A DNA stretch of 64,000 bases from NCBI GenBank assembly GCA_004322275.1, contig SCTA01000007.1:1-64000 (forward strand), given 5' to 3'. The DNA comes from a bacterium. GTDB taxonomy: Bacteria > Desulfobacterota > Deferrisomatia > Deferrisomatales > BM512. Below the pieces are notes generated by a model that worked only from the letters and a program-made list of their open reading frames with translations, had not been told where the DNA came from and did no database searches. Numbering within the stretch: the first letter of the stretch is position 1; every line of letters begins with the position of its first letter. A program made the position numbers and the translations under genes. Shown here in pieces: positions 1 to 64,000 of this stretch.

Positions 1-15
1 TGCCTCGCGCTCCTA

Positions 16-510
16 GCCACCTTTTGAGTGAGCAAAAGGTGGCCCAAAACTCAGCCCGGACCCGTCGCTCGCGCTTTAAAAAGCGCGACCACTTCGTTCC
101 GGCTGGGCCGTACGGGGCACTCGCTCCGCTAAGACCCCGCGCCGGCCCGACGCCTACACTCGTTGCGCCGCGTACGGGCCCCGAGAAGGACGAAGTGAAG
201 GCTCGTCCAAAAACGAGATTATGAAATGTTTTTGGACTCGAAGGTAGGTTGTCTACACGGATTCTGGAATAGTTGCAAACAAACTACCTTCGAGCAAGTG
301 AGCAACAATTACCTTGCTCATTTGCGAGCCTTCTTTTCGTTCCCCACGCTCTCCGGTGCCCAGCGAGTGAGAGAGCGAGGGTGTTCCGAGCGCGCCATGA
401 GCCCGTGGCGATTTGCGCGCTCGCCGAGCGACGAACGAGCGAGCTTTGGGCACAAAGGGAGCGCGCCTTTCTTCTCCCCCATCTTCTTTTGGCGCTAAAA
501 GAAGATGGGG
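16..510. repeat. Palindrome-rich intergenic DNA (1-724), no credible gene
   Basis: The first 724 bases hold no gene I can support. Three perfect palindromes are visible: a 10-bp stem with 8-nt loop at 16-43, a 9-bp stem with 2-nt spacer at 69-88, and a 14-bp stem with 6-nt loop at 477-510 (arms 477-490 and 497-510). None is followed by a T-run, so they are not typical terminators. The short overlapping reading frames on both strands are Arg/Ser/Pro-rich and lack ribosome binding sites. From about 540 the DNA turns AT-rich and leads into the next gene; an 8-bp inverted repeat lies at 640-647/666-673. The block looks like a dispersed intergenic repeat element, but its family cannot be named from one copy. 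Confidence 0.5.
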
Positions 511-724
511 TCCGGGCGCGGGGCGGATAGCCCCGCAACCATAGAATTACATTAAGGTTTTTATTATTTGGTTGGCGAGTAGCCCTATACACTACTAATA
601 GATTGAGAACAGTAAAAAAATCATATACAATCGCTTTAAAATTACAACATTGTCATGGTAGTTTTTTGTAATTGTTGGCAATATCTTCGCCCTAACAACT
701 TACAAAATTTTATTAGGATGTAAA

Positions 725-1819
725 ATGCATATTGTAAAAAAAATATTAGATGAGGTAGGGAGAAAATTAAAAAGCAAATATAGTGTTTACGTCAATCCCG
801 ATGAATTGAAACAATTACAAGAACCTCTTGAATTTGAAGAAGGCAAGCTATGCAGGGGAAAATTTGAAAAACGCCAAGAGACATCAATAGATATCATAGA
901 AAAAATATTAGATATCCATGGGAAGGGAGATATTGTTAAATTTTTAGGAAAACTTGCAAAGATTGAGCCTAAAATCCAAGATTTGCAACCATGGGTCAGA
1001 GACCACGTCGTTCATGCAATCAACACATTTCTTTTGGGCGTCTATTTTTTAGAAACTGTAGATTTCCCCACACCTGAACAATCACGCTTTGACTATCCAT
1101 TCATGTGGAAGCTATGTGGGCCAACGCATGATTTAGGGTATCCAGTGGAAATTGCCAAAAACATAGATGTCCAATTTACAAACGAATTAAACGACATAAT
1201 TAGGAAATCGGGTGCTCCTTCTCCGCAAGTCACATCAGACTTGTTGCCAACTAATCTCAACATGTTGTGTGGAGGCAGAGACTCAAATGCGCTTATACAA
1301 CAGAGATTAAGAGAATGGGGGCTAGATATAGATATTGATGATTACTATAATTGGCTAAATAATCAAAATAAAACCGATCATGGTGTTATAAGCGCTTTGG
1401 CTCAATTAAAAGTTGTAGATGCCATTTATTGTGCTAATAATCCAAATAGAAAAACTGAAGATGTTGTATCTAATGATTTTAATTATAATCAAACCAATTT
1501 TGATTTAGACATCGTATCGGCATCTTCTGCTCTGTTTATACATAACATTGAGAGCTCATATGCTGGGTTTAAACAAAAAATATCTTTTGAATTAGCGCCG
1601 TTGGCCTTTCTTCTGTTTTTATGCGATACTTTGCAAGAATGGGATCGGTACGCCGAAAACAGGCCTGTATATTCTGGAGAAGACTTCAACTTAGCTTGCA
1701 CCAGTAATTCAATCTCTATGTATATTCCTAAAGATATTGAGAAAAAAGTTTCTTCGATGTTGTCAAATAGGCTTGAAGGACTAACTATTTATATCAATGG
1801 GAATGTGGTAGTTAAGTAA
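725..1819 (+). CDS. HD-domain phosphohydrolase-like protein, AT-rich, probably acquired
   Basis: This 364-aa protein has the spaced His/Asp pattern of the HD metal-dependent phosphohydrolase superfamily: His94/His97 in a helix, the central His135-Asp136 in a PTHDLGYP motif, Asp218-His219 followed by Gly220, His273-Asn274, and a late Asp301 in the LCDTLQEWDR segment. HD proteins hydrolyse phosphoester bonds in nucleotides or other substrates; the substrate cannot be told here. There is no signal peptide or membrane segment, so it should be cytosolic. The gene is visibly richer in A+T and in AAA/ATT codons than every neighbour, and it sits between palindromic DNA and a broken ABC-transporter remnant, which points to horizontal acquisition. 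The ATG follows a weak purine stretch (TAGGATG) at close spacing. No partner gene accompanies it. Confidence 0.7.
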   Translation: MHIVKKILDEVGRKLKSKYSVYVNPDELKQLQEPLEFEEGKLCRGKFEKRQETSIDIIEKILDIHGKGDIVKFLGKLAKIEPKIQDLQPWVRDHVVHAINTFLLGVYFLETVDFPTPEQSRFDYPFMWKLCGPTHDLGYPVEIAKNIDVQFTNELNDIIRKSGAPSPQVTSDLLPTNLNMLCGGRDSNALIQQRLREWGLDIDIDDYYNWLNNQNKTDHGVISALAQLKVVDAIYCANNPNRKTEDVVSNDFNYNQTNFDLDIVSASSALFIHNIESSYAGFKQKISFELAPLAFLLFLCDTLQEWDRYAENRPVYSGEDFNLACTSNSISMYIPKDIEKKVSSMLSNRLEGLTIYINGNVVVK

Positions 1820-1847
1820 TAGGTTTTGACAATCAGAGGTAATCGCC

Positions 1848-2103
1848 TTACCCCTCTTCCCCCAGATACGCCTTTATGACCGCCGGGTTTTCTTTTATCT
1901 CCGCCGGGGGTGCCTTCGGCGATTTTCCGGCCGTAGTCGAGTACGTGGATGCGGTCGGAGATTGCACGACGCAGGTCGTGATTTTGCCCGCCCTGTTGGC
2001 TCCCTAGGAGGGTGATTATCTCCCCCTCGCCGACGCGGAGCGAGACGCCTTTGAGCGCCTCTATATTGCCGTAAAAAGTGTGAATCGACTCTATTTCGAG
2101 CAT
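1848..2103 (-). pseudogene. Chimeric livF (N-terminus)-livG (C-terminus) remnant
   Basis: Read on the minus strand, an ATG at 2103 opens a LivF-like ABC ATPase start (MLEIESIHTFYGNIEALKG), the high-affinity branched-chain amino-acid importer ATPase. It runs to the Walker A region, where a one-base shift near 2002-2006 is needed to read ANRAGKITT. It then passes directly into the C-terminus of a different subunit, LivG (SDRIHVLDYGRKIAEGTP). A second shift near 1901-1912 is needed to read the LivG ending IKENPAVIKAYLGEEG and its TAA at 1848-1850. Only about 85 of some 240 codons survive; the signature motif, Walker B and H-loop are absent. In intact operons livG precedes livF, so a livF-to-livG join is the order expected at a tandem-duplication junction rather than after a simple deletion. 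The piece is not functional. Confidence 0.8.
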
Positions 2104-2295
2104 CTTTACCCGCTGTTTTAAAACATCGTGAAGAGGCGATACTAAAACTCCACGGTGAGAGCGTCAACCCTCAGAGCCCGGAAAGGGACTTTAACTGAGA
2201 AAAATGATAAAATCGCATTGCCAAAGGGAGTTTTCTCTCATAAAATAAAAACGTGCGGTATGTTTGATTCATTACCCTTACAGACGGCGTCTAAC

Positions 2296-2799
2296 ATGAG
2301 CGACTTCAAGAATCTGCAAGGCGAAGAGAAACCCTCACAGGTTTTTTCCCCTCCGAAAGGTTACGAGCCCTTCGAGAGCGTGAACTATTGCGGCCTGCGC
2401 GCCGTGAACGTCCGCTATTTCGTTGAGGCCGAGGGGTTTCCGCCCCTCCTCGTCGGAAAGGGAAGAACGCCGCAGGTATGGCTCGCCAAACTGACCGAAG
2501 ACCCGCACGAGCCCTGGCAGTGGGCCGTCTCCGGCAACATCGCGGAAGACCCGGCTTTCAAGGTCAGGACCGACGACGTAAAAAGATCCGTCTCCGTCAA
2601 GAGAAGGGGCATACCCATCCTCACCGCCAGAGTCGGCCCCTTCAACGTCCTCACCGTCGATTACATCGATCTGCGGCCGATAGGCATCTACATCCACGGG
2701 GAAAACGGCGCGCTTTTCGCCTGCGACAACAAGATGTCGAATTGTGCGTATATGAACGTTCAGAACGTTTTCGACATCGGACCGCCACCTAAGAACTGA
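2296..2799 (+). CDS. Hypothetical protein of 167 aa
   Basis: I do not recognise this protein. From the ATG at 2296 it is 167 aa, soluble, with no signal peptide or membrane span. The C-terminal two thirds is well formed and globular in composition: it contains RTPQVWLAKLTEDPHEPW, a GIPILTARVGPFNVLTVDYI stretch with alternating hydrophobics that suggests beta strands, and a short Cys-containing tail (ACDNKMSNCAYMN). The frame is open further upstream to about 2155, with an alternative ATG at 2257, but no start has a convincing Shine-Dalgarno sequence and the upstream codons look non-coding. Base composition matches the GC-rich neighbourhood. A terminator lies downstream at 3086-3111, consistent with a one-gene transcript. 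Confidence 0.55.
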   Translation: MSDFKNLQGEEKPSQVFSPPKGYEPFESVNYCGLRAVNVRYFVEAEGFPPLLVGKGRTPQVWLAKLTEDPHEPWQWAVSGNIAEDPAFKVRTDDVKRSVSVKRRGIPILTARVGPFNVLTVDYIDLRPIGIYIHGENGALFACDNKMSNCAYMNVQNVFDIGPPPKN

Positions 2800-2960
2800 C
2801 CACCCGGCTTCCTATTTCCGACGGCTTCGGCTTTTGCCGCAGAGCATCGTCGCTTCTCGGTCGCGCTCCTCGCCGTATAAACGATACTGTCTTCGTCGCG
2901 CTCGCTACGGGCTCCTTGCCTCGCGCCAAAATCCTGTGCCGTAGAGAAAACAAAGAACAC

Positions 2961-3033
2961 GTCATTCCCGCGCAGGCGTGAATCCAGCGTCTTTTACGGT
3001 CTCGTAGGATGTGTTAGAGCAGCGTAACGCATC
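2961..3033. repeat. Two REP-like dispersed repeats in the 2800-3223 gap
   Basis: The 424-base gap before the next gene has no supportable ORF. It contains two short palindromic units of kinds that are dispersed in many proteobacterial genomes: an ATTCCCGCGCAGGCGTGAAT unit at about 2964-2983, and an imperfect 9-bp palindrome at 3008-3016/3025-3033 (GATGTGTTA against TAACGCATC). The second unit has a close relative at 62348-62368, in the opposite orientation. Both can fold as hairpins. Confidence 0.55.
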
Positions 3034-3085
3034 GATTGAAAGAGCCGTGGTCGGATTGAACAACGTGAAATCCGACAATTCACCC

Positions 3086-3111
3086 AGCCCCGCATCTTGC
3101 GGGGCTTTTTT
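3086..3111 (+). terminator. Rho-independent terminator
   Basis: A perfect 9-bp GC-rich stem (3086-3094 with 3098-3106), a 3-nt loop and a following run of six T define a strong intrinsic terminator on the plus strand. It would end transcription coming from the 2296-2799 gene and insulate the next gene. Confidence 0.85.
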
Positions 3112-3223
3112 GTTTTGGCGAAACGGAAGTTTTTTCATGCTCTGAATTGACCTTAAGGGAAACGATGGCATCCTTTTAAGCGTTGACGAAAATTTGCCGG
3201 TGAGATTGCGAAAGGGGTAAAAA

Positions 3224-4519
3224 ATGAAAAAATTTTTCAGCAGCGTCGTCTTTTTGCTGTGCGTTTTCCTGCTGTTTCCGGCTTTGGCGAGCGCCCAGTC
3301 CACCCTCGACAAGATAAAGGCCAAGGGAGTCATCGTCGCGGGGGTTCTGAACGATTCTCCTCCCTTCAGCTTTATTGACATCAACGGCGCGATAATCGGT
3401 CTCGACCCCTCCTACCTCACGGCGGTCGCGGCCAGGCTCGGAGTCTCCCTTCAGCTCGTGGCGGTAAATCCTTCGGACCGCCTCAAGGCGCTTCTCGAAG
3501 GCCAGGTCGACATCCTCGCCGGAAACCTCACCCGCGACCCGGTTCGCGGCCTCGCGATGGATTTTTCGAAGACCTACCTGATCACGGGGCAGGGGTTTCT
3601 GGGCAGAAAAGGCGAGGTGAAGGAATTAAAGGATATTTTCGGCAAGAAACTCGGCGTCGTGGTGGGAACTCCCTCGGAAACCTGCGCCAGAAACGTCTGC
3701 GTCAACGTGGACATAGTGCCCTTCGACAACTACGGTCAGGCGCTGGCGGCGCTGGTAAACAGGGAGATCGTTGCGATAAGCACCGATCAGGCGATACTGG
3801 CCGATCTGATGCAGGCCCTGCCCTCGGACGAATTCGAGATTTCCGACCTCCTGATATCCGAGCAGCATTACGTTTTCGGCGCGAGAAAGGGCGATACCGC
3901 CTTTCTTGACAGGATAAATTCGATTATCGACGAGCTGGACAAGAGCGGCGAGGCGGATTCAATCTGGAACAAGTGGTTCACGCAAATAGGCGACCGCCCT
4001 CCGGCCGCCTACGGGTCGATAGTCAGAAAGGCCGCCAAACCCCCGCGCTATCTCGCCGTCGGCCTCAGCGGCTCTTTCATTCCCAAAGCTGTCGTCGCCG
4101 TCTACAACCTCGACGGTGATTTCATCGGCAACGGACAGGTCTCGTCGGTAATCGGCGACCAAGTCTATCTCGACGTCGATACGCCGATATACCAGCTTGT
4201 CATGCCGGGTTTTCTGGTAACCCAGAATGTCTCCACCGAGGTCGCCAAGAAGCTCACCTCCCACAAGGAGGGGGCGCTGCAGGCGGTAAAGGAACAGTCC
4301 GAGAAGGACGCGGCGGAGATTCAGGCCCGTATCGAAAAGGAAGGCGACGAGAAGATTAAAAGGGATCAGGAGATGTCGATGGAGAGAGAACGGAACAGGA
4401 TGCAGATAGAGCGCGAGAGAAGGCTGTACTTCATGCAGCTTCGGCTGCTTCGCAACATTCCGTCCTCCCGTTTCGGCGGTTCCGGCGAACTCCGTATTTT
4501 CAGGGGCGTTGAAGAGTAA
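3224..4519 (+). CDS. Periplasmic solute-binding protein (SBP_bac_3 type) with C-terminal coiled-coil extension
   Basis: The 431-aa product begins with a clear signal peptide (about 1-24, ending in ASA) and then a family-3 extracellular solute-binding domain (about 28-255), of the kind that delivers amino acids or similar polar ligands to ABC importers. Recognisable features are KGVIVAGVLNDSPPFSF near the mature N-terminus and a Cys pair (ETCARNVCVNV) around residue 160. Typical family members end near 260 aa. This one continues with a beta-rich segment (about 270-340) and a highly charged Glu/Lys/Arg helix (about 345-410) that should form a coiled coil. No permease or ATPase gene lies nearby, so it is an orphan; a sensory or scaffolding role is as likely as import. 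The start is supported by GGGG a few bases upstream of the ATG. Confidence 0.75.
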   Translation: MKKFFSSVVFLLCVFLLFPALASAQSTLDKIKAKGVIVAGVLNDSPPFSFIDINGAIIGLDPSYLTAVAARLGVSLQLVAVNPSDRLKALLEGQVDILAGNLTRDPVRGLAMDFSKTYLITGQGFLGRKGEVKELKDIFGKKLGVVVGTPSETCARNVCVNVDIVPFDNYGQALAALVNREIVAISTDQAILADLMQALPSDEFEISDLLISEQHYVFGARKGDTAFLDRINSIIDELDKSGEADSIWNKWFTQIGDRPPAAYGSIVRKAAKPPRYLAVGLSGSFIPKAVVAVYNLDGDFIGNGQVSSVIGDQVYLDVDTPIYQLVMPGFLVTQNVSTEVAKKLTSHKEGALQAVKEQSEKDAAEIQARIEKEGDEKIKRDQEMSMERERNRMQIERERRLYFMQLRLLRNIPSSRFGGSGELRIFRGVEE

Positions 4520-4546
4520 AAAAAGCAGCTTCTCTCACGAAGAACT

Positions 4547-4833
4547 TGAAAGGGTGCGTCTCGGGCGCGCCCTTTCAGGCTGTTGACAAAGTCATTTGTG
4601 GCGAAAAGAGAAGTTTTCCGCACAAAAAACAGAACAATAAGGGAGCAACAGGTCAACAGACTGAGATTGCGGCAAACACAGTATTTTCTTCGAGAACAAG
4701 GAAGGCGAGGAAAATGACCGGAGGAATACTCCTTTGTATTTTGAGGATCGTTTTTTGAGCCTGACGAAGTAAATCGGAGAAAAGACGAAGTTTGTCAGCA
4801 ATCTGAAAGGGTGCGTCTCGGGCGCGCCCTTTT
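4547..4833. repeat. Repeat unit: two identical hairpins bracketing 228 bp with imperfect inverted ends
   Basis: A 29-base sequence occurs twice in direct orientation, at 4547-4575 and 4804-4832. Each copy folds into a 12-bp stem (one G-T pair) around a TCTCGGG loop; the second is followed by TTTT and could act as a terminator. Just inside the hairpins lie imperfect inverted ends, 4576-4592 and 4788-4805, matching at about 13 of 18 positions. The interior has no credible ORF. It looks like a non-autonomous mobile element or a structured RNA unit that fills the gap between the solute-binding protein and the convergent minus-strand gene. Confidence 0.6.
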
Positions 4834-4865
4834 CCGTTTAAATGCGGTAATTCGATGCCGCCGGT

Positions 4866-6668
4866 TCAATACCCGTATTTTCGCGCTTCCGCATAGTACC
4901 TTTCGGCTTCGGCGGGCCGTCCGCGCGAGGCCAGCTCGTCTCCGGCGAACCTAAGGGCTCCGGCAAGGCCGTTCGGGTAACGCGACAGGGCCGAGAGCAC
5001 CTCCGGGTTGCCGGGCCAGCGGCGGTAGTTTTCAATCCATTTCAGCGTGGCGCCAAGCCCGTCGCCCTTGGCGGACATGGCCTTCGCCGCGTAGATGGAA
5101 GCACCCTCGTCACCGGGAGAATCGGCAAGAACCAGATTCGCCACCCGAAGCGCGTTGTCGTAATCCCGCGAGTTCAGGTAGGCCGCTATAAGGCGTCCGG
5201 CGAGATCGGGGTAAAGAGGGTCGATTTCGAAGGCACGATTATAGTAGAGGGCTGCTTCCCGGGGGAGCCCCACGGATTGTTTAGCCTGGCCGATTCCGTT
5301 CTTCGCCATGGCGCTTTTGCCGCCGGAGTCTTTATCTACCTGGGTGAAGAGAGTGAGGGAGTCTTTCCAGTATCCCGCCCAAACGAAAGAAGACCAGAAA
5401 AGCGGTGCGGCTACCACAAGGGCAGTCAAAGCCCTGACGGTTTTGTGAACGTTCAGGCGCGCGGCGAGCCTGTCCGCCCCCCAGACGAAGGCTACGGCTA
5501 CTCCCATATGAGGAATGTAACTGAAGCGGTCGGAGAAAAGCTGAAGGCCGGCGGGCAGTATCCCGCTGTTTGGGAGAAGGGCGGCGAGATACCAGAACCA
5601 GCCGAAGGCGAATTCGGGAACCTTTTCAGCATATTTTACGGCTAAAAAGGAGGTTGCGGCTATAAAGAGATACCCCGCTGCCGCCAGAGCTGTCGCCAGA
5701 GGATCGAGAGGCATGGAAGCCTGCATGAAGAGGCCCGAGGGCCAGAAAGTCCGCCAGAGATAGAAAAGATACGCCCTGGGCAGGTTGGCCGCGCCGAAAA
5801 GCAGCCGATTCACCCCGCCCCGCGACTCGGGCATGGCCCCCTGTTGGGTGTAGAGGGTAAGGAGAGCGAAAACGATGGAGAGCGCGATAAAGGGCCATTT
5901 CTCGATAGCGAGTTTGAGAATCGCCTTCCTGCTTTCGCGCCACTTTCCTTCAGGAAAGCGTTTCAGGGGCCAGAAGTCAATGATGAGGAGCACGGGCGGG
6001 AGGATTATCAGCACCGGCTTCGCCATGCAGCCCAAAAGAGCCAGCCCGAAAGCCGCCGCCAGCCACACCTTCCGCTCTGTCTTGGTGTAGCGGACCCAGG
6101 AAAGAAGGGTGAGGAGGAAGAAGAAGACAGCCAGCACGTCCTTCCTCTCCGTTATCCAGGCCACGGACTCCGTTCTCAGCGGATGAACGGTAAATAAAAG
6201 GGCTGCGAAAAAACTTTTGGCGGCTGAACCCGTAGAGTACCGGAGAAAGAGAAAAAAAAGACCGGCGTTCAGGGCCGCGAAAATGACGTTGGTCCGGTGA
6301 AAACCCCCGGGGATCGCGTCCCAAAGGCTTACGTCGGCCATGTAGGATATCCAGGTAACGGGTATCCAGAAACTGTCGTAGACCGTGGTGAAGGCGCTCC
6401 AGACTGCGGAGGCGGAGAGCCCGCCGTTTACCAGCGGGTTTTTGGTGGTGTAGTGGGCGTCGTCGAGATTAATCAGAGCGAAGTCGAAGGTTTTCCAGTA
6501 AATCGCAAAGGTCAGCGCAGCGAGAAAAACAAAGGCAAGCGCCGCCCAGTCCCATTCCGGCAGGCTGCCCTTGGCGGTCGGCGAGGTGGCTTCGTTTTCC
6601 CGGCATCCGGCCTTTCTTTCACAACTGACTTTTTTTGGTCGCATGGCTTCCTGCCGGCTTAAGCGCAT
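4866..6668 (-). CDS. TMTC-like GT-C membrane protein with TPR tail
   Basis: This 600-aa polytopic protein has the layout of bacterial relatives of TMTC/DUF1736 O-mannosyltransferases. A first membrane helix at about 43-62 is followed by an extracytoplasmic loop with an acidic pair (NLDDAHYTTKNP), as in GT-C enzymes that use polyprenyl-phosphate sugars, then the family motif FTVHPLRTESVAWITERKDVL. There are about ten membrane spans, and a periplasmic tetratricopeptide-like region of helical repeats covers about 455-600. The predicted role is transfer of a sugar to protein or another acceptor outside the membrane; donor and acceptor are unknown. It is the downstream partner of the MscS gene, 14 bp away. 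The ATG at 6668 lacks a ribosome binding site; an ATG at 6644, preceded by AGGAAG, is an alternative. A second family member is encoded at 50465-52048. Confidence 0.75.
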   Translation of the reverse strand: MRLSRQEAMRPKKVSCERKAGCRENEATSPTAKGSLPEWDWAALAFVFLAALTFAIYWKTFDFALINLDDAHYTTKNPLVNGGLSASAVWSAFTTVYDSFWIPVTWISYMADVSLWDAIPGGFHRTNVIFAALNAGLFFLFLRYSTGSAAKSFFAALLFTVHPLRTESVAWITERKDVLAVFFFLLTLLSWVRYTKTERKVWLAAAFGLALLGCMAKPVLIILPPVLLIIDFWPLKRFPEGKWRESRKAILKLAIEKWPFIALSIVFALLTLYTQQGAMPESRGGVNRLLFGAANLPRAYLFYLWRTFWPSGLFMQASMPLDPLATALAAAGYLFIAATSFLAVKYAEKVPEFAFGWFWYLAALLPNSGILPAGLQLFSDRFSYIPHMGVAVAFVWGADRLAARLNVHKTVRALTALVVAAPLFWSSFVWAGYWKDSLTLFTQVDKDSGGKSAMAKNGIGQAKQSVGLPREAALYYNRAFEIDPLYPDLAGRLIAAYLNSRDYDNALRVANLVLADSPGDEGASIYAAKAMSAKGDGLGATLKWIENYRRWPGNPEVLSALSRYPNGLAGALRFAGDELASRGRPAEAERYYAEARKYGY

Positions 6669-6682
6669 CAGTGAAAAAACGG

Positions 6683-7822
6683 TCAGCGGCTTTCTTCGAC
6701 GGGCGCTTTCGCCTTCTCTCCTACTCCGCCCTCTATCTTCACGGTATAGGTGGGATAGGCGAAGTCGAGGTCCATCGAGTCGAAGATGCGCTGTATCTCC
6801 CCAAGAACCTTGCTCCCGTACTGTGCGGAGGCGGGCCAGTCGGGCAACTTCACCTGAAACCAGACCCGAACGACCTTGGACTGCTTGTCCAGCCTGTCGA
6901 GATAGACGTAAGTCTGGCCGGGGATGACCTCGGGCTTTGCCAGAAGGTGCTCCTTTAACCTGGAGATGAGCTCTTCTATCTTATCGGCTTTTACCGCGTA
7001 GGGGAGGTCGAGATCCCACTTGTAGACGAATCTCGTTCGCCCGAAGTTGTTTTTCACCGCCTTGGTTATGAATTCGGCATTGGGGATCGTCACGATGGCG
7101 AGGTCGCTGGAAAGCTCCATCGAGGTGCGGAAGACGCCTATCTTTGTGACAGTTCCGGACCACTTTTCAAACTCTATGGCCTGCCCCTCGTCAAAGATTC
7201 CCGTGGAGTAGATGTACATTCTGCCTACGATGTTGGCGAGGGGGTCCTTTACGGCGAGGGCAAGGGCGATGCCGCCGATGCCGAGAGAGGCCCAGATCGC
7301 CTTCAGGTCCACGCCGAGGTTTGAAAGGGTGGTGAGGAGGGCCAGAAGGATGATGACCATCCCCGCGACCTCGCTGACCTGACGCTTTATCCGCGCCACC
7401 TGCCGGACAGTAGCGGCTATCTCGGCCTCGTCGGCTCCCTCCGCCGTTTTCTTTTTTACGTACTCTTCGGCCATCAGGTCGGCCCCGCCCCTGATCAGGC
7501 GGTAAGCCGCGACGAAGAAGGTGAAAACGACGCCCGCCGTCAGCGCCCGGTTGGTCCACAGGATAGCTTTCGGCGAAAGGACGAGTCCCTCCCTCGCGAG
7601 CGTCATGCCGCCGACGACGACCAGCCATACGGCGGGGCCTTTGACAGCGTCGATTATTACGTCGTCCCACTTCGATTCGGTCTTCTCGACCCATTTGGCA
7701 ACGTGCTTGAGGATTATCAGGCGGGCGATGCGCGCCGCCGCCCAGGCCCCCGCCACGAACCCGAGGAAGATGGCGTAGGCCGATACGGGATTGCCGTAAA
7801 ATTCGCTTTGCATGAAATCCAT
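6683..7822 (-). CDS. MscS-family mechanosensitive channel
   Basis: The 379-aa protein has several N-terminal membrane helices and the MscS core: pore-lining helix in GIGGIALALAVKDPLANIV (about 193-211), then the beta domain (GQAIEFEKWSGTVTKIGVFRT, with IPNAEFIT), then an alpha/beta C-terminal domain. MscS channels open under membrane tension and release solutes on hypo-osmotic shock; they sit in the inner membrane as heptamers. A long linker (VKKKTAEGADEAEIAATVRQ) joins the early helices to the pore domain. It starts a minus-strand operon with the GT-C protein and is divergent from the tetR-RND operon across a 163-bp gap. Confidence 0.9.
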   Translation of the reverse strand: MDFMQSEFYGNPVSAYAIFLGFVAGAWAAARIARLIILKHVAKWVEKTESKWDDVIIDAVKGPAVWLVVVGGMTLAREGLVLSPKAILWTNRALTAGVVFTFFVAAYRLIRGGADLMAEEYVKKKTAEGADEAEIAATVRQVARIKRQVSEVAGMVIILLALLTTLSNLGVDLKAIWASLGIGGIALALAVKDPLANIVGRMYIYSTGIFDEGQAIEFEKWSGTVTKIGVFRTSMELSSDLAIVTIPNAEFITKAVKNNFGRTRFVYKWDLDLPYAVKADKIEELISRLKEHLLAKPEVIPGQTYVYLDRLDKQSKVVRVWFQVKLPDWPASAQYGSKVLGEIQRIFDSMDLDFAYPTYTVKIEGGVGEKAKAPVEESR

Positions 7823-7924
7823 AAATCCGCCTCCAAACTATAAATTCCCTGGAGGAGAGATTAATCACCGGGAGCGCCGTTGGCAAGCTATTTGGGTAAC
7901 CGCCGAAGACCGGAAAAATGGTCG

Positions 7925-7963
7925 TTGACCGTTTAAAACAACTGATTTAATCTATCGATTAAA
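7925..7963 (+). promoter_or_regulatory. Candidate promoter and TetR operator of the efflux operon
   Basis: A TTGACC box at 7925-7930 lies about 16 bp from a TTAATC/TTTAAT box. Overlapping the latter is an inverted repeat TTTAATC-TATC-GATTAAA (7946-7963), 22 bp before the TTG start of the TetR gene. Its position suggests autoregulation by that TetR protein. This is inference from symmetry and location only. Confidence 0.45.
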
Positions 7964-7985
7964 ACACTCTGAAGGGAGAGCCATA

Positions 7986-8654
7986 TTGGAAGACGCCGTA
8001 GACTACGCCGGGCGGGACTGGAATCACGAGTCCACCCGCGACCGCATATTTTCAACCGCAAAGAGACTTTTCTCGAAAAACGGTTTTACCGGAACCTCCA
8101 TACGCGACATAACCGAGGAGGCCGGGGTAAACGTCGCGGCGGTCAATTACCACTTCGGCGGCAAGGAGAACCTCTACCTTGAGATACTCGCCGAAAGGAC
8201 TAAATACTGGCAGGGCGCAAGAATGGAAGCCATTTCCAGGGCGGTTGAGGGGACGGACAACCCCAAAGCCGCTCTTGAAGCCGGTATACGCGCCTTTGTC
8301 CGCTTCAACCTCGCTTCGATCGTCTCCAGCGAGGACTGCGCCGAGGACTGTGCCCTCTTTTTCCGGGAGATATCGTCTCCCGGCCTCGGTTTTGAAATCA
8401 TAATGAGAGAGCTCATAGCGCCCACCCGGAAGGCGATTCACGACCTCCTCGCCGGAGTGATTCCGGGCATAACGCAGGAATCCTCCTTCCTCGTCCTTTC
8501 TTCGATGATCGGGCAGATGACCCATTTCGTGCGCTCCCGCCGGGTCGTGACAAAGGCTCTGGGGCGCGAGTACGACGCCGAACTGATCGACAAAATCTGT
8601 GAACACATCGTCGCCTTCTCGATGGGCGGACTTCGCGCATACGGGGTTGAATGA
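7986..8654 (+). CDS. TetR/AcrR-family repressor, CecR-like
   Basis: The 222-aa product has an N-terminal TetR helix-turn-helix (about 16-62; TRDRIFSTAKRLFSKNGF, then TSIRDITEEAGVNVAAVNYHF) and a C-terminal ligand domain. The ligand domain resembles the DUF1956/CecR type (FFREISSPGLGFEIIMRELI). Members repress adjacent transporter genes and are released by a small-molecule ligand. It starts with TTG after a good GGGAGAG ribosome site and overlaps the next gene by 4 bp (ATGA), so it is the first gene of the efflux operon and probably controls it. In E. coli the relative CecR controls ybhGFSR; here such an exporter lies separately at 30716-35969, so this regulator might act on both. That last point is speculation. 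Confidence 0.85.
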   Translation: MEDAVDYAGRDWNHESTRDRIFSTAKRLFSKNGFTGTSIRDITEEAGVNVAAVNYHFGGKENLYLEILAERTKYWQGARMEAISRAVEGTDNPKAALEAGIRAFVRFNLASIVSSEDCAEDCALFFREISSPGLGFEIIMRELIAPTRKAIHDLLAGVIPGITQESSFLVLSSMIGQMTHFVRSRRVVTKALGREYDAELIDKICEHIVAFSMGGLRAYGVE

Positions 8655-10099
8655 AAATGAAAAGGATATTACCTGGATTTTTGGCGGCGCTCGTGTCCGT
8701 GACTCTGCTGGGCTGCGTAGCCGGACCCGAGAGGGCGAGGGACGTTTCCCCCTCGGCCTCCCAGCCGTGGACCCCTCCCGCAAGGGAGGCGGAAGCAAAG
8801 GGAGTAAAGCCAGCCTACGAGATACCCTCCGAACTCGCCCAAAAGAAGTGGGGGCTAAAAGAGGTTCTGGAGGTCTCTCTGGCGAACAACCCCGCCACCC
8901 GCGCGGCCTGGCACGACGCAAAAGCAGCCGCAGCCAGGGAAGGCATCGCAAGTTCAGCCGAATTGCCGAAGGTGACCGCCTCGGCGGGACTCAATTACAA
9001 GGAGACGAACGACACCGGCAAGGATTTCGTCTCGAAGCAGACCTCGCTCGCCCCTGCGCTCACGCTTTCCTGGCTCCTTCTGGATTTCGGTTCCCGCGAT
9101 GCCTCCGAAGAGAGCGCCAGAAGCGCCCTTCTGGCCGCCAACTGGACGCAGAACAAGGTGATTCAGGACACGGTTCTCCAGACCTCCAGGGCCTACTACC
9201 TCTACCTTTCCACGAAGGCGCTCCTTTCGGCCAGGCAAAAGAACCTCGAGAGGGCCGAGACGATACTTAAGGCCGCCGAGGCCCGCCACGAAGCCGGAGT
9301 CGCCACGAAGGCCGACGTCCTTTCGGCGCGCACCGCGGTCTCCCAGGCGAAGCTCGCTCTCCAGACGGTGGAGGGGCAGATAGCCACCACGCGGGGCGGC
9401 CTCGCCTCGGCGATGGGGCTTCCGGCGAACCTCCCCTTCGACATCGAGGAGCTTCCGGGGAACGTTCCCTTTGAAAGCGTCGCCGGAAACGTAGATTCCC
9501 TCATCGAGGAGGCGCTCGACCGAAGGCCCGATCTCTTCGCGGCGAGGGAACAGGCGAAGGCCGCCTCGGCGCAGGTCGCCAAGGCGAGAGGGGATGGGCT
9601 TCCCACCCTTTCCCTGAACGCCTCCACCGGCGTCACCTGGTACGACGTGAACGAGAGCAAGAAAAACACGGCCGTGGACAGGCGCGAGGATTCCTACTCC
9701 GTCGGCCTTCTCCTTCAATACCCCCTTTTCACCGGCTATTACGACACCTACAACGTCGAGCGGGCGAGGGAGGAGGCAAAGAGCGCGAAGGAGAGGGAGA
9801 GGGGACTGGCGCAGCAGATTATCTTTCAGGTCTACGCGGGTTATTACACTCTCGTCACCGCCGGAGAGAAGGTAAAGACCTCCGACGACCTTCTAACCAG
9901 CGCGCAGGAGGCCGAAGAGGTCGCCCTCGGCCGCTATCAGGAGGGCGTAGGCACGATAGTCGATCTCCTCACGGCGCAGGCGGCCCTCTTTGACGCCCGC
10001 TCGCAGGGGGTGCAGACGAGGTGGGAGTGGTACACCTCTCTAGCCCAACTCGCGCACGACACGGGTCTTCTCGGCCTTCACGGCGAATCAAACCTGTAA
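8651..10099 (+). CDS. Outer-membrane efflux lipoprotein (TolC/OEP family)
   Basis: The 482-aa protein starts with a lipoprotein signal peptide (lipobox LLGC, Cys near residue 22) and carries two outer-membrane efflux protein repeats, with long heptad-rich helices around 160-260 and 370-470 and strand segments between (ASAGLNYKETNDTG; YSVGLLLQYPLFTGYYD). Such proteins form a trimeric channel crossing the outer membrane and periplasm, as the exit duct of tripartite RND pumps. It overlaps the tetR gene by 4 bp and precedes the adaptor gene by 53 bp. The order regulator, outer-membrane factor, adaptor, pump is a self-contained efflux operon. Confidence 0.9.
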   Translation: MKMKRILPGFLAALVSVTLLGCVAGPERARDVSPSASQPWTPPAREAEAKGVKPAYEIPSELAQKKWGLKEVLEVSLANNPATRAAWHDAKAAAAREGIASSAELPKVTASAGLNYKETNDTGKDFVSKQTSLAPALTLSWLLLDFGSRDASEESARSALLAANWTQNKVIQDTVLQTSRAYYLYLSTKALLSARQKNLERAETILKAAEARHEAGVATKADVLSARTAVSQAKLALQTVEGQIATTRGGLASAMGLPANLPFDIEELPGNVPFESVAGNVDSLIEEALDRRPDLFAAREQAKAASAQVAKARGDGLPTLSLNASTGVTWYDVNESKKNTAVDRREDSYSVGLLLQYPLFTGYYDTYNVERAREEAKSAKERERGLAQQIIFQVYAGYYTLVTAGEKVKTSDDLLTSAQEAEEVALGRYQEGVGTIVDLLTAQAALFDARSQGVQTRWEWYTSLAQLAHDTGLLGLHGESNL

Positions 10100-10152
10100 A
10101 TCCAATGAATTTATGCCACTGCCAAAAGGCGGTTAAGTATTCAGGAGCAGTG

Positions 10153-11610
10153 ATGACGAAAAAACTTTTCTCGGGTTACCGGGCTTTGGCGGTTGTGCTG
10201 CTGCTGGCCTTTGCACTCTTCGCATTAACCGGCTGTTCAAAAAAGGAGGGGGACAAGGGAACCGCTCCGTCCGCCGCGTCTCCCCAGTCCGCCTCTCCCG
10301 GCGCGGCAAAACGCCCGCCGGTCCCGGTTGTCGTCGCGAAGGCCCAAAAGGCCGATTTCCCGGTGTCGGTGAACGTGGTCGGCACCGTCGAGCCTCTGCG
10401 CTCCTCTCAGGTCCGCTCCCAGATCGGCGGTCTCATCACCGAGGTGCGCTTCAGGGAGGGCGACGCCGTCAAAAGCGGGCAGGTGCTCTTCCAGATCGAC
10501 CCGAGGCCGATAAAAGGGAACATCAAGCAGCTCGAAGCCGAGCTTTCGCGCTGGGAAGCGCAGGCGAGGAGCGCCGAGTCGCAGCTTCGCGCCCTCGAAG
10601 CGCAGGCGAAGACCGCCGAGTCGCAGGTGCGCACCACCGAGGCTCAGGCAAAGGTCGCAGAGGCGCAGTCGAAGACCGCCGAAGCGCAGGCCAGCCTCGC
10701 CGGGGCGCAGGAAAAACGTTATCAGACCCTGATGGAGAAGGATTTCGTCACAAAGGAGCAGTTCGAGCAGGTAAAGACAGGCTCGACCGCCGCCGAATCC
10801 TCTCTTACCGCAAGCAAGGCGACCATTGAGGCAACCCGTTCCAGCGCGGAGGCTTCCCGCTCCAACGCCGAGGCGCTAAGGGCCCAGGTGGAGGCGGCGA
10901 GAGCTTCGGTCGAGTCGGCGAAAGCTTCGGGTGAGGCGACCGGAGCCGCTATCGAGAACGCGAAAATCCAGCTCGGCTACACAACCCTCACCGCGCCCTT
11001 TTCCGGCCTCGCCGGTTCTATTTCGGCGAGGGCAGGCGACCTCGTAAAGGCCAACGACGCGAGCCTCGTCACCCTGAACCAGCTAAACCCGATACTTGTC
11101 CGCTTCGCCATTCCCGAGGGTGACCTCCCGGACGTGATGCGCTACAGGAAGGAAGGGACGCTGAAAGTCAAGGCCGAGCTTCCCGGCCGCCTTGGCGAAA
11201 CGCGCGAGGGCAAGATAGTCTTCGTGGACAACGCCGTTGACCGCGCCACCGGCACCATAGCGCTTAAGGCGGAGTTCGAGAATTCCGACGGGGCTCTCTG
11301 GCCGGGCCAGTTCACCAACCTTCGCCTCACTCTCTACACCCTCGGCGGCGCGGTGCTCGCGCCCTCCCCAGCGATTCAGACCGGGCAGAAGGGGCCGTAC
11401 CTCTACGTCGTCGGCGCGGACATGACCGCATCCCTCCGTCCCGTCAGGCCGGGGCCCTCGGAAGGCTCTCTGACCGTGATCGAAGAGGGACTGGCCGCCG
11501 ACGAGACCGTCGTCGTGGACGGGCAGCTAAGGCTCACTCCCGGCGCTACGGTTATGATCAAGCCGCCCGTGGGCGCTACGTCCGAAACCTCAAAGGAAGC
11601 CGCCAAGTGA
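10153..11610 (+). CDS. RND periplasmic adaptor lipoprotein (MdtA/AcrA type)
   Basis: From the ATG at 10153, preceded by CAGGAG, this is a 485-aa membrane-fusion protein. It has a lipoprotein signal (lipobox LTGC, Cys near 28), a Pro/Ala/Ser-rich linker, then a barrel-lipoyl half (VVGTVEPLRSSQVRSQIGG, FREGDAVKSGQVLFQIDP). The alpha-hairpin is unusually long and repetitive, with many AEAQ/AESQ/ASAEA heptads over about 115-270, followed by the lipoyl return strand (QLGYTTLTAPFSGLAG) and the beta-barrel. The adaptor bridges the RND pump and the outer-membrane channel. The hairpin is longer than in AcrA, which would suit a long-reach contact with its partner. The stop overlaps the pump start by 4 bp (GTGA). 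Confidence 0.9.
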   Translation: MTKKLFSGYRALAVVLLLAFALFALTGCSKKEGDKGTAPSAASPQSASPGAAKRPPVPVVVAKAQKADFPVSVNVVGTVEPLRSSQVRSQIGGLITEVRFREGDAVKSGQVLFQIDPRPIKGNIKQLEAELSRWEAQARSAESQLRALEAQAKTAESQVRTTEAQAKVAEAQSKTAEAQASLAGAQEKRYQTLMEKDFVTKEQFEQVKTGSTAAESSLTASKATIEATRSSAEASRSNAEALRAQVEAARASVESAKASGEATGAAIENAKIQLGYTTLTAPFSGLAGSISARAGDLVKANDASLVTLNQLNPILVRFAIPEGDLPDVMRYRKEGTLKVKAELPGRLGETREGKIVFVDNAVDRATGTIALKAEFENSDGALWPGQFTNLRLTLYTLGGAVLAPSPAIQTGQKGPYLYVVGADMTASLRPVRPGPSEGSLTVIEEGLAADETVVVDGQLRLTPGATVMIKPPVGATSETSKEAAK

Positions 11611-14600
11611 GCGTCTCCGGCCTCTTTATAAAGCGCCCGGTCATGACGACCCTCCTCATGCTGGGCATAATCCTCTTCGGCGCGATGGCGTACAGATATC
11701 TGCCCGTCAACGACCTGCCGAACGTCGATTTCCCCACCATTCAGGTCAACGCCAGTCTCTCGGGAGCTAACCCGGAGACGATGGCCTCCGCCGTCGCCAC
11801 CCCGCTGGAAAAGCAGTTTTCGACGATAGCGGGCATCGACCAGATGACCTCCAGTTCGTCCACCGGCTCGACCTCGATAACCATGACCTTCAACCTCGAC
11901 AGGGATATCGACGCGGCGGCGCAGGACGTTCAGGCGGCGATAGCCAAGACCCTTTCGCAACTTCCCCGCGAGATAACCACGCCTTCCTACCAGAAGGTCA
12001 ACCCGGCCGACCAGCCCATACTCTTTCTGGCTCTCAGTTCCGACACCCTTCCTCTTCCGGCGCTGAACGAGTACGCCGATACCATGATAGCGCAGAGGGT
12101 CTCCACCCTTCCCGGCGTGGCGCAGGTGCAGATCTACGGTTCTCAGAAATACGCCGTGAGAATAAAGCTCGATCCGAAGCTGCTCGCGACAAAGGGAATC
12201 GGCATCGAAGAGGTAGCGAGCGCGGTGCGCCTCGGCAACGTCAACATGCCCACCGGCACCCTCTGGGGACCCGATCAGGCGCTCATGATACGCGCCACGG
12301 GGCAGCTTGAGGACGCAAAGGGTTTCCGGCAGCTTATTGTCGCCTATAGGGGCGGCTCCCCGGTGCGCCTTGCCGACCTCGGCGAGGTCTACGACAGCGT
12401 CCAGAACGACAAGGTCGCGAGCTGGTTCGTGAAGGACCGCGCCATCGTGCTGGCCATCCAGCGCCAGCCCGGCACCAACACCGTCGCCGTCGCCGATTCG
12501 GTGAAAAATACCCTCGGCTCAATACTCGAACAACTCCCGGCCTCGGTAAAGGTGGACGTGCTCTATGACCGCTCCCAGTCCATCCGCGCCTCGGTGGACG
12601 AGGTCAAGTTCACTCTCATACTGACCTTCTTCCTCGTAATACTGGTCATCTTCGTATTCCTCCGAAACCTCTCGGCCACTCTCATACCCAGCGTCGCGCT
12701 GCCTCTCTCCATAGTCGGCACCTTCGCCGCGATGTATTTCTTCGGTTTCAGCATAGACAATCTCTCGCTGATGGCGCTGACCCTTTCGCTGGGTTTCGTC
12801 GTTGACGACGCCATAGTCATGCTCGAAAACATCGTCCGCCATATGGAGATGGGGAAAAATCCCTTCAAGGCGGCGGAGGACGGGGCAAAAGAGGTCGGCT
12901 TCACGATCATCTCGATGACGATCTCCCTTGCGGCGGTCTTTATCCCCCTCGTTTTCATGAGCGGCATCATCGGGAGGCTCTTTCGGGAGTTCGCGGTAGT
13001 CATAAGCGTCGCCATCCTCATCTCCGGCGTCGTCTCCCTTACCCTTACGCCGATGCTCTGCAGCCGCTTCCTCAAAAGCCACGCCGGGGTGAAACACGGC
13101 CCGCTTTTCCAGTTCTTCGAGAAAGGGTTCGACCTCAGCCTGCGGTACTACGAACGGAGCCTTCGCTGGTTCGTCCGCCACAGGAAGACCGCGCTGGTCT
13201 TTTCGCTGCTCATCCTGCTCGGGACGGTTCAGCTTGCGAGGATGGTGCCCAAGGGGTTTTTGCCGAGCGAAGACATAAACATGATCTCCGGCATCACCGA
13301 GGGAGCCGAGGGCATCTCTTTCGATTCGATGGTGAAGCACCAGCAGGCGGTTGGGGAGGTTGTCGCCAAAAACCCCAACGTCGCCGCCTTCATGTCCTCC
13401 GCCGGTTCGGGAAGCTCCTCGAATCAGGGCAGAATGTTCCTTCGCCTGAAAGACCGCGAGGAGAGAACAACGAGCGCCACGGAGGTAATCGAACAGCTTC
13501 GCCCCGAACTGGGTCAGATTCCCGGAATCAGGGCCTTCTTCATGGTGCCGCCGCCCATACGCCTCAGCGGAACCTTCTCCAAGGCCAGCTACCAGTATAC
13601 CCTTCAGGGACCAAGCCTCGACAGCCTCTACGAATCGGCTCCCGCGCTGGAGGCCAGGCTCCGTGAAAACCCGCTCCTCATGGACGTGACGAGCGACCTC
13701 CTGCTCAAGAACCCGCAGGTTACGGTGGAAATCGACCGCGACAGGGCCAGCGCCCTCGGAATCTCCGCCGACCAGATCGAAAACACCCTTTACTACGCCT
13801 ACGGGGCGCGCCAGGTCTCGACCATCTACACGCCTACCAACCAGTACTGGGTAATAATGCAGGTGCTTCCGCAGTACCAGCTCGACCCGGCGGGGCTGGA
13901 CATCCTGTACGTCAGGAACACAAGGGGCGATCAGGTGCCGCTCTCCGTCGTAACGTCTCTGAAACGGTCGATAGGACCGCTTTCGGTCAACCACGCCGGA
14001 CAGCTACCCGCTGTGACAATCTCCTTCAACACCAGGCCCGGAGTATCCCTGGGCGACGCCGTCGCCTCGGTGCAGAAGACCGCCGGAGAGGTTCTCCCCT
14101 CCGAAATCACGGGCTCCTTCAGCGGCACCGCCCAGGCCTTTCAGTCCTCCCAGGCGGGCATGGCGACTCTCCTGCTGCTCGCCATACTGGTCATCTACAT
14201 GGTCCTCGGCATCCTTTACGAGAGTTTCATACACCCGCTTACGATTCTCTCCGGACTTCCCTTCGCCGGATTCGGAGCGCTGCTGACGCTGTATCTGTTC
14301 AAGATGGAACTGAACGTCTACAGTTACGTCGGCCTCATCATGCTCATCGGCGTCGTCAAGAAGAACGCCATCATGATGGTGGATTTCGCCATCGAGGCGG
14401 AGCGCAAGGAGGGCAAGGAGCCGATGGAGGCGATACTGGAGGCGTGCGTAATCCGCTTTCGGCCGATCATGATGACGACGATGGCCGCGCTGATGGGAAC
14501 CTTGCCGATAGCGCTCGGTTACGGCGCGGGCGCGGAATCCAGAAGGCCGCTGGGCCTCGCTGTCGTCGGCGGACTGGCTTTCTCGCAGTTCATCACCCTT

Positions 14601-14696
14601 TACGTCACCCCGGTCTTCTACACCTATCTCGACGGCGCGCAGCGCAGGATGAAAAACCTTTTCAGGGGGAAAAAAGAGCAGCAGCATCACGTGTGA
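11607..14696 (+). CDS. RND multidrug efflux pump (HAE1/MdtB-MdtC type)
   Basis: This 1029-aa protein has full RND length: a first membrane helix (about 12-30), a large periplasmic porter domain, a central block of six helices with the proton-relay motif LGFVVDDAIVMLENI (about 395-410), a second porter domain, and a final block of helices. HAE1 pumps expel drugs, dyes, detergents and bile salts using the proton gradient. KRPVMTTLLMLGIILFG and YRYLPVNDLPNVDFPT at the N-terminus match the MdtB/C branch. It starts with GTG in a 4-bp overlap with the adaptor, so the two are translationally coupled. It is the last gene of the operon. Confidence 0.93.
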   Translation: MSVSGLFIKRPVMTTLLMLGIILFGAMAYRYLPVNDLPNVDFPTIQVNASLSGANPETMASAVATPLEKQFSTIAGIDQMTSSSSTGSTSITMTFNLDRDIDAAAQDVQAAIAKTLSQLPREITTPSYQKVNPADQPILFLALSSDTLPLPALNEYADTMIAQRVSTLPGVAQVQIYGSQKYAVRIKLDPKLLATKGIGIEEVASAVRLGNVNMPTGTLWGPDQALMIRATGQLEDAKGFRQLIVAYRGGSPVRLADLGEVYDSVQNDKVASWFVKDRAIVLAIQRQPGTNTVAVADSVKNTLGSILEQLPASVKVDVLYDRSQSIRASVDEVKFTLILTFFLVILVIFVFLRNLSATLIPSVALPLSIVGTFAAMYFFGFSIDNLSLMALTLSLGFVVDDAIVMLENIVRHMEMGKNPFKAAEDGAKEVGFTIISMTISLAAVFIPLVFMSGIIGRLFREFAVVISVAILISGVVSLTLTPMLCSRFLKSHAGVKHGPLFQFFEKGFDLSLRYYERSLRWFVRHRKTALVFSLLILLGTVQLARMVPKGFLPSEDINMISGITEGAEGISFDSMVKHQQAVGEVVAKNPNVAAFMSSAGSGSSSNQGRMFLRLKDREERTTSATEVIEQLRPELGQIPGIRAFFMVPPPIRLSGTFSKASYQYTLQGPSLDSLYESAPALEARLRENPLLMDVTSDLLLKNPQVTVEIDRDRASALGISADQIENTLYYAYGARQVSTIYTPTNQYWVIMQVLPQYQLDPAGLDILYVRNTRGDQVPLSVVTSLKRSIGPLSVNHAGQLPAVTISFNTRPGVSLGDAVASVQKTAGEVLPSEITGSFSGTAQAFQSSQAGMATLLLLAILVIYMVLGILYESFIHPLTILSGLPFAGFGALLTLYLFKMELNVYSYVGLIMLIGVVKKNAIMMVDFAIEAERKEGKEPMEAILEACVIRFRPIMMTTMAALMGTLPIALGYGAGAESRRPLGLAVVGGLAFSQFITLYVTPVFYTYLDGAQRRMKNLFRGKKEQQHHV

Positions 14697-14766
14697 TTTT
14701 CTGCTCAGGCTGGTATAAAGTCCTGAGAGATCGGATTTTTCAAAAAGTCAGCCAGCGGAGCTAAAG

Positions 14767-15477
14767 ATGAGCCCGAAGAACAGACATCCCGACAAGGTCT
14801 GCCAGATATGCGGCGCAACCTCCGAACTCCAGCCCGCCGTCATGGTCCGCCCCGTCATTGGCGAACTGATACGCAAGGCGACGGGAAACTGGAACGAAAA
14901 GGGGTGGGTCTGCGACAGGGACCTTCGGAAATTCAGGCACGTTTACGTCGAAGACCTTCTTGAGGAAGAGCGCGGCGAGTTGACCCTGATCGAAAGGGAG
15001 GTGCTGGAGAGTCTCCGGGAGCATGAGACGATATCCAAAAACCCCGAGGTGGATTTCGAGTCGGCTCTCACCTTCGGCGAAAGACTCTCCGACAGGATAG
15101 CGAATTTCGGCGGAAGCTGGGCATTCCTCATAGCCTTTTTTCTGGTCATAGCCGCGTGGATTGTCGTCAACTCCTACCTGGTCATGGCCAGGCCCTTCGA
15201 TCCCTACCCCTTTATCCTTCTTAACCTCATTCTCTCCTGCCTCGCCGCCGTGCAGGCCCCGATAATCATGATGAGCCAGAACAGGCAGGAGGACCGCGAC
15301 CGTATACGCGCCTCAAACGATTATCAGGTTAACCTCAAGGCAGAGCTTGAGATACGCCACCTCCACCAGAAGCTCGACCACATCATGTCGAAGCAGTGGG
15401 AGCGGCTTGTGGAGATACAGGAAGTGCAGCTTGAGCTTATCGACGAGCTCCGAAAGAAGGGCCGGGAAAAAGCGTAA
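14767..15477 (+). CDS. DUF1003 membrane protein with N-terminal zinc-ribbon-like Cys pair
   Basis: The 236-aa protein carries the DUF1003 domain: two membrane helices (about 119-138 and 148-170; GGSWAFLIAFFLVIAAWIVV and YPFILLNLILSCLAAVQAP) followed by the family's conserved MMSQNRQEDRDRIRASNDY and a helical tail ending in LHQKLD. The N-terminal 60 residues contain CQICGATSE and a second Cys at WVCDRDL, which could bind a metal. The function of DUF1003 proteins is not established. The gene stands alone after the efflux operon, with a short gap each side and an ATG after CGGAG. Confidence 0.8.
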   Translation: MSPKNRHPDKVCQICGATSELQPAVMVRPVIGELIRKATGNWNEKGWVCDRDLRKFRHVYVEDLLEEERGELTLIEREVLESLREHETISKNPEVDFESALTFGERLSDRIANFGGSWAFLIAFFLVIAAWIVVNSYLVMARPFDPYPFILLNLILSCLAAVQAPIIMMSQNRQEDRDRIRASNDYQVNLKAELEIRHLHQKLDHIMSKQWERLVEIQEVQLELIDELRKKGREKA

Positions 15478-15560
15478 GTAACTTAACTTCTTTTTCATCG
15501 TAAAACAGGCTTACGGTATGAGCCGCAGTTGCGGCGTTACGGCAAAAGGAGGGGAGTTCG

Positions 15561-17816
15561 ATGAAGAAGGTGCTGTCCGCCCTTGTCTTTCTCGCTCTTT
15601 TGGCGGGCTGCTCCGCCCAGCCGGGGGGAGAGAAATACGCCGAAAACCAGAATTTCGCCTGGAGCGTCTCCCTGAACGCGCCCGAATGCTACGACGGCGG
15701 CCTGACCGTCACCTTCGGCCCCGACAGCGACGCCGACAAGACCCTCGATTCCTCCGAAGCGCGCAACAGCCTCTCTTTTTGCGATCAGTCCGGCCAAAAG
15801 GCCGTCGCCGAAGTCAGCGAGATCCCTCCGGGCGAGGATTGCCCCGGCGGAGGGGTTCTGCTCGAAAGCGGAATCGACCTCGACGGAGATTCCGCCCTCG
15901 ACTTCGGCGAGAGGGATTTCAACCGCAAGTTCTGCTACGGCGACCCCGCCGACGCGGACAACGACGCCTATTCCACCCTCGATTTCTCCCAAAAACCGCT
16001 CGATTGCGACGATAACGATTCTTCGGTCCATCCCGGCGCGGTCGAAACCTGCGACGGGAAGGATAACGACTGCGACAGCCTAGTGGACGAAGGTCCCGAC
16101 TCCGACGGCGACCGCACGGCCTCCTGCTGCGACCCCGACGACTCGGACGCAGAGATATATCCCGGCGCTACCGAGCTTTGCGACGGCAAGGACAATGACG
16201 GCGACGGGACGAAGGACGAAGGGTTCGACGCCGACGGCGACTCCTACGCTTCCTGCTTCGACTGCGACGACGCAGACTGGGCCAGACACCCCGGCGCGCC
16301 GGACGCCACTCGAAACGGCATCGACGAAGACTGCAGCGGAGGGGACGGACCTCCGGTAATCGACCTTGACTCCGACGGCGCGGACGACGATTTCGCCGAC
16401 AACTGCAAGGGTGTTTTCAACCCCTCCCAGGCCGACGCCGACTCGGACGGCGCGGGAGACGCCTGCGACAATTGTCCCGCCGTCCAGAACGCCGGGCAGG
16501 AAGACGCCGGGGGCGACGGAATCGGCGACGCCTGCGACCGCTGCCTTCTCGGCCTCCAGAACTGCGGCGACCTGAACCCCTGCACCAGCGAAAGCTGCGT
16601 TTCCACGGCTCCCGGCCTCGCCGAGTGCATCACCTCCTACCTTGAAACCTCCTGCGACGACAACAACCCCTGCACCGTGAACGACGCCTGCGGCGGCGGG
16701 CTGTGCGCGGGCGCGGAAGGAATTCTCTGCGACGACGGAAACCTTCTGACTCTCGACTCCTGCACCCCCCTCACCGGCGAATGCGTCAACACCCCGCCCG
16801 ATTGCGGCGACCTAAGCCCCTGCACAAACGACGGCTGGTCGGAAACTCTGGGCGTCTGCGTCAATGAGCCCCTCGTCTGCGACGATTTAAACCCCCTCAC
16901 GGCGGACTCCTGCGCCCCCGACACGGGGGAATGCGTCTTCACCCCCCCGGAGTGCGGGGACCTAAATCCCTGCACCGCCGATTCGTGGTCGCCGGAGGCG
17001 GGGATCTGCCTGAACGCGCCGGTGGTTTGCGACGATTTAAATCCGCTTACCACGGATTCCTGCGACTCTCTGGAGGGCAAGTGCGTCTTTATTCCGCCCG
17101 CTTGCGGGGACGACAACCCCTGCACCGAGGATTCGTGGTCGGCCCAAGCCGGACAGTGCGTCTTTGAACCGGCGGTCTGCGACGATCTGAACGTTCTCAC
17201 CACCGATTCCTGCGACCCTCTGGCGGGCGGCTGCGTCTTCACCCCGCCCGATTGCGGCGACGATAACCCCTGCACCGAGGACTCCTGGTCGGCATCCGAG
17301 GGAATCTGCCTCCATACCGCAGCCTCCTGCGACGACGCGAACGCCTGCACCCTCGACGGCTGCTCTCCTGAAACAGGCTGCTATCACACGCAGGTCACCT
17401 GCGACGACGGCGTTTACTGTACCTCCGATTACTGCTTGACCACGCAGGGCTGTCGCGCCATTGCGAATGGCGGCCTTTGCTACGACGGTTCAATCGACAC
17501 CATCGATACCTGCTCGCCGCTGGACAGTCTTGCCGACGCCAAAGGTTGTGTCCACACCCCTGTTATAACCCAGGCTTGCTCGGATTCCTCTGAATGCACG
17601 GGAGAGGGGGAATTCTGTCTAAAGCCCGATGGGCAGTGCGCAGGGGCCGGAACATGCACCTCTTTTCTGGTTGCCTGCATCCAGAGTGTGGACCCCGTCT
17701 GCGGCTGCGACGGGATTACCTACCCGAATTACTGCACCGCCGTGCAGTCGGGGGTCTCAATCGCCTACATGGGCGTGTGCCAAATCGACACAGTGCGCCC
17801 CGTTAAAGCGGAGTAG
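15561..17816 (+). CDS. Large Asp/Cys-rich lipoprotein: MopA-like metal-binding repeats, TSP3-like repeats, Cys repeats and a Kazal domain
   Basis: The 751-aa product begins with a lipoprotein signal (LLAGC, Cys near 17). Residues about 140-250 hold MopA-type putative metal-binding repeats ([18 protein letters not shown], then [11 protein letters not shown], twice). At 265-330 are thrombospondin type-3-like Asp repeats ([13 protein letters not shown]). At about 335-640 are eight or so repeats of about 37 residues with the theme [12 protein letters not shown]...[12 protein letters not shown]. The last 40 residues form a Kazal-like fold ([18 protein letters not shown]). Asp loops of this kind bind calcium, and Kazal domains usually inhibit serine proteases. 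The protein is probably anchored outside the cell, as a calcium-stabilised adhesive or protease-resistant rod. The start follows a strong AAAGGAGGGG site, and a bidirectional terminator follows the stop. Confidence 0.85.
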
Positions 17817-17833
17817 TTGCTCAACCCTAAAAA

Positions 17834-17867
17834 TAATAAAGCCTGCCGTGTCCGGCAGGCTTTATTA
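17834..17867. terminator. Bidirectional terminator
   Basis: A perfect 15-bp stem (17834-17848 with 17853-17867) around a 4-nt loop has A-rich and T-rich flanks on opposite strands. It lies between the convergent lipoprotein (plus) and VOC (minus) genes and can end transcription from both. Confidence 0.85.
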
Positions 17868-17890
17868 CGTATTGGCGGCAAATTCTTTCG

Positions 17891-18373
17891 TCAGGATTTT
17901 CTTAAAACATCCTTTACCGATTTCTCCCCAAGCTGTTCGGCGAGCGCAATGATGATTCCTTCGGGGCCGCGGAGATAGCAGAGCAAATATATATTCTCAT
18001 AGTTCACCACCTCGCCGATAAGTTCTGCTCCGTGTTTCTTGAGGCGAGCAATGGTGTCATTGATATCAGTGACAGCGAACATAACGCGCAGGTAGCCCAG
18101 AGCGTTCACAGGAGCGTTCCGATGATCGGAGACTACAGGCGGGGTGAGAAATCGCGAGAGCTCAAGCCGGCTGTGGCCATCGGGGGTGACCATCATGGCG
18201 ATCTCGACTTGCTGGTTGCCGAGTCCGGTAACGCGCCCGGCCCATTCTCCTTCGACTGTGGCTCGCCCCTCAAGCTTCAGGCCAAGCTCGGTGAAAAAAG
18301 AGATGGCCTCATCGAGGGATTCTACCACGATGCCAACATTGTCCATCCGTAGCAATTTACTTTTTGAGGTCAT
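17891..18373 (-). CDS. VOC-superfamily (glyoxalase/dioxygenase-fold) protein
   Basis: From the ATG at 18373 the product is 160 aa and shows the paired beta-alpha-beta-beta-beta modules of the vicinal oxygen chelate fold: LRMDNVGIVVESLDEAISFF at the start, then LELSRFLTP, LRVMFAVTDINDTIARLKKHG and YLRGPEGIIIALAEQLG. The family includes glyoxalase I, extradiol dioxygenases and antibiotic-binding proteins; the substrate here is unknown. Upstream codons to 18430 are open, but the ATG at 18373 fits the usual family N-terminus better. The ribosome site is weak. A 90-bp repeat begins just upstream. Confidence 0.8.
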   Translation of the reverse strand: MTSKSKLLRMDNVGIVVESLDEAISFFTELGLKLEGRATVEGEWAGRVTGLGNQQVEIAMMVTPDGHSRLELSRFLTPPVVSDHRNAPVNALGYLRVMFAVTDINDTIARLKKHGAELIGEVVNYENIYLLCYLRGPEGIIIALAEQLGEKSVKDVLRKS

Positions 18374-18454
18374 ATATTTTCCCGTTAGCGTTATTTTACC
18401 AAATCTTCCATTGGAACGCTTTGGCGGCAAATTCTCTTAAATTTTAATTATACT

Positions 18455-18544
18455 CCTGTTACCTTCTTCAAGCTTCGATTTTGGCCGAAATACAAGGAGT
18501 CCGCAGAGAGCGTGGCGAGACAGTATGCGGCAATACGGCGAGCC
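18455..18544. repeat. 90-bp direct repeat, copy A
   Basis: This 90-base sequence is identical, base for base by eye, to 19363-19452, 908 bp away in the same orientation. Copy A has the left arm of the inverted-repeat element described at 19376-19499 but lacks the right arm, so it is a truncated copy. Confidence 0.9.
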
Positions 18545-18587
18545 GTCGGAGGCGGATATGGGAACGTGGACGGTTAAGATAGAAGTG

Positions 18588-18720
18588 AATTAAGTATACT
18601 GTCATAATTCAGGCAATTAAGTATACTGCCCCAATTCAGCCTCAATTCAGCCTAATTAAGTATACTGCCCCAATTCAGCCTCCCCCAATTCAGCCGTCCT
18701 GGGGCGCTATACTAAGTCAA
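18588..18720. repeat. Cluster of AATTAAGTATACTG and CCAATTCAGC repeats
   Basis: The 14-mer AATTAAGTATACTG occurs three times (18588-18601, 18615-18628, 18654-18667), interleaved with several CAATTCAGCC units. The same 14-mer recurs at 62201-62214, with a variant at 62174-62187. Similar sequences are scattered in other genomes near IS200-like/RAYT transposases; no transposase is present here. The rest of 18374-18765 holds no gene. Confidence 0.75.
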
Positions 18721-18765
18721 TTATATTAGGTGGCTGCTACTTCTTGAGACCAAGACTTTCTTGCA

Positions 18766-19179
18766 TCATTTGCTGCTAATAGGTGTGGAAGCTGTGCCTG
18801 TGTACCGAATACTGGCCTCCATCGTTTTTATGTCAGGGTTTTTTACAGAATGCGATCTATTGACGTTAATTTCTACTTCAGTACGCACTCTCGGTTTGTA
18901 CCGCAACATGATGATCATACCCATAGCAGCGAAAATCACACCTGGACTTGCATTTACAAGTTTTGACGAAATTGACCCGGCCCTGAAAATCCAGTCAACG
19001 GAACCAGAAAGGCCCAGGAAAGATGCTAAAGCCCCAGACAAAAAAGCTACACCTCCAATACACATACCAAGTAGATTCCCTTCACGAAAGGTACGAATAG
19101 TTGGCGTAAGTGATTCAAGAGCACGTAATAGCTGGGCAATATCTGGATCTTGGAGGTCGTTAGTGGGCTGCATAGGCAT
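18766..19179 (-). CDS. Small two-helix membrane protein, unknown function
   Basis: I do not recognise this 137-aa protein. A textbook ribosome site (AAAGGAGG, 7 nt upstream) precedes the ATG at 19179, which makes it a real gene. The N-terminal 40 residues are helical and acidic (DPDIAQLLRALESLTPTIRTF). Two membrane helices follow (about 38-60 and 78-95), and then a polar tail with alternating strand-like residues (RTEVEINVNRSHSV). It lies between the two 90-bp direct repeats, next to tRNA-Ser, in a patch with no other genes. Its composition is less GC-rich than the flanking operons, so it may have arrived with these repeats. Confidence 0.65.
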   Translation of the reverse strand: MPMQPTNDLQDPDIAQLLRALESLTPTIRTFREGNLLGMCIGGVAFLSGALASFLGLSGSVDWIFRAGSISSKLVNASPGVIFAAMGMIIMLRYKPRVRTEVEINVNRSHSVKNPDIKTMEASIRYTGTASTPISSK

Positions 19180-19200
19180 CTTGTCCTCCTTTACTAGTCG

Positions 19201-19347
19201 CGTAGGTCGGATTGAGGTACGAAAGCCGACACTTCATTAGCTGTTTTACGTTCTAATTTTCGCGCGGTTCTCGTTGACGTCTTCCGCTGGTTTTTCCTGT
19301 TTCGCGTTTGAGGTTTTGTCGGCTTTCGTTCCTCAAGCCGACCTACG
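19201..19347. mobile_element. 147-bp MITE-like element with 31-bp terminal inverted repeats
   Basis: The ends 19201-19231 and 19317-19347 are inverted copies matching at 29 of 31 positions (CGTAGGTCGG... inward to GAAAGCCGACA). The 85-bp interior has no ORF. Size and structure fit a non-autonomous miniature inverted-repeat element or a large REP-type hairpin. It lies just upstream of the small membrane-protein gene, on that gene's promoter side. Confidence 0.75.
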
Positions 19348-19362
19348 TGTCTCACCCCAACC

Positions 19363-19452
19363 CCTGTTACCTTCTTCAAGCTTCGATTTTGGCCGAAATA
19401 CAAGGAGTCCGCAGAGAGCGTGGCGAGACAGTATGCGGCAATACGGCGAGCC
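19363..19452. repeat. 90-bp direct repeat, copy B
   Basis: This is identical to copy A at 18455-18544. It contains the left arm and most of the interior of the hairpin element 19376-19499 and ends 48 bp before the encoded CCA end of tRNA-Ser. Confidence 0.9.
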
Positions 19453-19499
19453 ACGCGAACGAGAAACGACGCGGTGGTTCGGCCAAAGGCGAAGCTTGA
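19376..19499. mobile_element. 124-bp inverted-repeat element abutting the tRNA-Ser 3' end
   Basis: The arms 19376-19397 and 19478-19499 are inverted copies matching at 20 of 22 positions. The right arm ends at 19499 and the tRNA CCA occupies 19500-19502, so the element begins at the very next base after the tRNA. The interior has no ORF. It may be a target-specific insertion at the tRNA 3' end or a structured trailer. Confidence 0.7.
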
Positions 19500-19587
19500 T
19501 GGCGGAGGGGCAGGGATTCGAACCCTGGGATGCTTTCACATCAACGGTTTTCAAGACCGTCGCCTTAAACCGCTCGGCCACCCCTCC
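19500..19587 (-). tRNA. tRNA-Ser (anticodon UGA)
   Basis: On the minus strand the sequence folds as a class II tRNA: the acceptor stem GGAGGGG pairs with CCCCTCC, the D-arm has the GGCCGAGCGGTTTAAGGC pattern, the anticodon loop is CTTGAAA (anticodon TGA) on an ACGGT/ACCGT stem, there is a long variable arm, and the T-arm contains GGTTCGAATCC. The discriminator base is G and CCA is encoded at 19502-19500. It reads UCA and UCG serine codons. Confidence 0.96.
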
Positions 19588-19793
19588 GCACTTTTCTTCG
19601 AGATTTTGAATACTACAGTAAACAAACGACGCCGGGCAAGTGACTTGGGGTCTTCTCGCCGGAAAATCATGCTTCGTCAAAACGCGGCCGGAACGCCCCG
19701 GTCGTTTTGCCCAAAAGCAGGCGGTTTGGAAATACCGCGGTAAACTGGGGGTTACGAAGGCGGTTCCAGGGGGTTTGCAGAGGAGGTCTGAAT

Positions 19794-20273
19794 ATGTCTA
19801 AAAGCCTTAGCCTGAAAATAACTCCGCATCTTTGGTACGACAAAGAGGCCGTAGAGGCGGCCGAATTCTACGTCTCCGTGTTCCCTGATTCCAGAATCAC
19901 GAACGTGACGACGCTACGCGACACCCCGTCCGGAGACTGCGACGTGGTTTCGTTCGAGCTCGCCGGACAGCCGTTCATGGCCATAAGCGCCGGGCCTTTG
20001 TTCAGGTTCAACGAGTCCGTCTCCTTCATGGTGAATTGCGATACCCAGGAGGAAATCGACTACTACTGGGGAAAACTTTCCGCAGTCCCCGAAGCCGAGC
20101 AGTGCGGCTGGCTCAAGGACAAATACGGGCTTTCGTGGCAGATTGTCCCAACCGCCCTTGGCGAGATTATGCGAAGCAAAGACGAAAAGAAGATAGCCCG
20201 GGTAACCCAGGCTTTCCTCAAAATGAAAAAATTAGATATAGCGGCGCTTAAGCGGGCGGCGGAGGGAAAATAA
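19794..20273 (+). CDS. PhnB-like VOC-fold protein
   Basis: This 159-aa protein belongs to the PhnB-like branch of the VOC superfamily, often labelled 3-demethylubiquinone-9 3-methyltransferase-like. The signs are ITPHLWYDKEAVEAAEFYVSVFPDS at the N-terminus, FELAGQPFMAISAGP in the middle and CGWLKDKYGLSWQIVPTAL near the end. These are small dimeric cytosolic proteins whose reactions are mostly unknown; the methyltransferase name is not supported by chemistry. The ATG at 19794 follows a strong AGAGGAGG site. The frame is open upstream, but that part overlaps non-coding sequence near the tRNA. The gene faces the convergent pckG. Confidence 0.85.
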   Translation: MSKSLSLKITPHLWYDKEAVEAAEFYVSVFPDSRITNVTTLRDTPSGDCDVVSFELAGQPFMAISAGPLFRFNESVSFMVNCDTQEEIDYYWGKLSAVPEAEQCGWLKDKYGLSWQIVPTALGEIMRSKDEKKIARVTQAFLKMKKLDIAALKRAAEGK

Positions 20274-20337
20274 TCAGCTCCCTCATTGTCGTTTCTTGTC
20301 AGAGACGCTCGCGGGTATTTGTGAAGCTCGCAGCCTC

Positions 20338-22191
20338 TCAGGGATTTACCCAGCGGTCCGGCGACCGCCACAGCCGCGCCAGCAAAAGCCCGCGTATGTG
20401 CTCGAACTCTTTGGGAAGGTGGTCGTAGAGCTTCATGAAAAGCCCTTCGTGGGCAACGAATTCCTCCAGCCACGCCTCGCGTTCGATGCTCATCAGCTTG
20501 ACGAAGCTTTCCATCGGAAAATCGAGCCCGCGCCAGTCGATGTCGTCGTGGAAGGGCATGTAGCCGATGGGGCTGTGAATCGACCGTCCCTGCCCCTCGC
20601 ACCTGTCAACGACCCATTTTAAGACGCGCATGTTTTCGCCGAAGCCGGGCCACATGAATTTTCCGTGCTCATCCTTGCGGAACCAGTTGACGAGAAAGAT
20701 GCGGGGCGGATCGGGCACGGCGTGTCCCATCGTCAGCCAGTGGCTGATGTAATCGCCCATGTTGTAGCCGCAGAAGGGGAGCATGGCGAAGGGGTCGCGC
20801 CGCACCTCGCCGATCTTGCCCGCCGCCGCCGCGGTGGTCTCCGAGCCCATCGCCGCAGCGAGGTAGACGCCGAAATCCCAGTTGAAGGCTCCCAGGACGA
20901 GCGGAGCCGTATTGCTCCTTCGGCCGCCGAAGATTACGGCGGAGACGGGGACGCCCTCAGGCTTTTCCCAGTCGGGATCGATGGAGGGGCACTGGCGGGC
21001 TGGGGCGGTGAAGCGGGAATTCGGATGCGCGGCGGGCCGCCCGCAGCCGGGAGTCCACTCCCTGCCTGTCCAGTCGGTGAGCTCGGGGGGAGGCGTTTCC
21101 GTCAGTCCCTCCCACCAGACGTCGCCGTCGGGGGTGAGCGCGACGTTGGTGAAGAGGCAGTTTTTCTTCATCGTCGTCATGGCGTTGGGGTTGGAGTGCC
21201 AGTTGGTGCCGGGCACGACGCCGAAGAAGCCCGCCTCGGGATTGATAGCGTAGAATTTGCCGTCCTGGCCGGGCTGTATCCAGGCGATGTCGTCGCCAAC
21301 GGTCGTAACCTCCCACCCCTCGAAGGCCGGGGGAGGGATGAGCATCGCGAAGTTAGTCTTTCCGCAGGCGCTGGGGAACGCGCCGACCACGTAAAGCTTT
21401 TCCCCCTTGGGGGGTTTGACGCCCAGAATCAGCATGTGCTCGGCCAGCCACCCCTCGTCGCGCGCCATCACGGAGGCGATGCGCAGGGCGAAGCATTTCT
21501 TGCCCAAAAGAGCGTTGCCGCCGTAGCCGCTGCCGAAGGACCATATCTCGCGTTCCTCCGGGAAATGGCTGATGTATTTCTGATCCTTGTTGCAGGGCCA
21601 AGGCACGTCGGGCTGGCCCGGAGCCAGAGGCATGCCGACGGAGTGGAGACACTTGACGAAATCGCCGTCCTCTTTAAGCTGGTCGAGCACCGCCGACCCC
21701 ATGCGTGTCATTATCCGCATCGAAACCGCCACGTAGGCCGAATCGGTCAGCTCGACGCCAAGGCGGGAGAGCGGTGAGCCCAGCGGCCCCATGCAGAAGG
21801 GCGTCACGTACATCGTGCGCCCGCGCATGCAGCCGTAGAAGAGCCCGTTCAGCTTCGCCTTCATCTTCGCCGGGTCCATCCAGTTGTTGGTGGGCCCCGC
21901 GTCAACCTTCTTCTGGCTGCAGACAAAGGTGCGGTCCTCCACCCTCGCCACGTCGCTCGGATCGGACCAAGCCAGATAACACCCCGGCCGCTTCTCCTCG
22001 CTCAGTTTGCGAAAGGTTCCCGAGCGCACCAGCTCGGCGCAGAGAGTCTCGTATTCCTCGTCGGAGCCGTCGCACCAGTGTATGCGGTCGGGCTGGGTCA
22101 GGGCGGCTACTTCGGCCACCCAGGAGAGCAGTTTTTGATGCCGTGACTGGGGAGAGTCTTTTTGCCTGGATGAAATCGGAGAACTGGTCAT
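20338..22191 (-). CDS. pckG: Phosphoenolpyruvate carboxykinase (GTP)
   Basis: The 617-aa protein is a full-length GTP-type PEP carboxykinase, which converts oxaloacetate and GTP to PEP, CO2 and GDP at the start of gluconeogenesis, or runs in reverse as an anaplerotic step. Visible hallmarks are the N-terminal [32 protein letters not shown] for substrate binding, the kinase P-loop [17 protein letters not shown] with its reactive cysteine (about 268-284), DDIAWIQP for metal binding, RRSNTAPLV and the guanine-binding [19 protein letters not shown]. The enzyme is cytosolic and monomeric. It is a single-gene unit with its own upstream gap. Use of the GTP rather than the ATP enzyme is found in several anaerobic lineages. 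Confidence 0.97.
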
Positions 22192-22615
22192 CTTTTAATC
22201 TTCCGCTTTCATTGAAAGAGTTGAACAAAATGAATGCGGACACATGATTACACATTGCGGCGCGAAAACGGATAAAAAAATTTCAGACTGTGGGTGGATT
22301 GCAGAGCAGACAGGGCGGGGCGACCGGAAGCTTTCAAAGAGGTTTTGGCCGGAAGCGGTGTTTCGTTAGATCTAAATGAATACCATTTCACGCCTGATTA
22401 TTAAGTTGCATTTTTAAGTATCTTTTCGCCTTGGTGTACGTAAATTGTCTGAATAGGCCGCCACCGTAAACGAATCAGGTCACGTTGCGATAATATTTTC
22501 ATCCGGGGGCTGAATTTTGGGTGAACGGACTGAAAGACACCGAGTGAAAGCCGCATCGCGCCGGAACCGATAACCGGAGCGGGCGGCTTTCTTTAGTTTC
22601 AGAGGGAGGAATCTC
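22192..22615. other. 424-bp divergent intergenic region with one hairpin
   Basis: No gene is supportable here. It carries the divergent promoters of pckG and the lipase-LRR gene. Close to the right-hand gene, GAAAGCCGC (about 22547-22555) pairs with GCGGCTTTC (about 22584-22592), enclosing a second small GC-rich hairpin, about 24 bp upstream of the ATG. This could be a leader attenuator. I see no match to a riboswitch family I know. Confidence 0.35.
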
Positions 22616-25543
22616 ATGAGGCGGATACTGTCTTTGCTTTCCTTTGTGGCCATTGTACTTCTGGCCTCCTGCAGCGACGGGGGCGGGAAAACCGCGAACG
22701 ATGGGAGCCTTTCCCAGAAGACAGGTACAGTGGGCGCGGAGGGCGGCAGCATAGTCACCGGCGACGGGTCTTCGGTGGCGGTCGATCCCTCGGTCCTCGC
22801 CTCTGCTGCGCCTCTGACTGTTACCGTGCGCGAGGCCGCCGCCGGGGAACTGGGTGAAGGCGTCACGGCGGAATCTAAAGTCGTCGAACTCAGCATGCCC
22901 TATGACGCTCTCAGTGCGCCTTCCGAAAACCCGGAGGGAGAGGCTGCCGGTATTGCCATCGACATCCCGATGGACTCCCTGGCTTCCAGAAGCGCCGCCG
23001 TTCCGGGCGATCTTCTGATGGTCTACATAACCGTCGAGGTTGACGGAACGGTTATAGGCAGACTCGCCGCTCCGGCGGTCGCGGACGAAAGCGGGAAGAC
23101 GACAGCCTTCATCCACAATAAATATCTGGAGGATCAGGGCGCAATAACTGCGAGAAACGCCGAAGAAGCAACCCCGCAGGTTTTGAACATCAGGTCGGTG
23201 ATCGTCAATTCGGGAGAGCAGGCCGCGGCCCTCGAAGCGGGACTCGGCGGAGGAAAGCTCTACCGGGTCACGGGTTTTACCGGCGGCAACGCGGAGTATT
23301 TCGACACCGGCGACTCCGTCGTATCTTACGGCGGAAAGCAGGCCCTTATTCTTGTGCACGGCATCGACGCGGCGGCGGGCAATTTCGGCTCCTTCTGGTC
23401 CACGGACAACATCCCCGGCAACCTGACGCCCTACTGGAACGATTTTCTGGAGTATTTCTATTCCGGTAATCTAGCCGAAAAGTTCGACCTCTATGGTTTC
23501 GTCTACTACCTGGGCGATCCCCTGGCCAGAAGCGGCAACAATCTGGCGCTAAAGATAGCGGATAAACTCGATGCCTATCCCAGCGCGGTGATCTTAAGCC
23601 ACTCCGTGGGCGGTCTCGTGGCGCGTTCGGCGCTCTCGGACACCACCGGTTTCACCTCCGAGCCCGACCCCGGAGTAAAAGACGAGGTAAGAGGCAAAGT
23701 ATCCAGAATCATCACTCTGGCGACGCCTCACCGGGGAACTCCCCTGGCGAGCCCCGAATTTCAGACCCTCACCAGAACCGACGGTTCGACCTCAAGCAAC
23801 TGGCAGGTAGCGATGCCCGCCAACCTCTCAGAACTGATAAACGGAACCGAGGGCGGCAGGGACCTTGCCTGGGACGGCGTCATGGGCGGAGCCGCTCCCG
23901 CCGACACCTCCGCCAATTTTATTTACAGACTGAACGAAAACACCGGTTTCGACAGCCGCATCGTAGCTCTTGGCTCCTGGGATCTGTCGGGCAGCGGCCA
24001 CGGGATCTACAACTCACTGCACAAGCTGATGCGGGAAGCGGGTTACGAAAACGACGGCGTTGTCCCGGAAAACTCCTCCCTCTTCCGGTCGACGCCAGAA
24101 CAAAGCAGGGCGCTCAGGACCTGGTCGATTCTCGATTACGACCACAGCCAGATGAAGGAGGGCAAACCCGATTCCACAGCGCTGCTGGATGAGGTAAAAG
24201 AGGAACTGCTGGCGGCCTGGAAACTGAACGAGGTCGTAACCTTCGCCGATCCCAACCTTGAAGCGTGCGTCAGGGAACACCTGGAAAATACCACGGAGCC
24301 GCTCACATATGCACTCCTCGAACCCCTCACGTTCCTTTCCTGCGACGAACGATCGATAGTCTCCCTCGGCGGCATCGAAGCCTTTGTTAATCTGAATACC
24401 CTATACCTCTGGCGAAACCAGATAAGCGACCTCTCCCCGCTTTCGGGGCTGACCAATCTCACTGGCATTGGTCTCGGGAACAACCTGATAAGCGATGTTT
24501 CCCCGCTCTCGGGGTTGACGAAACTGACCACGCTTGGTCTTTTCTACAATCAGATAAGCGACATCTCGCCTCTTTCAGACATGACGGACCTTACATATCT
24601 CGAATTATGGCACAATCAGATCATCGACGTTTCGCCTCTCTCAAGCATGACAAACCTTACCAGACTTGGCATTTCGGAAAACAAGGTCGTAGATATTGCG
24701 TCTGTTACCGGAATGACGGAATTGACTTTCCTGGACCTTGGAGACAACCAAATAGTCGATATTTCGCCTTTGGCCGACAAGACCAAATTGACCTTCCTTG
24801 TCCTCTTCAAGAACCAGATCGGTGACTTTTCTCCGGTTTCTAACCTTACCGGTCTTAAGTACCTGTACCTCTCCATGAACAATTCCAGCGATATTTCGCC
24901 TATCTCAGGTTTGACGAACCTGGAGCATCTCGTCATAACCGCACTCAACCTGAACGATATCTCACCGGTAGCAGGACTGACGAAATTGAAAGTGCTCCAT
25001 TTTTACCACAACCAGATAAGCGACATCTCGCCCCTTGCCGGTCTGACCAACCTGACGGAACTAAACTTTTACGGGAACGTCGTCAGCGACATCTCTCCTC
25101 TCTCAGGTCTGACGAACCTCAAGGTGCTCTCCCTCAACTTCAACCGGGTCGCCGATATCTCCGCTCTTTCCGGCATGACGGCCATGTCGTCTCTCTCCCT
25201 CGCCGGCAACTATATAAGCGATACTTCGCCCCTCGTCGGCATGGCGGGTTTGGCCACCCTTTACCTGAACTCAAACAGGCTCAGCGACGTTACTCCCCTG
25301 TCCAGCCTTAAGAGCCTCGTCAATCTGAACCTGTCGTCCAACTGCATAGCGGATATCTCCCCCGTCAGTTTCGTACCGAACCTCGATTGGGAGCCGCAAT
25401 TCCTCTCCTGCGGGCCGTCCGGGTCTGCTTTGTCCTCAGTGGCGCTTATTGACTTTGATCAGGAGACCGAACTTCAGATGCTTGAGCGGCTATTGAGCGA
25501 GGCGCGTGCACAATACGGGGACGATCGCCTGAACAGGCATTGA
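22616..25543 (+). CDS. Lipoprotein with lipase-like alpha/beta-hydrolase domain and internalin-type leucine-rich repeats
   Basis: The 975-aa product starts with a lipoprotein signal (LLASC, Cys near 20). Residues 35-200 form a beta-rich region (GTVGAEGGSIVTGDGSSVAVDP) like ZU5/peptidase-associated modules. Next comes a lipase-type hydrolase: the oxyanion-side motif LILVHGIDAAAGNF around 244-258 and a nucleophile elbow SHSVGG with Ser330, with TLATPHRGTPLASPEF downstream. From about 582 to 931 are 15 full leucine-rich repeats of 22 residues (theme ISDISPLSGLTNLTxLxLxxNQ) plus a capping repeat, as in internalins. The protein is probably on the cell surface, where the LRR could bind a ligand while the hydrolase acts on ester bonds. 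This pairing of domains is unusual. The start follows a strong GGGAGGA site. Confidence 0.85.
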   Translation: MRRILSLLSFVAIVLLASCSDGGGKTANDGSLSQKTGTVGAEGGSIVTGDGSSVAVDPSVLASAAPLTVTVREAAAGELGEGVTAESKVVELSMPYDALSAPSENPEGEAAGIAIDIPMDSLASRSAAVPGDLLMVYITVEVDGTVIGRLAAPAVADESGKTTAFIHNKYLEDQGAITARNAEEATPQVLNIRSVIVNSGEQAAALEAGLGGGKLYRVTGFTGGNAEYFDTGDSVVSYGGKQALILVHGIDAAAGNFGSFWSTDNIPGNLTPYWNDFLEYFYSGNLAEKFDLYGFVYYLGDPLARSGNNLALKIADKLDAYPSAVILSHSVGGLVARSALSDTTGFTSEPDPGVKDEVRGKVSRIITLATPHRGTPLASPEFQTLTRTDGSTSSNWQVAMPANLSELINGTEGGRDLAWDGVMGGAAPADTSANFIYRLNENTGFDSRIVALGSWDLSGSGHGIYNSLHKLMREAGYENDGVVPENSSLFRSTPEQSRALRTWSILDYDHSQMKEGKPDSTALLDEVKEELLAAWKLNEVVTFADPNLEACVREHLENTTEPLTYALLEPLTFLSCDERSIVSLGGIEAFVNLNTLYLWRNQISDLSPLSGLTNLTGIGLGNNLISDVSPLSGLTKLTTLGLFYNQISDISPLSDMTDLTYLELWHNQIIDVSPLSSMTNLTRLGISENKVVDIASVTGMTELTFLDLGDNQIVDISPLADKTKLTFLVLFKNQIGDFSPVSNLTGLKYLYLSMNNSSDISPISGLTNLEHLVITALNLNDISPVAGLTKLKVLHFYHNQISDISPLAGLTNLTELNFYGNVVSDISPLSGLTNLKVLSLNFNRVADISALSGMTAMSSLSLAGNYISDTSPLVGMAGLATLYLNSNRLSDVTPLSSLKSLVNLNLSSNCIADISPVSFVPNLDWEPQFLSCGPSGSALSSVALIDFDQETELQMLERLLSEARAQYGDDRLNRH

Positions 25544-25593
25544 GCGAGTCTTTAGGGCAGGAATTTTTCCACGATCGCAGGATAAGTAAAAAC

Positions 25594-25628
25594 AAAGAGG
25601 AGGCGCTTTCAACGAGCGCCTCCTCTTT
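25594..25628. terminator. Bidirectional terminator
   Basis: A perfect 14-bp stem (25594-25607 with 25615-25628) around a 7-nt loop has A-rich and T-rich flanks. It sits between the convergent lipase-LRR gene and the minus-strand lipoprotein gene. Confidence 0.85.
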
Positions 25629-25656
25629 TGCAATCCGGCCGGATTTTGTTGCAGCT

Positions 25657-26262
25657 TTATTTCAGGCACCTGGAGGCGTTGATGGAGATCGTTTCGGTGC
25701 CTTCCTTGAAGAAATTCTTGAACAGCGAGTCGAAAATACACTCGGAGACCGCCGCGAAGGAAGGGCTGGTCCCGGTGCTCGTGATCTTGGCCTCGTAGGC
25801 GTTTACCGGTTTATCGGGCGTTGATTTTCTGTTGTCCAGCAACTTGATTTTAAAGAATCTGTCGTGCATCGAATAATCGTAAGGCGCATGGCCGACTATT
25901 TCGCGCCTCGGCTTTTTGCCGCCCGCGAAGTTGGAGTCCCCCCTGTCGTACAGCAGCGTCTGGCCGGTAATTTCTCTGGCGCCGTCAATCCCGTACTCAA
26001 TGGCGATGAGATAATCGGCGTTTTCACTTTTATCCGCGCGGACAAAGCCTGTTTTTACCAACCTTGATGAAATCGAAGCGGCGTACCTTTCAAATTCAAG
26101 GCTTCCCTTTTGCTGCTCTGACGGGGTGAAGTAAAAGGTTTTGGAGGAAACGCCGGCGGGAAGGCCGCTGAATCTGACGACGTGGGAAGAAATACGCTGC
26201 CCGCATCCCGTCGCGAGGAAAATAAGCAGCCACAAAGCGAGAAAATCACACTTTCTTTTCAT
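25657..26262 (-). CDS. DUF4136-like lipoprotein
   Basis: The 201-aa product has a lipoprotein signal (FLATGC, Cys near 20) and a single domain resembling DUF4136. A strand with TFYFTPSEQQKGSLEFERY precedes a helix with ISSRLVKTGFVRADKSENADYLI, the 'helix then ...GF...ADyli' pattern typical of that family, and a C-terminal helix (FAAVSECIFDSLFKNFF) resembles its last helix. Such lipoproteins face the periplasm and have no known biochemical role. The gene lies 49 bp before the transsulfuration operon's last stop on the same strand but with opposite neighbours, and is probably transcribed alone. Confidence 0.65.
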   Translation of the reverse strand: MKRKCDFLALWLLIFLATGCGQRISSHVVRFSGLPAGVSSKTFYFTPSEQQKGSLEFERYAASISSRLVKTGFVRADKSENADYLIAIEYGIDGAREITGQTLLYDRGDSNFAGGKKPRREIVGHAPYDYSMHDRFFKIKLLDNRKSTPDKPVNAYEAKITSTGTSPSFAAVSECIFDSLFKNFFKEGTETISINASRCLK

Positions 26263-26311
26263 GGTATCCCCCCTTGAAGAACGTCTGTTTAAAGCGTCTA
26301 AGTCCAGACCT

Positions 26312-27457
26312 CTAAGCCCGGGAGCTTTTCAAGGCCTGCTCGATATCCTCCTTCAAATCCTCCGCGCTTTCAAGACCTACCGAGAGCCTGACGAGACCGT
26401 CGGAAATTCCCCTCGCGTACCGCTCCTCGCGCGGCATAGCCGAATGCGACATCGTCGCCGGGTAGGAGAGTATCGACTCGCAGCCGCCGAGGCTGATGGC
26501 GATGAGGGGAAGTTTCAGCGCCTTCATGAAAGAGTGCGCGGTTTTACCGTCCGGCAGCTCAAAGGAGACTATCGCGCCGCCGCCCCTTGACTGGCCGAGG
26601 TGTATTTCGCTTCCGGGATGGGAGGGGAGGGCAGGGTAGTAGACGCGCCTTACGGTGGAAAGCCCGGAAAGCCATTTCGCAAGCTCCCCGGCGGTCTTTT
26701 GCTGCGCCTCCAGCCTCGCCGAGAGGGTCTTTATCCCGCGAAGGACCAGCCAGGAGTCCTGCGGCCCGAGTATCGACCCGAAAGAGTTCTGGATATCTTT
26801 CAAGCGCTTTCCCAAAAGCTCTTCCCTCGTCACGGCTATCCCGGCGATCAGGTCGCTGTGGCCGCCGAGAAACTTGGTGGCGCTGTGGAGGGAGATGTCG
26901 AAGCCGAAATCGAGCGGCTTTTGCAGGTAGGGCGTCATGAAGGTGTTGTCTATGAGCGTGAGAAGCCCCTTTTCCTTAGCTATCCGCGCCATCTCCCTCA
27001 AATCGGTTATCGTGAGCGTCGGGTTCGAGGGCGTCTCGACGAAAAGGGCCTTCGTCTTCGGGGTTACCGCCGCCTCCACGAGAGCCGGGTCGGTCATGTC
27101 CACGAAAGTCGCTTCGAGCCCCCAGCGCTTGAAAAGCCCCGTCAGTATGCGGAAGGTGCCGCCGTAGATGTCCGTTGAGACGACAAGATGATCGCCGGGA
27201 CTGAAAAGAAGGAGGGCCGTGGAGATGGCCGCCATCCCAGAGGGGAAGGCCATTCCCAGCTTGCCGTTTTCCAGCAGTGCGACGGTGCCCTCCAGCGCCT
27301 CCCGGGTGGGGTTTTGCCCCCTGGCGTACTGATAGTGGCCCATAGCGAGCGGATCTTTTTGCGCGTAGGTCGAGACCTGATATATGGGAATGCTCGATGC
27401 ACCCGTGACGGGGTCGATGTCGTGGTCGTTATGTAGTATTCTCGTTTTATCGTCCAT
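26312..27457 (-). CDS. Cys/Met metabolism PLP-dependent enzyme (cystathionine gamma-synthase/lyase family), second copy
   Basis: This 381-aa fold-type I PLP enzyme has the family's full set of signatures: YQYARGQNPTREALE at the N-terminus, FPSGMAAISTALLL, the IDNTFMTPYLQKPLDFG strand, and the Schiff-base lysine in HSATKFLGGHSD (about residue 200), then GSILGPQDSWLVLRGIKTL and SLGGCESILSYP. Family members make or cleave cystathionine, or act as methionine gamma-lyase or O-acetylhomoserine sulfhydrylase; sequence alone does not decide which. It is the third gene of a cysK operon, 5 bp after its paralogue, so a transsulfuration step linking cysteine and homocysteine is likely. Confidence 0.88.
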   Translation of the reverse strand: MDDKTRILHNDHDIDPVTGASSIPIYQVSTYAQKDPLAMGHYQYARGQNPTREALEGTVALLENGKLGMAFPSGMAAISTALLLFSPGDHLVVSTDIYGGTFRILTGLFKRWGLEATFVDMTDPALVEAAVTPKTKALFVETPSNPTLTITDLREMARIAKEKGLLTLIDNTFMTPYLQKPLDFGFDISLHSATKFLGGHSDLIAGIAVTREELLGKRLKDIQNSFGSILGPQDSWLVLRGIKTLSARLEAQQKTAGELAKWLSGLSTVRRVYYPALPSHPGSEIHLGQSRGGGAIVSFELPDGKTAHSFMKALKLPLIAISLGGCESILSYPATMSHSAMPREERYARGISDGLVRLSVGLESAEDLKEDIEQALKSSRA

Positions 27458-27462
27458 GTCAG

Positions 27463-28599
27463 TCAGCCCCCCAGGGCGCGGTTCAGGTCCCTAATCAAGT
27501 CTTCGGAATTCTCAATCCCTATCGAGAGGCGAAGGAGCCGGTCGTTTATCCCCAGCCGCTCCCTTACGCTCTCCTCGATGTCGGCGTGGGTCTGGACGGA
27601 GGGGAAGGTGATGAGCGATTCCACGCCGCCAAGGGACTCGGCGAAGAGAAAAACCTCCACGGAGGAGAGTATCCCCCTCACAAGCTCGTTTATCGTCACC
27701 TCGAAGGAGACCATTGCGCCGAATCCCTCCGACTGCTCTTTCAGAATAGCGTGTCCGGGGTGGCTTTCAAGGCCGGGGTAGTGGACCTTCGCGACCCTCG
27801 GGTGCTTTTCGAGGAATTTTGCGACTTCGAGGGCGTTTTTCTGCTGCCGCTCAAGCCTGACCGAAAGGGTCTTGAGACCCCGGAGGACCAGCCAGGAGTC
27901 CTGCGGCCCGAGAACCCCGCCGACGGCGTTCTGGTGAAAGTAGATTCTGTCGGCTAGCTCGGGGTCTTTAGCCACAACTGCCCCGGCGACCACGTCGTTG
28001 TGGCCGGAGAGGTACTTGCTGGCGCTGTAGACGGTTATGTCCGCGCCCAGTTCAAGCGGGCGAAGGAGCGCCGGGGTGAGAAAGGTGTTGTCCACGATGG
28101 TGAGCGCGCCGCGCGCCTTCGCCAGCGCCGAAAGCGCCTTCAGGTCGGCGACCTTGAGCAGGGGATTGGTGGGCGATTCGATGAAGAGGGCCTTTATCCC
28201 GTCGTCGAGCGCTTTTTTGACCGCTTCGACGTTCGAGGTGTCAACGTACTCGATTTCGAGGCCGAAATCCCTGTAGACCTTCTCCAGCAGGCGGAAAGTG
28301 CCCCCGTAGAGGTCTTCGGTGACCAGCAGCCTGTCGCCCGGCTTGAAGAGGTGCAAGAGGCAGTCGATGGCGGCGAGGCCGGAGGAGAAGGCGAACCCCC
28401 GCACGCCGCCGTCGAGCCCCGCAAGCGTCTCTTCCAGTGCGAGCCGCGTGGGGTTCCCGCTCCGGGAGTAATCGAAGCCGGTACTCTTTCCCAGCTCGGG
28501 GTGGCTGAAGGTCGCCGTCTGGTATATAGGCATGGTGACGGAGCCGGTGCGTTCGTCCCGCCTCGTCCCCGCCTGCGCCAGTATCGTTTCTCTTCTCAT
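27463..28599 (-). CDS. Cys/Met metabolism PLP-dependent enzyme (cystathionine gamma-synthase/lyase family), first copy
   Basis: The 378-aa protein is a paralogue of its downstream neighbour. It has MPIYQTATFSHPELG, DYSRSGNPTRLALEE, FSSGLAAIDCLLHL, IVDNTFLTPALLRPLELG and the PLP-lysine motif YSASKYLSGHND (about residue 195), followed by GGVLGPQDSWLVLRGLKTL and LGGVESLITFPSVQTH. The ATG at 28599 fits the family start; the longer open frame to 28842 runs antiparallel through cysK's own frame and is not coding. It begins 10 bp after the cysK stop. Two adjacent paralogues suggest a division into synthase and lyase steps, with cystathionine as the intermediate. Confidence 0.88.
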   Translation of the reverse strand: MRRETILAQAGTRRDERTGSVTMPIYQTATFSHPELGKSTGFDYSRSGNPTRLALEETLAGLDGGVRGFAFSSGLAAIDCLLHLFKPGDRLLVTEDLYGGTFRLLEKVYRDFGLEIEYVDTSNVEAVKKALDDGIKALFIESPTNPLLKVADLKALSALAKARGALTIVDNTFLTPALLRPLELGADITVYSASKYLSGHNDVVAGAVVAKDPELADRIYFHQNAVGGVLGPQDSWLVLRGLKTLSVRLERQQKNALEVAKFLEKHPRVAKVHYPGLESHPGHAILKEQSEGFGAMVSFEVTINELVRGILSSVEVFLFAESLGGVESLITFPSVQTHADIEESVRERLGINDRLLRLSIGIENSEDLIRDLNRALGG

Positions 28600-28609
28600 G
28601 GTGACCTTT

Positions 28610-29569
28610 CTACTGGCCGACACCCTCGAAAAGCGCTGTGGAGAGGTATCTTTCCGCGAGGTCGGGCAGGATGACGACGATCGTTTTTCCGGCGAATTCA
28701 TCTTTTTTCGCGAGGCGGACAGCGGCGACCGCAGCCGCGCCGGAGGAGATGCCCACAAGCAGCCCCTCCTCGCGGGAAAGCCTCTGGGCGAACTCGATCG
28801 CCTCCCCGCTTTCCACCTGCTCCACCCGGTCGATGATGGCAAGCTCCAGGTTCGCGGGCAGAAATCCCGCCCCTATGCCCTGAATCTTGTGGGGGCCGGG
28901 CTTGAGGGGCTCTCCCGCCCTGTGCTGGGAGATTACCGGGCTCTCCTTCGGCTCTACCGCCACGGAGAGAATCTTTTTTCCCCTGGTGTTTTTGAAGTAG
29001 CGGGAGATGCCGGTAATCGTTCCGCCGGTGCCGACGCCCGCGACGAGGATGTCAACCGCGCCGCCGGTGTCTTCCCAGATCTCCGGCCCCGTGGTCAGCT
29101 CGTGTATCTCCGGGTTGGCGGGATTTTTGAACTGCTGGGGAAGGAAATAGCGGTTCGGGTCGGATTTGGCCAGTTCCTCGGCGCGGTTTATCGCCCCCTT
29201 CATCCCCTCGGCGCCGGGAGTGAGTAAAAGCCTGGCTCCGAGGGCGGCAAGAACTCTCCGCCGCTCCACGCTCATCGTCTCGGGCATGGTCAGGGTTATC
29301 CCGTAGCCTCTGGCTGCGGCGACGAAGGCCAAAGCGATGCCGGTATTGCCGCTGGTCGGCTCCACGACCTCCATGCCGGGGCGAAGGACGCCGCGCTTTT
29401 CCGCATCCCAGATCATGTTGGCCCCTATGCGGCATTTTACCGAGTAGGAGGGGTTTCGCCCTTCTATCTTCGCCAGCACCGTGGCCCTGGCCCCTTTGGT
29501 GACCTTGTTCAGGCGGACAAGGGGTGTTTTTCCGATGGAGTAAGAATTGTCGTCGTATATTCGGGCCAT
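28610..29569 (-). CDS. cysK: Cysteine synthase A
   Basis: From the ATG at 29569, preceded by AAAGGAG, the product is 319 aa. It closely follows enteric Cys[21 protein letters not shown] at the start, the PLP-lysine motif [20 protein letters not shown] (Lys near 43), the phosphate/substrate loop [40 protein letters not shown] and [13 protein letters not shown] for the cofactor phosphate. CysK joins O-acetylserine and sulfide to make cysteine, in the cytosol. It leads an operon with two transsulfuration enzymes, a layout suited to assimilating sulfide and interconverting cysteine and homocysteine. Confidence 0.95.
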
Positions 29570-29644
29570 CAGCTTCTCCTTTTCATCCGTGAAAATTTTT
29601 TTGCTAATATTCGGCAACGCCGCGCGTCAAAGGTGTATCTTTCC

Positions 29645-29672
29645 ATTATAGTCTACCACGGCTATTGTTAAT
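29645..29672 (-). promoter_or_regulatory. Candidate sigma-70-type promoter of the cysK operon
   Basis: On the minus strand an ATTAAC box (29672-29667) is separated by 16 bp from a perfect TATAAT box (29650-29645), about 75 bp upstream of the cysK start. No SAM riboswitch or T-box fold is evident in the leader. Confidence 0.5.
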
Positions 29673-29806
29673 CCATTCGCTTGGTGATAAATTACCCGAC
29701 ATAAACTCCACTGTCAAGATGGGTAAATGCAAAACGTAAAAATATAAATCACCCATAAACCGGTGTTAAATAGTCCGGCATGGACTTGTCCACGGAGATT
29801 ACGAAG

Positions 29807-30181
29807 ATGAAAAAAGCAGTATTATCGATGGCTTTAGTTGCGCTGACGTTCGTTTCCCTCGTCGCTTTCGCGGCGGAGGCAGGGAAAGAGGCTAAGTTCA
29901 CGACGATTACCGAACTCCTTTCGGCGAAAGATTCCACGACCGATCCTGTCAGGTTCGAGGGCAAGGTCATAAAGGTTTTCCCCAAGGAAAAGATGCTGGG
30001 GCTGGCCGACCCGGCAAAGTGCGCGACAGACTGCGCGACTCCCTGCGATCCTCCGCTTCTTCCGGTGAAATGGGAGGGCGCTATGCCTGAAATAAACACA
30101 GTGGTAAAGGTCGCGGGTTCGGTTGCTAAAGAGGACGGGAAGCAGGTCTTCGTCGCTACCTCCGTCAACAAGGCGGTATGA
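29807..30181 (+). CDS. Small periplasmic protein, possible OB-fold
   Basis: The 124-aa product has a signal peptide (about 1-23, ending AFA). A compact domain of alternating strands follows (PVRFEGKVIKVFPKEKMLGLAD, then VKWEGAMPEINTVVKVAGSV), a pattern typical of periplasmic OB-fold proteins. A short Cys cluster (KCATDCATPCDP) sits in the loop between the halves and could bind metal or form disulfides. I cannot name the family. It is directly followed by a membrane-protein gene with almost no gap, so the two probably act together. The ATG at 29807 follows GGAG at slightly long spacing. Confidence 0.65.
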   Translation: MKKAVLSMALVALTFVSLVAFAAEAGKEAKFTTITELLSAKDSTTDPVRFEGKVIKVFPKEKMLGLADPAKCATDCATPCDPPLLPVKWEGAMPEINTVVKVAGSVAKEDGKQVFVATSVNKAV

Positions 30182-30182
30182 G

Positions 30183-30719
30183 TTGCTGCGACAAGTGAGC
30201 GGCAAATCCGGCCCTCTCAGGGGTGGACTGCCGCTGCTGCTTGTTTTCGCGGCGTCGGTGCTCGTCCACTTTTTCTGGGTGACGGCCATTTCTCCCGAAA
30301 TAGACGCCTCCGCCTCAAGCTGGGCCGCCTTGCCCTCGGAAGACGGCCCAGCCGAGTGGCTCGCTTCATACCTTGCGGGCGGGGGCTACTACCTTGGATA
30401 TTCCTACGGGCTGTCCTTCGCCTTCGCCGTCTGGGCGATAAGGGCGCATCTCAGGAGAAGGTCCGCCCGGTCGAAGGGGTTCGCCGTCGCGGGGGTTTCC
30501 TTTTTCGGGTTCATCGCGGCGGCGGGCTGTTTCATGATCGGCTGTTGCGGCTCGCCTATGCTGATCGTCTGGCTGAACCTCTTCGGCGCGGGTTTTTTGC
30601 CCTTCGCCAAGCCCCTCCTGGCCGGACTCACCACCTTGTCGATAATCGGCGCGTATCTCTGGATGGAACGGAAGAATTCGGGAATAACCCTTGAGATAGA
30701 GGCCGATAAAAGCTCCTAA
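30183..30719 (+). CDS. Polytopic membrane protein, unknown function
   Basis: This protein of about 178 aa has four to five membrane helices, including LPLLLVFAASVLVHFFW, YLGYSYGLSFAFAVWAI, FAVAGVSFFGFIAAAG, LIVWLNLFGAGFL and LLAGLTTLSIIGAYLW. A CFMIGCCGSPM motif between helices, with three cysteines, could bind a metal. I do not recognise the family. The start is uncertain: a TTG at 30183 is preceded by AAGGCGG, and a GTG at 30195 is possible. It follows the small periplasmic Cys-cluster protein by one base, suggesting a two-gene unit. Its stop overlaps the end of the convergent exporter operon by 4 bp. Confidence 0.6.
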   Translation: MLRQVSGKSGPLRGGLPLLLVFAASVLVHFFWVTAISPEIDASASSWAALPSEDGPAEWLASYLAGGGYYLGYSYGLSFAFAVWAIRAHLRRRSARSKGFAVAGVSFFGFIAAAGCFMIGCCGSPMLIVWLNLFGAGFLPFAKPLLAGLTTLSIIGAYLWMERKNSGITLEIEADKSS

Positions 30720-31846
30720 GCCAGCGTCTTTTTGAATCTCGAAGCGGCGAGAAGAAGAGTTAAAGAGCCCAGCACCGCCAGCCCCGCCATCTCGGGCCAT
30801 AGTATTGAAAGCCCGATTCCCTTCAGAAACACCCCCCGGACGATAATCAGAAAATAGCGTACCGGATTCAGATAGGTAATCCACTGCACCCAAAGGGGCA
30901 TGTTCTCTATCGGGAAGGCGAAGCCCGAAAGGAGGATGGCCGGGAAGTTATAGAAGAAGGTGGACATCATCGCCTGCTGCTGGGTCTTGCTCACCGTCGA
31001 GAGAAAAAGCCCCGCGCCGAGAGAGCTCATAAGGTAGAGAAGGGTGCCCATGAAGAGCACAAGGGGGTTCCCCCGTATCGGAATGTCGAACCAGAAGACG
31101 CCCACCACCGAGATGAGCACTACGTCCACTATCCCTATGAGGGCGAAGGGCAGGGTCTTGCCGAGTATCAGCTCGATGGGGCGGATCGGGGTGACCAGTA
31201 TCTGCTCTATAGTACCTATTTCCCTCTCGCGTACGACCGCCATGCTCGTCAGCGTCATCGTGATGATGAGAGTGATGTTGGCAATTACTCCGGGGACGAA
31301 GTAGTTTCTGGATTCCAGATTTTCGTTGAACCACGCCCTGCTCACAAGTTCGACTCCGGCCCTAGGCGGCGAAGGCCCGAGCTTTCTCGAAACCCTGTCG
31401 GCCAGAATCTCTCCGGAGTAGGCGCCGATTATGCGGTTGGTGTAGATGAGCACCATCGAGGTGGTGTTGGAATCGGTGCCGTCGAGTATCATCTGCGCTC
31501 TCGCGGTGTTCCCGGAGGCGACGTCAGCCCCGAAGCCGGGGTCCAGCCGCAGCAGCGCCCCGACCTCGCCTTTGTCGAAGAGTTTTTTAATCTCCTCCTC
31601 GTCCCTCGGCCAGGCGGTGGCCGTAAAGTAGCCGGAGCCGAGGAAGCGCGAGGTAAGCTCCCTGCTCTCTGTGGTCCCGTCGAGGTCGTAGATCGCCGTC
31701 GGGACGTTTTTTACGTCGTTGGTCGCCGCGTAGCCGAAGACCAGCATTTGTATAACCGGCAGAAGAAAGATGATGAACTTCGCCCGCTTGTCCCGAAAGA
31801 CCTGGATGAACTCCTTTCTCATCATGTGAAAAATGCGCTCGAACAT
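30716..31846 (-). CDS. ybhR: ABC-2 type exporter permease (YbhR-like)
   Basis: The 376-aa protein is an ABC-2 permease: a first helix near 22-42 (FIIFLLPVIQMLVFGYAATNDV), a large extracytoplasmic domain (about 45-175) and five C-terminal helices with the family signature REREIGTIEQILVTPIRPIELILGK. It is the last gene of a four-gene exporter operon with the order membrane-fusion protein, double ATPase, permease, permease, as in E. coli ybhGFSR. It would pair with the neighbouring permease to form the transmembrane pore. E. coli YbhFSR has been linked to drug and Na+/Li+ export; the substrate here is not known. Confidence 0.88.
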   Translation of the reverse strand: MFERIFHMMRKEFIQVFRDKRAKFIIFLLPVIQMLVFGYAATNDVKNVPTAIYDLDGTTESRELTSRFLGSGYFTATAWPRDEEEIKKLFDKGEVGALLRLDPGFGADVASGNTARAQMILDGTDSNTTSMVLIYTNRIIGAYSGEILADRVSRKLGPSPPRAGVELVSRAWFNENLESRNYFVPGVIANITLIITMTLTSMAVVREREIGTIEQILVTPIRPIELILGKTLPFALIGIVDVVLISVVGVFWFDIPIRGNPLVLFMGTLLYLMSSLGAGLFLSTVSKTQQQAMMSTFFYNFPAILLSGFAFPIENMPLWVQWITYLNPVRYFLIIVRGVFLKGIGLSILWPEMAGLAVLGSLTLLLAASRFKKTLA

Positions 31847-31849
31847 TAA

Positions 31850-31872
31850 TAGTGTCCCATGCGGCTAGTCAC
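31850..31872. repeat. Solitary copy of the TAGTGTCC...GCGGCTAGTCAC repeat
   Basis: This 23-mer in the gap between the two permease genes matches 44226-44248, the left end of the 258-bp element, at 21 of 23 positions. It is nested in a 7-bp inverted repeat, AATAGTG (31848-31854) and CACTATT (31870-31876), that overlaps the stop codon of the upstream permease. Confidence 0.65.
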
Positions 31873-33017
31873 TATTCTAGCTTCTTCTTGAATTTAAGAA
31901 TCGAGAGCCCGGCCATGAGGACTCCGAAGAGGGTGAGGTAAAGAGCCTCTTCGGCAATAACCGGAAAGCCGATTCCCTTGAGGTAGATTCCCCGTATCAT
32001 CGTGATGTAGTAGCGCGCAGGGACTATCCTGCTGATGGTCTCCACCACCACCGGGGCGTTTCTGAGGGAGTAGACGAACCCCGAGAGGAGGAAGGCGGGC
32101 AGGAAGGTGGTGACGAAGGCGAGCTGGTTGGCCAGAAACTGGTTTTTGGTGACCGTGCTTATCAGAAGCCCCATCGAGAGCGCCCCCGCGACGAAGATGG
32201 CCGAGACGCCGAAAAGAAAGGGGAGGCTGCCGCGAAGCGGGACGCCGAAGAGGTATTTTCCGAGAAAAACCGCCATCGTAACGTCCAGCATGCCGATGAG
32301 GAAATAGGGAAGGAGCTTGCCCGCGATAATCTCAACCCCCTTTACCGGGGTCGAAATGAGCTGCTCCATCGTCCCGCGCTCCCACTCGCGGGCAACGGTG
32401 AGCGAGGTCAAAAGACCCGCGATGACCATTATGATGAGGGCGATAAGGCCGGGGACGATGTAGTTTTTGGACTCCAGCTCCGAGTTGAACCAGACCCTCG
32501 GCCTAAGCTCCAGCGGCGGGGTCAGAAGGTCGCCCGCTCCCGCCCCCAGCGCCCTTTCCACCGATTCCACCGCCACTTCCCGCGAATACCCCTCGACCAC
32601 CGCCTCCGCGTAACCCAATGCTATGGAGGCGGTGTTTGAATTGCTGCCGTCGATGATGAGCTGCACCTTCGCTGTCTGGCCGGTCTTTAGCTTCTCCGGG
32701 AAATCCGGGGGGATGACGAGAGCGGCGAGGGTGTCGCCCTTGTCGAGCCCGGCGACAAGTTCATCGTAGTTTCTGCCGTAACTCTGTATCTCGAAGTAGC
32801 GCGACCCCTCGAAGCGGGCTGCAAGCTCACGGCTCTGGGGGGAGGAGCTCTGGTCCCAGACCGAGATATGCACCCGGTCTACGTCCAGGGTCAGGGCGTA
32901 GCCGAAGAGAAAGAGGAGAAACATCGGCAGGGCGAGGGCGAGGATAAGGCTCCTGGGGTCCCTGAGAATATGGAGGAACTCCTTTTTCGCCACCGCGATA
33001 AGCCGCCGAAGACTCAT
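31872..33017 (-). CDS. ybhS: ABC-2 type exporter permease (YbhS-like)
   Basis: The 381-aa protein has the same architecture as its neighbour: first helix LILALALPMFLLFLFGYALTLDVD, extracytoplasmic domain (about 45-180), then five helices with REWERGTMEQLISTPVKGVEIIAGK. It overlaps the ATPase gene by 4 bp (ATGA), so translation is coupled. Together with YbhR it should form a heteromeric pore energised by the fused ATPase. Its stop TAG lies at the edge of the dispersed 23-bp repeat. Confidence 0.88.
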   Translation of the reverse strand: MSLRRLIAVAKKEFLHILRDPRSLILALALPMFLLFLFGYALTLDVDRVHISVWDQSSSPQSRELAARFEGSRYFEIQSYGRNYDELVAGLDKGDTLAALVIPPDFPEKLKTGQTAKVQLIIDGSNSNTASIALGYAEAVVEGYSREVAVESVERALGAGAGDLLTPPLELRPRVWFNSELESKNYIVPGLIALIIMVIAGLLTSLTVAREWERGTMEQLISTPVKGVEIIAGKLLPYFLIGMLDVTMAVFLGKYLFGVPLRGSLPFLFGVSAIFVAGALSMGLLISTVTKNQFLANQLAFVTTFLPAFLLSGFVYSLRNAPVVVETISRIVPARYYITMIRGIYLKGIGFPVIAEEALYLTLFGVLMAGLSILKFKKKLE

Positions 33018-34786
33018 CCCGCCACCTCCGACAGGGTTCCGTCGGCGAGGTCGCGCGCCTCTATGAGGGATATGAAGAGATCTTCGAGGGAGGGCTCGAC
33101 CTGTTTTATCTCTCCCACTGAAATGTTGTTTTCCGAAAGGCGCTTTTCTATCGCCAGCTTCGCCCCGGAAGCGTCGCTCACCACGGCGTGAAAGCCGCTG
33201 CCGAAGAGCGCCAGATCCCTGATCTGCGAAAGGTCCTCAAGCGCCGCCATCGTTTCGGCGGGACGCGCGCAGCATATTTCCAGCACTTTATCCGCCATTT
33301 TCTCCCGCTTCAGAGCGGCGGGAGAGCCAAGCGCGATTAGTTCACCCCTGTAGATGAGCCCCAGCCTGTCGCAGTACTCCGCCTCGTCCATGTGGTGGGT
33401 CGTGACGAAGACCGTTGTCCCCCCCTCGGAGAGGTTTCGTATAAGTTTCCAGAAGCTTCGCCTTCGCATGGGGTCCACTCCGGAGGTGGGCTCGTCCAGG
33501 AAGACAATCGGGGGTTCGTGCAGTATGGCGCAGCCCAGGGCGAGGCGCTGTTTCCACCCACCCGCGAGGGCTCCGGCGGGGGTTCGGGTATGCCCCTCAA
33601 GGCCCGCCATCTCTATCACCCAGGATTTTCTCTCCCGCTTTTTCGCCGCCGGAATGCGGTAGATGCCGCTGAAAAAATCGAGGTTTTCCTCGACGGTCAG
33701 CTCCTCGTAGAGGGAGAAGCGCTGGCTCATGTAGCCGATTTTTGTCTTTATCAGCTCCGCCTGCGTCGAAATGTCGAGCCCCGCTACCGTGCCGCGCCCG
33801 CCGCTCGGCGAAATGAGCCCGCAAAGCATCCGTATCGTCGTGGATTTTCCCGCCCCGTTGGGCCCAAGGAAGCCGAAGATCTCCCCCCGCGCCACCTCGA
33901 AGGAGACCCGGTCTACGGCGGTGAACTCTCCGAAGGTCTTGGTTATTTCCTCGACGCTTACGGCGATTTCGCCGGTCTTCTCCACCGGCGGCGGCGCGGG
34001 CTCTCCGGATTCCTTCTCCCCGCTCCCCGAGAGGACCGAGACGAAGACCTCTTCGAGGCCCGGTTCGACCTCGAACTTCCCCAGAACCGCCTCCTTTACC
34101 TCTCGCGGCGAACCGGTGGCGAGGAGCTTCCCCTCGTGCAGAAGACCGATGCGGACGCACCTTTCCGCCTCGTCCATGTAGGAGGTGGCGAGGAGGATGG
34201 TCACCTTGTCGCGCAAAAGCCGGTAAAGGATGCGCCAGAAGTCGCGGCGAGAGACGGGATCGACGCCGTTGGTCGGCTCGTCGAGGAGAAGCACGCGGGG
34301 ACTGTTGAGGAGGGCGCAGGCGAGGCCGAGCTTTTGCTTCATTCCACCCGAGAGATTTTCCGCGAACCGTTTTTTGAAGGGGGTGAGGTGGGAGAAAGAG
34401 AGGAGGCCGTCAATCTTTTCGACCCTCCCTTTTCTGGGAACGCCGTAGATGTCGGCGTAAAAATCCATGTTCTCGAAGACGGTGAGATCGGGGTAGAGGC
34501 CGAAGCGCTGGCTCATGTAGCCGACGGACTCCCTGATCTTCTCCGCCCGGCTGGCGGTATCAAAGCCGAGGACGGAGGCGGAGCCGGAGGTGGGGTCGAG
34601 GAGTGAGGCGAGAAGGCGCAGGGTGGTGGTCTTGCCCGCGCCGTCCGGCCCCACGAGGCCGAAGATTTCCCCACGGCGCACGGAGAGGTTCAGATTATCG
34701 ACCGCCGTAAGCGCGCCGAACTTTTTCGTGAGTCCTTCGGTGCGAAGGACTGCCGTCTCTTCCGGGGAATCATCCGGCGTCAACAA
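33014..34786 (-). CDS. ybhF: ABC exporter double ATPase (YbhF-like)
   Basis: This 590-aa protein carries two complete ATP-binding cassettes in one chain. The first (about 12-250) has Walker A GPDGAGKTTT, Q-loop GYMSQRFGLYPDLTV, signature ENLSGGMKQKLGL and Walker B VLLLDEPTNGVDP. The second (about 275-500) has GPNGAGKSTT, MSQRFSLYEELTV and VFLDEPTSGVDP, but its signature region reads TPAGALAGGWKQRLAL in place of LSGG. A degenerate second signature would leave one site weak or inactive in hydrolysis, as in several asymmetric ABC proteins. The two cassettes power the YbhS/YbhR permeases. Confidence 0.92.
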   Translation of the reverse strand: MLTPDDSPEETAVLRTEGLTKKFGALTAVDNLNLSVRRGEIFGLVGPDGAGKTTTLRLLASLLDPTSGSASVLGFDTASRAEKIRESVGYMSQRFGLYPDLTVFENMDFYADIYGVPRKGRVEKIDGLLSFSHLTPFKKRFAENLSGGMKQKLGLACALLNSPRVLLLDEPTNGVDPVSRRDFWRILYRLLRDKVTILLATSYMDEAERCVRIGLLHEGKLLATGSPREVKEAVLGKFEVEPGLEEVFVSVLSGSGEKESGEPAPPPVEKTGEIAVSVEEITKTFGEFTAVDRVSFEVARGEIFGFLGPNGAGKSTTIRMLCGLISPSGGRGTVAGLDISTQAELIKTKIGYMSQRFSLYEELTVEENLDFFSGIYRIPAAKKRERKSWVIEMAGLEGHTRTPAGALAGGWKQRLALGCAILHEPPIVFLDEPTSGVDPMRRRSFWKLIRNLSEGGTTVFVTTHHMDEAEYCDRLGLIYRGELIALGSPAALKREKMADKVLEICCARPAETMAALEDLSQIRDLALFGSGFHAVVSDASGAKLAIEKRLSENNISVGEIKQVEPSLEDLFISLIEARDLADGTLSEVAG

Positions 34787-35969
34787 AGATTACTCCCTCG
34801 GCGGGCATTCCCGGTTTCAGCTCCATCGCGGGATTTTTAATCGAAACCTTTATGCGGTAGACGAGCTTTACCCTCTCCTTCTGGGTCTGTACGCTTCTGG
34901 GAGTGAATTCCGCCTCCGAGGAGATGAAGGTCACCGCGCCCTCGTAGCTTTTGCCGGGGTAGGTGTCGGCCTTTACCTCCACCCGCTGCCCGATTTTGAC
35001 GCGCCCCAGGTCGGTTTCCTCGATATAGCCCCGCAGCCAGACGTTTTCGAGGTCTGCTACGGTGACGACGGGGGTGCCGGGGTTCACGTATTCTCCGGGC
35101 TCTACGTTTTGCGTGACGCTGACGCCGGTGAGCGGCGAGAGGGCTTCGGCGTAACCGAGGCGGGTTCTGGCGAGGGAAAGTCCTTCCTCTGCTCCGCTCA
35201 CTCTCGCCCTGGCGCTCTCTATCTCCTCTGAGCGGGGACCTTTTTTGACGAGGGAGTGGCGCTCTTTCGCCTGCGAGAGGGCTGCCCGGGCACGGGTGAC
35301 GGCCTCTTCCCTGGCGCCCGCCTTCAGGAGGTCCTGACGCGCTTTTGCCTCCTCAAGCTGGGCTTTAGCGGCGCCGGACAGCGTTTTCGCCGTCTCGTAA
35401 GCGGTCCTGGCGTTGTCGCGGTCGCGTTCGGCGACGAAACCTTTGGCGAAGAGCTTCTCCATCCGCTCGTATTCGGTTTTGGCGTTCTCTTCGGCGAGGC
35501 GCGCGGTCGAAACTCCTTCCGCGGCCCTCGCCACCCCGGCCTCCCCGGCCTTCAACTCCTCCGGCCTCGATCCGGCGATAAGCTCGTCAAGTTGTGCGCT
35601 CGCCCTGTCCACTTCAAGGGCCGCCTGCGCTATCTCCTCCGGCCGGGAGCCCGCCGTCAGCTCCGCGAGGAGGGCTTTAGCCGATCTAAGCTCCGCGCTG
35701 CGGATGCCGATCTCCCGTTCGAGGTCAGCGGAGTCGAGCCGGGCGACCAACTGCCCCGCCGTAACCCGGTCACCCTCGGAAACGAGCCTTTCGGCGACCC
35801 TGCCCGCGATCTTGAAGCTCACCCTCGCGTCGGTTACCTCGATGTTGCCGTTTATCTTGATACCCGGCGCCGCGGCCCCGTTCCTTCCGCTCAGGAAAAG
35901 AAAAAGCGCCGTCCCGGCTACAACGAGGAGAAAAAGAATGAAAACCGGCTTTCCCGCTTTAATCGCCAT
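34770..35969 (-). CDS. ybhG: HlyD-family membrane-fusion protein (YbhG-like)
   Basis: The 399-aa product has one N-terminal membrane anchor (about 8-27, FILFLLVVAGTALFLFL), a barrel/lipoyl start (NGNIEVTDARVSFKIAGRV), a long coiled-coil hairpin over about 80-270 rich in Ala/Glu/Arg with three ELxAGSRPEE repeats, and a C-terminal barrel (PLTGVSVTQNVEPGEYVNPG). It is the periplasmic adaptor that would link the ABC exporter to an outer-membrane channel such as a TolC-type protein; none is encoded in this operon. It is the first gene, overlapping the ATPase by 17 bp. The ATG has no obvious ribosome site. Confidence 0.9.
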   Translation of the reverse strand: MAIKAGKPVFILFLLVVAGTALFLFLSGRNGAAAPGIKINGNIEVTDARVSFKIAGRVAERLVSEGDRVTAGQLVARLDSADLEREIGIRSAELRSAKALLAELTAGSRPEEIAQAALEVDRASAQLDELIAGSRPEELKAGEAGVARAAEGVSTARLAEENAKTEYERMEKLFAKGFVAERDRDNARTAYETAKTLSGAAKAQLEEAKARQDLLKAGAREEAVTRARAALSQAKERHSLVKKGPRSEEIESARARVSGAEEGLSLARTRLGYAEALSPLTGVSVTQNVEPGEYVNPGTPVVTVADLENVWLRGYIEETDLGRVKIGQRVEVKADTYPGKSYEGAVTFISSEAEFTPRSVQTQKERVKLVYRIKVSIKNPAMELKPGMPAEGVIFVDAG

Positions 35970-36171
35970 GGGCTAAGTGAACTCCCTCATTCAAGCAGTC
36001 GTTTGATTTCATTCTACCACTATTTCACGGCAGCCACACAATAGCCTCGGGGCAAAGCGTCGCAGGGAGAAGCGACAAAAAAACTTGTCCGGCCCTTATC
36101 GGGTGCTAGACTAAAATTGGGTTTTTATTCGTCCGCTTTGTTGAATCGCTTTTTGACTCCTGTTTAGACCG

Positions 36172-36210
36172 CCGTCTTTCCCCGCTAAAAGACGGGGAAT
36201 TATTTTTTAA
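36172..36210 (+). terminator. Hairpin with T-run upstream of the hybrid kinase gene
   Basis: A perfect 8-bp stem (36172-36179 with 36188-36195) is followed by GGAATTATTTTTTAA. No plus-strand gene lies just upstream, so it may act as a leader attenuator for the kinase gene at 36259 rather than as the end of an operon. The alternative pairing CCCCG/CGGGG uses the same bases. Confidence 0.55.
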
Positions 36211-36258
36211 AAGGAGCGGCGCAACTGAAAATAACATGAAAGGGGCCGTATGACCTGA

Positions 36259-39200
36259 ATGAAATCCTCTTTCAGCCTGACATCGCGCCTCAGAAACAGC
36301 GCCCTGTTCCTGGGTTTTTGCTGGACGGCTCTGGTGGGTGTTTTGCTGACCTTCAACATCTACCAGGACAGGGAAAAGGCGGAATACCTGGCAAAAATAG
36401 AAGCGTTCGCGAGCTACAACAAAGACCTTCTCTACCGCCGCTGGAGCGCCGCCCAGGGCGGAGTATATGTTCCGGCGACCGATAAAACCCCTCCAAATCC
36501 CTACCTTGCGGGTCTCAAAAACCGCGACGTGACGACCACGTCGGGACTGCATCTTACTCTGATTAATCCCGCCTACATGACCAGACAGGTTTTTGAACTC
36601 GCCGGAGACAGGTACGGAATAAGGAGTCACATCACCAGCTTAAAGCCGCTAAGGCCCGAGAATGCGCCCGACCCGTGGGAGGCAAAAGCCCTTGAGTCCT
36701 TTGAAAACGGAGCCACGGAGGCGTCGTCGATCGAATGCATCGGGGGGGAAAGGTTCATGAGGTACATAAGGCCTTTCGTAACCGAGGAAAGCTGCCTCAA
36801 GTGCCACGCCGTACAGGGCTACAAGGTCGGAGACGTGAGGGGAGGGATAAGCGTTTCGGTTCCTCTGGGTCCTTATCTGGAGATCGTTAATTCCGAGATG
36901 GAAGTGGATTCCGCGATCTTCCTCGTAATATGGGGCATCGGACTCGGGCTGCTGGTTTCAGGCTTTTCCTTCATGTCCGGCAGGGTGGAGGAAAAGGAAA
37001 AGGCAGAAACGAAACTCAGGGAAAGCGAGGAGAAATACAGGCTTGTCTCTCAAAATACCGGCGATGTCATCTGGGTTATCGATCTCGCCACCATGAAATT
37101 CACTTTCGTCAGCCCTTCCGTGCAGAGGCTTCGCGGCTACACCGTGGACGAGGCGATGGGGCAGACCCTCGATAAGGTTCTTACTCCTGAATCAGCGCGC
37201 CGGTTTTATGCGAGCTTGCCGCAAATTATCGCTGCGGTTGAGGCTGGCGATCCCACGGCGATAGTCTGCACCAATGAAATCAGCCAGACCAGAAAGGATG
37301 GCACAATCGTTTTTACCGAGGTTGTGACTTCTGTCATAACAGGCGATGGGGGCAAGCCGGTTGAGGTGGTGGGGGTTTCAAGGGATATAACCGAAAGAAA
37401 AAGGACAACCGAGGAGCTTTTCGAGACCAAGGCGATCTTGCAGGCCGCGCTGGACAACAGCCAGGCGGGCATAGTCATCGCCGACGCCCCCGACGGCACG
37501 GTCAGATACATAAACCGCGCCGGACAGATCATAATGGGCAGGAGCGAAGAGGATCTGCTGAAGAAATTCGCCCTCGCCGGGTACGTCTCGGCGCTCGGCA
37601 TGCGCCACGGCGACGGCACTCCGCTCACCACCGGCGAAGCGCCCCTTGCCAGAGCCGTAAAGCACGGGGAGACCAGCAGCAGGGAATTTCTCATACGGCG
37701 GCCGGGAGGCGAGGACCGCTGGATATTGAGCAACGCCGGGCCGATTTACGGTGAAGACCGCAAGGTGAGGGCCGGAATAGCCGTATTCATGGACATTACG
37801 GAGAGAAAGCACGCTGAAGAGTCTATGGCCCGCCTCGCGACGGCGGTTGAACAGGCGGCGGACGACATAATAATCTCCGATTCCAGGGGGGTCATCCAGT
37901 ACGTGAATCCCGCTTTCGAGCGCTCGACCGGTTACGCGAGGAGCGAGGTAACCGGCAAAAAAGTCTCGCTTCTCTACGGCGGCGGCCAAGAAGCGGAGAC
38001 CTACAAAAACATGAAGTCGGAACTCGACGCCGGACGCTCCTGGCAGGGGCGTTTCATCAACAGGGCGAAGGGCGGGAAGGAGATCGTTCAGTCAGTGGGC
38101 ATCGCCCCCATACGCGACAAACTCGGAGCGGTAATCGGGTACGTATCGACCCAGAGGGACATCACGCAGCAGGAGGAGATGGAAAAGCGTTTCTCCCAAT
38201 CCCAGAAGCTGGAGGCCATAGGGGTCATGGCCGGAGGGATAGCGCACGATTTCAACAACATCCTCTCCGCCATCATCGGCTATGGAGAGCTGGCCCTCGA
38301 CGAGTGCGACAACCCGGAACTCAGGGAGGATATTCAGGGGGTATTGCTGGCGTCAAACCGCGCGGTGGAGCTGGTCAAGCAGATTCTGGCTTTCAGCAGA
38401 CAGGGAAAGCGCGAGGAAAAACCGGTAATGGTAAAACCCATAGTCAAGGAAGCGATGAAGCTCCTTCGGGCCTCTATACCTTCGACCGTGGAGATAACAA
38501 CCGAGATAAAGACGGACTCCGTAATTCTCGGAGACCCCACCGAGATACACAGCATCATCGTCAACCTTTGCACCAACGCCTCGCTCGCAATGAGGGAAAA
38601 GGGAGGCGCCCTCACGGTGTCGCTCGACAGCGTCGAACTCGACCTCGTCTTCGCGAAAGGCCACCCGAATCTTGCTCCGGGCAGGTATGTGAGGCTTACC
38701 GTCAGCGACACCGGCTGCGGCATGACTCCCGAGGTCAGGGAACATATTTTCGAGCCGTTTTTCACCACCCGGAAAAAGGGCGAGGGCACGGGAATGGGGC
38801 TCGCCACCGTTCATGGGATTGTCGGCAGGATGGGGGGCGCGATCTCGGTGGAAAGCGGGGAGGGTAAAGGAACGACCTTCCAGATTTATCTTCCGGTGGT
38901 CGAAACCGGCATGGGAAAGGAGGCTCCCGGCGGCGACGAAAGCCCGCTGCCCGGCAACGAACGCATCCTGTTCGTAGACGACGAGCTGATGGTCGTCACC
39001 GTAGCCAAAAAAGCCCTTGGAAAGCTTGGCTACAGAGTCACCGTAAGTTCAGGCAGTCCCGAGGCGCTGGAGATATTCAGCAAGTCGCCGGACGATTTCG
39101 ATATTGTTGTAACCGACATGACAATGCCCGCAATGACGGGTGACCAGCTTGCGAAAGAGATACGCGCCATCCGCCCCTCCATTCCGGTAATCCTCTGCAC

Positions 39201-39327
39201 CGGCTACAGCGAGAAAATCAACGAGAGGATGGCTACGGAACTGGGAATCGAGGAGTTTTTGCAAAAGCCGGTGGTTTTGTCGCAGTTGACCGGAGTTATC
39301 CGAAAAATTATGGATAAAGCCTCCTAA
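36259..39327 (+). CDS. Hybrid sensor histidine kinase with haem-binding Tll0287-like domain, three PAS domains and receiver
   Basis: The 1022-aa protein is a membrane sensor. Helix 1 spans about 12-34 and helix 2 about 216-240. Between them is a periplasmic DUF3365/Tll0287-like domain whose CLKCH motif (Cys179, Cys182, His183) would bind a c-type haem. Three PAS/PAC units follow (about 255-385, 390-515, 520-640), then HisKA with His663 in GGIAHDFNNILSAIIGYG, a HATPase domain (NLCTNASLAM; DTGCGMTPEVREHIFEPFFTT; GTGMGLATVHGIVG) and a C-terminal receiver with phospho-acceptor Asp953 (VTDMTMPAMTG). It is probably a redox or gas sensor whose phosphorelay passes to its own receiver; an output partner is not adjacent. 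It converges on yaiI, overlapping by 4 bp. Confidence 0.92.
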   Translation: MKSSFSLTSRLRNSALFLGFCWTALVGVLLTFNIYQDREKAEYLAKIEAFASYNKDLLYRRWSAAQGGVYVPATDKTPPNPYLAGLKNRDVTTTSGLHLTLINPAYMTRQVFELAGDRYGIRSHITSLKPLRPENAPDPWEAKALESFENGATEASSIECIGGERFMRYIRPFVTEESCLKCHAVQGYKVGDVRGGISVSVPLGPYLEIVNSEMEVDSAIFLVIWGIGLGLLVSGFSFMSGRVEEKEKAETKLRESEEKYRLVSQNTGDVIWVIDLATMKFTFVSPSVQRLRGYTVDEAMGQTLDKVLTPESARRFYASLPQIIAAVEAGDPTAIVCTNEISQTRKDGTIVFTEVVTSVITGDGGKPVEVVGVSRDITERKRTTEELFETKAILQAALDNSQAGIVIADAPDGTVRYINRAGQIIMGRSEEDLLKKFALAGYVSALGMRHGDGTPLTTGEAPLARAVKHGETSSREFLIRRPGGEDRWILSNAGPIYGEDRKVRAGIAVFMDITERKHAEESMARLATAVEQAADDIIISDSRGVIQYVNPAFERSTGYARSEVTGKKVSLLYGGGQEAETYKNMKSELDAGRSWQGRFINRAKGGKEIVQSVGIAPIRDKLGAVIGYVSTQRDITQQEEMEKRFSQSQKLEAIGVMAGGIAHDFNNILSAIIGYGELALDECDNPELREDIQGVLLASNRAVELVKQILAFSRQGKREEKPVMVKPIVKEAMKLLRASIPSTVEITTEIKTDSVILGDPTEIHSIIVNLCTNASLAMREKGGALTVSLDSVELDLVFAKGHPNLAPGRYVRLTVSDTGCGMTPEVREHIFEPFFTTRKKGEGTGMGLATVHGIVGRMGGAISVESGEGKGTTFQIYLPVVETGMGKEAPGGDESPLPGNERILFVDDELMVVTVAKKALGKLGYRVTVSSGSPEALEIFSKSPDDFDIVVTDMTMPAMTGDQLAKEIRAIRPSIPVILCTGYSEKINERMATELGIEEFLQKPVVLSQLTGVIRKIMDKAS

Positions 39328-39773
39328 CCCCTCTTTATTCTCTCGACAACTTCGTGAAAGCTCCTGAGAAATTCCGACCTGTCCCGCCCCGCCATCGGCG
39401 CGGGGCCTCCGGTGTTCTCCCCGGTCTGCCGCAGATGGTCCAGAAGCTCCCTCATCGCAAGGGCGCTGCCGATCGATTCCTCGTCGAGTTCGCGCCCCTT
39501 GGGATTCAGGACTACAGCCCCGGCCTTTATGCACCTCTGCGCGAGCAGGAGGTCCGCCGTGACTGCTATGTCGTTCACCTTGACGTTTTGGGCGATGTAG
39601 TCGTCAACCGCGTCGAAGGTGTTTTTGACCACCACGAGCCGTATCTTTTCTTCATGGGGTATGTGTATGTGCCGGTTGGAGACGACGAAGACGGCGAGGT
39701 TGTGACGCCTCGCCACCTTGTATATCTCTTCCTTTACCGGACAGCCGTCGGCATCGACGTAGACGTCGAGCAC
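39324..39773 (-). CDS. yaiI: YaiI/YqxD family protein (UPF0178, DUF188)
   Basis: The 149-aa protein is a clear member of the YaiI/YqxD family. It opens with the conserved DVYVDADGCPVKEEIYKVA and contains VVVKNTFDAVDDYIAQ, NDIAVTADLLLAQRCIKAGAVVLNPKG and LDEESIGSALAMRELLDHLR, with the acidic residues of a NYN/PIN-like nuclease fold. Biochemical function is unproven. It follows deaD by 1 bp on the same strand, which hints at a link with RNA metabolism. Confidence 0.93.
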   Translation of the reverse strand: MLDVYVDADGCPVKEEIYKVARRHNLAVFVVSNRHIHIPHEEKIRLVVVKNTFDAVDDYIAQNVKVNDIAVTADLLLAQRCIKAGAVVLNPKGRELDEESIGSALAMRELLDHLRQTGENTGGPAPMAGRDRSEFLRSFHEVVERIKRG

Positions 39774-39774
39774 T

Positions 39775-41475
39775 TTAGCCCTTCTTCGGGGATTTTTTGT
39801 GGAAAGGAGCGGGCTTGGGCTTTTTGGCGTAGGTGGAGCGTCCGTCCTTTTTCGGCCTGTCCCTGTGGGGCATTTCCTTCTCGGGGAGGGCGGGCTTTAG
39901 CTGCACGGGCTTCCCGCGAAGGGTGGTTTCCGCCATGTCGGCGAGGATGCGGTCGCGGTAGCGCAGGGGAATCTCGACGAGGGTGTAGCGGTCGCTTATG
40001 TCGATAGCCCCGATCTCCTTTCCGGGTATGCCGCCTTCGTTGGCGAGCGCGCCCACCACGTCGGAGGGGCGCACCCCGGCCTTCAGACCGGCGGAGATGA
40101 AGAGGCGGAACATGCCTTCCTCGACGGGGCCGGAATCCTGAACTTCCTTCTCCAGGGACATCTCGACCTTCTTGTCCCCGAGGGCGATTTTAGCCAGAGC
40201 CGCGGCGACTTCGGCCATGTCGTGGCCGCTTTCTTCGGCGATGGCTTCGACGAGCCCCAGATACATTTCGAGTCCCTCTTCCCCGAGGACCTTCCCCACG
40301 CTTTCCTTGAAGTGGGCCATTGCGCGGGCGGCTATGTCGGCGCGGGTGGGAACCTTCATCGGCGTCATGCGGCTGCCGGTATAGATTTCGATCTCCTTTT
40401 GCATCCTGCGCTCGCGCGGAGTGACGAAGAGGATCGCCACACCGGCGCGCCCGGCGCGTCCGGTTCTGCCTATGCGGTGGACGTAGACCTCAACGTCGGA
40501 GGGGATGTCGTAATTGAAGACGTGGGAGATGTGCTCTACGTCGAGCCCCCTGGCGGCGACGTCGGTGGCGACTACCACCTCGACCTGCTTATTGCGCAGT
40601 TTGCGGATAAGCTGCTCGCGCTGCGCCTGATTCATGTCGCCGTGGAGGGGTTCCGCCGCTATTCCCCTGGCTATGAGTTTCCCCGCAAGCTCGGCGGCTC
40701 CGTTTTTCGTGCGCGTGAAGATGAGGGCCGAGTCTATCTTTTCCCAGCCCAGAATCTGGGTGAGGGTTTCGAGCTTCTGGCTCTCGGAGACGTTCAGGTA
40801 GTGCTGCTCTACCGTCGAGACGGTTCTTGTCTTGTGGGTGATTTCGACGGTGAGGGGGTTACTCAGATAGTTTTTCGCAATGGAGTTTATGCGCGGGGGG
40901 AGAGTGGCGGTAAAGAGCGCCGTCTGGCGGGTCGCGGGGGTCTTTTCGCAGATCCACTCCACGTCTTCCGCAAACCCCATGCGCAGCATCTCGTCGGCCT
41001 CGTCCAGGACGAGGTACTTGAGGCTGTCGAGCTTTAGCGTGCCCCGCCGCATGTGGTCCATGATCCTGCCGGGGGTGCCGACAACGACGTGGACGCCCTG
41101 CTGCAGCCTTCTAAGCTGGGTGGGGAAGGGCTGCCCGCCGTAGATGGGGAGGACGCTTATCCGCCCCAGGTATTTTGAGTAAGTGTGAAGAGCCTCGGAA
41201 ACCTGCAGCGCCAGTTCGCGGGTCGGAACCAGTATGAGTCCCTGCACCCTCGGGTCCGAAAGATCGATATTTTGCAAAAGCGGCAGGGCGAAAGCGGCCG
41301 TCTTGCCGGTTCCCGTCTGCGCCTGTCCGATTAAATCCCTCCCCGAGAGGAGGGCGGGAATCGTTTGGGTCTGGATGGGGGTCGGGGCCTCGTACCCCGT
41401 TTCAAATATTGCCTTCAGAAGGGCTGAGGAGAGTCCCATCCCTTCAAAGGATACCGTTTCGTTTTCCTGGGTCAT
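39775..41475 (-). CDS. deaD: DEAD-box RNA helicase (DeaD/CsdA type) with DbpA-like RNA-binding domain
   Basis: The 566-aa protein has all helicase motifs in order: Q-motif (GYEAPTPIQTQTIP), I (AQTGTGKTAAF), Ia (PTRELALQV), Ib (GTPGRIMDH), II (DEAD in YLVLDEADEML), III as TAT (LFTATLPPR), IV-V (DVAARGLDVEHI) and VI (HRIGRTGRAGR). A DbpA-type RNA-recognition fold covers about 455-530, and a Lys/Arg/Pro-rich tail follows. Such helicases unwind RNA duplexes in ribosome assembly and mRNA turnover, often in the cold. Motif III reads TAT where most members have SAT, a conservative change. It is in a minus-strand pair with yaiI. Confidence 0.95.
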   Translation of the reverse strand: MTQENETVSFEGMGLSSALLKAIFETGYEAPTPIQTQTIPALLSGRDLIGQAQTGTGKTAAFALPLLQNIDLSDPRVQGLILVPTRELALQVSEALHTYSKYLGRISVLPIYGGQPFPTQLRRLQQGVHVVVGTPGRIMDHMRRGTLKLDSLKYLVLDEADEMLRMGFAEDVEWICEKTPATRQTALFTATLPPRINSIAKNYLSNPLTVEITHKTRTVSTVEQHYLNVSESQKLETLTQILGWEKIDSALIFTRTKNGAAELAGKLIARGIAAEPLHGDMNQAQREQLIRKLRNKQVEVVVATDVAARGLDVEHISHVFNYDIPSDVEVYVHRIGRTGRAGRAGVAILFVTPRERRMQKEIEIYTGSRMTPMKVPTRADIAARAMAHFKESVGKVLGEEGLEMYLGLVEAIAEESGHDMAEVAAALAKIALGDKKVEMSLEKEVQDSGPVEEGMFRLFISAGLKAGVRPSDVVGALANEGGIPGKEIGAIDISDRYTLVEIPLRYRDRILADMAETTLRGKPVQLKPALPEKEMPHRDRPKKDGRSTYAKKPKPAPFHKKSPKKG

Positions 41476-41715
41476 GTAAATAGCCTTGAATAAAAGGAAT
41501 TAAGCGGGTTTCGGACGGCTTTACGGCGCCGGCCCGCGAGCGAGCCCGGATAGTCCCCGCACCGGCCTTTGGTGTCAAGGAGATTCGCAAAAAACTCCGG
41601 CTGTTGCTCGCATTAAAGTCTAATACCGGCGAAAAAAAAGGCGAGAGGAGAATTACTGCATAATATCCGGCGGGAAAATTTGCATCTGCCTTCAAGGGCT
41701 GTCAAACTCTCTTCC

Positions 41716-42723
41716 ATGAAAGATGCTGAAGGAAAACTCCCTTTCGAGGGGCTTGTCCCCGAGCTTATACTGGACGCCGTGGACAGCGCGGGGCTGCGCA
41801 CCGACGGGCGTCTTCTGGCGCTTAACAGCTACGAAAACAGGGTCTACGAGGTGGGGATAGAGGAGGGCGAGCCTCTGGTGGCGAAATTCTACCGCCCAGG
41901 CAGGTGGAGCGACGAGGCCATCCTCGAAGAGCACTCCTTCACCCTTGAACTGGCCGAACACGAGGTTCCGGTCGTGCCCCCGCTCCTTCTGGAGGACGGC
42001 ATTACCCTGCTCGAATACGAGGGGTTCAGGTTCGCCCTTTTCAACAAACAGCCCGGCAGGACGCCCGAGCTGGAAGACGAGGACACCCTGAAGTGGATGG
42101 GCAGGTTCATGGGCCGCATCCACGCCGTGGGTAAAACCCGCGGATTCGTCAACCGCCCCGCCCTTAATCCCCGGACTTTCGGCGACGATTCGGTAAACTA
42201 CGTTCTCGAAAAGGGGCTTGTCCCCGCCTATCTGGAAACGGCCTACAAAACCCTTGCCGGAGAGGTGCTCCGGAGGGTCAGGGAAAAATGGGGCGAGGCG
42301 GGAATCGACCCCGAGGGGGCTTACGGCATCCGCCTTCACGGCGATTGTCATCCCGGCAACATACTCTGGACGAGGGAGGGGCCGCATTTCGTCGATTTCG
42401 ACGACTGCCGCACAGGCCCGGCGATACAGGACCTCTGGATGCTGATCTTTGGCAACCGCCATGAGCGCCAGGAGGGGCTGAATTACGTGCTTGAGGGATA
42501 CGCCGGATTCGCCGATATAAACCCGAAGGAACTTTTCCTCATAGAGCCGCTCCGGGCTCTTCGGATGCTGAACCACTCGGCCTGGCTCGCCCGGAGGTGG
42601 GAAGACCCGGCCTTCAAGTCGAGTTTTGTGTGGTTCAACACCCCGAAATACTGGGAGGAGCAGATACTCTCACTTCGGGAGCAGGCGGCGCTTATGGATG
42701 AGCCCCCTCTCGATTTTATATGA
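41716..42723 (+). CDS. srkA: Stress response kinase A (RdoA/YihE)
   Basis: From the ATG at 41716 the protein is 335 aa and follows the E. coli SrkA pattern: LNSYENRVYEV near the start, then EPLVAKFYRPGRWSDEAILEEH with the ATP-binding lysine, the catalytic loop IRLHGDCHPGNILW, and the metal-binding HFVDFDDCRTGPAIQDLWML. It is a Ser/Thr kinase of the choline/aminoglycoside kinase fold that in E. coli counters stress-induced cell death. The ATG at 41680 has no better ribosome site and would add residues not found in relatives. The gene is monocistronic, in a divergent arrangement with deaD. Confidence 0.9.
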   Translation: MKDAEGKLPFEGLVPELILDAVDSAGLRTDGRLLALNSYENRVYEVGIEEGEPLVAKFYRPGRWSDEAILEEHSFTLELAEHEVPVVPPLLLEDGITLLEYEGFRFALFNKQPGRTPELEDEDTLKWMGRFMGRIHAVGKTRGFVNRPALNPRTFGDDSVNYVLEKGLVPAYLETAYKTLAGEVLRRVREKWGEAGIDPEGAYGIRLHGDCHPGNILWTREGPHFVDFDDCRTGPAIQDLWMLIFGNRHERQEGLNYVLEGYAGFADINPKELFLIEPLRALRMLNHSAWLARRWEDPAFKSSFVWFNTPKYWEEQILSLREQAALMDEPPLDFI

Positions 42724-42940
42724 CCCGTGTGCAACTTAAATCAAATATCCGGGTAAAATTGAGTCTAATTGACTTTTTGACTTGTCTGCCGGGGCAAAGC
42801 TGTTGCAACATCCATTCTCGGATGTTCTCCGGGGAATCGCACATTTAAATCCCGGCTTTACGGGGATACGGGTTTTTGAAAATATCGTCTTATTAACCTT
42901 AAAAAATCGTCAGAGTTTTAAAAATCAGGCAGGAGAAACG

Positions 42941-43525
42941 ATGTCAGTCAGACTTTTCGTGGGAAATCTAACCTACGACGTCACGGAAGCGGAGCTAAGA
43001 GAACTTTTTTCGCCGGTCGGAACGCTCACCCAGGTGCGCATACCGGTAGACCGGGAGTCAGGAAAGCCCAAAGGAATCGCTTTTGTAGATTTCCCTGAAA
43101 AAGCCCAGGCGGATGAAGCGATCCGCCGCTTTAACCAGCAGATGTTCAAGGGAAGGGCGCTCGCGGTGAACGAGGCGCGGGCGAGAGAAGACAGGCCCCC
43201 GGGCGACCGTCCTGCGCCGAGGCCCTTTACCCCCAGGCCTTCGATGGCGCCGAGGCCCGACCTTTCTGGTCTTCCCTCCGCCCCCGACGAGGATGCAAGC
43301 TGGTCGGGCCAGCCGAGAAGGAAGTTCGGCCCCGACGCCAAACAGGGTCAGAAAAAGAAGGAGGCCTTCAAGTCCAAGGAGGAGCGCGTTCCCAAGGGTC
43401 CCATCAAGGAGCGCTCCGGCGGCAAAAAATTCCTCGCGGGCGTCGATGAAGACGACGGCGACGAGGTTCTGGACGACTTCACTCTCTGGGCTCTGGAAGA
43501 CGCGAAGAAGAAGGAAGAAGAGTGA
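42941..43525 (+). CDS. RRM-type RNA-binding protein with low-complexity tail
   Basis: The 194-aa product starts at 42941 after AGGAGA. An RNA-recognition motif fills residues 1-80, with RNP2 (LFVGNLTY) and RNP1 (KGIAFVDF), as in the short bacterial/cyanobacterial Rbp proteins. The remainder is disordered: a Pro/Arg segment (RPAPRPFTPRPSMAPRPD), a Lys-rich stretch and an acidic end (VDEDDGDEVLDDFT). Bacterial RRM proteins bind single-stranded RNA and are often cold-induced. The leader of about 215 bp from the srkA stop could carry regulation. The next gene starts 16 bp after its stop. Confidence 0.9.
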   Translation: MSVRLFVGNLTYDVTEAELRELFSPVGTLTQVRIPVDRESGKPKGIAFVDFPEKAQADEAIRRFNQQMFKGRALAVNEARAREDRPPGDRPAPRPFTPRPSMAPRPDLSGLPSAPDEDASWSGQPRRKFGPDAKQGQKKKEAFKSKEERVPKGPIKERSGGKKFLAGVDEDDGDEVLDDFTLWALEDAKKKEEE

Positions 43526-43541
43526 CGGAGGCGGGTTATTC

Positions 43542-44228
43542 TTGATCCCCTGGGAGCTGGTTGACAGCGCGGAGGTTCCCGGCAGGGGCGGAGTATTGAC
43601 GCTTCACAGGCGCGGGGGGGAATTCGTAATCAGGCAAAACGGCGAGGAGCTTATGACGAGCCGCCTTCACGGCTCCGAAGACGCCCTCGCGACTCTGGCG
43701 CTGGAAAAGCTGAGGGGCGTCAAAAATCCCCGCGTTCTTATCGGCGGCCTCGGTCTCGGGTACACCGCCGCGAAAGCCCTTCAAATGCTCGGCCCGGAAG
43801 CTCGCGTAACGGTCGCCGAACTGGTTCCAAAGGTAATAGAGTGGAACCGCACCCTCCTTTCCCACCTTGCCGGCAATCCCCTCAAGGATAAAAGACTCAT
43901 GGCCGTCGAAGCCGACGTTGCGGATATCATCATCGCCAGCGTCAGCGTCTTCGACGCCATCCTGCTTGACGTGGACAATGGCCCCGAGGCTCTTTGCCGG
44001 GACGCCAACAACCGCCTCTACTCCGACGAGGGGCTTTGGGCGGCCCACAGGGCTCTTAGGTCCTCCGGGGTGTTCGCCGTCTGGTCCGCGCACCCCGATG
44101 AACACTTCACCCGCCGCCTTCGCAAAAAAGGCTTTACCGCCGAGGCCGTTTCCTCTCACCCCAGAGGGGCGGGCAGGGGAGGAAGGCACGTTGTCTGGAT
44201 TGCAAAGAAGGCCAAAGAGAAATACTAG
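43542..44228 (+). CDS. Spermidine-synthase-like (SAM-binding) protein
   Basis: Starting at the TTG at 43542, with GGAGG upstream, the product is 228 aa. The Rossmann fold resembles spermidine synthases: NPRVLIGGLGLGYTAAKAL (glycine-rich loop), VTVAELVPKVIEWNR, then FDAILLDVDNGPEALC. The N-terminus carries GGVLTLHRRGGEFVIRQNGEELMTSR, typical of these proteins. The catalytic aspartate region is not the standard polyamine one, so it may be an aminopropyltransferase relative of unknown substrate. It is co-directional with the RRM gene and probably shares its transcript. Its stop TAG at 44226-44228 lies inside the left terminal repeat of the 258-bp element. Confidence 0.75.
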   Translation: MIPWELVDSAEVPGRGGVLTLHRRGGEFVIRQNGEELMTSRLHGSEDALATLALEKLRGVKNPRVLIGGLGLGYTAAKALQMLGPEARVTVAELVPKVIEWNRTLLSHLAGNPLKDKRLMAVEADVADIIIASVSVFDAILLDVDNGPEALCRDANNRLYSDEGLWAAHRALRSSGVFAVWSAHPDEHFTRRLRKKGFTAEAVSSHPRGAGRGGRHVVWIAKKAKEKY

Positions 44229-44482
44229 TGTCCTGTGCGGCTAGTCACTTCCTATATGGACGTCGCTTCATCTCGGTCCGCTTTGTCGTTCGTCGCCCGA
44301 ATACAGGCCAGGTATTCGGGCTCCTCACTTCGCGCGGTTCCCGGCCAGATAATTTTGCGTCCGGGGGGAGACAAATGGGCGAAAAACTGATTTCACATCC
44401 GATTCAAACGCCCTTCGGGTGGGCCGGATCGAGCGAATCGACGCCCATATTGCCGGAAGCCGCTAACCGCACGGGACACTAG
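44225..44482. mobile_element. 258-bp MITE-like element that supplies both flanking stop codons
   Basis: The ends 44225-44244 and 44463-44482 are inverted repeats matching at 18 of 20 positions, each beginning CTAGTGTCC. Both outermost tetramers are CTAG, which reads TAG on either strand. The plus-strand gene ending at 44228 and the minus-strand gene ending at 44479 both use this TAG as their stop. The interior has no credible gene. A 23-bp relative of the left end lies at 31850-31872. No transposase is present, so it is presumably mobilised in trans. Confidence 0.75.
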
Positions 44483-44838
44483 CCGCGTTTTTTTTCCCAG
44501 GCGAGCTTGTGCCCCGCCTCACGCCAGGCCTTTATCCCGCCCAGAAGAGCTTTTGAGTTTTTGAATCCCAGTTTGATGTTTTTTGCCGCCTGACCGGCGG
44601 AGCTCTCCTCGTGCTCTCAGGCGCAGTAGAAGATGAGTTCCGTGTCCAGGGGCAGGGTGGAGCGTTTCTTGCGGAATTCCTGGATGGATATCGAGCCTTC
44701 CAGCCGCAGGATGGCGCAATCTAATGCGTCCTCGTAAGCGCAGATGAGGAGGGCCTTTTTGGCGTTAACCTTCTCGTAGGCTTCCTTCACGGGAATCCTC
44801 TCGATTTCCTCCGCTTTCGGCATTTCTTTTTTCGCCAT
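44479..44838 (-). CDS. Rhodanese-domain protein, probable selenoprotein (in-frame TGA at the catalytic position)
   Basis: The reading frame starts at ATG 44838 (AAGGAG, 8 nt upstream) and ends with TAG at 44479, with one in-frame TGA at 44617-44619, codon 74. Upstream is a rhodanese fold (LEGSISIQEFRKKRSTLP, then TELIFYCA). Downstream the same frame continues it (EHEESSAGQAAKNIKLGF, then ALLGGIKAWREAGH). Related rhodaneses read YCAC followed by P-H/N-E-x-S-S at this point, so the TGA replaces the active-site cysteine itself. A hairpin with a GGUC apical loop begins 21 nt after the TGA, as in bacterial SECIS elements. The 119-aa product would be a cytosolic sulfur or selenium transferase with Sec74 as nucleophile. 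Pseudogenisation by a nonsense change is the alternative, but the intact frame on both sides argues against it. No sel genes are in the window. Confidence 0.8.
44581..44616 (-). promoter_or_regulatory. Predicted bacterial SECIS element
   Basis: On the minus strand, directly after the TGA, a CCGCC/GGCGG stem (44600-44596 with 44590-44586) closes a GGUCA loop. The E. coli fdhF SECIS also presents GGUC in its apical loop, about 18 nt after UGA; here the distance is 21 nt. The hairpin overlaps coding sequence, as is normal in bacteria. It would recruit SelB with Sec-tRNA. Confidence 0.7.
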
Positions 44839-44917
44839 TCCCGGCACTCCTTTTAAAAAGCAGCGTCAAGGCCCGATGGAAAAAGTTTACTACCGGCGGC
44901 GCCAATCCTCAAACCCG

Positions 44918-45127
44918 TCAGCCAAGCCTGACGAAGAAGGCGACGTAGCCGACGAGAAGGAGAAAAAAGTCGATGACGGCGAGCACCCCCAGAATGAAAA
45001 GCCTCTGGTTTTTGGTGAGCGCAAGTTCCCTGCCGCCAAGCTGGAGCACGGCGATTATCGTGAGAACCAGTCCCGAGACTATCAGAAAAGCCACCACGAA
45101 CTTCATCGTCAGCACAAGCTCGCCCAT
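44918..45127 (-). CDS. Small two-helix membrane protein
   Basis: This 69-aa protein has two membrane helices (about 8-28 and 43-63; FVVAFLIVSGLVLTIIAVLQL and LFILGVLAVIDFFLLLVGYVAFF) joined by a short basic loop. A good ribosome site (GAGGAG, 6 nt upstream) precedes the ATG at 45127. I do not recognise it. It lies between the TSUP transporter and the selenoprotein-type rhodanese on the same strand, 34 bp after the transporter's stop, so the three may be co-transcribed. Confidence 0.65.
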   Translation of the reverse strand: MGELVLTMKFVVAFLIVSGLVLTIIAVLQLGGRELALTKNQRLFILGVLAVIDFFLLLVGYVAFFVRLG

Positions 45128-45161
45128 TAAAAACTCCTCTAAGTTCTGAGCCCCCGGCAGT

Positions 45162-45929
45162 TCATCCTTTTACGAAGAGCCAGGCCGAAGCAACAAGCCC
45201 GAGGGCGGTAATCACCTTGTGAACGGTTGCCTGATTCATCTTTCTTGCGCTCTTCGCCCCTATCCAGCCGCCGGCGAGGGCGCAAAACCCCATTGTCAGC
45301 GCCAGCGGCCAGACGATAATGCCTGCGAGGGCGAAGTAGACGAGCGCTATGCCGTTTAGAAGCGCGGCGAGGGTGGTCTTGAGGGCGTTCATGGCGTGAA
45401 TGTCCCGAAGACCCATGAAGCCGAAGGAAGCCAGCATCAGCATCCCGGCCCCGGCGCCGAAATAGCCGCCGTAGGTGGCGACCGAAAACTGGTAGATAAA
45501 ACCCATAGCCCTGGAGCGCCAGCCCGGATTTTGCCCCGCGCTTTCAAGGCGAAGGAGTCTGGTGAAACGCTCGCGTCCGGCGAAGAGAATGGTAGCGAAG
45601 AGGACGAGGAAGGGGGTAAGTTTCTGGAATATGGCGGGAGGAGTATTGACGAGTATCCCGGCGCCCAGAAGCCCCCCGAGAAGACTCGACAGAATCAGGG
45701 AAAGGACGAGTCCCCGTTCCCTGGGAAAATCCCTGCGGTAAGCGTAGGCGCTCGACATCGTGCCCGGCCAGACTATGGCGGTGTTGGTCGCGTTTGCGAT
45801 GACCGCGGGTTGGCCGAAGGCGATTAGGGCGGGGAAGGAAAGAAGGCTTCCTCCCCCGGCGACCGAGTTGATTATTCCGGCCCCCAGCGCGGCCAAGCCG
45901 AGACCTGCTATCGAGAGTGCGTCGTGCAT
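45162..45929 (-). CDS. TSUP (TauE/SafE) family transporter
   Basis: The 255-aa inner-membrane protein has seven to eight helices and the two TSUP signature regions: GAGIINSVAGGGSLLSFPALIAFG near the N-terminus and GGYFGAGAGMLML in the middle, with GGWIGAKSARKMNQATVHK near the end. TSUP proteins export sulfite, sulfoacetate, thiosulfate or related organosulfur anions, or take up such compounds. Position next to a rhodanese-domain gene on the same strand fits a sulfur-anion role. The ATG at 45929 matches family starts; the upstream open frame to 46061 is unlikely to be coding. Confidence 0.88.
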   Translation of the reverse strand: MHDALSIAGLGLAALGAGIINSVAGGGSLLSFPALIAFGQPAVIANATNTAIVWPGTMSSAYAYRRDFPRERGLVLSLILSSLLGGLLGAGILVNTPPAIFQKLTPFLVLFATILFAGRERFTRLLRLESAGQNPGWRSRAMGFIYQFSVATYGGYFGAGAGMLMLASFGFMGLRDIHAMNALKTTLAALLNGIALVYFALAGIIVWPLALTMGFCALAGGWIGAKSARKMNQATVHKVITALGLVASAWLFVKG

Positions 45930-46174
45930 TTTATTTCTTGCGCCAGCTTGTTTTAAAAATGTTTCGGGAGCTTGGCTAAATACCAGTCCGGGGGCCGGGC
46001 TACAAGACAATAATAACCAAAATCCGCAATTGTTTTTCACTGGGGAATTTGTTTTCGGCAATGAAATTTAAAGGTTATTTCGCTGAAAGTTTGACCGGGC
46101 GGTGCGAATTTGTGTAGAACTACCAATTACGGGATGTTTTTAGTGAATATTTTTTGCGAAGGCCGGAGTTGGCA

Positions 46175-48046
46175 GTGCGTATGTTCTCGCCGTCAGTTTT
46201 AAGGGCAGTAACGGAGCGCCTTTTGAGAAAGAGGTTTGAGGGAACGCGTTGCTGGATTCTCGCGGCGGTTTTCCTCGCTGTTTTTGTTTGTCCCGCTTCG
46301 GCCGCCGTGGCCGATGCCTCTTCCGATGTCGCCGCCATTGCCGGCACCTTTGAACTTTCTATGTGCGCGGACCCGTCCTGCCGGCTTCCCGCAGGCGAAG
46401 ACCTGTCCTGGTCTCGCCTGAACCTCGGCCCGAAGGGGCTTGACGGCCCTGTCGCACACAAGGAGGGAATAGGCTGGGCGATAATTACTTTCAACCTCGA
46501 CGATCCCAACCGTTTTGAACATCCCGCCTTTCTCCTGACTCACCCTGCCGACGCCGAAGAAGTTTACCTGAACGGAGTCCCTGTAGGCGGCGAAGGGGTC
46601 ATCGCGGATGATTACATAACCGTTCCCAGCGGCCCCCGCATGATTCTGGCCCCCGTTTCGGCGTTCAGGAGAGGCGAAAACCAGCTCACCTTCAAGGTTC
46701 TTTTCGCCGGTAAAAACGTCGATGTCTTCGACGGCCCGCTGCTTCTGGGGGAACGCGAGAGCATAAGAGCCGAGTGGGAGAGGCAGTTTCACCCGATAAT
46801 CGCCACCGAAGCCGCTTTTCTTTGCATGTTCTTTTTTCTCATCTGTTTTTACGGATTTTTGATCCTCAAGGGCGTTGTCCGTTCGGACTACGTGCTCTTC
46901 ATAGCCTTTACGGCGGTTTACGCCGCGACCTTTCTTCTGGGGGGAAATCTCCTCTACCTGTCGGGCATGTCGTATGACTGGATGGACGAAGCGAACGAAC
47001 TTTTATCGCACGTAACCATCATTCTGCTGATCTCCCTGATCGTAAGACTCACCACGGACCGCATGGGAGTCCTCGCCTGGATTTTTATCCTGATAGAAGT
47101 AAGTCTGGCTGCCCTGGGGCTTTTCCTTCCGCCCCTGGGCGCGCTCTTTTTGCTTAGCGGGCCCAAGAAAATAATCGTGGTTCTGCGCGGCGCCTATTAC
47201 CTGTTTCTCGTCCTGAGGGCTCTCCTCCGGCGTCAGAACGAAGCCCTGCCCATATTTTACGGAGTCGCGGTATACGTTGTCGGGTCGCGGCTCGATGTTT
47301 TCTGGGGGACAAGCCTGCGGGATTACTCGGTGGGCTTTTTCGCCCTGTGCATGCTTTACGCGCTCACCTCGCGCCACGCCCGCTTGAAAAACAACATGGT
47401 CGAGATTTCTACGAGACTGCTGGACGCCCACGAGGAGGAGAGAAGGAGGGTCGCCCGCGATATCCACGACGGGGTGGGGCAGTCTCTTCTGGGTATGAAA
47501 CTCAGGATGCAGATGTATCTGGCCAAGGCCAGAAAGGGGGAAAAGATCTCTCCCGAAATCATCGATTCGCTCGTTACCGACACCACAGCCGTAATAGAGG
47601 AGGTAAGGCGCGCGGCGATGGACCTTCGTCCCTCGTTTGTGGAATCGATGACCCTTATCGACGCGATGAAATGGCATGCGGAATCGTTCAGCGAGAGGCA
47701 CGGGATAGAGATGCATTTCCATACGGGCTCGGAAGAATTCAAAGACCCCCCCTCGCGCATCAAGGATAACCTCTACCGCATATTTCAGGAGATACTTACG
47801 AATGCCGCAAGGCATTCGGGGGCGACGAGGCTGGACGTGTCGCTTTACCGCTCCGGCGACAGGCTTATTCTTCTGGCGACAGACAACGGGAAGGGTTGTG
47901 AGGGCGACTACGACTGCGGTTCAGGCATGGGGCTTGCGACCATGCGCGAGAGGGCGGAGCTCTTAAAAGGCACATGCTCTCTTGAAAGCGCTCCGGGAAA
48001 AGGCACAACGATAAGGGTAGAGGTGTCAGCCAAATGGCAAGAGTAG
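46175..48046 (+). CDS. NarL-type sensor histidine kinase with 7TMR-DISM-like sensor
   Basis: The product of about 623 aa has a signal or anchor helix (about 27-45), a periplasmic jelly-roll-like domain (about 60-205) as in 7TMR-DISM proteins, and a block of about seven membrane helices (about 208-400). The kinase follows: HisKA_3 with His431 in EERRRVARDIHDGVGQSLLG, then a short HATPase with NLYRIFQEILTNAARHSGA, DNGKGCEGD and SGMGLATMRERAELLKG. Such kinases sense envelope or carbohydrate-like ligands. The start is uncertain: GTG 46175 has GGAG 6 nt upstream, while ATG 46181 is close. It overlaps its cognate response regulator by 13 bp. Confidence 0.88.
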   Translation: MRMFSPSVLRAVTERLLRKRFEGTRCWILAAVFLAVFVCPASAAVADASSDVAAIAGTFELSMCADPSCRLPAGEDLSWSRLNLGPKGLDGPVAHKEGIGWAIITFNLDDPNRFEHPAFLLTHPADAEEVYLNGVPVGGEGVIADDYITVPSGPRMILAPVSAFRRGENQLTFKVLFAGKNVDVFDGPLLLGERESIRAEWERQFHPIIATEAAFLCMFFFLICFYGFLILKGVVRSDYVLFIAFTAVYAATFLLGGNLLYLSGMSYDWMDEANELLSHVTIILLISLIVRLTTDRMGVLAWIFILIEVSLAALGLFLPPLGALFLLSGPKKIIVVLRGAYYLFLVLRALLRRQNEALPIFYGVAVYVVGSRLDVFWGTSLRDYSVGFFALCMLYALTSRHARLKNNMVEISTRLLDAHEEERRRVARDIHDGVGQSLLGMKLRMQMYLAKARKGEKISPEIIDSLVTDTTAVIEEVRRAAMDLRPSFVESMTLIDAMKWHAESFSERHGIEMHFHTGSEEFKDPPSRIKDNLYRIFQEILTNAARHSGATRLDVSLYRSGDRLILLATDNGKGCEGDYDCGSGMGLATMRERAELLKGTCSLESAPGKGTTIRVEVSAKWQE

Positions 48047-48657
48047 TCATAGCGGACGATCATGCGATATTCCGGCAGGGGCTAAAGGAGCTTCTTTCCG
48101 GCGAACCGTCCATAGACGTTCTGGGCACCGCCTCAAACGGAGCGGAAGCCCTTTCCGTAGTCAACACCCTCAAGCCGGATATCCTGATACTCGACATCTC
48201 CATGCCGATTATCGACGGTTACGAGGTGGCGCGACTGATTCGCCAGCAAAACGTCCCCGTGAAGATACTGATGCTCTCGATGCACAAGGAACCCGCCAGC
48301 GTTAAAAAGGCCATGTCGGTGGGGGCGGACGGCTACGTCCTTAAGGAGGACGCCTTCGACGACCTTGTCTCGGCCATTAAGGCCGTGACGTCCGGCAAAA
48401 GGTTTATAAGTTCCTCCGCCGGGAAACTGCTCGACACTCCCGATTCCAATGAATCCGAGGACAGGCTCTCGCCCCGCGAAAAGGAGATCGTCACCCTGAT
48501 AGCCGAGGGCAAGAGCACAAAAGAGATCGCCGCCTCGCTCGGGATAAGCGCAAAAACCGTCGAAACGCACCGGCAGCGGATAATGGAGAAACTCGGTTGC
48601 CATAAGGCCACAGAGATAGTGCTCTATGCCGTCTCGCACGGCATGACAAAAAAATAA
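48034..48657 (+). CDS. NarL/FixJ-family response regulator
   Basis: This 207-aa regulator has an N-terminal receiver (about 1-120) with the acidic pair ADDH and the phospho-acceptor Asp in ILILDISMP (about residue 54), and a conserved Lys in GYVLKEDA. A LuxR-type helix-turn-helix (about 145-205) follows: LSPREKEIVTLIAEGKSTKEIA, then LGISAKTVETHRQRIMEKLG. It overlaps the kinase gene by 13 bp, so the pair is translationally coupled. Targets are unknown; the downstream glycosylation cluster starts 103 bp away and is a candidate. Confidence 0.94.
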   Translation: MARVVIADDHAIFRQGLKELLSGEPSIDVLGTASNGAEALSVVNTLKPDILILDISMPIIDGYEVARLIRQQNVPVKILMLSMHKEPASVKKAMSVGADGYVLKEDAFDDLVSAIKAVTSGKRFISSSAGKLLDTPDSNESEDRLSPREKEIVTLIAEGKSTKEIAASLGISAKTVETHRQRIMEKLGCHKATEIVLYAVSHGMTKK

Positions 48658-48760
48658 CACGGCGTTGAAAGGTCATTCGGGTCTTTTGTAGGTCTTTAAC
48701 CCTACACAATAATGGTTACACCCGATTTTCTCAAAACAGTCCGCATATTATACTTTACCC

Positions 48761-49771
48761 ATGCAATCAGCGATGAAGAGCGACAACTCAAAAACCCTCG
48801 ATTTCGTTCCCGCCAGATCAAAGGCGGTTCACTCCCTTTCAATTGTAATACCCGTATATAACAGCGCGACGATAATCACTACTCTCTCCGAGTCTGTAAT
48901 ATCGTCAAATACCGGTTACCGGCTCCAGCTGGTTCTCGTCAACGACGGGAGCATCGACGGCTCGGACAAGGTTTGCGAGGCGCTGGCGAAAAAATATCCC
49001 GGCGAGGTCACCTTTGTTAACCTCTCCAGGAACGTCGGCGAACACAACGCGGTAATGGCCGGGCTCGCCCACGCCAGAAGCGATTACTGCGTCATCATGG
49101 ACGACGATTTCCAGAATCCTCCCGAAGAAGCTTACAGGCTCGCCGATGCCGCGATCGCCGAGAAACGCGACATAGTCTTTTCCGCCTTCGACAAGAAGCG
49201 CCACCACTGGTTTCGGAACCTGGGCAGCAGCCTGGCCAACTATACCGCCCGGAAGCTGATGAATCTGCCCGAGGGGCTCTACCTCTCCAGTTTCAAGTGC
49301 CTGAGCCGCTTCACGGTGGATTGCGTGCTCTCCTACGGCGGCCCCTTCCCCTACGTTGACGGCCTCGCGCTTAGGGCGACTCGCAACATCGGAGTTCTGT
49401 TCACCGAACACCGGCCTACGGTGAAGAAAAAATCCGGCTACACAGTTGAAAAACTGATGAAGCTCTTTGCGGTGATGACAATCAACTTTTCGGTTGTGCC
49501 CCTTCGCATCGGCAGCATTCTGGGAGTGCTTTTCAGCATTGTAGGTCTCGGGGGCAGCGTTTACGTCATCGCGGAAAAACTGAAAAATCCCGCAATGCCC
49601 GTTGGGTGGCCCTCCCTCATCGTCGCAATCCTGATCCTCTCCGGAGCGCAACTGCTGATACTGGGAGTAATCGGGGAGTACCTCGGGCAGATGTTTCTCA
49701 CCCTTAACGGAACCCCCCAGTACATAGTCCGAAACGTCGTCGAGGAGAAGGCCCCCGGCTGTGGAGACTGA
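48761..49771 (+). CDS. Family-2 glycosyltransferase, polyprenyl-phosphate sugar synthase type
   Basis: The 336-aa protein has a cytosolic GT-A domain (SLSIVIPVYNSATII; LVLVNDGSIDGSD; CVIMDDDFQNPPEEA with the DDD metal motif) and two C-terminal membrane helices (about 243-265 and 283-308). This is the DPM1/ArnC/GtrB layout; these enzymes attach a sugar to undecaprenyl or dolichyl phosphate. The lipid-linked sugar is the donor for GT-C enzymes, one of which is encoded two genes downstream. It overlaps the methyltransferase gene by 11 bp. The ribosome site is poor; a second ATG lies at 48773. Confidence 0.88.
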   Translation: MQSAMKSDNSKTLDFVPARSKAVHSLSIVIPVYNSATIITTLSESVISSNTGYRLQLVLVNDGSIDGSDKVCEALAKKYPGEVTFVNLSRNVGEHNAVMAGLAHARSDYCVIMDDDFQNPPEEAYRLADAAIAEKRDIVFSAFDKKRHHWFRNLGSSLANYTARKLMNLPEGLYLSSFKCLSRFTVDCVLSYGGPFPYVDGLALRATRNIGVLFTEHRPTVKKKSGYTVEKLMKLFAVMTINFSVVPLRIGSILGVLFSIVGLGGSVYVIAEKLKNPAMPVGWPSLIVAILILSGAQLLILGVIGEYLGQMFLTLNGTPQYIVRNVVEEKAPGCGD

Positions 49772-50468
49772 AGAATACCACTCGATGCGTCTTTTTGAGG
49801 ACGATTACTGGTGGTACCGCTCGCTGCGCAGCGTGGTGGCCGAGAACCTTCCGGATGCTAGAAGCGTACTTGACGCGGGTTGCGGCACAGGGGGGATGCT
49901 CAAAGAGATCGCAAACAAAAAGGTTGTGGGAATCGATTCCTCGCCGTATGCGCTCACCCATACCCGTGAGCGCGGCTTTGACCTGGTGGTCCGCGGGAGC
50001 GTCGACGCCCTCCCGTTCGCCTCTGAAAGTTTCGATGCCGTCCTCTGCCTCGACGTTCTCTACCATCGCGGCGTCACCGACGACGGGGCCGCCGTGAAGG
50101 AGTTGGCCAGGGTTCTTCATCCCGGAGGCAAGGTTATCCTCCATGCGCCAGCCTATGGCTGGCTTCACGGCTCTCACGACGAAATGGTGCACGGCGCGCG
50201 AAGATATACGACAAAACGGGTGGGGGAGCTGGTTCGCGGCGCTGGCCTGGAAATATGCAAGCTAAGTTACAGAAACCTGGCCGCCCTGCCCGCGGCCATT
50301 GTCTCGCGGCGATTCCTGCCCGGCAGGAGCGGTTCCGACCTCGCACCGCTCCCGGGCTGGCTGAACAAGGTTCTTTTAGGAATTTCCCTTTTTGAAAACA
50401 GGATACTCAGGACCGTTTCGTTACCGGCGGGTTTGTCTGTCTTTTGCATTGCGAAGAAGCCTCTGTGA
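49761..50468 (+). CDS. Class I SAM-dependent methyltransferase
   Basis: The 235-aa protein starts with GTG inside the glycosyltransferase gene. It carries the class I methyltransferase core: RSVLDAGCGTGGMLKEIA (motif I), VVGIDSSPYALTHTRERG, LPFASESFDAVLCLDVLYH and ELARVLHPGGKVILHAP. The early MRLFEDDYWWYRSLRSVV segment is typical of methyltransferases in glycan clusters. It may methylate the sugar or a lipid-linked glycan. It overlaps the following GT-C gene by 4 bp (GTGA), so the three genes form a tight operon. Confidence 0.88.
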   Translation: METEEYHSMRLFEDDYWWYRSLRSVVAENLPDARSVLDAGCGTGGMLKEIANKKVVGIDSSPYALTHTRERGFDLVVRGSVDALPFASESFDAVLCLDVLYHRGVTDDGAAVKELARVLHPGGKVILHAPAYGWLHGSHDEMVHGARRYTTKRVGELVRGAGLEICKLSYRNLAALPAAIVSRRFLPGRSGSDLAPLPGWLNKVLLGISLFENRILRTVSLPAGLSVFCIAKKPL

Positions 50469-52048
50469 AACTTTTTTTGGGCGTTAAAAAAAGCGAGTGG
50501 TTGATGGTTGCGGCCCTTATGGCTCTGGTCGCAGCCGTTTACGGGATATCTCTCCGGGGCGTTTTCCTCTGGGACGACGTGCTCTTCATCGAGCAAAACG
50601 CCTTTCTTCACGATGTATCCAATATCCCGGAGATATTCGCGTCGGACGACGCCGTAGGCACCGGACTTAGAAACCCCTATTACCGGCCGGTAACCACCGC
50701 GACTTTTTTGATGGATCATCTTTTCTGGGGTAAAAATCCCGCGGGTTACCGGGCGACCAACCTCTTGCTTCACGCGGCTGTCTGCGTCGCGCTTTTCTTC
50801 ACGGCAAAAAGGTTCATGGGGAAATGGGCGGCCTTTTTAGCGGCGGCCATCTTCAGCGTTCACCCCGCGAACTCCGAACCGGTCGCCTACATAAGCGCGC
50901 GGGCGGATCTGATCTGCGGCCTCTTCGTGCTATTGTCCTTCCTCAATTACCTGATATACGAGGAGAAGGAGAGAGGCAGGAATTACGCATATTCGGTCCT
51001 TTTTTTCGCCGTAGCCCTGTTGTCGAAGATAATCGCCCTCGTGGTTCCCGTCGTTCTGGCGTTTTGGCTCTTTGCGAGAGGGAAGCGCGGCAGGATAACA
51101 ACCCACCTCCCTCTTTACGTGGCCATAGCCGCACTGTTCATGATTTTGAGAAGCAGCGTAACGGCTGTGGACACCTTTCACTCACATCCGCTTGTGACTC
51201 GCCTGGCTTCAGCCGGAACCTATCTGGTTTATTACCTGCGTTATTCCCTTCTGCCGTTCGGCCTGAAGGTTTTTTACGAAGAGCCCATCAGGACGACTTT
51301 TGCGGACGCCTTCGTCATCGCTTCATGGGCCGCTCTGTTTCTTATCTGGGCAACGGCTTATCGTCTCGCCAGAAGATTCCCGGAGGGTGTGTTGGGTGTG
51401 GTCTGGTACTTCACGGCTCTTCTGCCGGCCTCGGGCGTCTTCATGATCCTGTTCCCGGCGGTAATGGCGGACAGATACCTGTACATCCCCCTGCTGGGGC
51501 TGTCCCTTACGGCGGGGTGGATGATCGATCGGTTCGCAAGATCCGGCGCGTACCGGAAAAACAGACTGCAATTAAAGGCCTGCGCCGCGATCTGCATCGC
51601 AGCCGCCTCCATCTACACCGTTACCCGCGTAAACGTGTGGGGCAGCAAGCTCTCTTTCTGGGGAAAGGCCGTCAGTGAAGCGCCGAACGTGGTACTGGTT
51701 CTGAACAATTACGGGCTGGCCTTGATTAACGCCAAGCGCTATTTTGAAGCCGACAGCGTTTTCTACCAGCTAAAGGAAATGGGAGACGACGACGCCCACG
51801 TGGACATGAGCCTCGCCCTCTCGGCGATGTACAGGGGCGATCTCGATCTTGCCGAGAGCCACATAACCACCGCGCTTAATAAAAAACCGGGTAACTCCTG
51901 GTATCTTGCGGTAAACGGCAGGATAAGTTTTCTGAAAGGTAACATACCGTTCGCAAAATATCTGACGGAAGCTTCCCTCCGGCTGAATCCTTATGGAACC
52001 GAGGCTCTCGAAACAATGGAGATGATAAATAACTCTCAACCGCGGTAA
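50465..52048 (+). CDS. TMTC-like GT-C glycosyltransferase with TPR tail
   Basis: From the GTG at 50465 the product is about 527 aa. It has a first helix at about 11-30, the acidic luminal motif FLWDDVLFIEQNAFL, then NPYYRPVTTATFLMDHLFW and SVHPANSEPVAYISARADLI, the family counterpart of the motif in the 4866-6668 protein. Some ten helices reach about residue 390, and TPR-like helices follow (about 400-527). It should transfer a sugar from a polyprenyl-phosphate carrier to an extracytoplasmic acceptor. The upstream glycosyltransferase probably makes that donor, and the methyltransferase may modify the product. Confidence 0.82.
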   Translation: MKLFLGVKKSEWLMVAALMALVAAVYGISLRGVFLWDDVLFIEQNAFLHDVSNIPEIFASDDAVGTGLRNPYYRPVTTATFLMDHLFWGKNPAGYRATNLLLHAAVCVALFFTAKRFMGKWAAFLAAAIFSVHPANSEPVAYISARADLICGLFVLLSFLNYLIYEEKERGRNYAYSVLFFAVALLSKIIALVVPVVLAFWLFARGKRGRITTHLPLYVAIAALFMILRSSVTAVDTFHSHPLVTRLASAGTYLVYYLRYSLLPFGLKVFYEEPIRTTFADAFVIASWAALFLIWATAYRLARRFPEGVLGVVWYFTALLPASGVFMILFPAVMADRYLYIPLLGLSLTAGWMIDRFARSGAYRKNRLQLKACAAICIAAASIYTVTRVNVWGSKLSFWGKAVSEAPNVVLVLNNYGLALINAKRYFEADSVFYQLKEMGDDDAHVDMSLALSAMYRGDLDLAESHITTALNKKPGNSWYLAVNGRISFLKGNIPFAKYLTEASLRLNPYGTEALETMEMINNSQPR

Positions 52049-52121
52049 GGAAAAAACACTCCCGGAGATTTAGGGCGGCGCTTTCCACAAGGAGGGTGCC
52101 GTTTTCATTTGGGCGGGATTG

Positions 52122-52751
52122 TCAGGCGGCCTTTTTCTTCCTCGTCTTCGGGCAGACCGCAGTGCAGACGCCGCACTGAAGGCATTCGGTGGAGCAGATA
52201 ATCCCCTCCGAGGGCTTAAGCGCTATCGGACAGGCTTTGTCGCAAAGCTTGCAGGAGGTGCAGCCCTCGGGCACGGGTATCGTATGGGTCGTCTTTTTGA
52301 GGACCGTGGATACCGTGCCGATGGGGCAGATCATGCACCAGGCGCGCTGCCGGTAGAGAACCGCAAGTATAAGCGCCGCGCCGGTGGTCACGAGGCACAT
52401 CATCCAGAAAACACCGCCGAGGTAGGCGAGGTCGGTGGGATTTTTGGCTATGCGCCACACCATGAGCCCCATCAGCCCGGCGGTTACGTACCAGCGCACC
52501 TTGTTGACGGGGGGCAGCTTGAGTTTGAAAGAAGGCAGGTGGCGGAGCCAGGTGTCGAGAAAAGAGCCGCGGGGACAGTAATTCCCGCAGAACCTTCTTC
52601 CGCGGCCCGAAAAAGCCATAGCCATAGCGCCGATCATGGTGAACGGGACGGCGTAACCGAAGTACGGGCTAAAGAAACCGCCTATGATGACCAGCGGCAC
52701 CAGCACACCCAGAGCCAGCCGGTATTTATTTACATTAATTTTTCTGGACAT
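52122..52751 (-). CDS. NapH/NosR-like membrane polyferredoxin
   Basis: From the ATG at 52751 (GAGGT upstream) the 209-aa protein has about four membrane helices and two membrane-proximal Cys motifs, CGNYCPRGSF and CMICPIGT, of the 4Fe-4S-binding NapH/NosR/RdxA group. Two ferredoxin-type clusters follow: CTSCKLCDKACP, and CLQCGVCTAVCP near the C-terminus. Such proteins pass electrons from quinols or ferredoxin across or along the membrane to periplasmic or cytosolic reductases. The partner enzyme is not in the window. A TTG at 52757 is an alternative start. Confidence 0.88.
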   Translation of the reverse strand: MSRKINVNKYRLALGVLVPLVIIGGFFSPYFGYAVPFTMIGAMAMAFSGRGRRFCGNYCPRGSFLDTWLRHLPSFKLKLPPVNKVRWYVTAGLMGLMVWRIAKNPTDLAYLGGVFWMMCLVTTGAALILAVLYRQRAWCMICPIGTVSTVLKKTTHTIPVPEGCTSCKLCDKACPIALKPSEGIICSTECLQCGVCTAVCPKTRKKKAA

Positions 52752-52911
52752 TTTCAAACCTCATCGAATCCGGTATTGACTACAAATTCTTTGATGAGAA
52801 CAGCCAAAAAAAGTTTCAGGCCGGGGGAACTTTAAACGCTGCGAGGGAGGCCGTCTACGGTCAATCGGTGCCCGGGAACAGGTCCGTGCCGACAAATTCT
52901 CCTCCATCTTG

Positions 52912-52939
52912 GTGACAATGCCGGAAATGGTAGTAATAT
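52912..52939 (+). promoter_or_regulatory. Candidate promoter of the V/A-ATPase operon
   Basis: A GTGACA box (52912-52917) and a TAATAT box (52934-52939) are separated by 16 bp and lie 22 bp before the first ATG of the ATPase operon. The leader is therefore short. Confidence 0.5.
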
Positions 52940-52961
52940 AAGTTTGTAAGTGGAGGTTCAA

Positions 52962-53309
52962 ATGGCTTCGGAAAAAGACCCCGGCGGCCTTATCAGGCGG
53001 ATTGCGCAAAAAGAGCGCGAGATCGAAGCCGAGCTTGTGCGGGCCAGGTCCGAGGCTGAGTTTATCGAGGAGCGCGCCAGAAAAGAAGCGTTTGAAATTC
53101 TCGCCAGGGCCGCGGAGGAGCGAAGGAAGCTGGGCGAGAAGATAGCCGAGAAGAGGGCGCTTGGGGCCAGGATGCGTTCAGACGACAGGATTCGGGAGAT
53201 TCACGCCCTCGAGATGCGGGTTTTGAATCTTCCCGGTGAAGTTATTGACGGTTTCGCACTGGAAGCGCTTCGGGACATCTTTCCCGGAGAAGACTTCAAG
53301 TCTAAATAG
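52962..53309 (+). CDS. V/A-type ATPase stalk subunit G/H-like protein
   Basis: The 115-aa protein is nearly all charged helix (EREIEAELVRARSEAEFIEERARKEA...), predicted to form a coiled coil over about 10-75, then a short globular end. It resembles the small peripheral-stalk subunit (AhaH/NtpF or G) that pairs with subunit E in A/V-type ATPases. Position as the first gene before subunit I, with a good GGAGG site, supports this. Sequence conservation in this family is low, so the assignment rests mostly on context. Confidence 0.75.
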   Translation: MASEKDPGGLIRRIAQKEREIEAELVRARSEAEFIEERARKEAFEILARAAEERRKLGEKIAEKRALGARMRSDDRIREIHALEMRVLNLPGEVIDGFALEALRDIFPGEDFKSK

Positions 53310-53331
53310 CGGACCGTCGGGAGAACCGGCT

Positions 53332-55224
53332 TTGCTGGAGCCGATGTCCAAGGTAAGAGTTTTCGGGAAAAAACCCCTTCTGGGCGAGTTCCTCGCCGTG
53401 CTCGGTGAGGCGGGGCTTGTCCATCTTTCTCCTGTCCGGAACAGGACAATAGACGGCTTCAACGAAAGCGAGCTTTTTACCGCCTGCGAGGTGGACGCCG
53501 CCTCCCGAGCCCGTTCGGAAAAACTGCGCGACGAGCTTCGCCTCATCGAGGAGGCGGGGTCTTTGCTCGGCGTCGAAGCCGCGCCCTATTGCCCCCGAGA
53601 AAACGTTTCAATCAGCCGCGAGGAACTGCACCGCGACCTGGAGCGGATACGCAAGCTGTCTTCGGAGAAGGAAAAACTCGAAGAAGACCTCGCGCTGGCC
53701 AAACGCTACCGGAAACTGGCCAGCGTCTTCGGGCCGGTCATGCGCGATCTCGGGGAGATGCGCCACGTACGGGCGATGGGAGTCACCGTCGAGGCGCGTT
53801 ACAGGGATCAGCTCCTTCCGGCGCTGCGTGAAAAGCTCGAAGAGATTACCGGCGGCGGCTACCAGCTCCTCTGGAGGTTTCTCGACGAAGACCTCCTGGG
53901 AGTGGTCATCCTCTTTCCGCCGGCCTCCGCCGAGGCGGTCGCCTCTCTCCTCGCCGAAAAAAACATCCACGAAATGCGGCTACCCAAAAGCTACGAGCAT
54001 CTCCCCTTTTTCAACGCGCTTACTCTGGTGGAAGAGCAACTTTCAAAGGTTCCCGCCACCCTTGAGGGGATACGGCTGGAGTTTGACGGACTTCGGAAAA
54101 AGTACTCGCCGCTTATAACCTGCGAGAGGCAAAGGCTTCGCCGGGAGATAGAGGAGAGCGAGGTCGCCTCGGGCATGTCCTGCACCCGCTTCCTCTTCGT
54201 CTGCGAGGGCTACCTGCCGGAAAAGGACCTTTCGGGACTGAAAAGGGTGCTCGGCGACCGCTTCGGAGACGACGTAACCGTCACGGAGATCGAAATCACC
54301 TCCGAAGAGAGGCAGAAGGTGCCGGTTTCCTTCTCCAATCCGGGGTTTTTCCGCCCCTTCGAGAGGATGCTTCGGATTTTGCCGCTGCCGCGCTACGGGA
54401 CAATAGACCCGACGCCGCTGATGGCCCTGAGCTTTCCCCTCTTTTTCGGAATCATCCTCGGCGACGTGGGTTACGGGGCGATCGGGCTCCTCCTCGCCCT
54501 CGGAGTTTTCCTCAAATACAGGAAAACCGCTCTCGGAAGGGATATTGCGACGCTGCTCTCCCTCTCCAGCGTCTTCGCGGTCTTTTTCGGCTTCGTCTTC
54601 GGGGAACTGTTCGGAAGTTTCGGCCATTCTATTGGCCTGCGGCCTCTCTGGCAGGGTAGGCTGGAGGCGGCGACCTCGCTTTTGGTCTTTTCGCTCGTCG
54701 TCGGGGTGGTCCACGTCCTTCTGAGCTTTTGTTTCGCCATTGCACAGAGGCTTAGGGACCGCGCCGGGAAGAGGGCAGCGGCGATGGCGGTTTCGATAGC
54801 CGCCCTCTGCGCGGTCTTCTTCATCCTCGGCTCTCTGGCCGGTTATCTGCCCAGGGGGGCCTGGCTCGGCGCGGTGGTCTTCCTCATAGTCTGCATAGCG
54901 GTTCTAATATATCTGGAAGGCATAATCGCCGTCCTCGAACTGGTCACGGCGCTGGGCAACATCCTCTCCTACGCCCGCCTGATGGCTCTGGGCATAGCGA
55001 GCGCGGCGCTCGCCTTCGTGACGAACAAACTGGCGGGAGCCACTGGAAACGTGGCTGCCGCCGTGGCGGTGGTGGTCGTCCTCCACGGGATCAACATGGT
55101 CCTGGGCCTCTTTGGCCCGGCCATTCAGGGGCTTCGCCTCCACATGGTTGAATTTCTACCCCGCTTCTACGAATACGGCGGAAGGCAGTTCCGCCCCTTC
55201 GGGAAAGGAAAGCAAAATGCCTGA
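53332..55224 (+). CDS. ntpI: V/A-type ATPase subunit I (a-type stator)
   Basis: Taking the TTG at 53332 (GGGAGA 6 nt upstream) gives a protein of about 630 aa starting MLEPMSKVRVFG, which matches the family's usual M-x-x-P-M-x-K-V opening better than the internal ATG at 53344. The cytosolic half (about 1-340) is coiled-coil-rich and anchors the peripheral stalks. The membrane half has eight or so helices, with GFFRPFERMLRILPLPRYGTIDPTPLMALSFPLFFGIILGDVGYG at the entry and ALGNILSYARLMALGIASAALA containing the conserved Arg that faces the c-ring ion site. It forms the ion path with subunit K. Confidence 0.93.
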   Translation: MLEPMSKVRVFGKKPLLGEFLAVLGEAGLVHLSPVRNRTIDGFNESELFTACEVDAASRARSEKLRDELRLIEEAGSLLGVEAAPYCPRENVSISREELHRDLERIRKLSSEKEKLEEDLALAKRYRKLASVFGPVMRDLGEMRHVRAMGVTVEARYRDQLLPALREKLEEITGGGYQLLWRFLDEDLLGVVILFPPASAEAVASLLAEKNIHEMRLPKSYEHLPFFNALTLVEEQLSKVPATLEGIRLEFDGLRKKYSPLITCERQRLRREIEESEVASGMSCTRFLFVCEGYLPEKDLSGLKRVLGDRFGDDVTVTEIEITSEERQKVPVSFSNPGFFRPFERMLRILPLPRYGTIDPTPLMALSFPLFFGIILGDVGYGAIGLLLALGVFLKYRKTALGRDIATLLSLSSVFAVFFGFVFGELFGSFGHSIGLRPLWQGRLEAATSLLVFSLVVGVVHVLLSFCFAIAQRLRDRAGKRAAAMAVSIAALCAVFFILGSLAGYLPRGAWLGAVVFLIVCIAVLIYLEGIIAVLELVTALGNILSYARLMALGIASAALAFVTNKLAGATGNVAAAVAVVVVLHGINMVLGLFGPAIQGLRLHMVEFLPRFYEYGGRQFRPFGKGKQNA

Positions 55225-55435
55225 AAAAGGACTTATCGCAATCGGAGCGGCGCTGGCGGTGGGAATCGCCGCCATAGGGACGGGGTGGGCGCAGTCCCGC
55301 ATCGGCTCGGCCGGCGCCGGGGCGATGGCGGAAAAGCCTGAGGTGAGCGGTTTTATCATCGTACTCGTCGCGTTACCCGAGACTATGGTCATCCTCGGGT
55401 TCGTCGTCGCGACCATGATCATCCTGATGCTCTAG
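55217..55435 (+). CDS. ntpK: V/A-type ATPase subunit K (c-ring), single hairpin
   Basis: The 72-aa product, from the ATG at 55217, is a single two-helix hairpin, so the ring is built from short protomers rather than the four-helix type of many V-ATPases. The ion-binding carboxylate is Glu in VALPETMVILG (about residue 54). Helix 1 has IGTGWAQSRIGSAGAG, where Gln aligns with the Na+-ligand Gln32 of Ilyobacter c subunit. Gln plus Glu-Thr hints at Na+ coupling, but the downstream Tyr/Thr ligands are not obvious. It overlaps subunit I by 8 bp and touches subunit E by one base (TAGTG). Confidence 0.92.
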   Translation: MPEKGLIAIGAALAVGIAAIGTGWAQSRIGSAGAGAMAEKPEVSGFIIVLVALPETMVILGFVVATMIILML

Positions 55436-55998
55436 TGTCCTTAGTCATGGAAGAAGGGCTCTTGGCCGTCGTAACCCGCGAGGGCGAGCGGGAAAAGGGC
55501 GAGATAGAGGCGCAGGCCAGGCAGAGGGCCGAGGCCATACTTTCGGAGGCCCGCGCCCGCGCCGGCGAGATCGCCGTCTCGTGGCCGCCGGCGCCGTCCC
55601 TGTCTGGGGGAGATACCCGGTGGGCCGAGAGAAACGCCGCTTTCTCGAAATCATTTGAAACGGCGCTGGAAAAAATACGGTCGGCGGCACTCGGAATTCT
55701 AAGCGGCCTTCCCCGGCCGGAGCGCGTCCGGCTTCTTCTTTCCTTCTGGGAAGAGGTTCACCGCGATCTTCCGGAGGGGCAGTATCTGGTAAAGGGACCG
55801 CCCGAGGCGGCCGGGCTGGCGGTTTCCTCCGGCGGCTTCGTCTTTTCCTTTGAGGAGGTCCGGGAGGAGAGGGTGACGATACTCTCCGGCGACGGGACGA
55901 GGGTTCTTGTGTGGTCGCTCGAAAGCGTCGTGGAAAGCTACTTTCGTTCCCGGAGGGGGAAACTTGCGTCGGTGATTCTGGAGGGCGGGGTTGCTTGA
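55435..55998 (+). CDS. ntpE: V/A-type ATPase peripheral-stalk subunit E
   Basis: The 187-aa protein has an N-terminal charged helix (about 10-50, EGEREKGEIEAQARQRAEAIL) and a C-terminal alpha/beta domain (SSGGFVFSFEEVREERVTIL), the arrangement of subunit E, which forms the peripheral stalk with the G/H-like subunit. The Pro-rich break (SWPPAPSLSGGD) after the helix makes the helix shorter than usual. The start is GTG at 55435 or ATG at 55447. Sequence similarity to well-known E subunits is low; position between K and C supports the call. Confidence 0.8.
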   Translation: MSLVMEEGLLAVVTREGEREKGEIEAQARQRAEAILSEARARAGEIAVSWPPAPSLSGGDTRWAERNAAFSKSFETALEKIRSAALGILSGLPRPERVRLLLSFWEEVHRDLPEGQYLVKGPPEAAGLAVSSGGFVFSFEEVREERVTILSGDGTRVLVWSLESVVESYFRSRRGKLASVILEGGVA

Positions 55999-57061
55999 GC
56001 CGGCCGACTACCTGAACGCGAGGCTCCGTGGGAGAAAATCGCGTTTTCTCGGCCCCGAAAAGCTCCGCGAGCTCTCCCGGCTGGATTCCGTGGAGGAACT
56101 CAGGAAACAGCTCACGGACACCCTTTACGGACCCCACCTTTCGCGCCTTGGCTATCTCGAAAAGGACACGGCGCTCCTCATCGAGAGGGCGGTGGGGGAG
56201 ACGCTGAGGGAGGATTTGAAAGCCGTCAGAGGCTTTTCTCCCGAGCTTTCCGCGTCCCCGGCCTCCTTCCTCTTTTCGAGGTGGGACGCCTGGAACATGA
56301 AGGCTGTCGCAAGGGGACTTCACTCCCACGAGAGCGCCGAAAGGATTCAAGGCTCGCTGGTGCAGGCGGGCTGGGTCGAAGAGGCGGTGTGGCGCGAGAT
56401 AGCTTCCTCACGGACCCTGCGGGAGGGGGCGGAGAGGGCCCTCCTCCTCGGCGTGCTGAGCGCGGGCCAGTTGAGGGAGTCTTTCGGCGAGGACAGGAGG
56501 TACCGCTCGGAGGTGGCGTCGCTGGAGGACTCGGTCGACCGGCGCTTCTACCGCGAGGCGCTTAGGGGGCTCGAAGAAAAGGGTGAGCGCGAGGAATTCT
56601 GGAGTCCGGCGCTTTTGTCCCTGCGCGAGGAGATAGACGCGAAAAATCTCAAAACTGTCCTTCTCGCCCTCGCCTCAGGGGAACCGCGGGAAAAGAAGCT
56701 GACAATACCCGGCGGAGCATGGACGGTGAAGCTTCCCGGCGAACCCTCCTCCTCTGAGAAGGCGCGCCAGGTTCTGGCGCAAGCGGTAAGGAAGAGGTAC
56801 AAGGCGGCGGGAGAGAGTCTGGCAAGGGTCATCGAGGAGGAGAATTACCTCCGTGCGGCGGCCCTCACGGCGAAAATTTCCTGGCGCCGCCAGATGCGCT
56901 TTATCTCCGGGAATCCGCTCTCCTCGGCGATTCTCGTCGGCTATCTCTGGACGAGGGCCGCCGAAGCCGTTGACCTTCGGCTAATACTCTGGGGGGTCAA
57001 TTTCGGCATGGGGCGGGAGCGCATCGGCGAAGAGCTCATAATCGCCGGGGGCGGAGGCTGA
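55991..57061 (+). CDS. ntpC: V/A-type ATPase subunit C (d-type)
   Basis: This 356-aa protein starts with TTG inside the E gene (8-bp overlap). It matches the V_ATP_synt_C/AC39 family: the opening MLEPADYLNARLRGRKSRFL, repeated helical units containing FLFSRWDAWNMKAVARGLHS, LSLREEIDAKNLKTVLLALA and the C-terminal AAEAVDLRLILWGVNFGMGRERI, which matches the usual ENEVRNIRIILRGK region in position. Subunit C is a funnel-shaped socket linking the central rotor shaft (D/F) to the c-ring. Confidence 0.87.
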   Translation: MLEPADYLNARLRGRKSRFLGPEKLRELSRLDSVEELRKQLTDTLYGPHLSRLGYLEKDTALLIERAVGETLREDLKAVRGFSPELSASPASFLFSRWDAWNMKAVARGLHSHESAERIQGSLVQAGWVEEAVWREIASSRTLREGAERALLLGVLSAGQLRESFGEDRRYRSEVASLEDSVDRRFYREALRGLEEKGEREEFWSPALLSLREEIDAKNLKTVLLALASGEPREKKLTIPGGAWTVKLPGEPSSSEKARQVLAQAVRKRYKAAGESLARVIEEENYLRAAALTAKISWRRQMRFISGNPLSSAILVGYLWTRAAEAVDLRLILWGVNFGMGRERIGEELIIAGGGG

Positions 57062-57388
57062 ATGTACCGCTACGTGGTCATAACCGACAGGGAGACCTCC
57101 GGCGGCTTCGCTCTCGGCGGAGTCGAGGTGGAAACCGTTTCGGACGCCGACGGGGCGAGAGAGGCGCTTTCGCGCTGTCTTTCGGACAAGTCAGTCGGTC
57201 TGGTGGCCCTTAACGACAGGTTTCTCGGAGGGCTGGGAGTGTCCATGACGAGAAAGATAGAGCGGTCGGCGCTGCCGGTGGTGGTTCCCTTCCCCGATCC
57301 CAAAAGCAGGGGGGAGGGGAGAACCGAGGAATTTCTGACGGCGCTTTTGTCCCGGGCGATCGGTTACCGCATAAGGCTGAGGACCTGA
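57062..57388 (+). CDS. ntpF: V/A-type ATPase subunit F
   Basis: The 108-aa protein opens with YRYVVITDRETSGGFALGGVEV, the standard subunit F start, and has an alpha/beta Rossmann-like fold with VGLVALNDRFL and ALPVVVPFPDP, where other members read P(V/I)I-x-x-P-P. The C-terminal helix inserts into the catalytic head beside subunit D. It follows subunit C with no gap and precedes subunit A by 2 bp. NtpF naming varies among species; here it means the rotor subunit. Confidence 0.9.
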   Translation: MYRYVVITDRETSGGFALGGVEVETVSDADGAREALSRCLSDKSVGLVALNDRFLGGLGVSMTRKIERSALPVVVPFPDPKSRGEGRTEEFLTALLSRAIGYRIRLRT

Positions 57389-57390
57389 AC

Positions 57391-59082
57391 TTGGAAGAGG
57401 GAAGAATCGTCAGGGTGGCCGGTTCGGTCGTAGCTGCGTCGGGCCTTCCCCGCGCGGGGATAAACCACAGGGTCGAGGTGGGACATAGCCGCCTCACCGG
57501 CGAAGTCATAGCCATCTCGAAAGATACCGTGACCATACAGGTCTACGAGGGCACGGAGGGGCTCCGCATCGGGGAGCCGGTTTACTGTTCCGGCAGCCCC
57601 TTCAACGTCTGCCTCGGGCCGGGACTTCTGGGGATGATCTTCGACGGCATACAGCGCCCCCTCAAGACCCTCTCGGAGATTGAGGGCAATTTCATCGGCC
57701 GGGGGGCGCGCATCGGCTTCGAGAAGGATTCCAGAAAGTGGGAGTTAGAATTTCTGGTCACGCCGGGGCAAAAAGTGGCTCCGGGAGAGGTAATCGCCAC
57801 CACGCCGGAGACTCCGGCGATAGTCCACAAAATCACCTGCCCGCCGGGGCTTTCCGGAGTGGTGAAGGAACTTTACAGAGGGCCCTTCGGCCTCAGGGAT
57901 GCCGTCTGCAGGCTCGTCTCGGGCGAAGAGATTCACCTCTCCTCCCGCTGGCCCTGCCGGGTTCCGAGGCCCTACGAGCGAAAGCTCAGCCCGTCCGAGC
58001 CGCACGTGACCGGGCAGCGCATCTTCGACTGCTTTTTCCCTCTGGCGAAGGGCGGGGTGGCGGTAGTGCCGGGAGGGTTCGGGACCGGCAAGACGGTGCT
58101 CCAGCACGCTCTCTCCAAAAACCTCGACGTTGACGTGGTCGTGTACGTCGGCTGCGGCGAACGCGGCAACGAGATGAGCGAGATCATCAGCGATTTCACC
58201 AGACTCGAAGACCCCGCCACCGGAAGGCCCCTTCTCGAACGCACCATAATGGTCGCCAACACCTCCAACATGCCGGTGGCTGCGCGCGAGGCTTCCCTCT
58301 ACACCGGGATAACGATGGCTGAGTACTACCGCGACATGGGCTACAGGGTGGTTCTTCTCGCCGATTCCATCTCCCGCTGGGCGGAGGCGCTGCGCGAGAT
58401 GTCTTCCCGCCTGGAGGAGATGCCCGGCGAGGAGGGCTATCCCTCCTACCTCTCCTCGCGCCTCAGCCAGTTTTACGAGCGCGCCGGAAGGGTCGCCTGC
58501 CTCGGCGGCGGTTCCACCGGCTCCCTCACCGTCGTTTCGGCGGTTAGTCCCCCCGGCGGGGACCTCTCGGAGCCCGTCACCCAGGTTTCCCTGCGCATGG
58601 CGGGCTGTTTCTGGGCGCTTGACCCCGATCTGGCGTCGCAGCGCCACTATCCCGCCGTCAACTGGCTGGAGAGCTTCAGCCTCTACCGCGAGAGCCTCTA
58701 CCCGGTGTGGGAGAAAGCGGACGGCGGCGACTGGCGGCAAAACGTTCAGGAGCTGGGGAAAATCCTTGAGAGGGAGAACTCCGTCCGCGACATCGCCCAG
58801 CTCGTCGGCTACAACTCCCTCCAGGACGGCGAAAAGCTGCTCATGAACGTTGGGAAGGCGATCCGCGAGGGGTTTTTGCGCCAGGACTACAACCATCCAG
58901 TCGATACCAGGTGCTCTCCCGCCAAGACCGGCCGGATGATGGAGCGGTTTCTCGGAGCTTACAGGGAAGCGCTCTCGCACCTCTCCTCCGGGGAAAAGGA
59001 TTTCGAGGACCCGGTCGAGCTGCTGCCGATGGAGGAACTTAGGCGCCTCCGGTTCGAGCCGGAAAGCGGGGGAAAAAAATGA
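57391..59082 (+). CDS. ntpA: V/A-type ATPase catalytic subunit A
   Basis: The 563-aa catalytic subunit starts with TTG at 57391 (GAGG upstream). It has the N-terminal barrel (GRIVRVAGSVVAASGL), the non-homologous insertion (about 115-190), Walker A GGFGTGKTVLQHALSK (about 228-243), the catalytic-Glu strand VYVGCGERGNEMSEI, DSISRWAEALREMSSRLEEMPGEEGYPSYL and the C-terminal helical bundle. Hydrolysis or synthesis of ATP occurs at the A/B interface. The family signature FYERAGRV is present. All key residues are intact. Confidence 0.96.
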   Translation: MEEGRIVRVAGSVVAASGLPRAGINHRVEVGHSRLTGEVIAISKDTVTIQVYEGTEGLRIGEPVYCSGSPFNVCLGPGLLGMIFDGIQRPLKTLSEIEGNFIGRGARIGFEKDSRKWELEFLVTPGQKVAPGEVIATTPETPAIVHKITCPPGLSGVVKELYRGPFGLRDAVCRLVSGEEIHLSSRWPCRVPRPYERKLSPSEPHVTGQRIFDCFFPLAKGGVAVVPGGFGTGKTVLQHALSKNLDVDVVVYVGCGERGNEMSEIISDFTRLEDPATGRPLLERTIMVANTSNMPVAAREASLYTGITMAEYYRDMGYRVVLLADSISRWAEALREMSSRLEEMPGEEGYPSYLSSRLSQFYERAGRVACLGGGSTGSLTVVSAVSPPGGDLSEPVTQVSLRMAGCFWALDPDLASQRHYPAVNWLESFSLYRESLYPVWEKADGGDWRQNVQELGKILERENSVRDIAQLVGYNSLQDGEKLLMNVGKAIREGFLRQDYNHPVDTRCSPAKTGRMMERFLGAYREALSHLSSGEKDFEDPVELLPMEELRRLRFEPESGGKK

Positions 59083-60473
59083 GCCGTGAGAAGCTCGTAG
59101 ATAGCGTCTGGTACAACGTCTCGGGCGTCAAGGGGCCGCTCCTCTTCGCCAGAAGGCAGAGCGACGTGGTCTACAACGCTATCGTCGAGATAACCACGGT
59201 GGCGGGGGAGACCCTCTACGGGCAGGTGCTGGATCTCTCCGAAGAGACGGTGGTGATGCAGGTGCTGGGCTCGACCCACGGCGTCTCCGTGACCGGCACG
59301 GCGCTTCGCTACAGCGGCGAGGTGCAGAAGCTCCCCGTGTCGAAGTTCATGCTCGGGCGCATCCTAGACGGCAAGGGAAAGCCCCTCGACGGCCTGCCCC
59401 TCTACCCCGCGTCGATTGAAAGGGAGATAACCGGCGCGGCGATAAACCCGGTGTGCAGGGAGGTACCGGACGAGTACGTGGAGACGGGCGTGACCGCCAT
59501 CGATCTGATGAACACCCTCGTAAAGGGGCAGAAGCTGCCGATCTTCTCCTGCGCGGGGCTGCCCTCCAACGAGCTCGCCGCCCTCATCGTCGGCAACGCC
59601 TCGAATCTCGACGACTCGGAGAGGGAACTTTACGTCGTCTTCGCCGGGATGGGCATAACCCACCGCGAATACGAGTTTTTCCTCGACAAGTTCACCAGGG
59701 AGGGGGCGCTGGACAGGACGGTAGTGTTCCTCAACCGCGCCGACGAGCCCGTCATCGAAAGGCTTCTCGCCCCGCGCTGCGCCCTCACGGCGGCGGAATA
59801 CCTCGCCTTCGACCTCGGGCTCGACGTACTCGTCATACTCACCGACATGACCCACTACTGCGAGGCGCTCCGGGAGGTCTCCTCCGCGCGCGAGGAGATA
59901 GCGGGGAGGCGCGGCTACCCCGGCTACATGTACACCGATCTCGCCGGGCTCTACGAGAGGGTGGGGAGAATCTGCGGCAAGGGGGGCTCCGTGACCCAGA
60001 TTCCGATACTCACCATGCCCGACGACGACATAACCCACCCCATCGCCGATCTCACCGGCTACATCACCGAAGGGCAGATAGTCCTCGACCGCTCGCTCTT
60101 CCGCAGGGAAGTGAGGCCGCCGATAAACCCCCTGCCGTCGCTCTCGCGCCTGATGGACAAGGTTGCGGGCAAATCCACCTATCCCGAGCACAAGGCGGTA
60201 AGCGACCAGCTCTACTCCCTCTACGCGCGCGCCGCCGAAGTGCGGCGCATGGCCGAGCTGGTCGGCAGGGACAACCTCTCCCCCTACGAGCGCTCGCTCC
60301 TTGGCTTCTCCGTCGAATTCGAGGAAGAGGTGCTGAACCAGAAAGACCAGCCGCGCACCCTCAAAGAGGGGATAGAGCTTGCGATGGGGCTTTTCGCCAA
60401 GCTCAACGATTCGCTCCTCGACAGGATATCCCCCGAGATGCTCGCCCCCTACCGGAAAGGCAAGAAGGTCTGA
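59079..60473 (+). CDS. ntpB: V/A-type ATPase subunit B
   Basis: The 464-aa protein is a full-length non-catalytic B subunit: VKGPLLFARRQSDVVYNAIVEI at the start, GRILDGKGKPLDGLPLYP, TGVTAIDLMNTLVKGQKLPIFSCAGLPSNELAA in place of a P-loop (SCAGLPSNE replaces GxxxxGKT, as usual for B), LVILTDMTHYCEALREVSSAREEIAGRRGYPGYMYTDLA and SLSRLMDKV. It alternates with A in the head. The ATG overlaps subunit A by 4 bp, and its TGA stop overlaps the subunit D start by one base. Confidence 0.96.
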   Translation: MSREKLVDSVWYNVSGVKGPLLFARRQSDVVYNAIVEITTVAGETLYGQVLDLSEETVVMQVLGSTHGVSVTGTALRYSGEVQKLPVSKFMLGRILDGKGKPLDGLPLYPASIEREITGAAINPVCREVPDEYVETGVTAIDLMNTLVKGQKLPIFSCAGLPSNELAALIVGNASNLDDSERELYVVFAGMGITHREYEFFLDKFTREGALDRTVVFLNRADEPVIERLLAPRCALTAAEYLAFDLGLDVLVILTDMTHYCEALREVSSAREEIAGRRGYPGYMYTDLAGLYERVGRICGKGGSVTQIPILTMPDDDITHPIADLTGYITEGQIVLDRSLFRREVRPPINPLPSLSRLMDKVAGKSTYPEHKAVSDQLYSLYARAAEVRRMAELVGRDNLSPYERSLLGFSVEFEEEVLNQKDQPRTLKEGIELAMGLFAKLNDSLLDRISPEMLAPYRKGKKV

Positions 60474-61096
60474 TGGAGAGGCTCCCCTCGACAAGGCAGA
60501 ACCTGTTAAAGGTGCGCCGGAGGATAATCCTCGCTGGCGAGGGGCTTTCGCTGCTCAAAAAGAAGAGAGAGGCGCTGGTCAGAACCTTTTTAAGTCACGT
60601 CACCGAGCGGGTAAGGTATCACGACCTGATGGAGAAGGCCGGAAGAGAAGCCGCCGGGCCGCTTGCCGGGGCGCTCGCCGCCGAAGGGCTCTCGGGCCTC
60701 GCCACCTACGGCTGGGCCGCAAGGCGCGAGCTGGCCCTCGACGTAAAGAAAGAGGTCATCTGGGGAGTGGAGGTAGCCACCTTTCAGCCCGCCGCGATAC
60801 GAAGAGAGTTTCGCGGGCGCGGCTTCGACCCCGACGGCGCGGGCGTCGAGGTATCCCTGGCGGCCGGGAAGTTTGAAGAGCTATTGCAACTCATCTTTGA
60901 AACCGCCGCCAGCGAAATACGCCTAAGAAACCTCGGCGAAGAGATACGCAAGACCTCCCGGCGTATCAACGCCCTCGAAGGCATCCTCATCCCCGCCATG
61001 GAAACCCGCGAAAAGAAAGTCAGCGAAGCCCTCGAAGAAAGTGAACGCGACGAACGCCAGCGGTACAAGGGGTTGATAAAGAGGAGGGGGAGGTAG
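60473..61096 (+). CDS. ntpD: V/A-type ATPase subunit D (rotor shaft)
   Basis: The 207-aa protein opens with LPSTRQNLLKVRRRIILAGEGLSLLKKKREAL, close to the family's PT(R/K)xxLLxLKxxLxxAxxGxxLLKxKRDxL pattern, and closes with RRINALEGILIPAMETREKKVSEALEESERDE, the matching second half of the antiparallel coiled coil. The central part is more divergent. It is the shaft that couples the A/B head to the c-ring with subunit F. It is the last gene of the operon. No terminator hairpin is evident in the next 150 bp. Confidence 0.94.
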   Translation: MERLPSTRQNLLKVRRRIILAGEGLSLLKKKREALVRTFLSHVTERVRYHDLMEKAGREAAGPLAGALAAEGLSGLATYGWAARRELALDVKKEVIWGVEVATFQPAAIRREFRGRGFDPDGAGVEVSLAAGKFEELLQLIFETAASEIRLRNLGEEIRKTSRRINALEGILIPAMETREKKVSEALEESERDERQRYKGLIKRRGR

Positions 61097-61245
61097 GGGG
61101 GTAACCCGCGACATCTTCCACTTTATAGAGGGTCCCCAATATGGGACTATCCAAGAGGGATTTCAAGATTTTAGGAAACGGAGGCGATATGATAATCTTG
61201 CGGCAATATAAATCGCTTAATGCGGTAACTTGACTGGGGAAAGCC

Positions 61246-62154
61246 ATGAACAGCTACGTGGATGGTCTCAAGAAACTCCTTCGAGAGCAGGATTTCGACA
61301 CACTTGAAGAGGCGCAAGCCTTCGTGGACAGGTACATGGCGAAGGTCAACGACACCCCGGTTGATGATTTTCTCGGGTTGACGCCGTCGATGATGTATCG
61401 GTTCCTCTATTTCCCGTTCGACTCCCCGGACCTCGTCGTCTTCCCGGAAACCGTAAACGATTCCGGTTCAGCGCCGGTAGCGAGGCTTTTTGGCCTCATC
61501 GCGGCTGCGGCAGGGCCAAACGGTCTCAAGAGCACGGCAAAGGGTAACCTGCCTCGCAACTTTTGCCGGGAAACGGCCGTTGAATTTTTCGGTCCGGTTG
61601 AATACGCCGAAAGAACGAGCTTTGGCGGCATCAACCGGGAGGAGGATTTCGAGGAGCTAAACGTTGTCCGCCACCTTGCCGAAATCACCGGTTTGCTCAG
61701 GAAGTACAAGGGGCGCTTCATCCTGACGCGGAAGTACAAGCAACTTCTCTCGGAAAAGGGCGAAGGGGCCGTATACCCGTTTCTGCTGAAGGGCTACGTG
61801 AAGGAGTTCAACTGGGGGTACATGGACGGATACCCGAAATTGCGGATCCTGCAGAGCTCGTTTCTGTTCACGCTCTGTGCCGTAAAGAAGTTCGGCGACA
61901 AGCCACGCAGCAACGAATTTTACGAGAGCCTGTATTTAAAGGCCTTCCCGATGGTTCTCGAAGAAGTCCCAAAGGACTTTTTCATGCCGCCCGAAACCCT
62001 TTTCAGGTCGTGTTACAGCTTGAGGATGCTCAAGAGGTTTATGGTCTTCTTCGGATTGGCTATGGCAGAAGAAAAAAAAGACAACAAATTCAGCCGCGAT
62101 TTCACCATCTCAAGCACTTCCCTTCTGAGCGAAGCGGTAAGATTTAAGATGTAG
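61246..62154 (+). CDS. Conserved protein of unknown function (often near pRiA4b ORF-3-like genes)
   Basis: The 302-aa protein has a recognisable pattern: an N-terminal helix (LEEAQAFVDRYMAKVN), then DDFLGLTPSMMYRFLYFPFDSPDLV, KSTAKGNLPRNFCRETAVEFF, GINREEDFEELNVVRHLAEITGLLRKYKGRFILTRKYKQLL and FNWGYMDGYPKLRILQSS. I associate this layout with a family of uncharacterised proteins scattered among bacteria and sometimes next to plasmid pRiA4b ORF-3-like proteins, but I cannot give a function. The Arg/Lys-rich middle resembles winged-helix DNA-binding proteins. It stands alone between the ATPase operon and a patch of dispersed repeats, so it may be mobile. Confidence 0.65.
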   Translation: MNSYVDGLKKLLREQDFDTLEEAQAFVDRYMAKVNDTPVDDFLGLTPSMMYRFLYFPFDSPDLVVFPETVNDSGSAPVARLFGLIAAAAGPNGLKSTAKGNLPRNFCRETAVEFFGPVEYAERTSFGGINREEDFEELNVVRHLAEITGLLRKYKGRFILTRKYKQLLSEKGEGAVYPFLLKGYVKEFNWGYMDGYPKLRILQSSFLFTLCAVKKFGDKPRSNEFYESLYLKAFPMVLEEVPKDFFMPPETLFRSCYSLRMLKRFMVFFGLAMAEEKKDNKFSRDFTISSTSLLSEAVRFKM

Positions 62155-62173
62155 GGCCCTGAACAAGGAGGGG

Positions 62174-62260
62174 AATTAAGTGTGCTGGTCCAGAGAGAGC
62201 AATTAAGTATACTGCCACCAATCCCCACCAATCCCCCGTCCACCAATCCCCCGTTACGCA
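62174..62260. repeat. AATTAAGTATACTG-type repeats and CCAATCCCC units
   Basis: AATTAAGTGTGCTG (62174-62187) and AATTAAGTATACTG (62201-62214) repeat the motif found three times at 18588-18667. They are followed by four CACCAATCCCC-type units. The 62155-62620 gap contains this block, the palindrome at 62348-62368 and a riboswitch; no gene is visible in it. Confidence 0.7.
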
Positions 62261-62347
62261 AAATCCGTAAAGGAAGGGTTGTATCCCTCCGAATGGTGCG
62301 ACGGCGGCGACATGGATGGCATCGGTTGGGATTAACGCACGGGAATT

Positions 62348-62368
62348 GATGCGTTACGCTAACGCATC
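62348..62368. repeat. REP-like palindrome related to 3008-3033
   Basis: A perfect 9-bp palindrome GATGCGTTA-CGC-TAACGCATC, followed by CTACAC. The inverse orientation of the same unit, with one mismatch and a longer loop, is at 3008-3033. Units of this type are widely dispersed in proteobacterial genomes. Confidence 0.65.
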
Positions 62369-62472
62369 CTACACGGCTCATCAACTGAGTTGGCGGAACG
62401 TAGCGATACCACAAATGGCGTCCCTGAACCAGTAACTATTTGATTTCCTTTGGTGACATGCTTTACACTACC

Positions 62473-62530
62473 GGCAATGGAGATGGCATTCCTCCGATTA
62501 ACCGCCCCTGGGGCTGATGATGCCTGCATT
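62473..62530 (+). promoter_or_regulatory. Fluoride riboswitch (crcB motif)
   Basis: The sequence has the fluoride riboswitch landmarks in order: GGCAATGGAGATGGCATTCC, then TCC, ATTAACCGCC, a GCCCC/GGGGC stem, and GGCTGATGATGCCTGC. This is nearly the known Pseudomonas syringae-type aptamer, with the same GATGGCATTCCTCC core and the same GCTGATGATGCCT end that forms the pseudoknot around the fluoride site. It lies about 90 bp upstream of a CLC-type gene whose sequence matches fluoride exporters, so fluoride binding should switch that gene on. Confidence 0.9.
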
Positions 62531-62620
62531 TATTCCCTCTGAAGCGGAAGGTGTAGGTATGCGTTTAAATATGTTCTCGCCTGGTCCGGGTATGTGGCAA
62601 AGCGCCACGGCTGGACGCTC

Positions 62621-63904
62621 ATGAAAACCCCCAAACATCCGGAACAAATGGATATGTTGCCCTACATGGGCAAGTGGCTGTTGCTAGCCTTTGGAGTGGC
62701 CGCTCTTGCAGGCACGGCTTCGGCGTTTTTTCTTTTCGCGCTTGAATGGGCGACTGAAACACGCGAGGCCAATCTTTGGCTGCCTGGCCTCCTTCCTCTG
62801 GCCGGGTTTGCCGTTGGCTGGATATATTTTCGCTTCGGCAAGAATGTCGAGGCCGGCAACAACCTCCTGATTGATGAAATCCACGATCCAAAGAAGGTGA
62901 TTCCGCGCCGCATGGTGCCTTTGGTGCTGGGCGGAACCATCATCTCTCATTTGTTCGGCGCATCGGTTGGCCGAGAGGGGACCGCCGTGCAAATGGGCGG
63001 CGCTCTTGCCGACCAGCTTACCCGCATATTCAGGCTGGGGCGCGAGGACAGGCGAATCCTGCTTATGGCCGGAATAAGCGCCGGATTTGCCTCTGTTTTC
63101 GGAACACCTCTGGCTGGCGCTATTTTTGGCATGGAAGTTTTGGCGATCGGGCGGCTTCGGTACGATGCAATAATGCCCTGTATGGTCGCTGCAATAGCGG
63201 CTGACCAGGCAGGTTTGCTTTGGGGCGTGCGGCATACCCATTACGTGATTCCCCATGTCCCCGACTTAACATTATGGAGTTTTGCCGCGATGATAATCGC
63301 GGGTGCGTTATTTGGCGTCACCGGCAAGGTGTTCGCCGACTCGACTCACAGGTTGAGCCGGTTTATGAAAAAAACAATCGCCTACGCTCCGCTTCGACCG
63401 ATGCTGGGCAGCATTCCTGTTATTGCCGGGGTTTTCCTTCTCGGCGCCGATCGATATATCGGCCTTGGAATTCCAGCCATAGTAGAGGCTTTTAAGCATC
63501 CCGTTGCGCCTTATGATTTCGCCGGAAAGATGGTCTTCACTGTGGTATCTCTCGGCAGCGGCTTCAAAGGCGGAGAAGTAACGCCGCTCTTTTACATCGG
63601 GGCTACCCTGGGCAACGCGCTTGCCCCTTTGCTCCGGATGCCGTTGCCGCTCTTGGCCGGTATCGGTTTCGTCGCGGTTTTTGCAGGCGCGGCCAACACG
63701 CCCATAGCCTCTACCCTTATGGCTATGGAACTCTTTGGCGCGGAAGTCGGCATATTTGCGGCCATCGCATGCGTGGTGAGTTACCTCTTCTCGGGCCATA
63801 CGGGAATTTATCATGCCCAGAGGGTAGGCCAGGCCAAGCACAGCAAGGCTCCGGAAGAGTCCCGGTCAGATGAATTGTCACCAAATCCAAGGGTTTACCG
63901 GTAG
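62621..63904 (+). CDS. CLC-F family fluoride exporter
   Basis: From the ATG at 62621 the 427-aa protein is a CLC-fold transporter with about ten or more membrane helices. It has the CLC-F branch features: LGGTIISHLFGASVGREGTAVQMGGALAD in the first ion-binding loop (GREGT in place of the GKEGP of chloride CLCs), FGTPLAGAIFGMEVL, and GSGFKGGEVTPLFYIGATLGNAL. CLC-F proteins exchange fluoride for protons to expel toxic fluoride. The fluoride riboswitch upstream strongly supports the role. A GTG at 62594 would give a longer N-terminus; neither start has a clear ribosome site. The polar C-terminal tail is short and lacks CBS domains. Confidence 0.92.
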   Translation: MKTPKHPEQMDMLPYMGKWLLLAFGVAALAGTASAFFLFALEWATETREANLWLPGLLPLAGFAVGWIYFRFGKNVEAGNNLLIDEIHDPKKVIPRRMVPLVLGGTIISHLFGASVGREGTAVQMGGALADQLTRIFRLGREDRRILLMAGISAGFASVFGTPLAGAIFGMEVLAIGRLRYDAIMPCMVAAIAADQAGLLWGVRHTHYVIPHVPDLTLWSFAAMIIAGALFGVTGKVFADSTHRLSRFMKKTIAYAPLRPMLGSIPVIAGVFLLGADRYIGLGIPAIVEAFKHPVAPYDFAGKMVFTVVSLGSGFKGGEVTPLFYIGATLGNALAPLLRMPLPLLAGIGFVAVFAGAANTPIASTLMAMELFGAEVGIFAAIACVVSYLFSGHTGIYHAQRVGQAKHSKAPEESRSDELSPNPRVYR

Positions 63905-63910
63905 TAACGA

Positions 63911-64000
63911 TTACGGTTGTGAGGCGGGCTCTGGAACTGGGTCTGTCTGCTCCGTTTGCGGCTCGGCCTGCTGCTCTTCGGCGGGCTCCTCTATGAATTC
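63911..64000 (-). CDS. 3' end of a minus-strand gene (partial)
   Basis: A minus-strand frame is open from the window edge to a TAA at 63911-63913. The 29 residues visible form an acidic, Pro/Gln/Glu-rich tail (EEPAEEQQAEPQTEQTDP), like a disordered C-terminus. The rest of the gene lies outside the window, so no function can be given. It converges on the fluoride exporter gene. Confidence 0.4.
   Translation of the reverse strand, partial: EFIEEPAEEQQAEPQTEQTDPVPEPASQP

Follow-up and report, generated by a model that had tools for sequence, protein, structure and literature searches.

The locus described here raises a simple question: does the TGA that interrupts a rhodanese-like reading frame act as a stop codon, or is it read as selenocysteine (Sec)? 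The frame is located on the minus strand of the window (the whole stretch of 64,000 nucleotides that was analysed) at positions 44479..44838, with an ATG at 44838 and a TAG stop at 44481-44479. As stated in the initial annotation, it is preceded by a good ribosome-binding site, AGGAG (44847..44851, minus strand), from which the ATG lies 8 nt downstream. The proposed continuity of the frame across a TGA at codon 74 (44617..44619, minus strand) was borne out: this codon is the sole interruption, with no other stops or frameshifts, and read-through yields a single-domain protein of 119 residues (MAKKEMPKAEEIERIPVKEAYEKVNAKKALLICAYEDALDCAILRLEGSISIQEFRKKRSTLPLDTELIFYCAUEHEESSAGQAAKNIKLGFKNSKALLGGIKAWREAGHKLAWEKKRG). 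The product matches the Pfam family Rhodanese (PF00581) along residues 46-107, a span which includes the TGA, and scores 28.5 bits against a cut-off of 22.2. Standard annotation would shorten the gene as anticipated, with the loss of the active site: the table-11 ORF stops at the TGA and encodes 73 aa from the ATG, or 76 aa from an upstream GTG.

All four components of the Sec machinery (selA, selB, selC and selD), for which the initial annotation advised a search of the genome, were found. The tRNA-Sec scored 70.1 bits, above the Rfam cut-off, and was assigned a UCA anticodon by ARAGORN, while the protein components scored 570 bits (SelA), 367 bits (SelB) and 366 bits (SelD). The SelD gene (G000:C25:46122-47045, L017) is a selenoprotein gene too, with an in-frame TGA at codon 11 (SGUGAK). 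A tRNA-Sec is also present in 24 of the 25 genomes that carry the clade described below (by our count), the exception being G354, with a completeness of 82%. This co-occurrence carries little weight as evidence, since 339 of the 395 genomes of the phylum contain a tRNA-Sec.

A search for orthologues in these 395 genomes identified 26 loci at E < 1e-20, each with the TGA. Twenty-five are intact, and the remaining one (L058/L109 of G088) has a frame-shifting deletion just past the UGA and represents either a gene in decay or an error of assembly. None of the 25 intact orthologues (the window's gene counted) has Cys at codon 74, an absence that applies to the genomes of this phylum. The intact sequences form one clade (support 100/99), in which C33, C72 (Cys or Sec) and U74 are invariant; it includes orthologues from the same-order genomes G009 and G010, which keep the TGA at codon 74 at 54% and 49% identity. 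The gene is therefore not the isolated oddity implied by the initial annotation: the clade around it is widespread, apparently Sec-only, and stands beside a known family of CxU rhodanese selenoproteins. Its distribution is patchy: searches of the same-genus genome G004 and of three more genomes of the same family yielded no copy, and the gene is therefore dispensable. A single scan of genome contigs revealed distant non-Sec relatives only, and searches for the gene in plasmid sequences, viral contigs and PHROGs gave no match.

These orthologues bear directly on the possibility that the gene is a pseudogene or an assembly error, with the TGA either serving as a real stop or arising from a miscalled TGC or TGT. 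A single-base origin from either of these Cys codons is conceivable, and one relative, that of G088, is broken. However, 25 intact orthologues share the TGA at this codon, so that a base error here is very unlikely, and the sequence past the TGA continues to evolve as a protein-coding region. In close orthologue pairs, dN in the post-UGA part ranges from 0.01 to 0.09 and dS from 0.34 to 0.91; for the window's gene compared with that of G009, the values are 0.38 and 1.09, respectively, which reflects its large divergence from its nearest relatives. The post-UGA part is thus under protein-level selection and must therefore be translated.

The signal that would direct the recoding was examined next to this coding evidence. 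A hairpin with a GGUC loop, predicted 21 nt past the TGA, was found as CCGCC-GGUCA-GGCGG (44586..44600, minus strand); it has a 5-bp stem from +16 nt, an apical GGUCA loop (44595-44591) that starts after 21 nt, and a folding energy of -9.5 kcal/mol. Its loop resembles that of the E. coli fdhF SECIS. As a single sequence the hairpin is only moderately unusual (p = 0.006 with codon shuffles; z = -1.76 with dinucleotide shuffles and -0.44 with longer flanks). Folding of the whole post-UGA region of one sequence is uninformative, since the UGA codon itself becomes paired although the ribosome would cover it; the hairpin emerges when those bases are excluded.

Comparison of the orthologues gave a much clearer picture. 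The conserved hairpin is the sole structure predicted by RNAalifold for the 25 sequences, and 34 of the 36 TGA-bearing relatives, versus 1 of the 18 without TGA, have a stem of 4 bp or more whose loop falls precisely on +22 to +26. This conservation is far beyond chance. Moreover, the stem shows synonymous compensatory changes: at pair 21-33, where both bases occupy third codon positions, 12 of the 25 sequences have C-G and 10 have U-A. The covariation score of this pair, 0.242, exceeds the shuffled mean (0.118) and was reached in 0 of 500 shuffles (which keep the relatedness of the sequences). The loop-forming Gly is encoded by GGT in 20 of 20 cases, compared with 12% for the remaining Gly codons of these genes, although the formal p-value of this bias is inflated by relatedness.

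The presence of selABCD, the conserved SECIS, the constraint on the post-UGA part and the TGA in 25/25 orthologues provide strong support, at the level of sequence comparison, for the central claim of the initial annotation, namely that this is a genuine Sec-dependent rhodanese gene with an fdhF-like GGUC-loop SECIS. The pseudogene or assembly-error reading, against which the four sel genes also speak, is in practice refuted by the orthologues, the covariation and the constraint past the TGA, and we assign it a negligible probability.

Rhodanese selenoproteins with a CxU motif are already known. They are represented by the NCBIfam family NF041203 (rhodanese_LYCAU, “rhodanese-related (seleno)protein”) and correspond to rhodanese-like form 3 in a review (PMC13188914); form 2 of COG0607 is likewise a CxU rhodanese selenoprotein (PMC9312934). 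Other rhodanese selenoproteins go back to environmental surveys (PMC1088965, PMC2398784). Forms 1, 2 and 4 and TsoB share with the present protein a rhodanese domain containing Sec, but their motifs are UxxS, UxxG or UxxxxU (PMC13188914) and not CxU.

We considered whether the gene is a plain member of NF041203. This family is the best NCBIfam match of the window's protein (48.4 bits, E 6.6e-13) and it matches all 25 members of the clade at E < 0.001. The two groups have in common a single rhodanese domain, the YC-x-U-x-x-E motif (YCAU here) and a SECIS loop located 21 nt past the UGA. On the other hand, the score of the window's protein falls well short of the curated cut-off of 115 bits, and the best E-value in the clade (1.3e-19) suggests that all of its members lie below this value, whereas the positive controls L030 and L059 pass (158.3 and 115.4 bits, respectively; their longer frames open with signal-peptide-like stretches). 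The clade also forms its own well-supported branch, has Cys33 in place of the Asp of the DVR motif, lacks a signal peptide in most of its members, and has no Cys form among the 395 genomes. Simple membership of NF041203 consequently appears unlikely, and we have filed the sequences, on the basis of these comparisons, as a distinct sister clade. They may already be present, unnamed, in published lists of selenoproteins.

Several relatives identified in this study deserve separate mention. A second group of YCAU rhodaneses occurs in genomes of the same order (L030, L032 and L029 of G010, G009 and G011, respectively). Related genes of two genomes of the same family (L028 of G001 and L031 of G002) carry Ala in place of Sec (YCSA), despite the presence of tRNA-Sec in both. 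Locus L060/L110 (G160) has the same SECIS and encodes the C-terminal half of the domain (YCAUPNEATAAGQAA), but no N-terminal rhodanese half can be recognised in frame.

The initial annotation expected homologues to place Cys or Sec at position 74, and both were encountered there. The CxC relatives L061, L065, L070 and L076 have the motif YC-x-C-x-N-E-A at the same positions and represent the Cys counterpart of C-x-U. They differ from the clade in having Asp at position 33, and in three of the four the hairpin at the SECIS position is absent. The exception, L065 (G150, 284-568, plus strand), has a 6-bp hairpin at this position although it lacks the TGA, which may be the trace of a recent Sec-to-Cys change or a product of chance. 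No tRNA-Sec was found in G057, the host of L061.

We turn next to the role of Sec within the active site. An AlphaFold2 model of the protein (pLDDT 89.8) has as its nearest PDB folds rhodanese domains, including GlpE (1gmx) with a TM of 0.70. GlpE is of similar length, but its active-site stretch is two residues shorter, with a lone Cys in place of C-x-U and Asp in place of Cys33. The TGA had been described as replacing the catalytic Cys itself. In its favour, hhalign of the family with GlpE pairs U74 with the catalytic Cys65, a pairing which rests on the placement of a 2-residue gap; against it, a Cys is retained at position 72 (codon 44623..44625, minus strand) and is universal among rhodaneses of the same strand-to-helix length.

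Two readings of the C72-A73-U74 motif can thus be weighed. Sec74 may directly replace the canonical catalytic Cys, with selenium as the nucleophile and Cys72 as the resolving residue. The hhalign result, in which the S-S that follows is set on the S-S of GlpE, agrees with this, as does the fact that position 74 is never Cys in the clade; moreover, Sec is a stronger nucleophile than Cys. Against it, in relatives with the same 18-residue strand-to-helix spacing residue 72 is invariably Cys or Sec, whereas position 74 varies widely (U, C, A, G, E, N, Q or S). The Tyr-Cys at 71-72 also fits the usual strand-end Cys of rhodaneses, and two orthologues carry Sec at position 72 as well. Direct replacement is therefore a possibility that we regard with some doubt. 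Our preferred reading is a C-x-U redox pair: Cys72, probably the ancestral rhodanese nucleophile, would have been joined two positions on by an added, more reactive partner, U74.

The two orthologues with Sec at position 72 are L102 (G181, 2717-3094, minus strand) and L106 (G335, 8566-8928, minus strand). They lie on separate branches, have TGA at both codons 72 and 74 (YUSUP and YUAUP), and are possible U-x-U double selenoproteins, with one SECIS located 27 and 21 nt past the two UGAs. A further residue that may take part in the chemistry is Cys33 (codon 44740..44742, minus strand), which is invariant in the clade (LLVCAY) and takes the place of the DVR-motif Asp found in other rhodaneses.

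The best explanation for the locus, to which we assign a probability of roughly 0.8, is that it encodes a cytosolic single-domain rhodanese selenoprotein, with Sec at position 74 inserted through SelB and the GGUC hairpin, and that the product is most likely a redox rhodanese; its chemistry, substrate and choice of nucleophile are inferred. SelB carrying Sec-tRNA(Sec) would recognise the GGUC-loop hairpin 21 nt past the UGA and promote the insertion of Sec at codon 74, giving a protein with three conserved chalcogen residues (Cys33, Cys72 and Sec74). A persulfide, polysulfide or thiosulfate would then supply sulfane sulfur to Cys72 or Sec74, and attack by the remaining partner of the C-x-U pair would release sulfide or pass the sulfur on. 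The resulting Cys72-Sec74 selenenylsulfide could be reduced by a thiol donor, possibly with the help of Cys33. More speculatively, and at odds that we consider somewhat unfavourable, the clade may be an undescribed Sec-only rhodanese subfamily whose Cys33/Cys72/Sec74 active site serves a selenenylsulfide-forming persulfide reductase or sulfur carrier and not a classical thiosulfate sulfurtransferase, with U-x-U forms in two lineages in which one SECIS would serve two UGAs six bases apart.

The genetic neighbourhood was also considered as a source of information on function. The initial annotation placed a TSUP transporter and a small membrane protein just upstream and suggested a unit for sulfur or selenium handling. 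Both genes are indeed present on the same strand: a small membrane-like protein of 69 aa without a family match (44918..45127, minus strand) and a TauE/SafE sulfite exporter family protein (PF01925; 45162..45929, minus strand), with gaps in this genome of 34 and 79 nt that would be compatible with an operon. The proposed unit itself did not find support. As far as the contigs extend, no homologue of either neighbour was found within ~9 kb of the remaining 24 intact genes, and no neighbour is common to more than three loci. The operon was rejected on the grounds of this lack of conservation and appears improbable; nor was any conserved operon that might hint at the substrate found around these 24 orthologues.

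On its other side, the gene adjoins a MITE-like element (44225-44482) ~260 bp in length, which lies between two convergent genes and whose 28-nt inverted ends are 82% complementary. The TAG stop of the rhodanese gene is supplied by the end of this element, of which the genome contains three more near-full copies (81-83% identity) and many partial matches.

To conclude, most selenoprotein families have many Cys forms, and a clade whose intact members, as far as found, all contain Sec suggests that selenium chemistry is needed for the function of these proteins. The U-x-U members constitute natural test cases for the recoding of two nearby UGA codons by one SECIS. With its compact size (~105 residues), the family may provide a testable model for the role of selenium in sulfane-sulfur chemistry, which is its proposed function.
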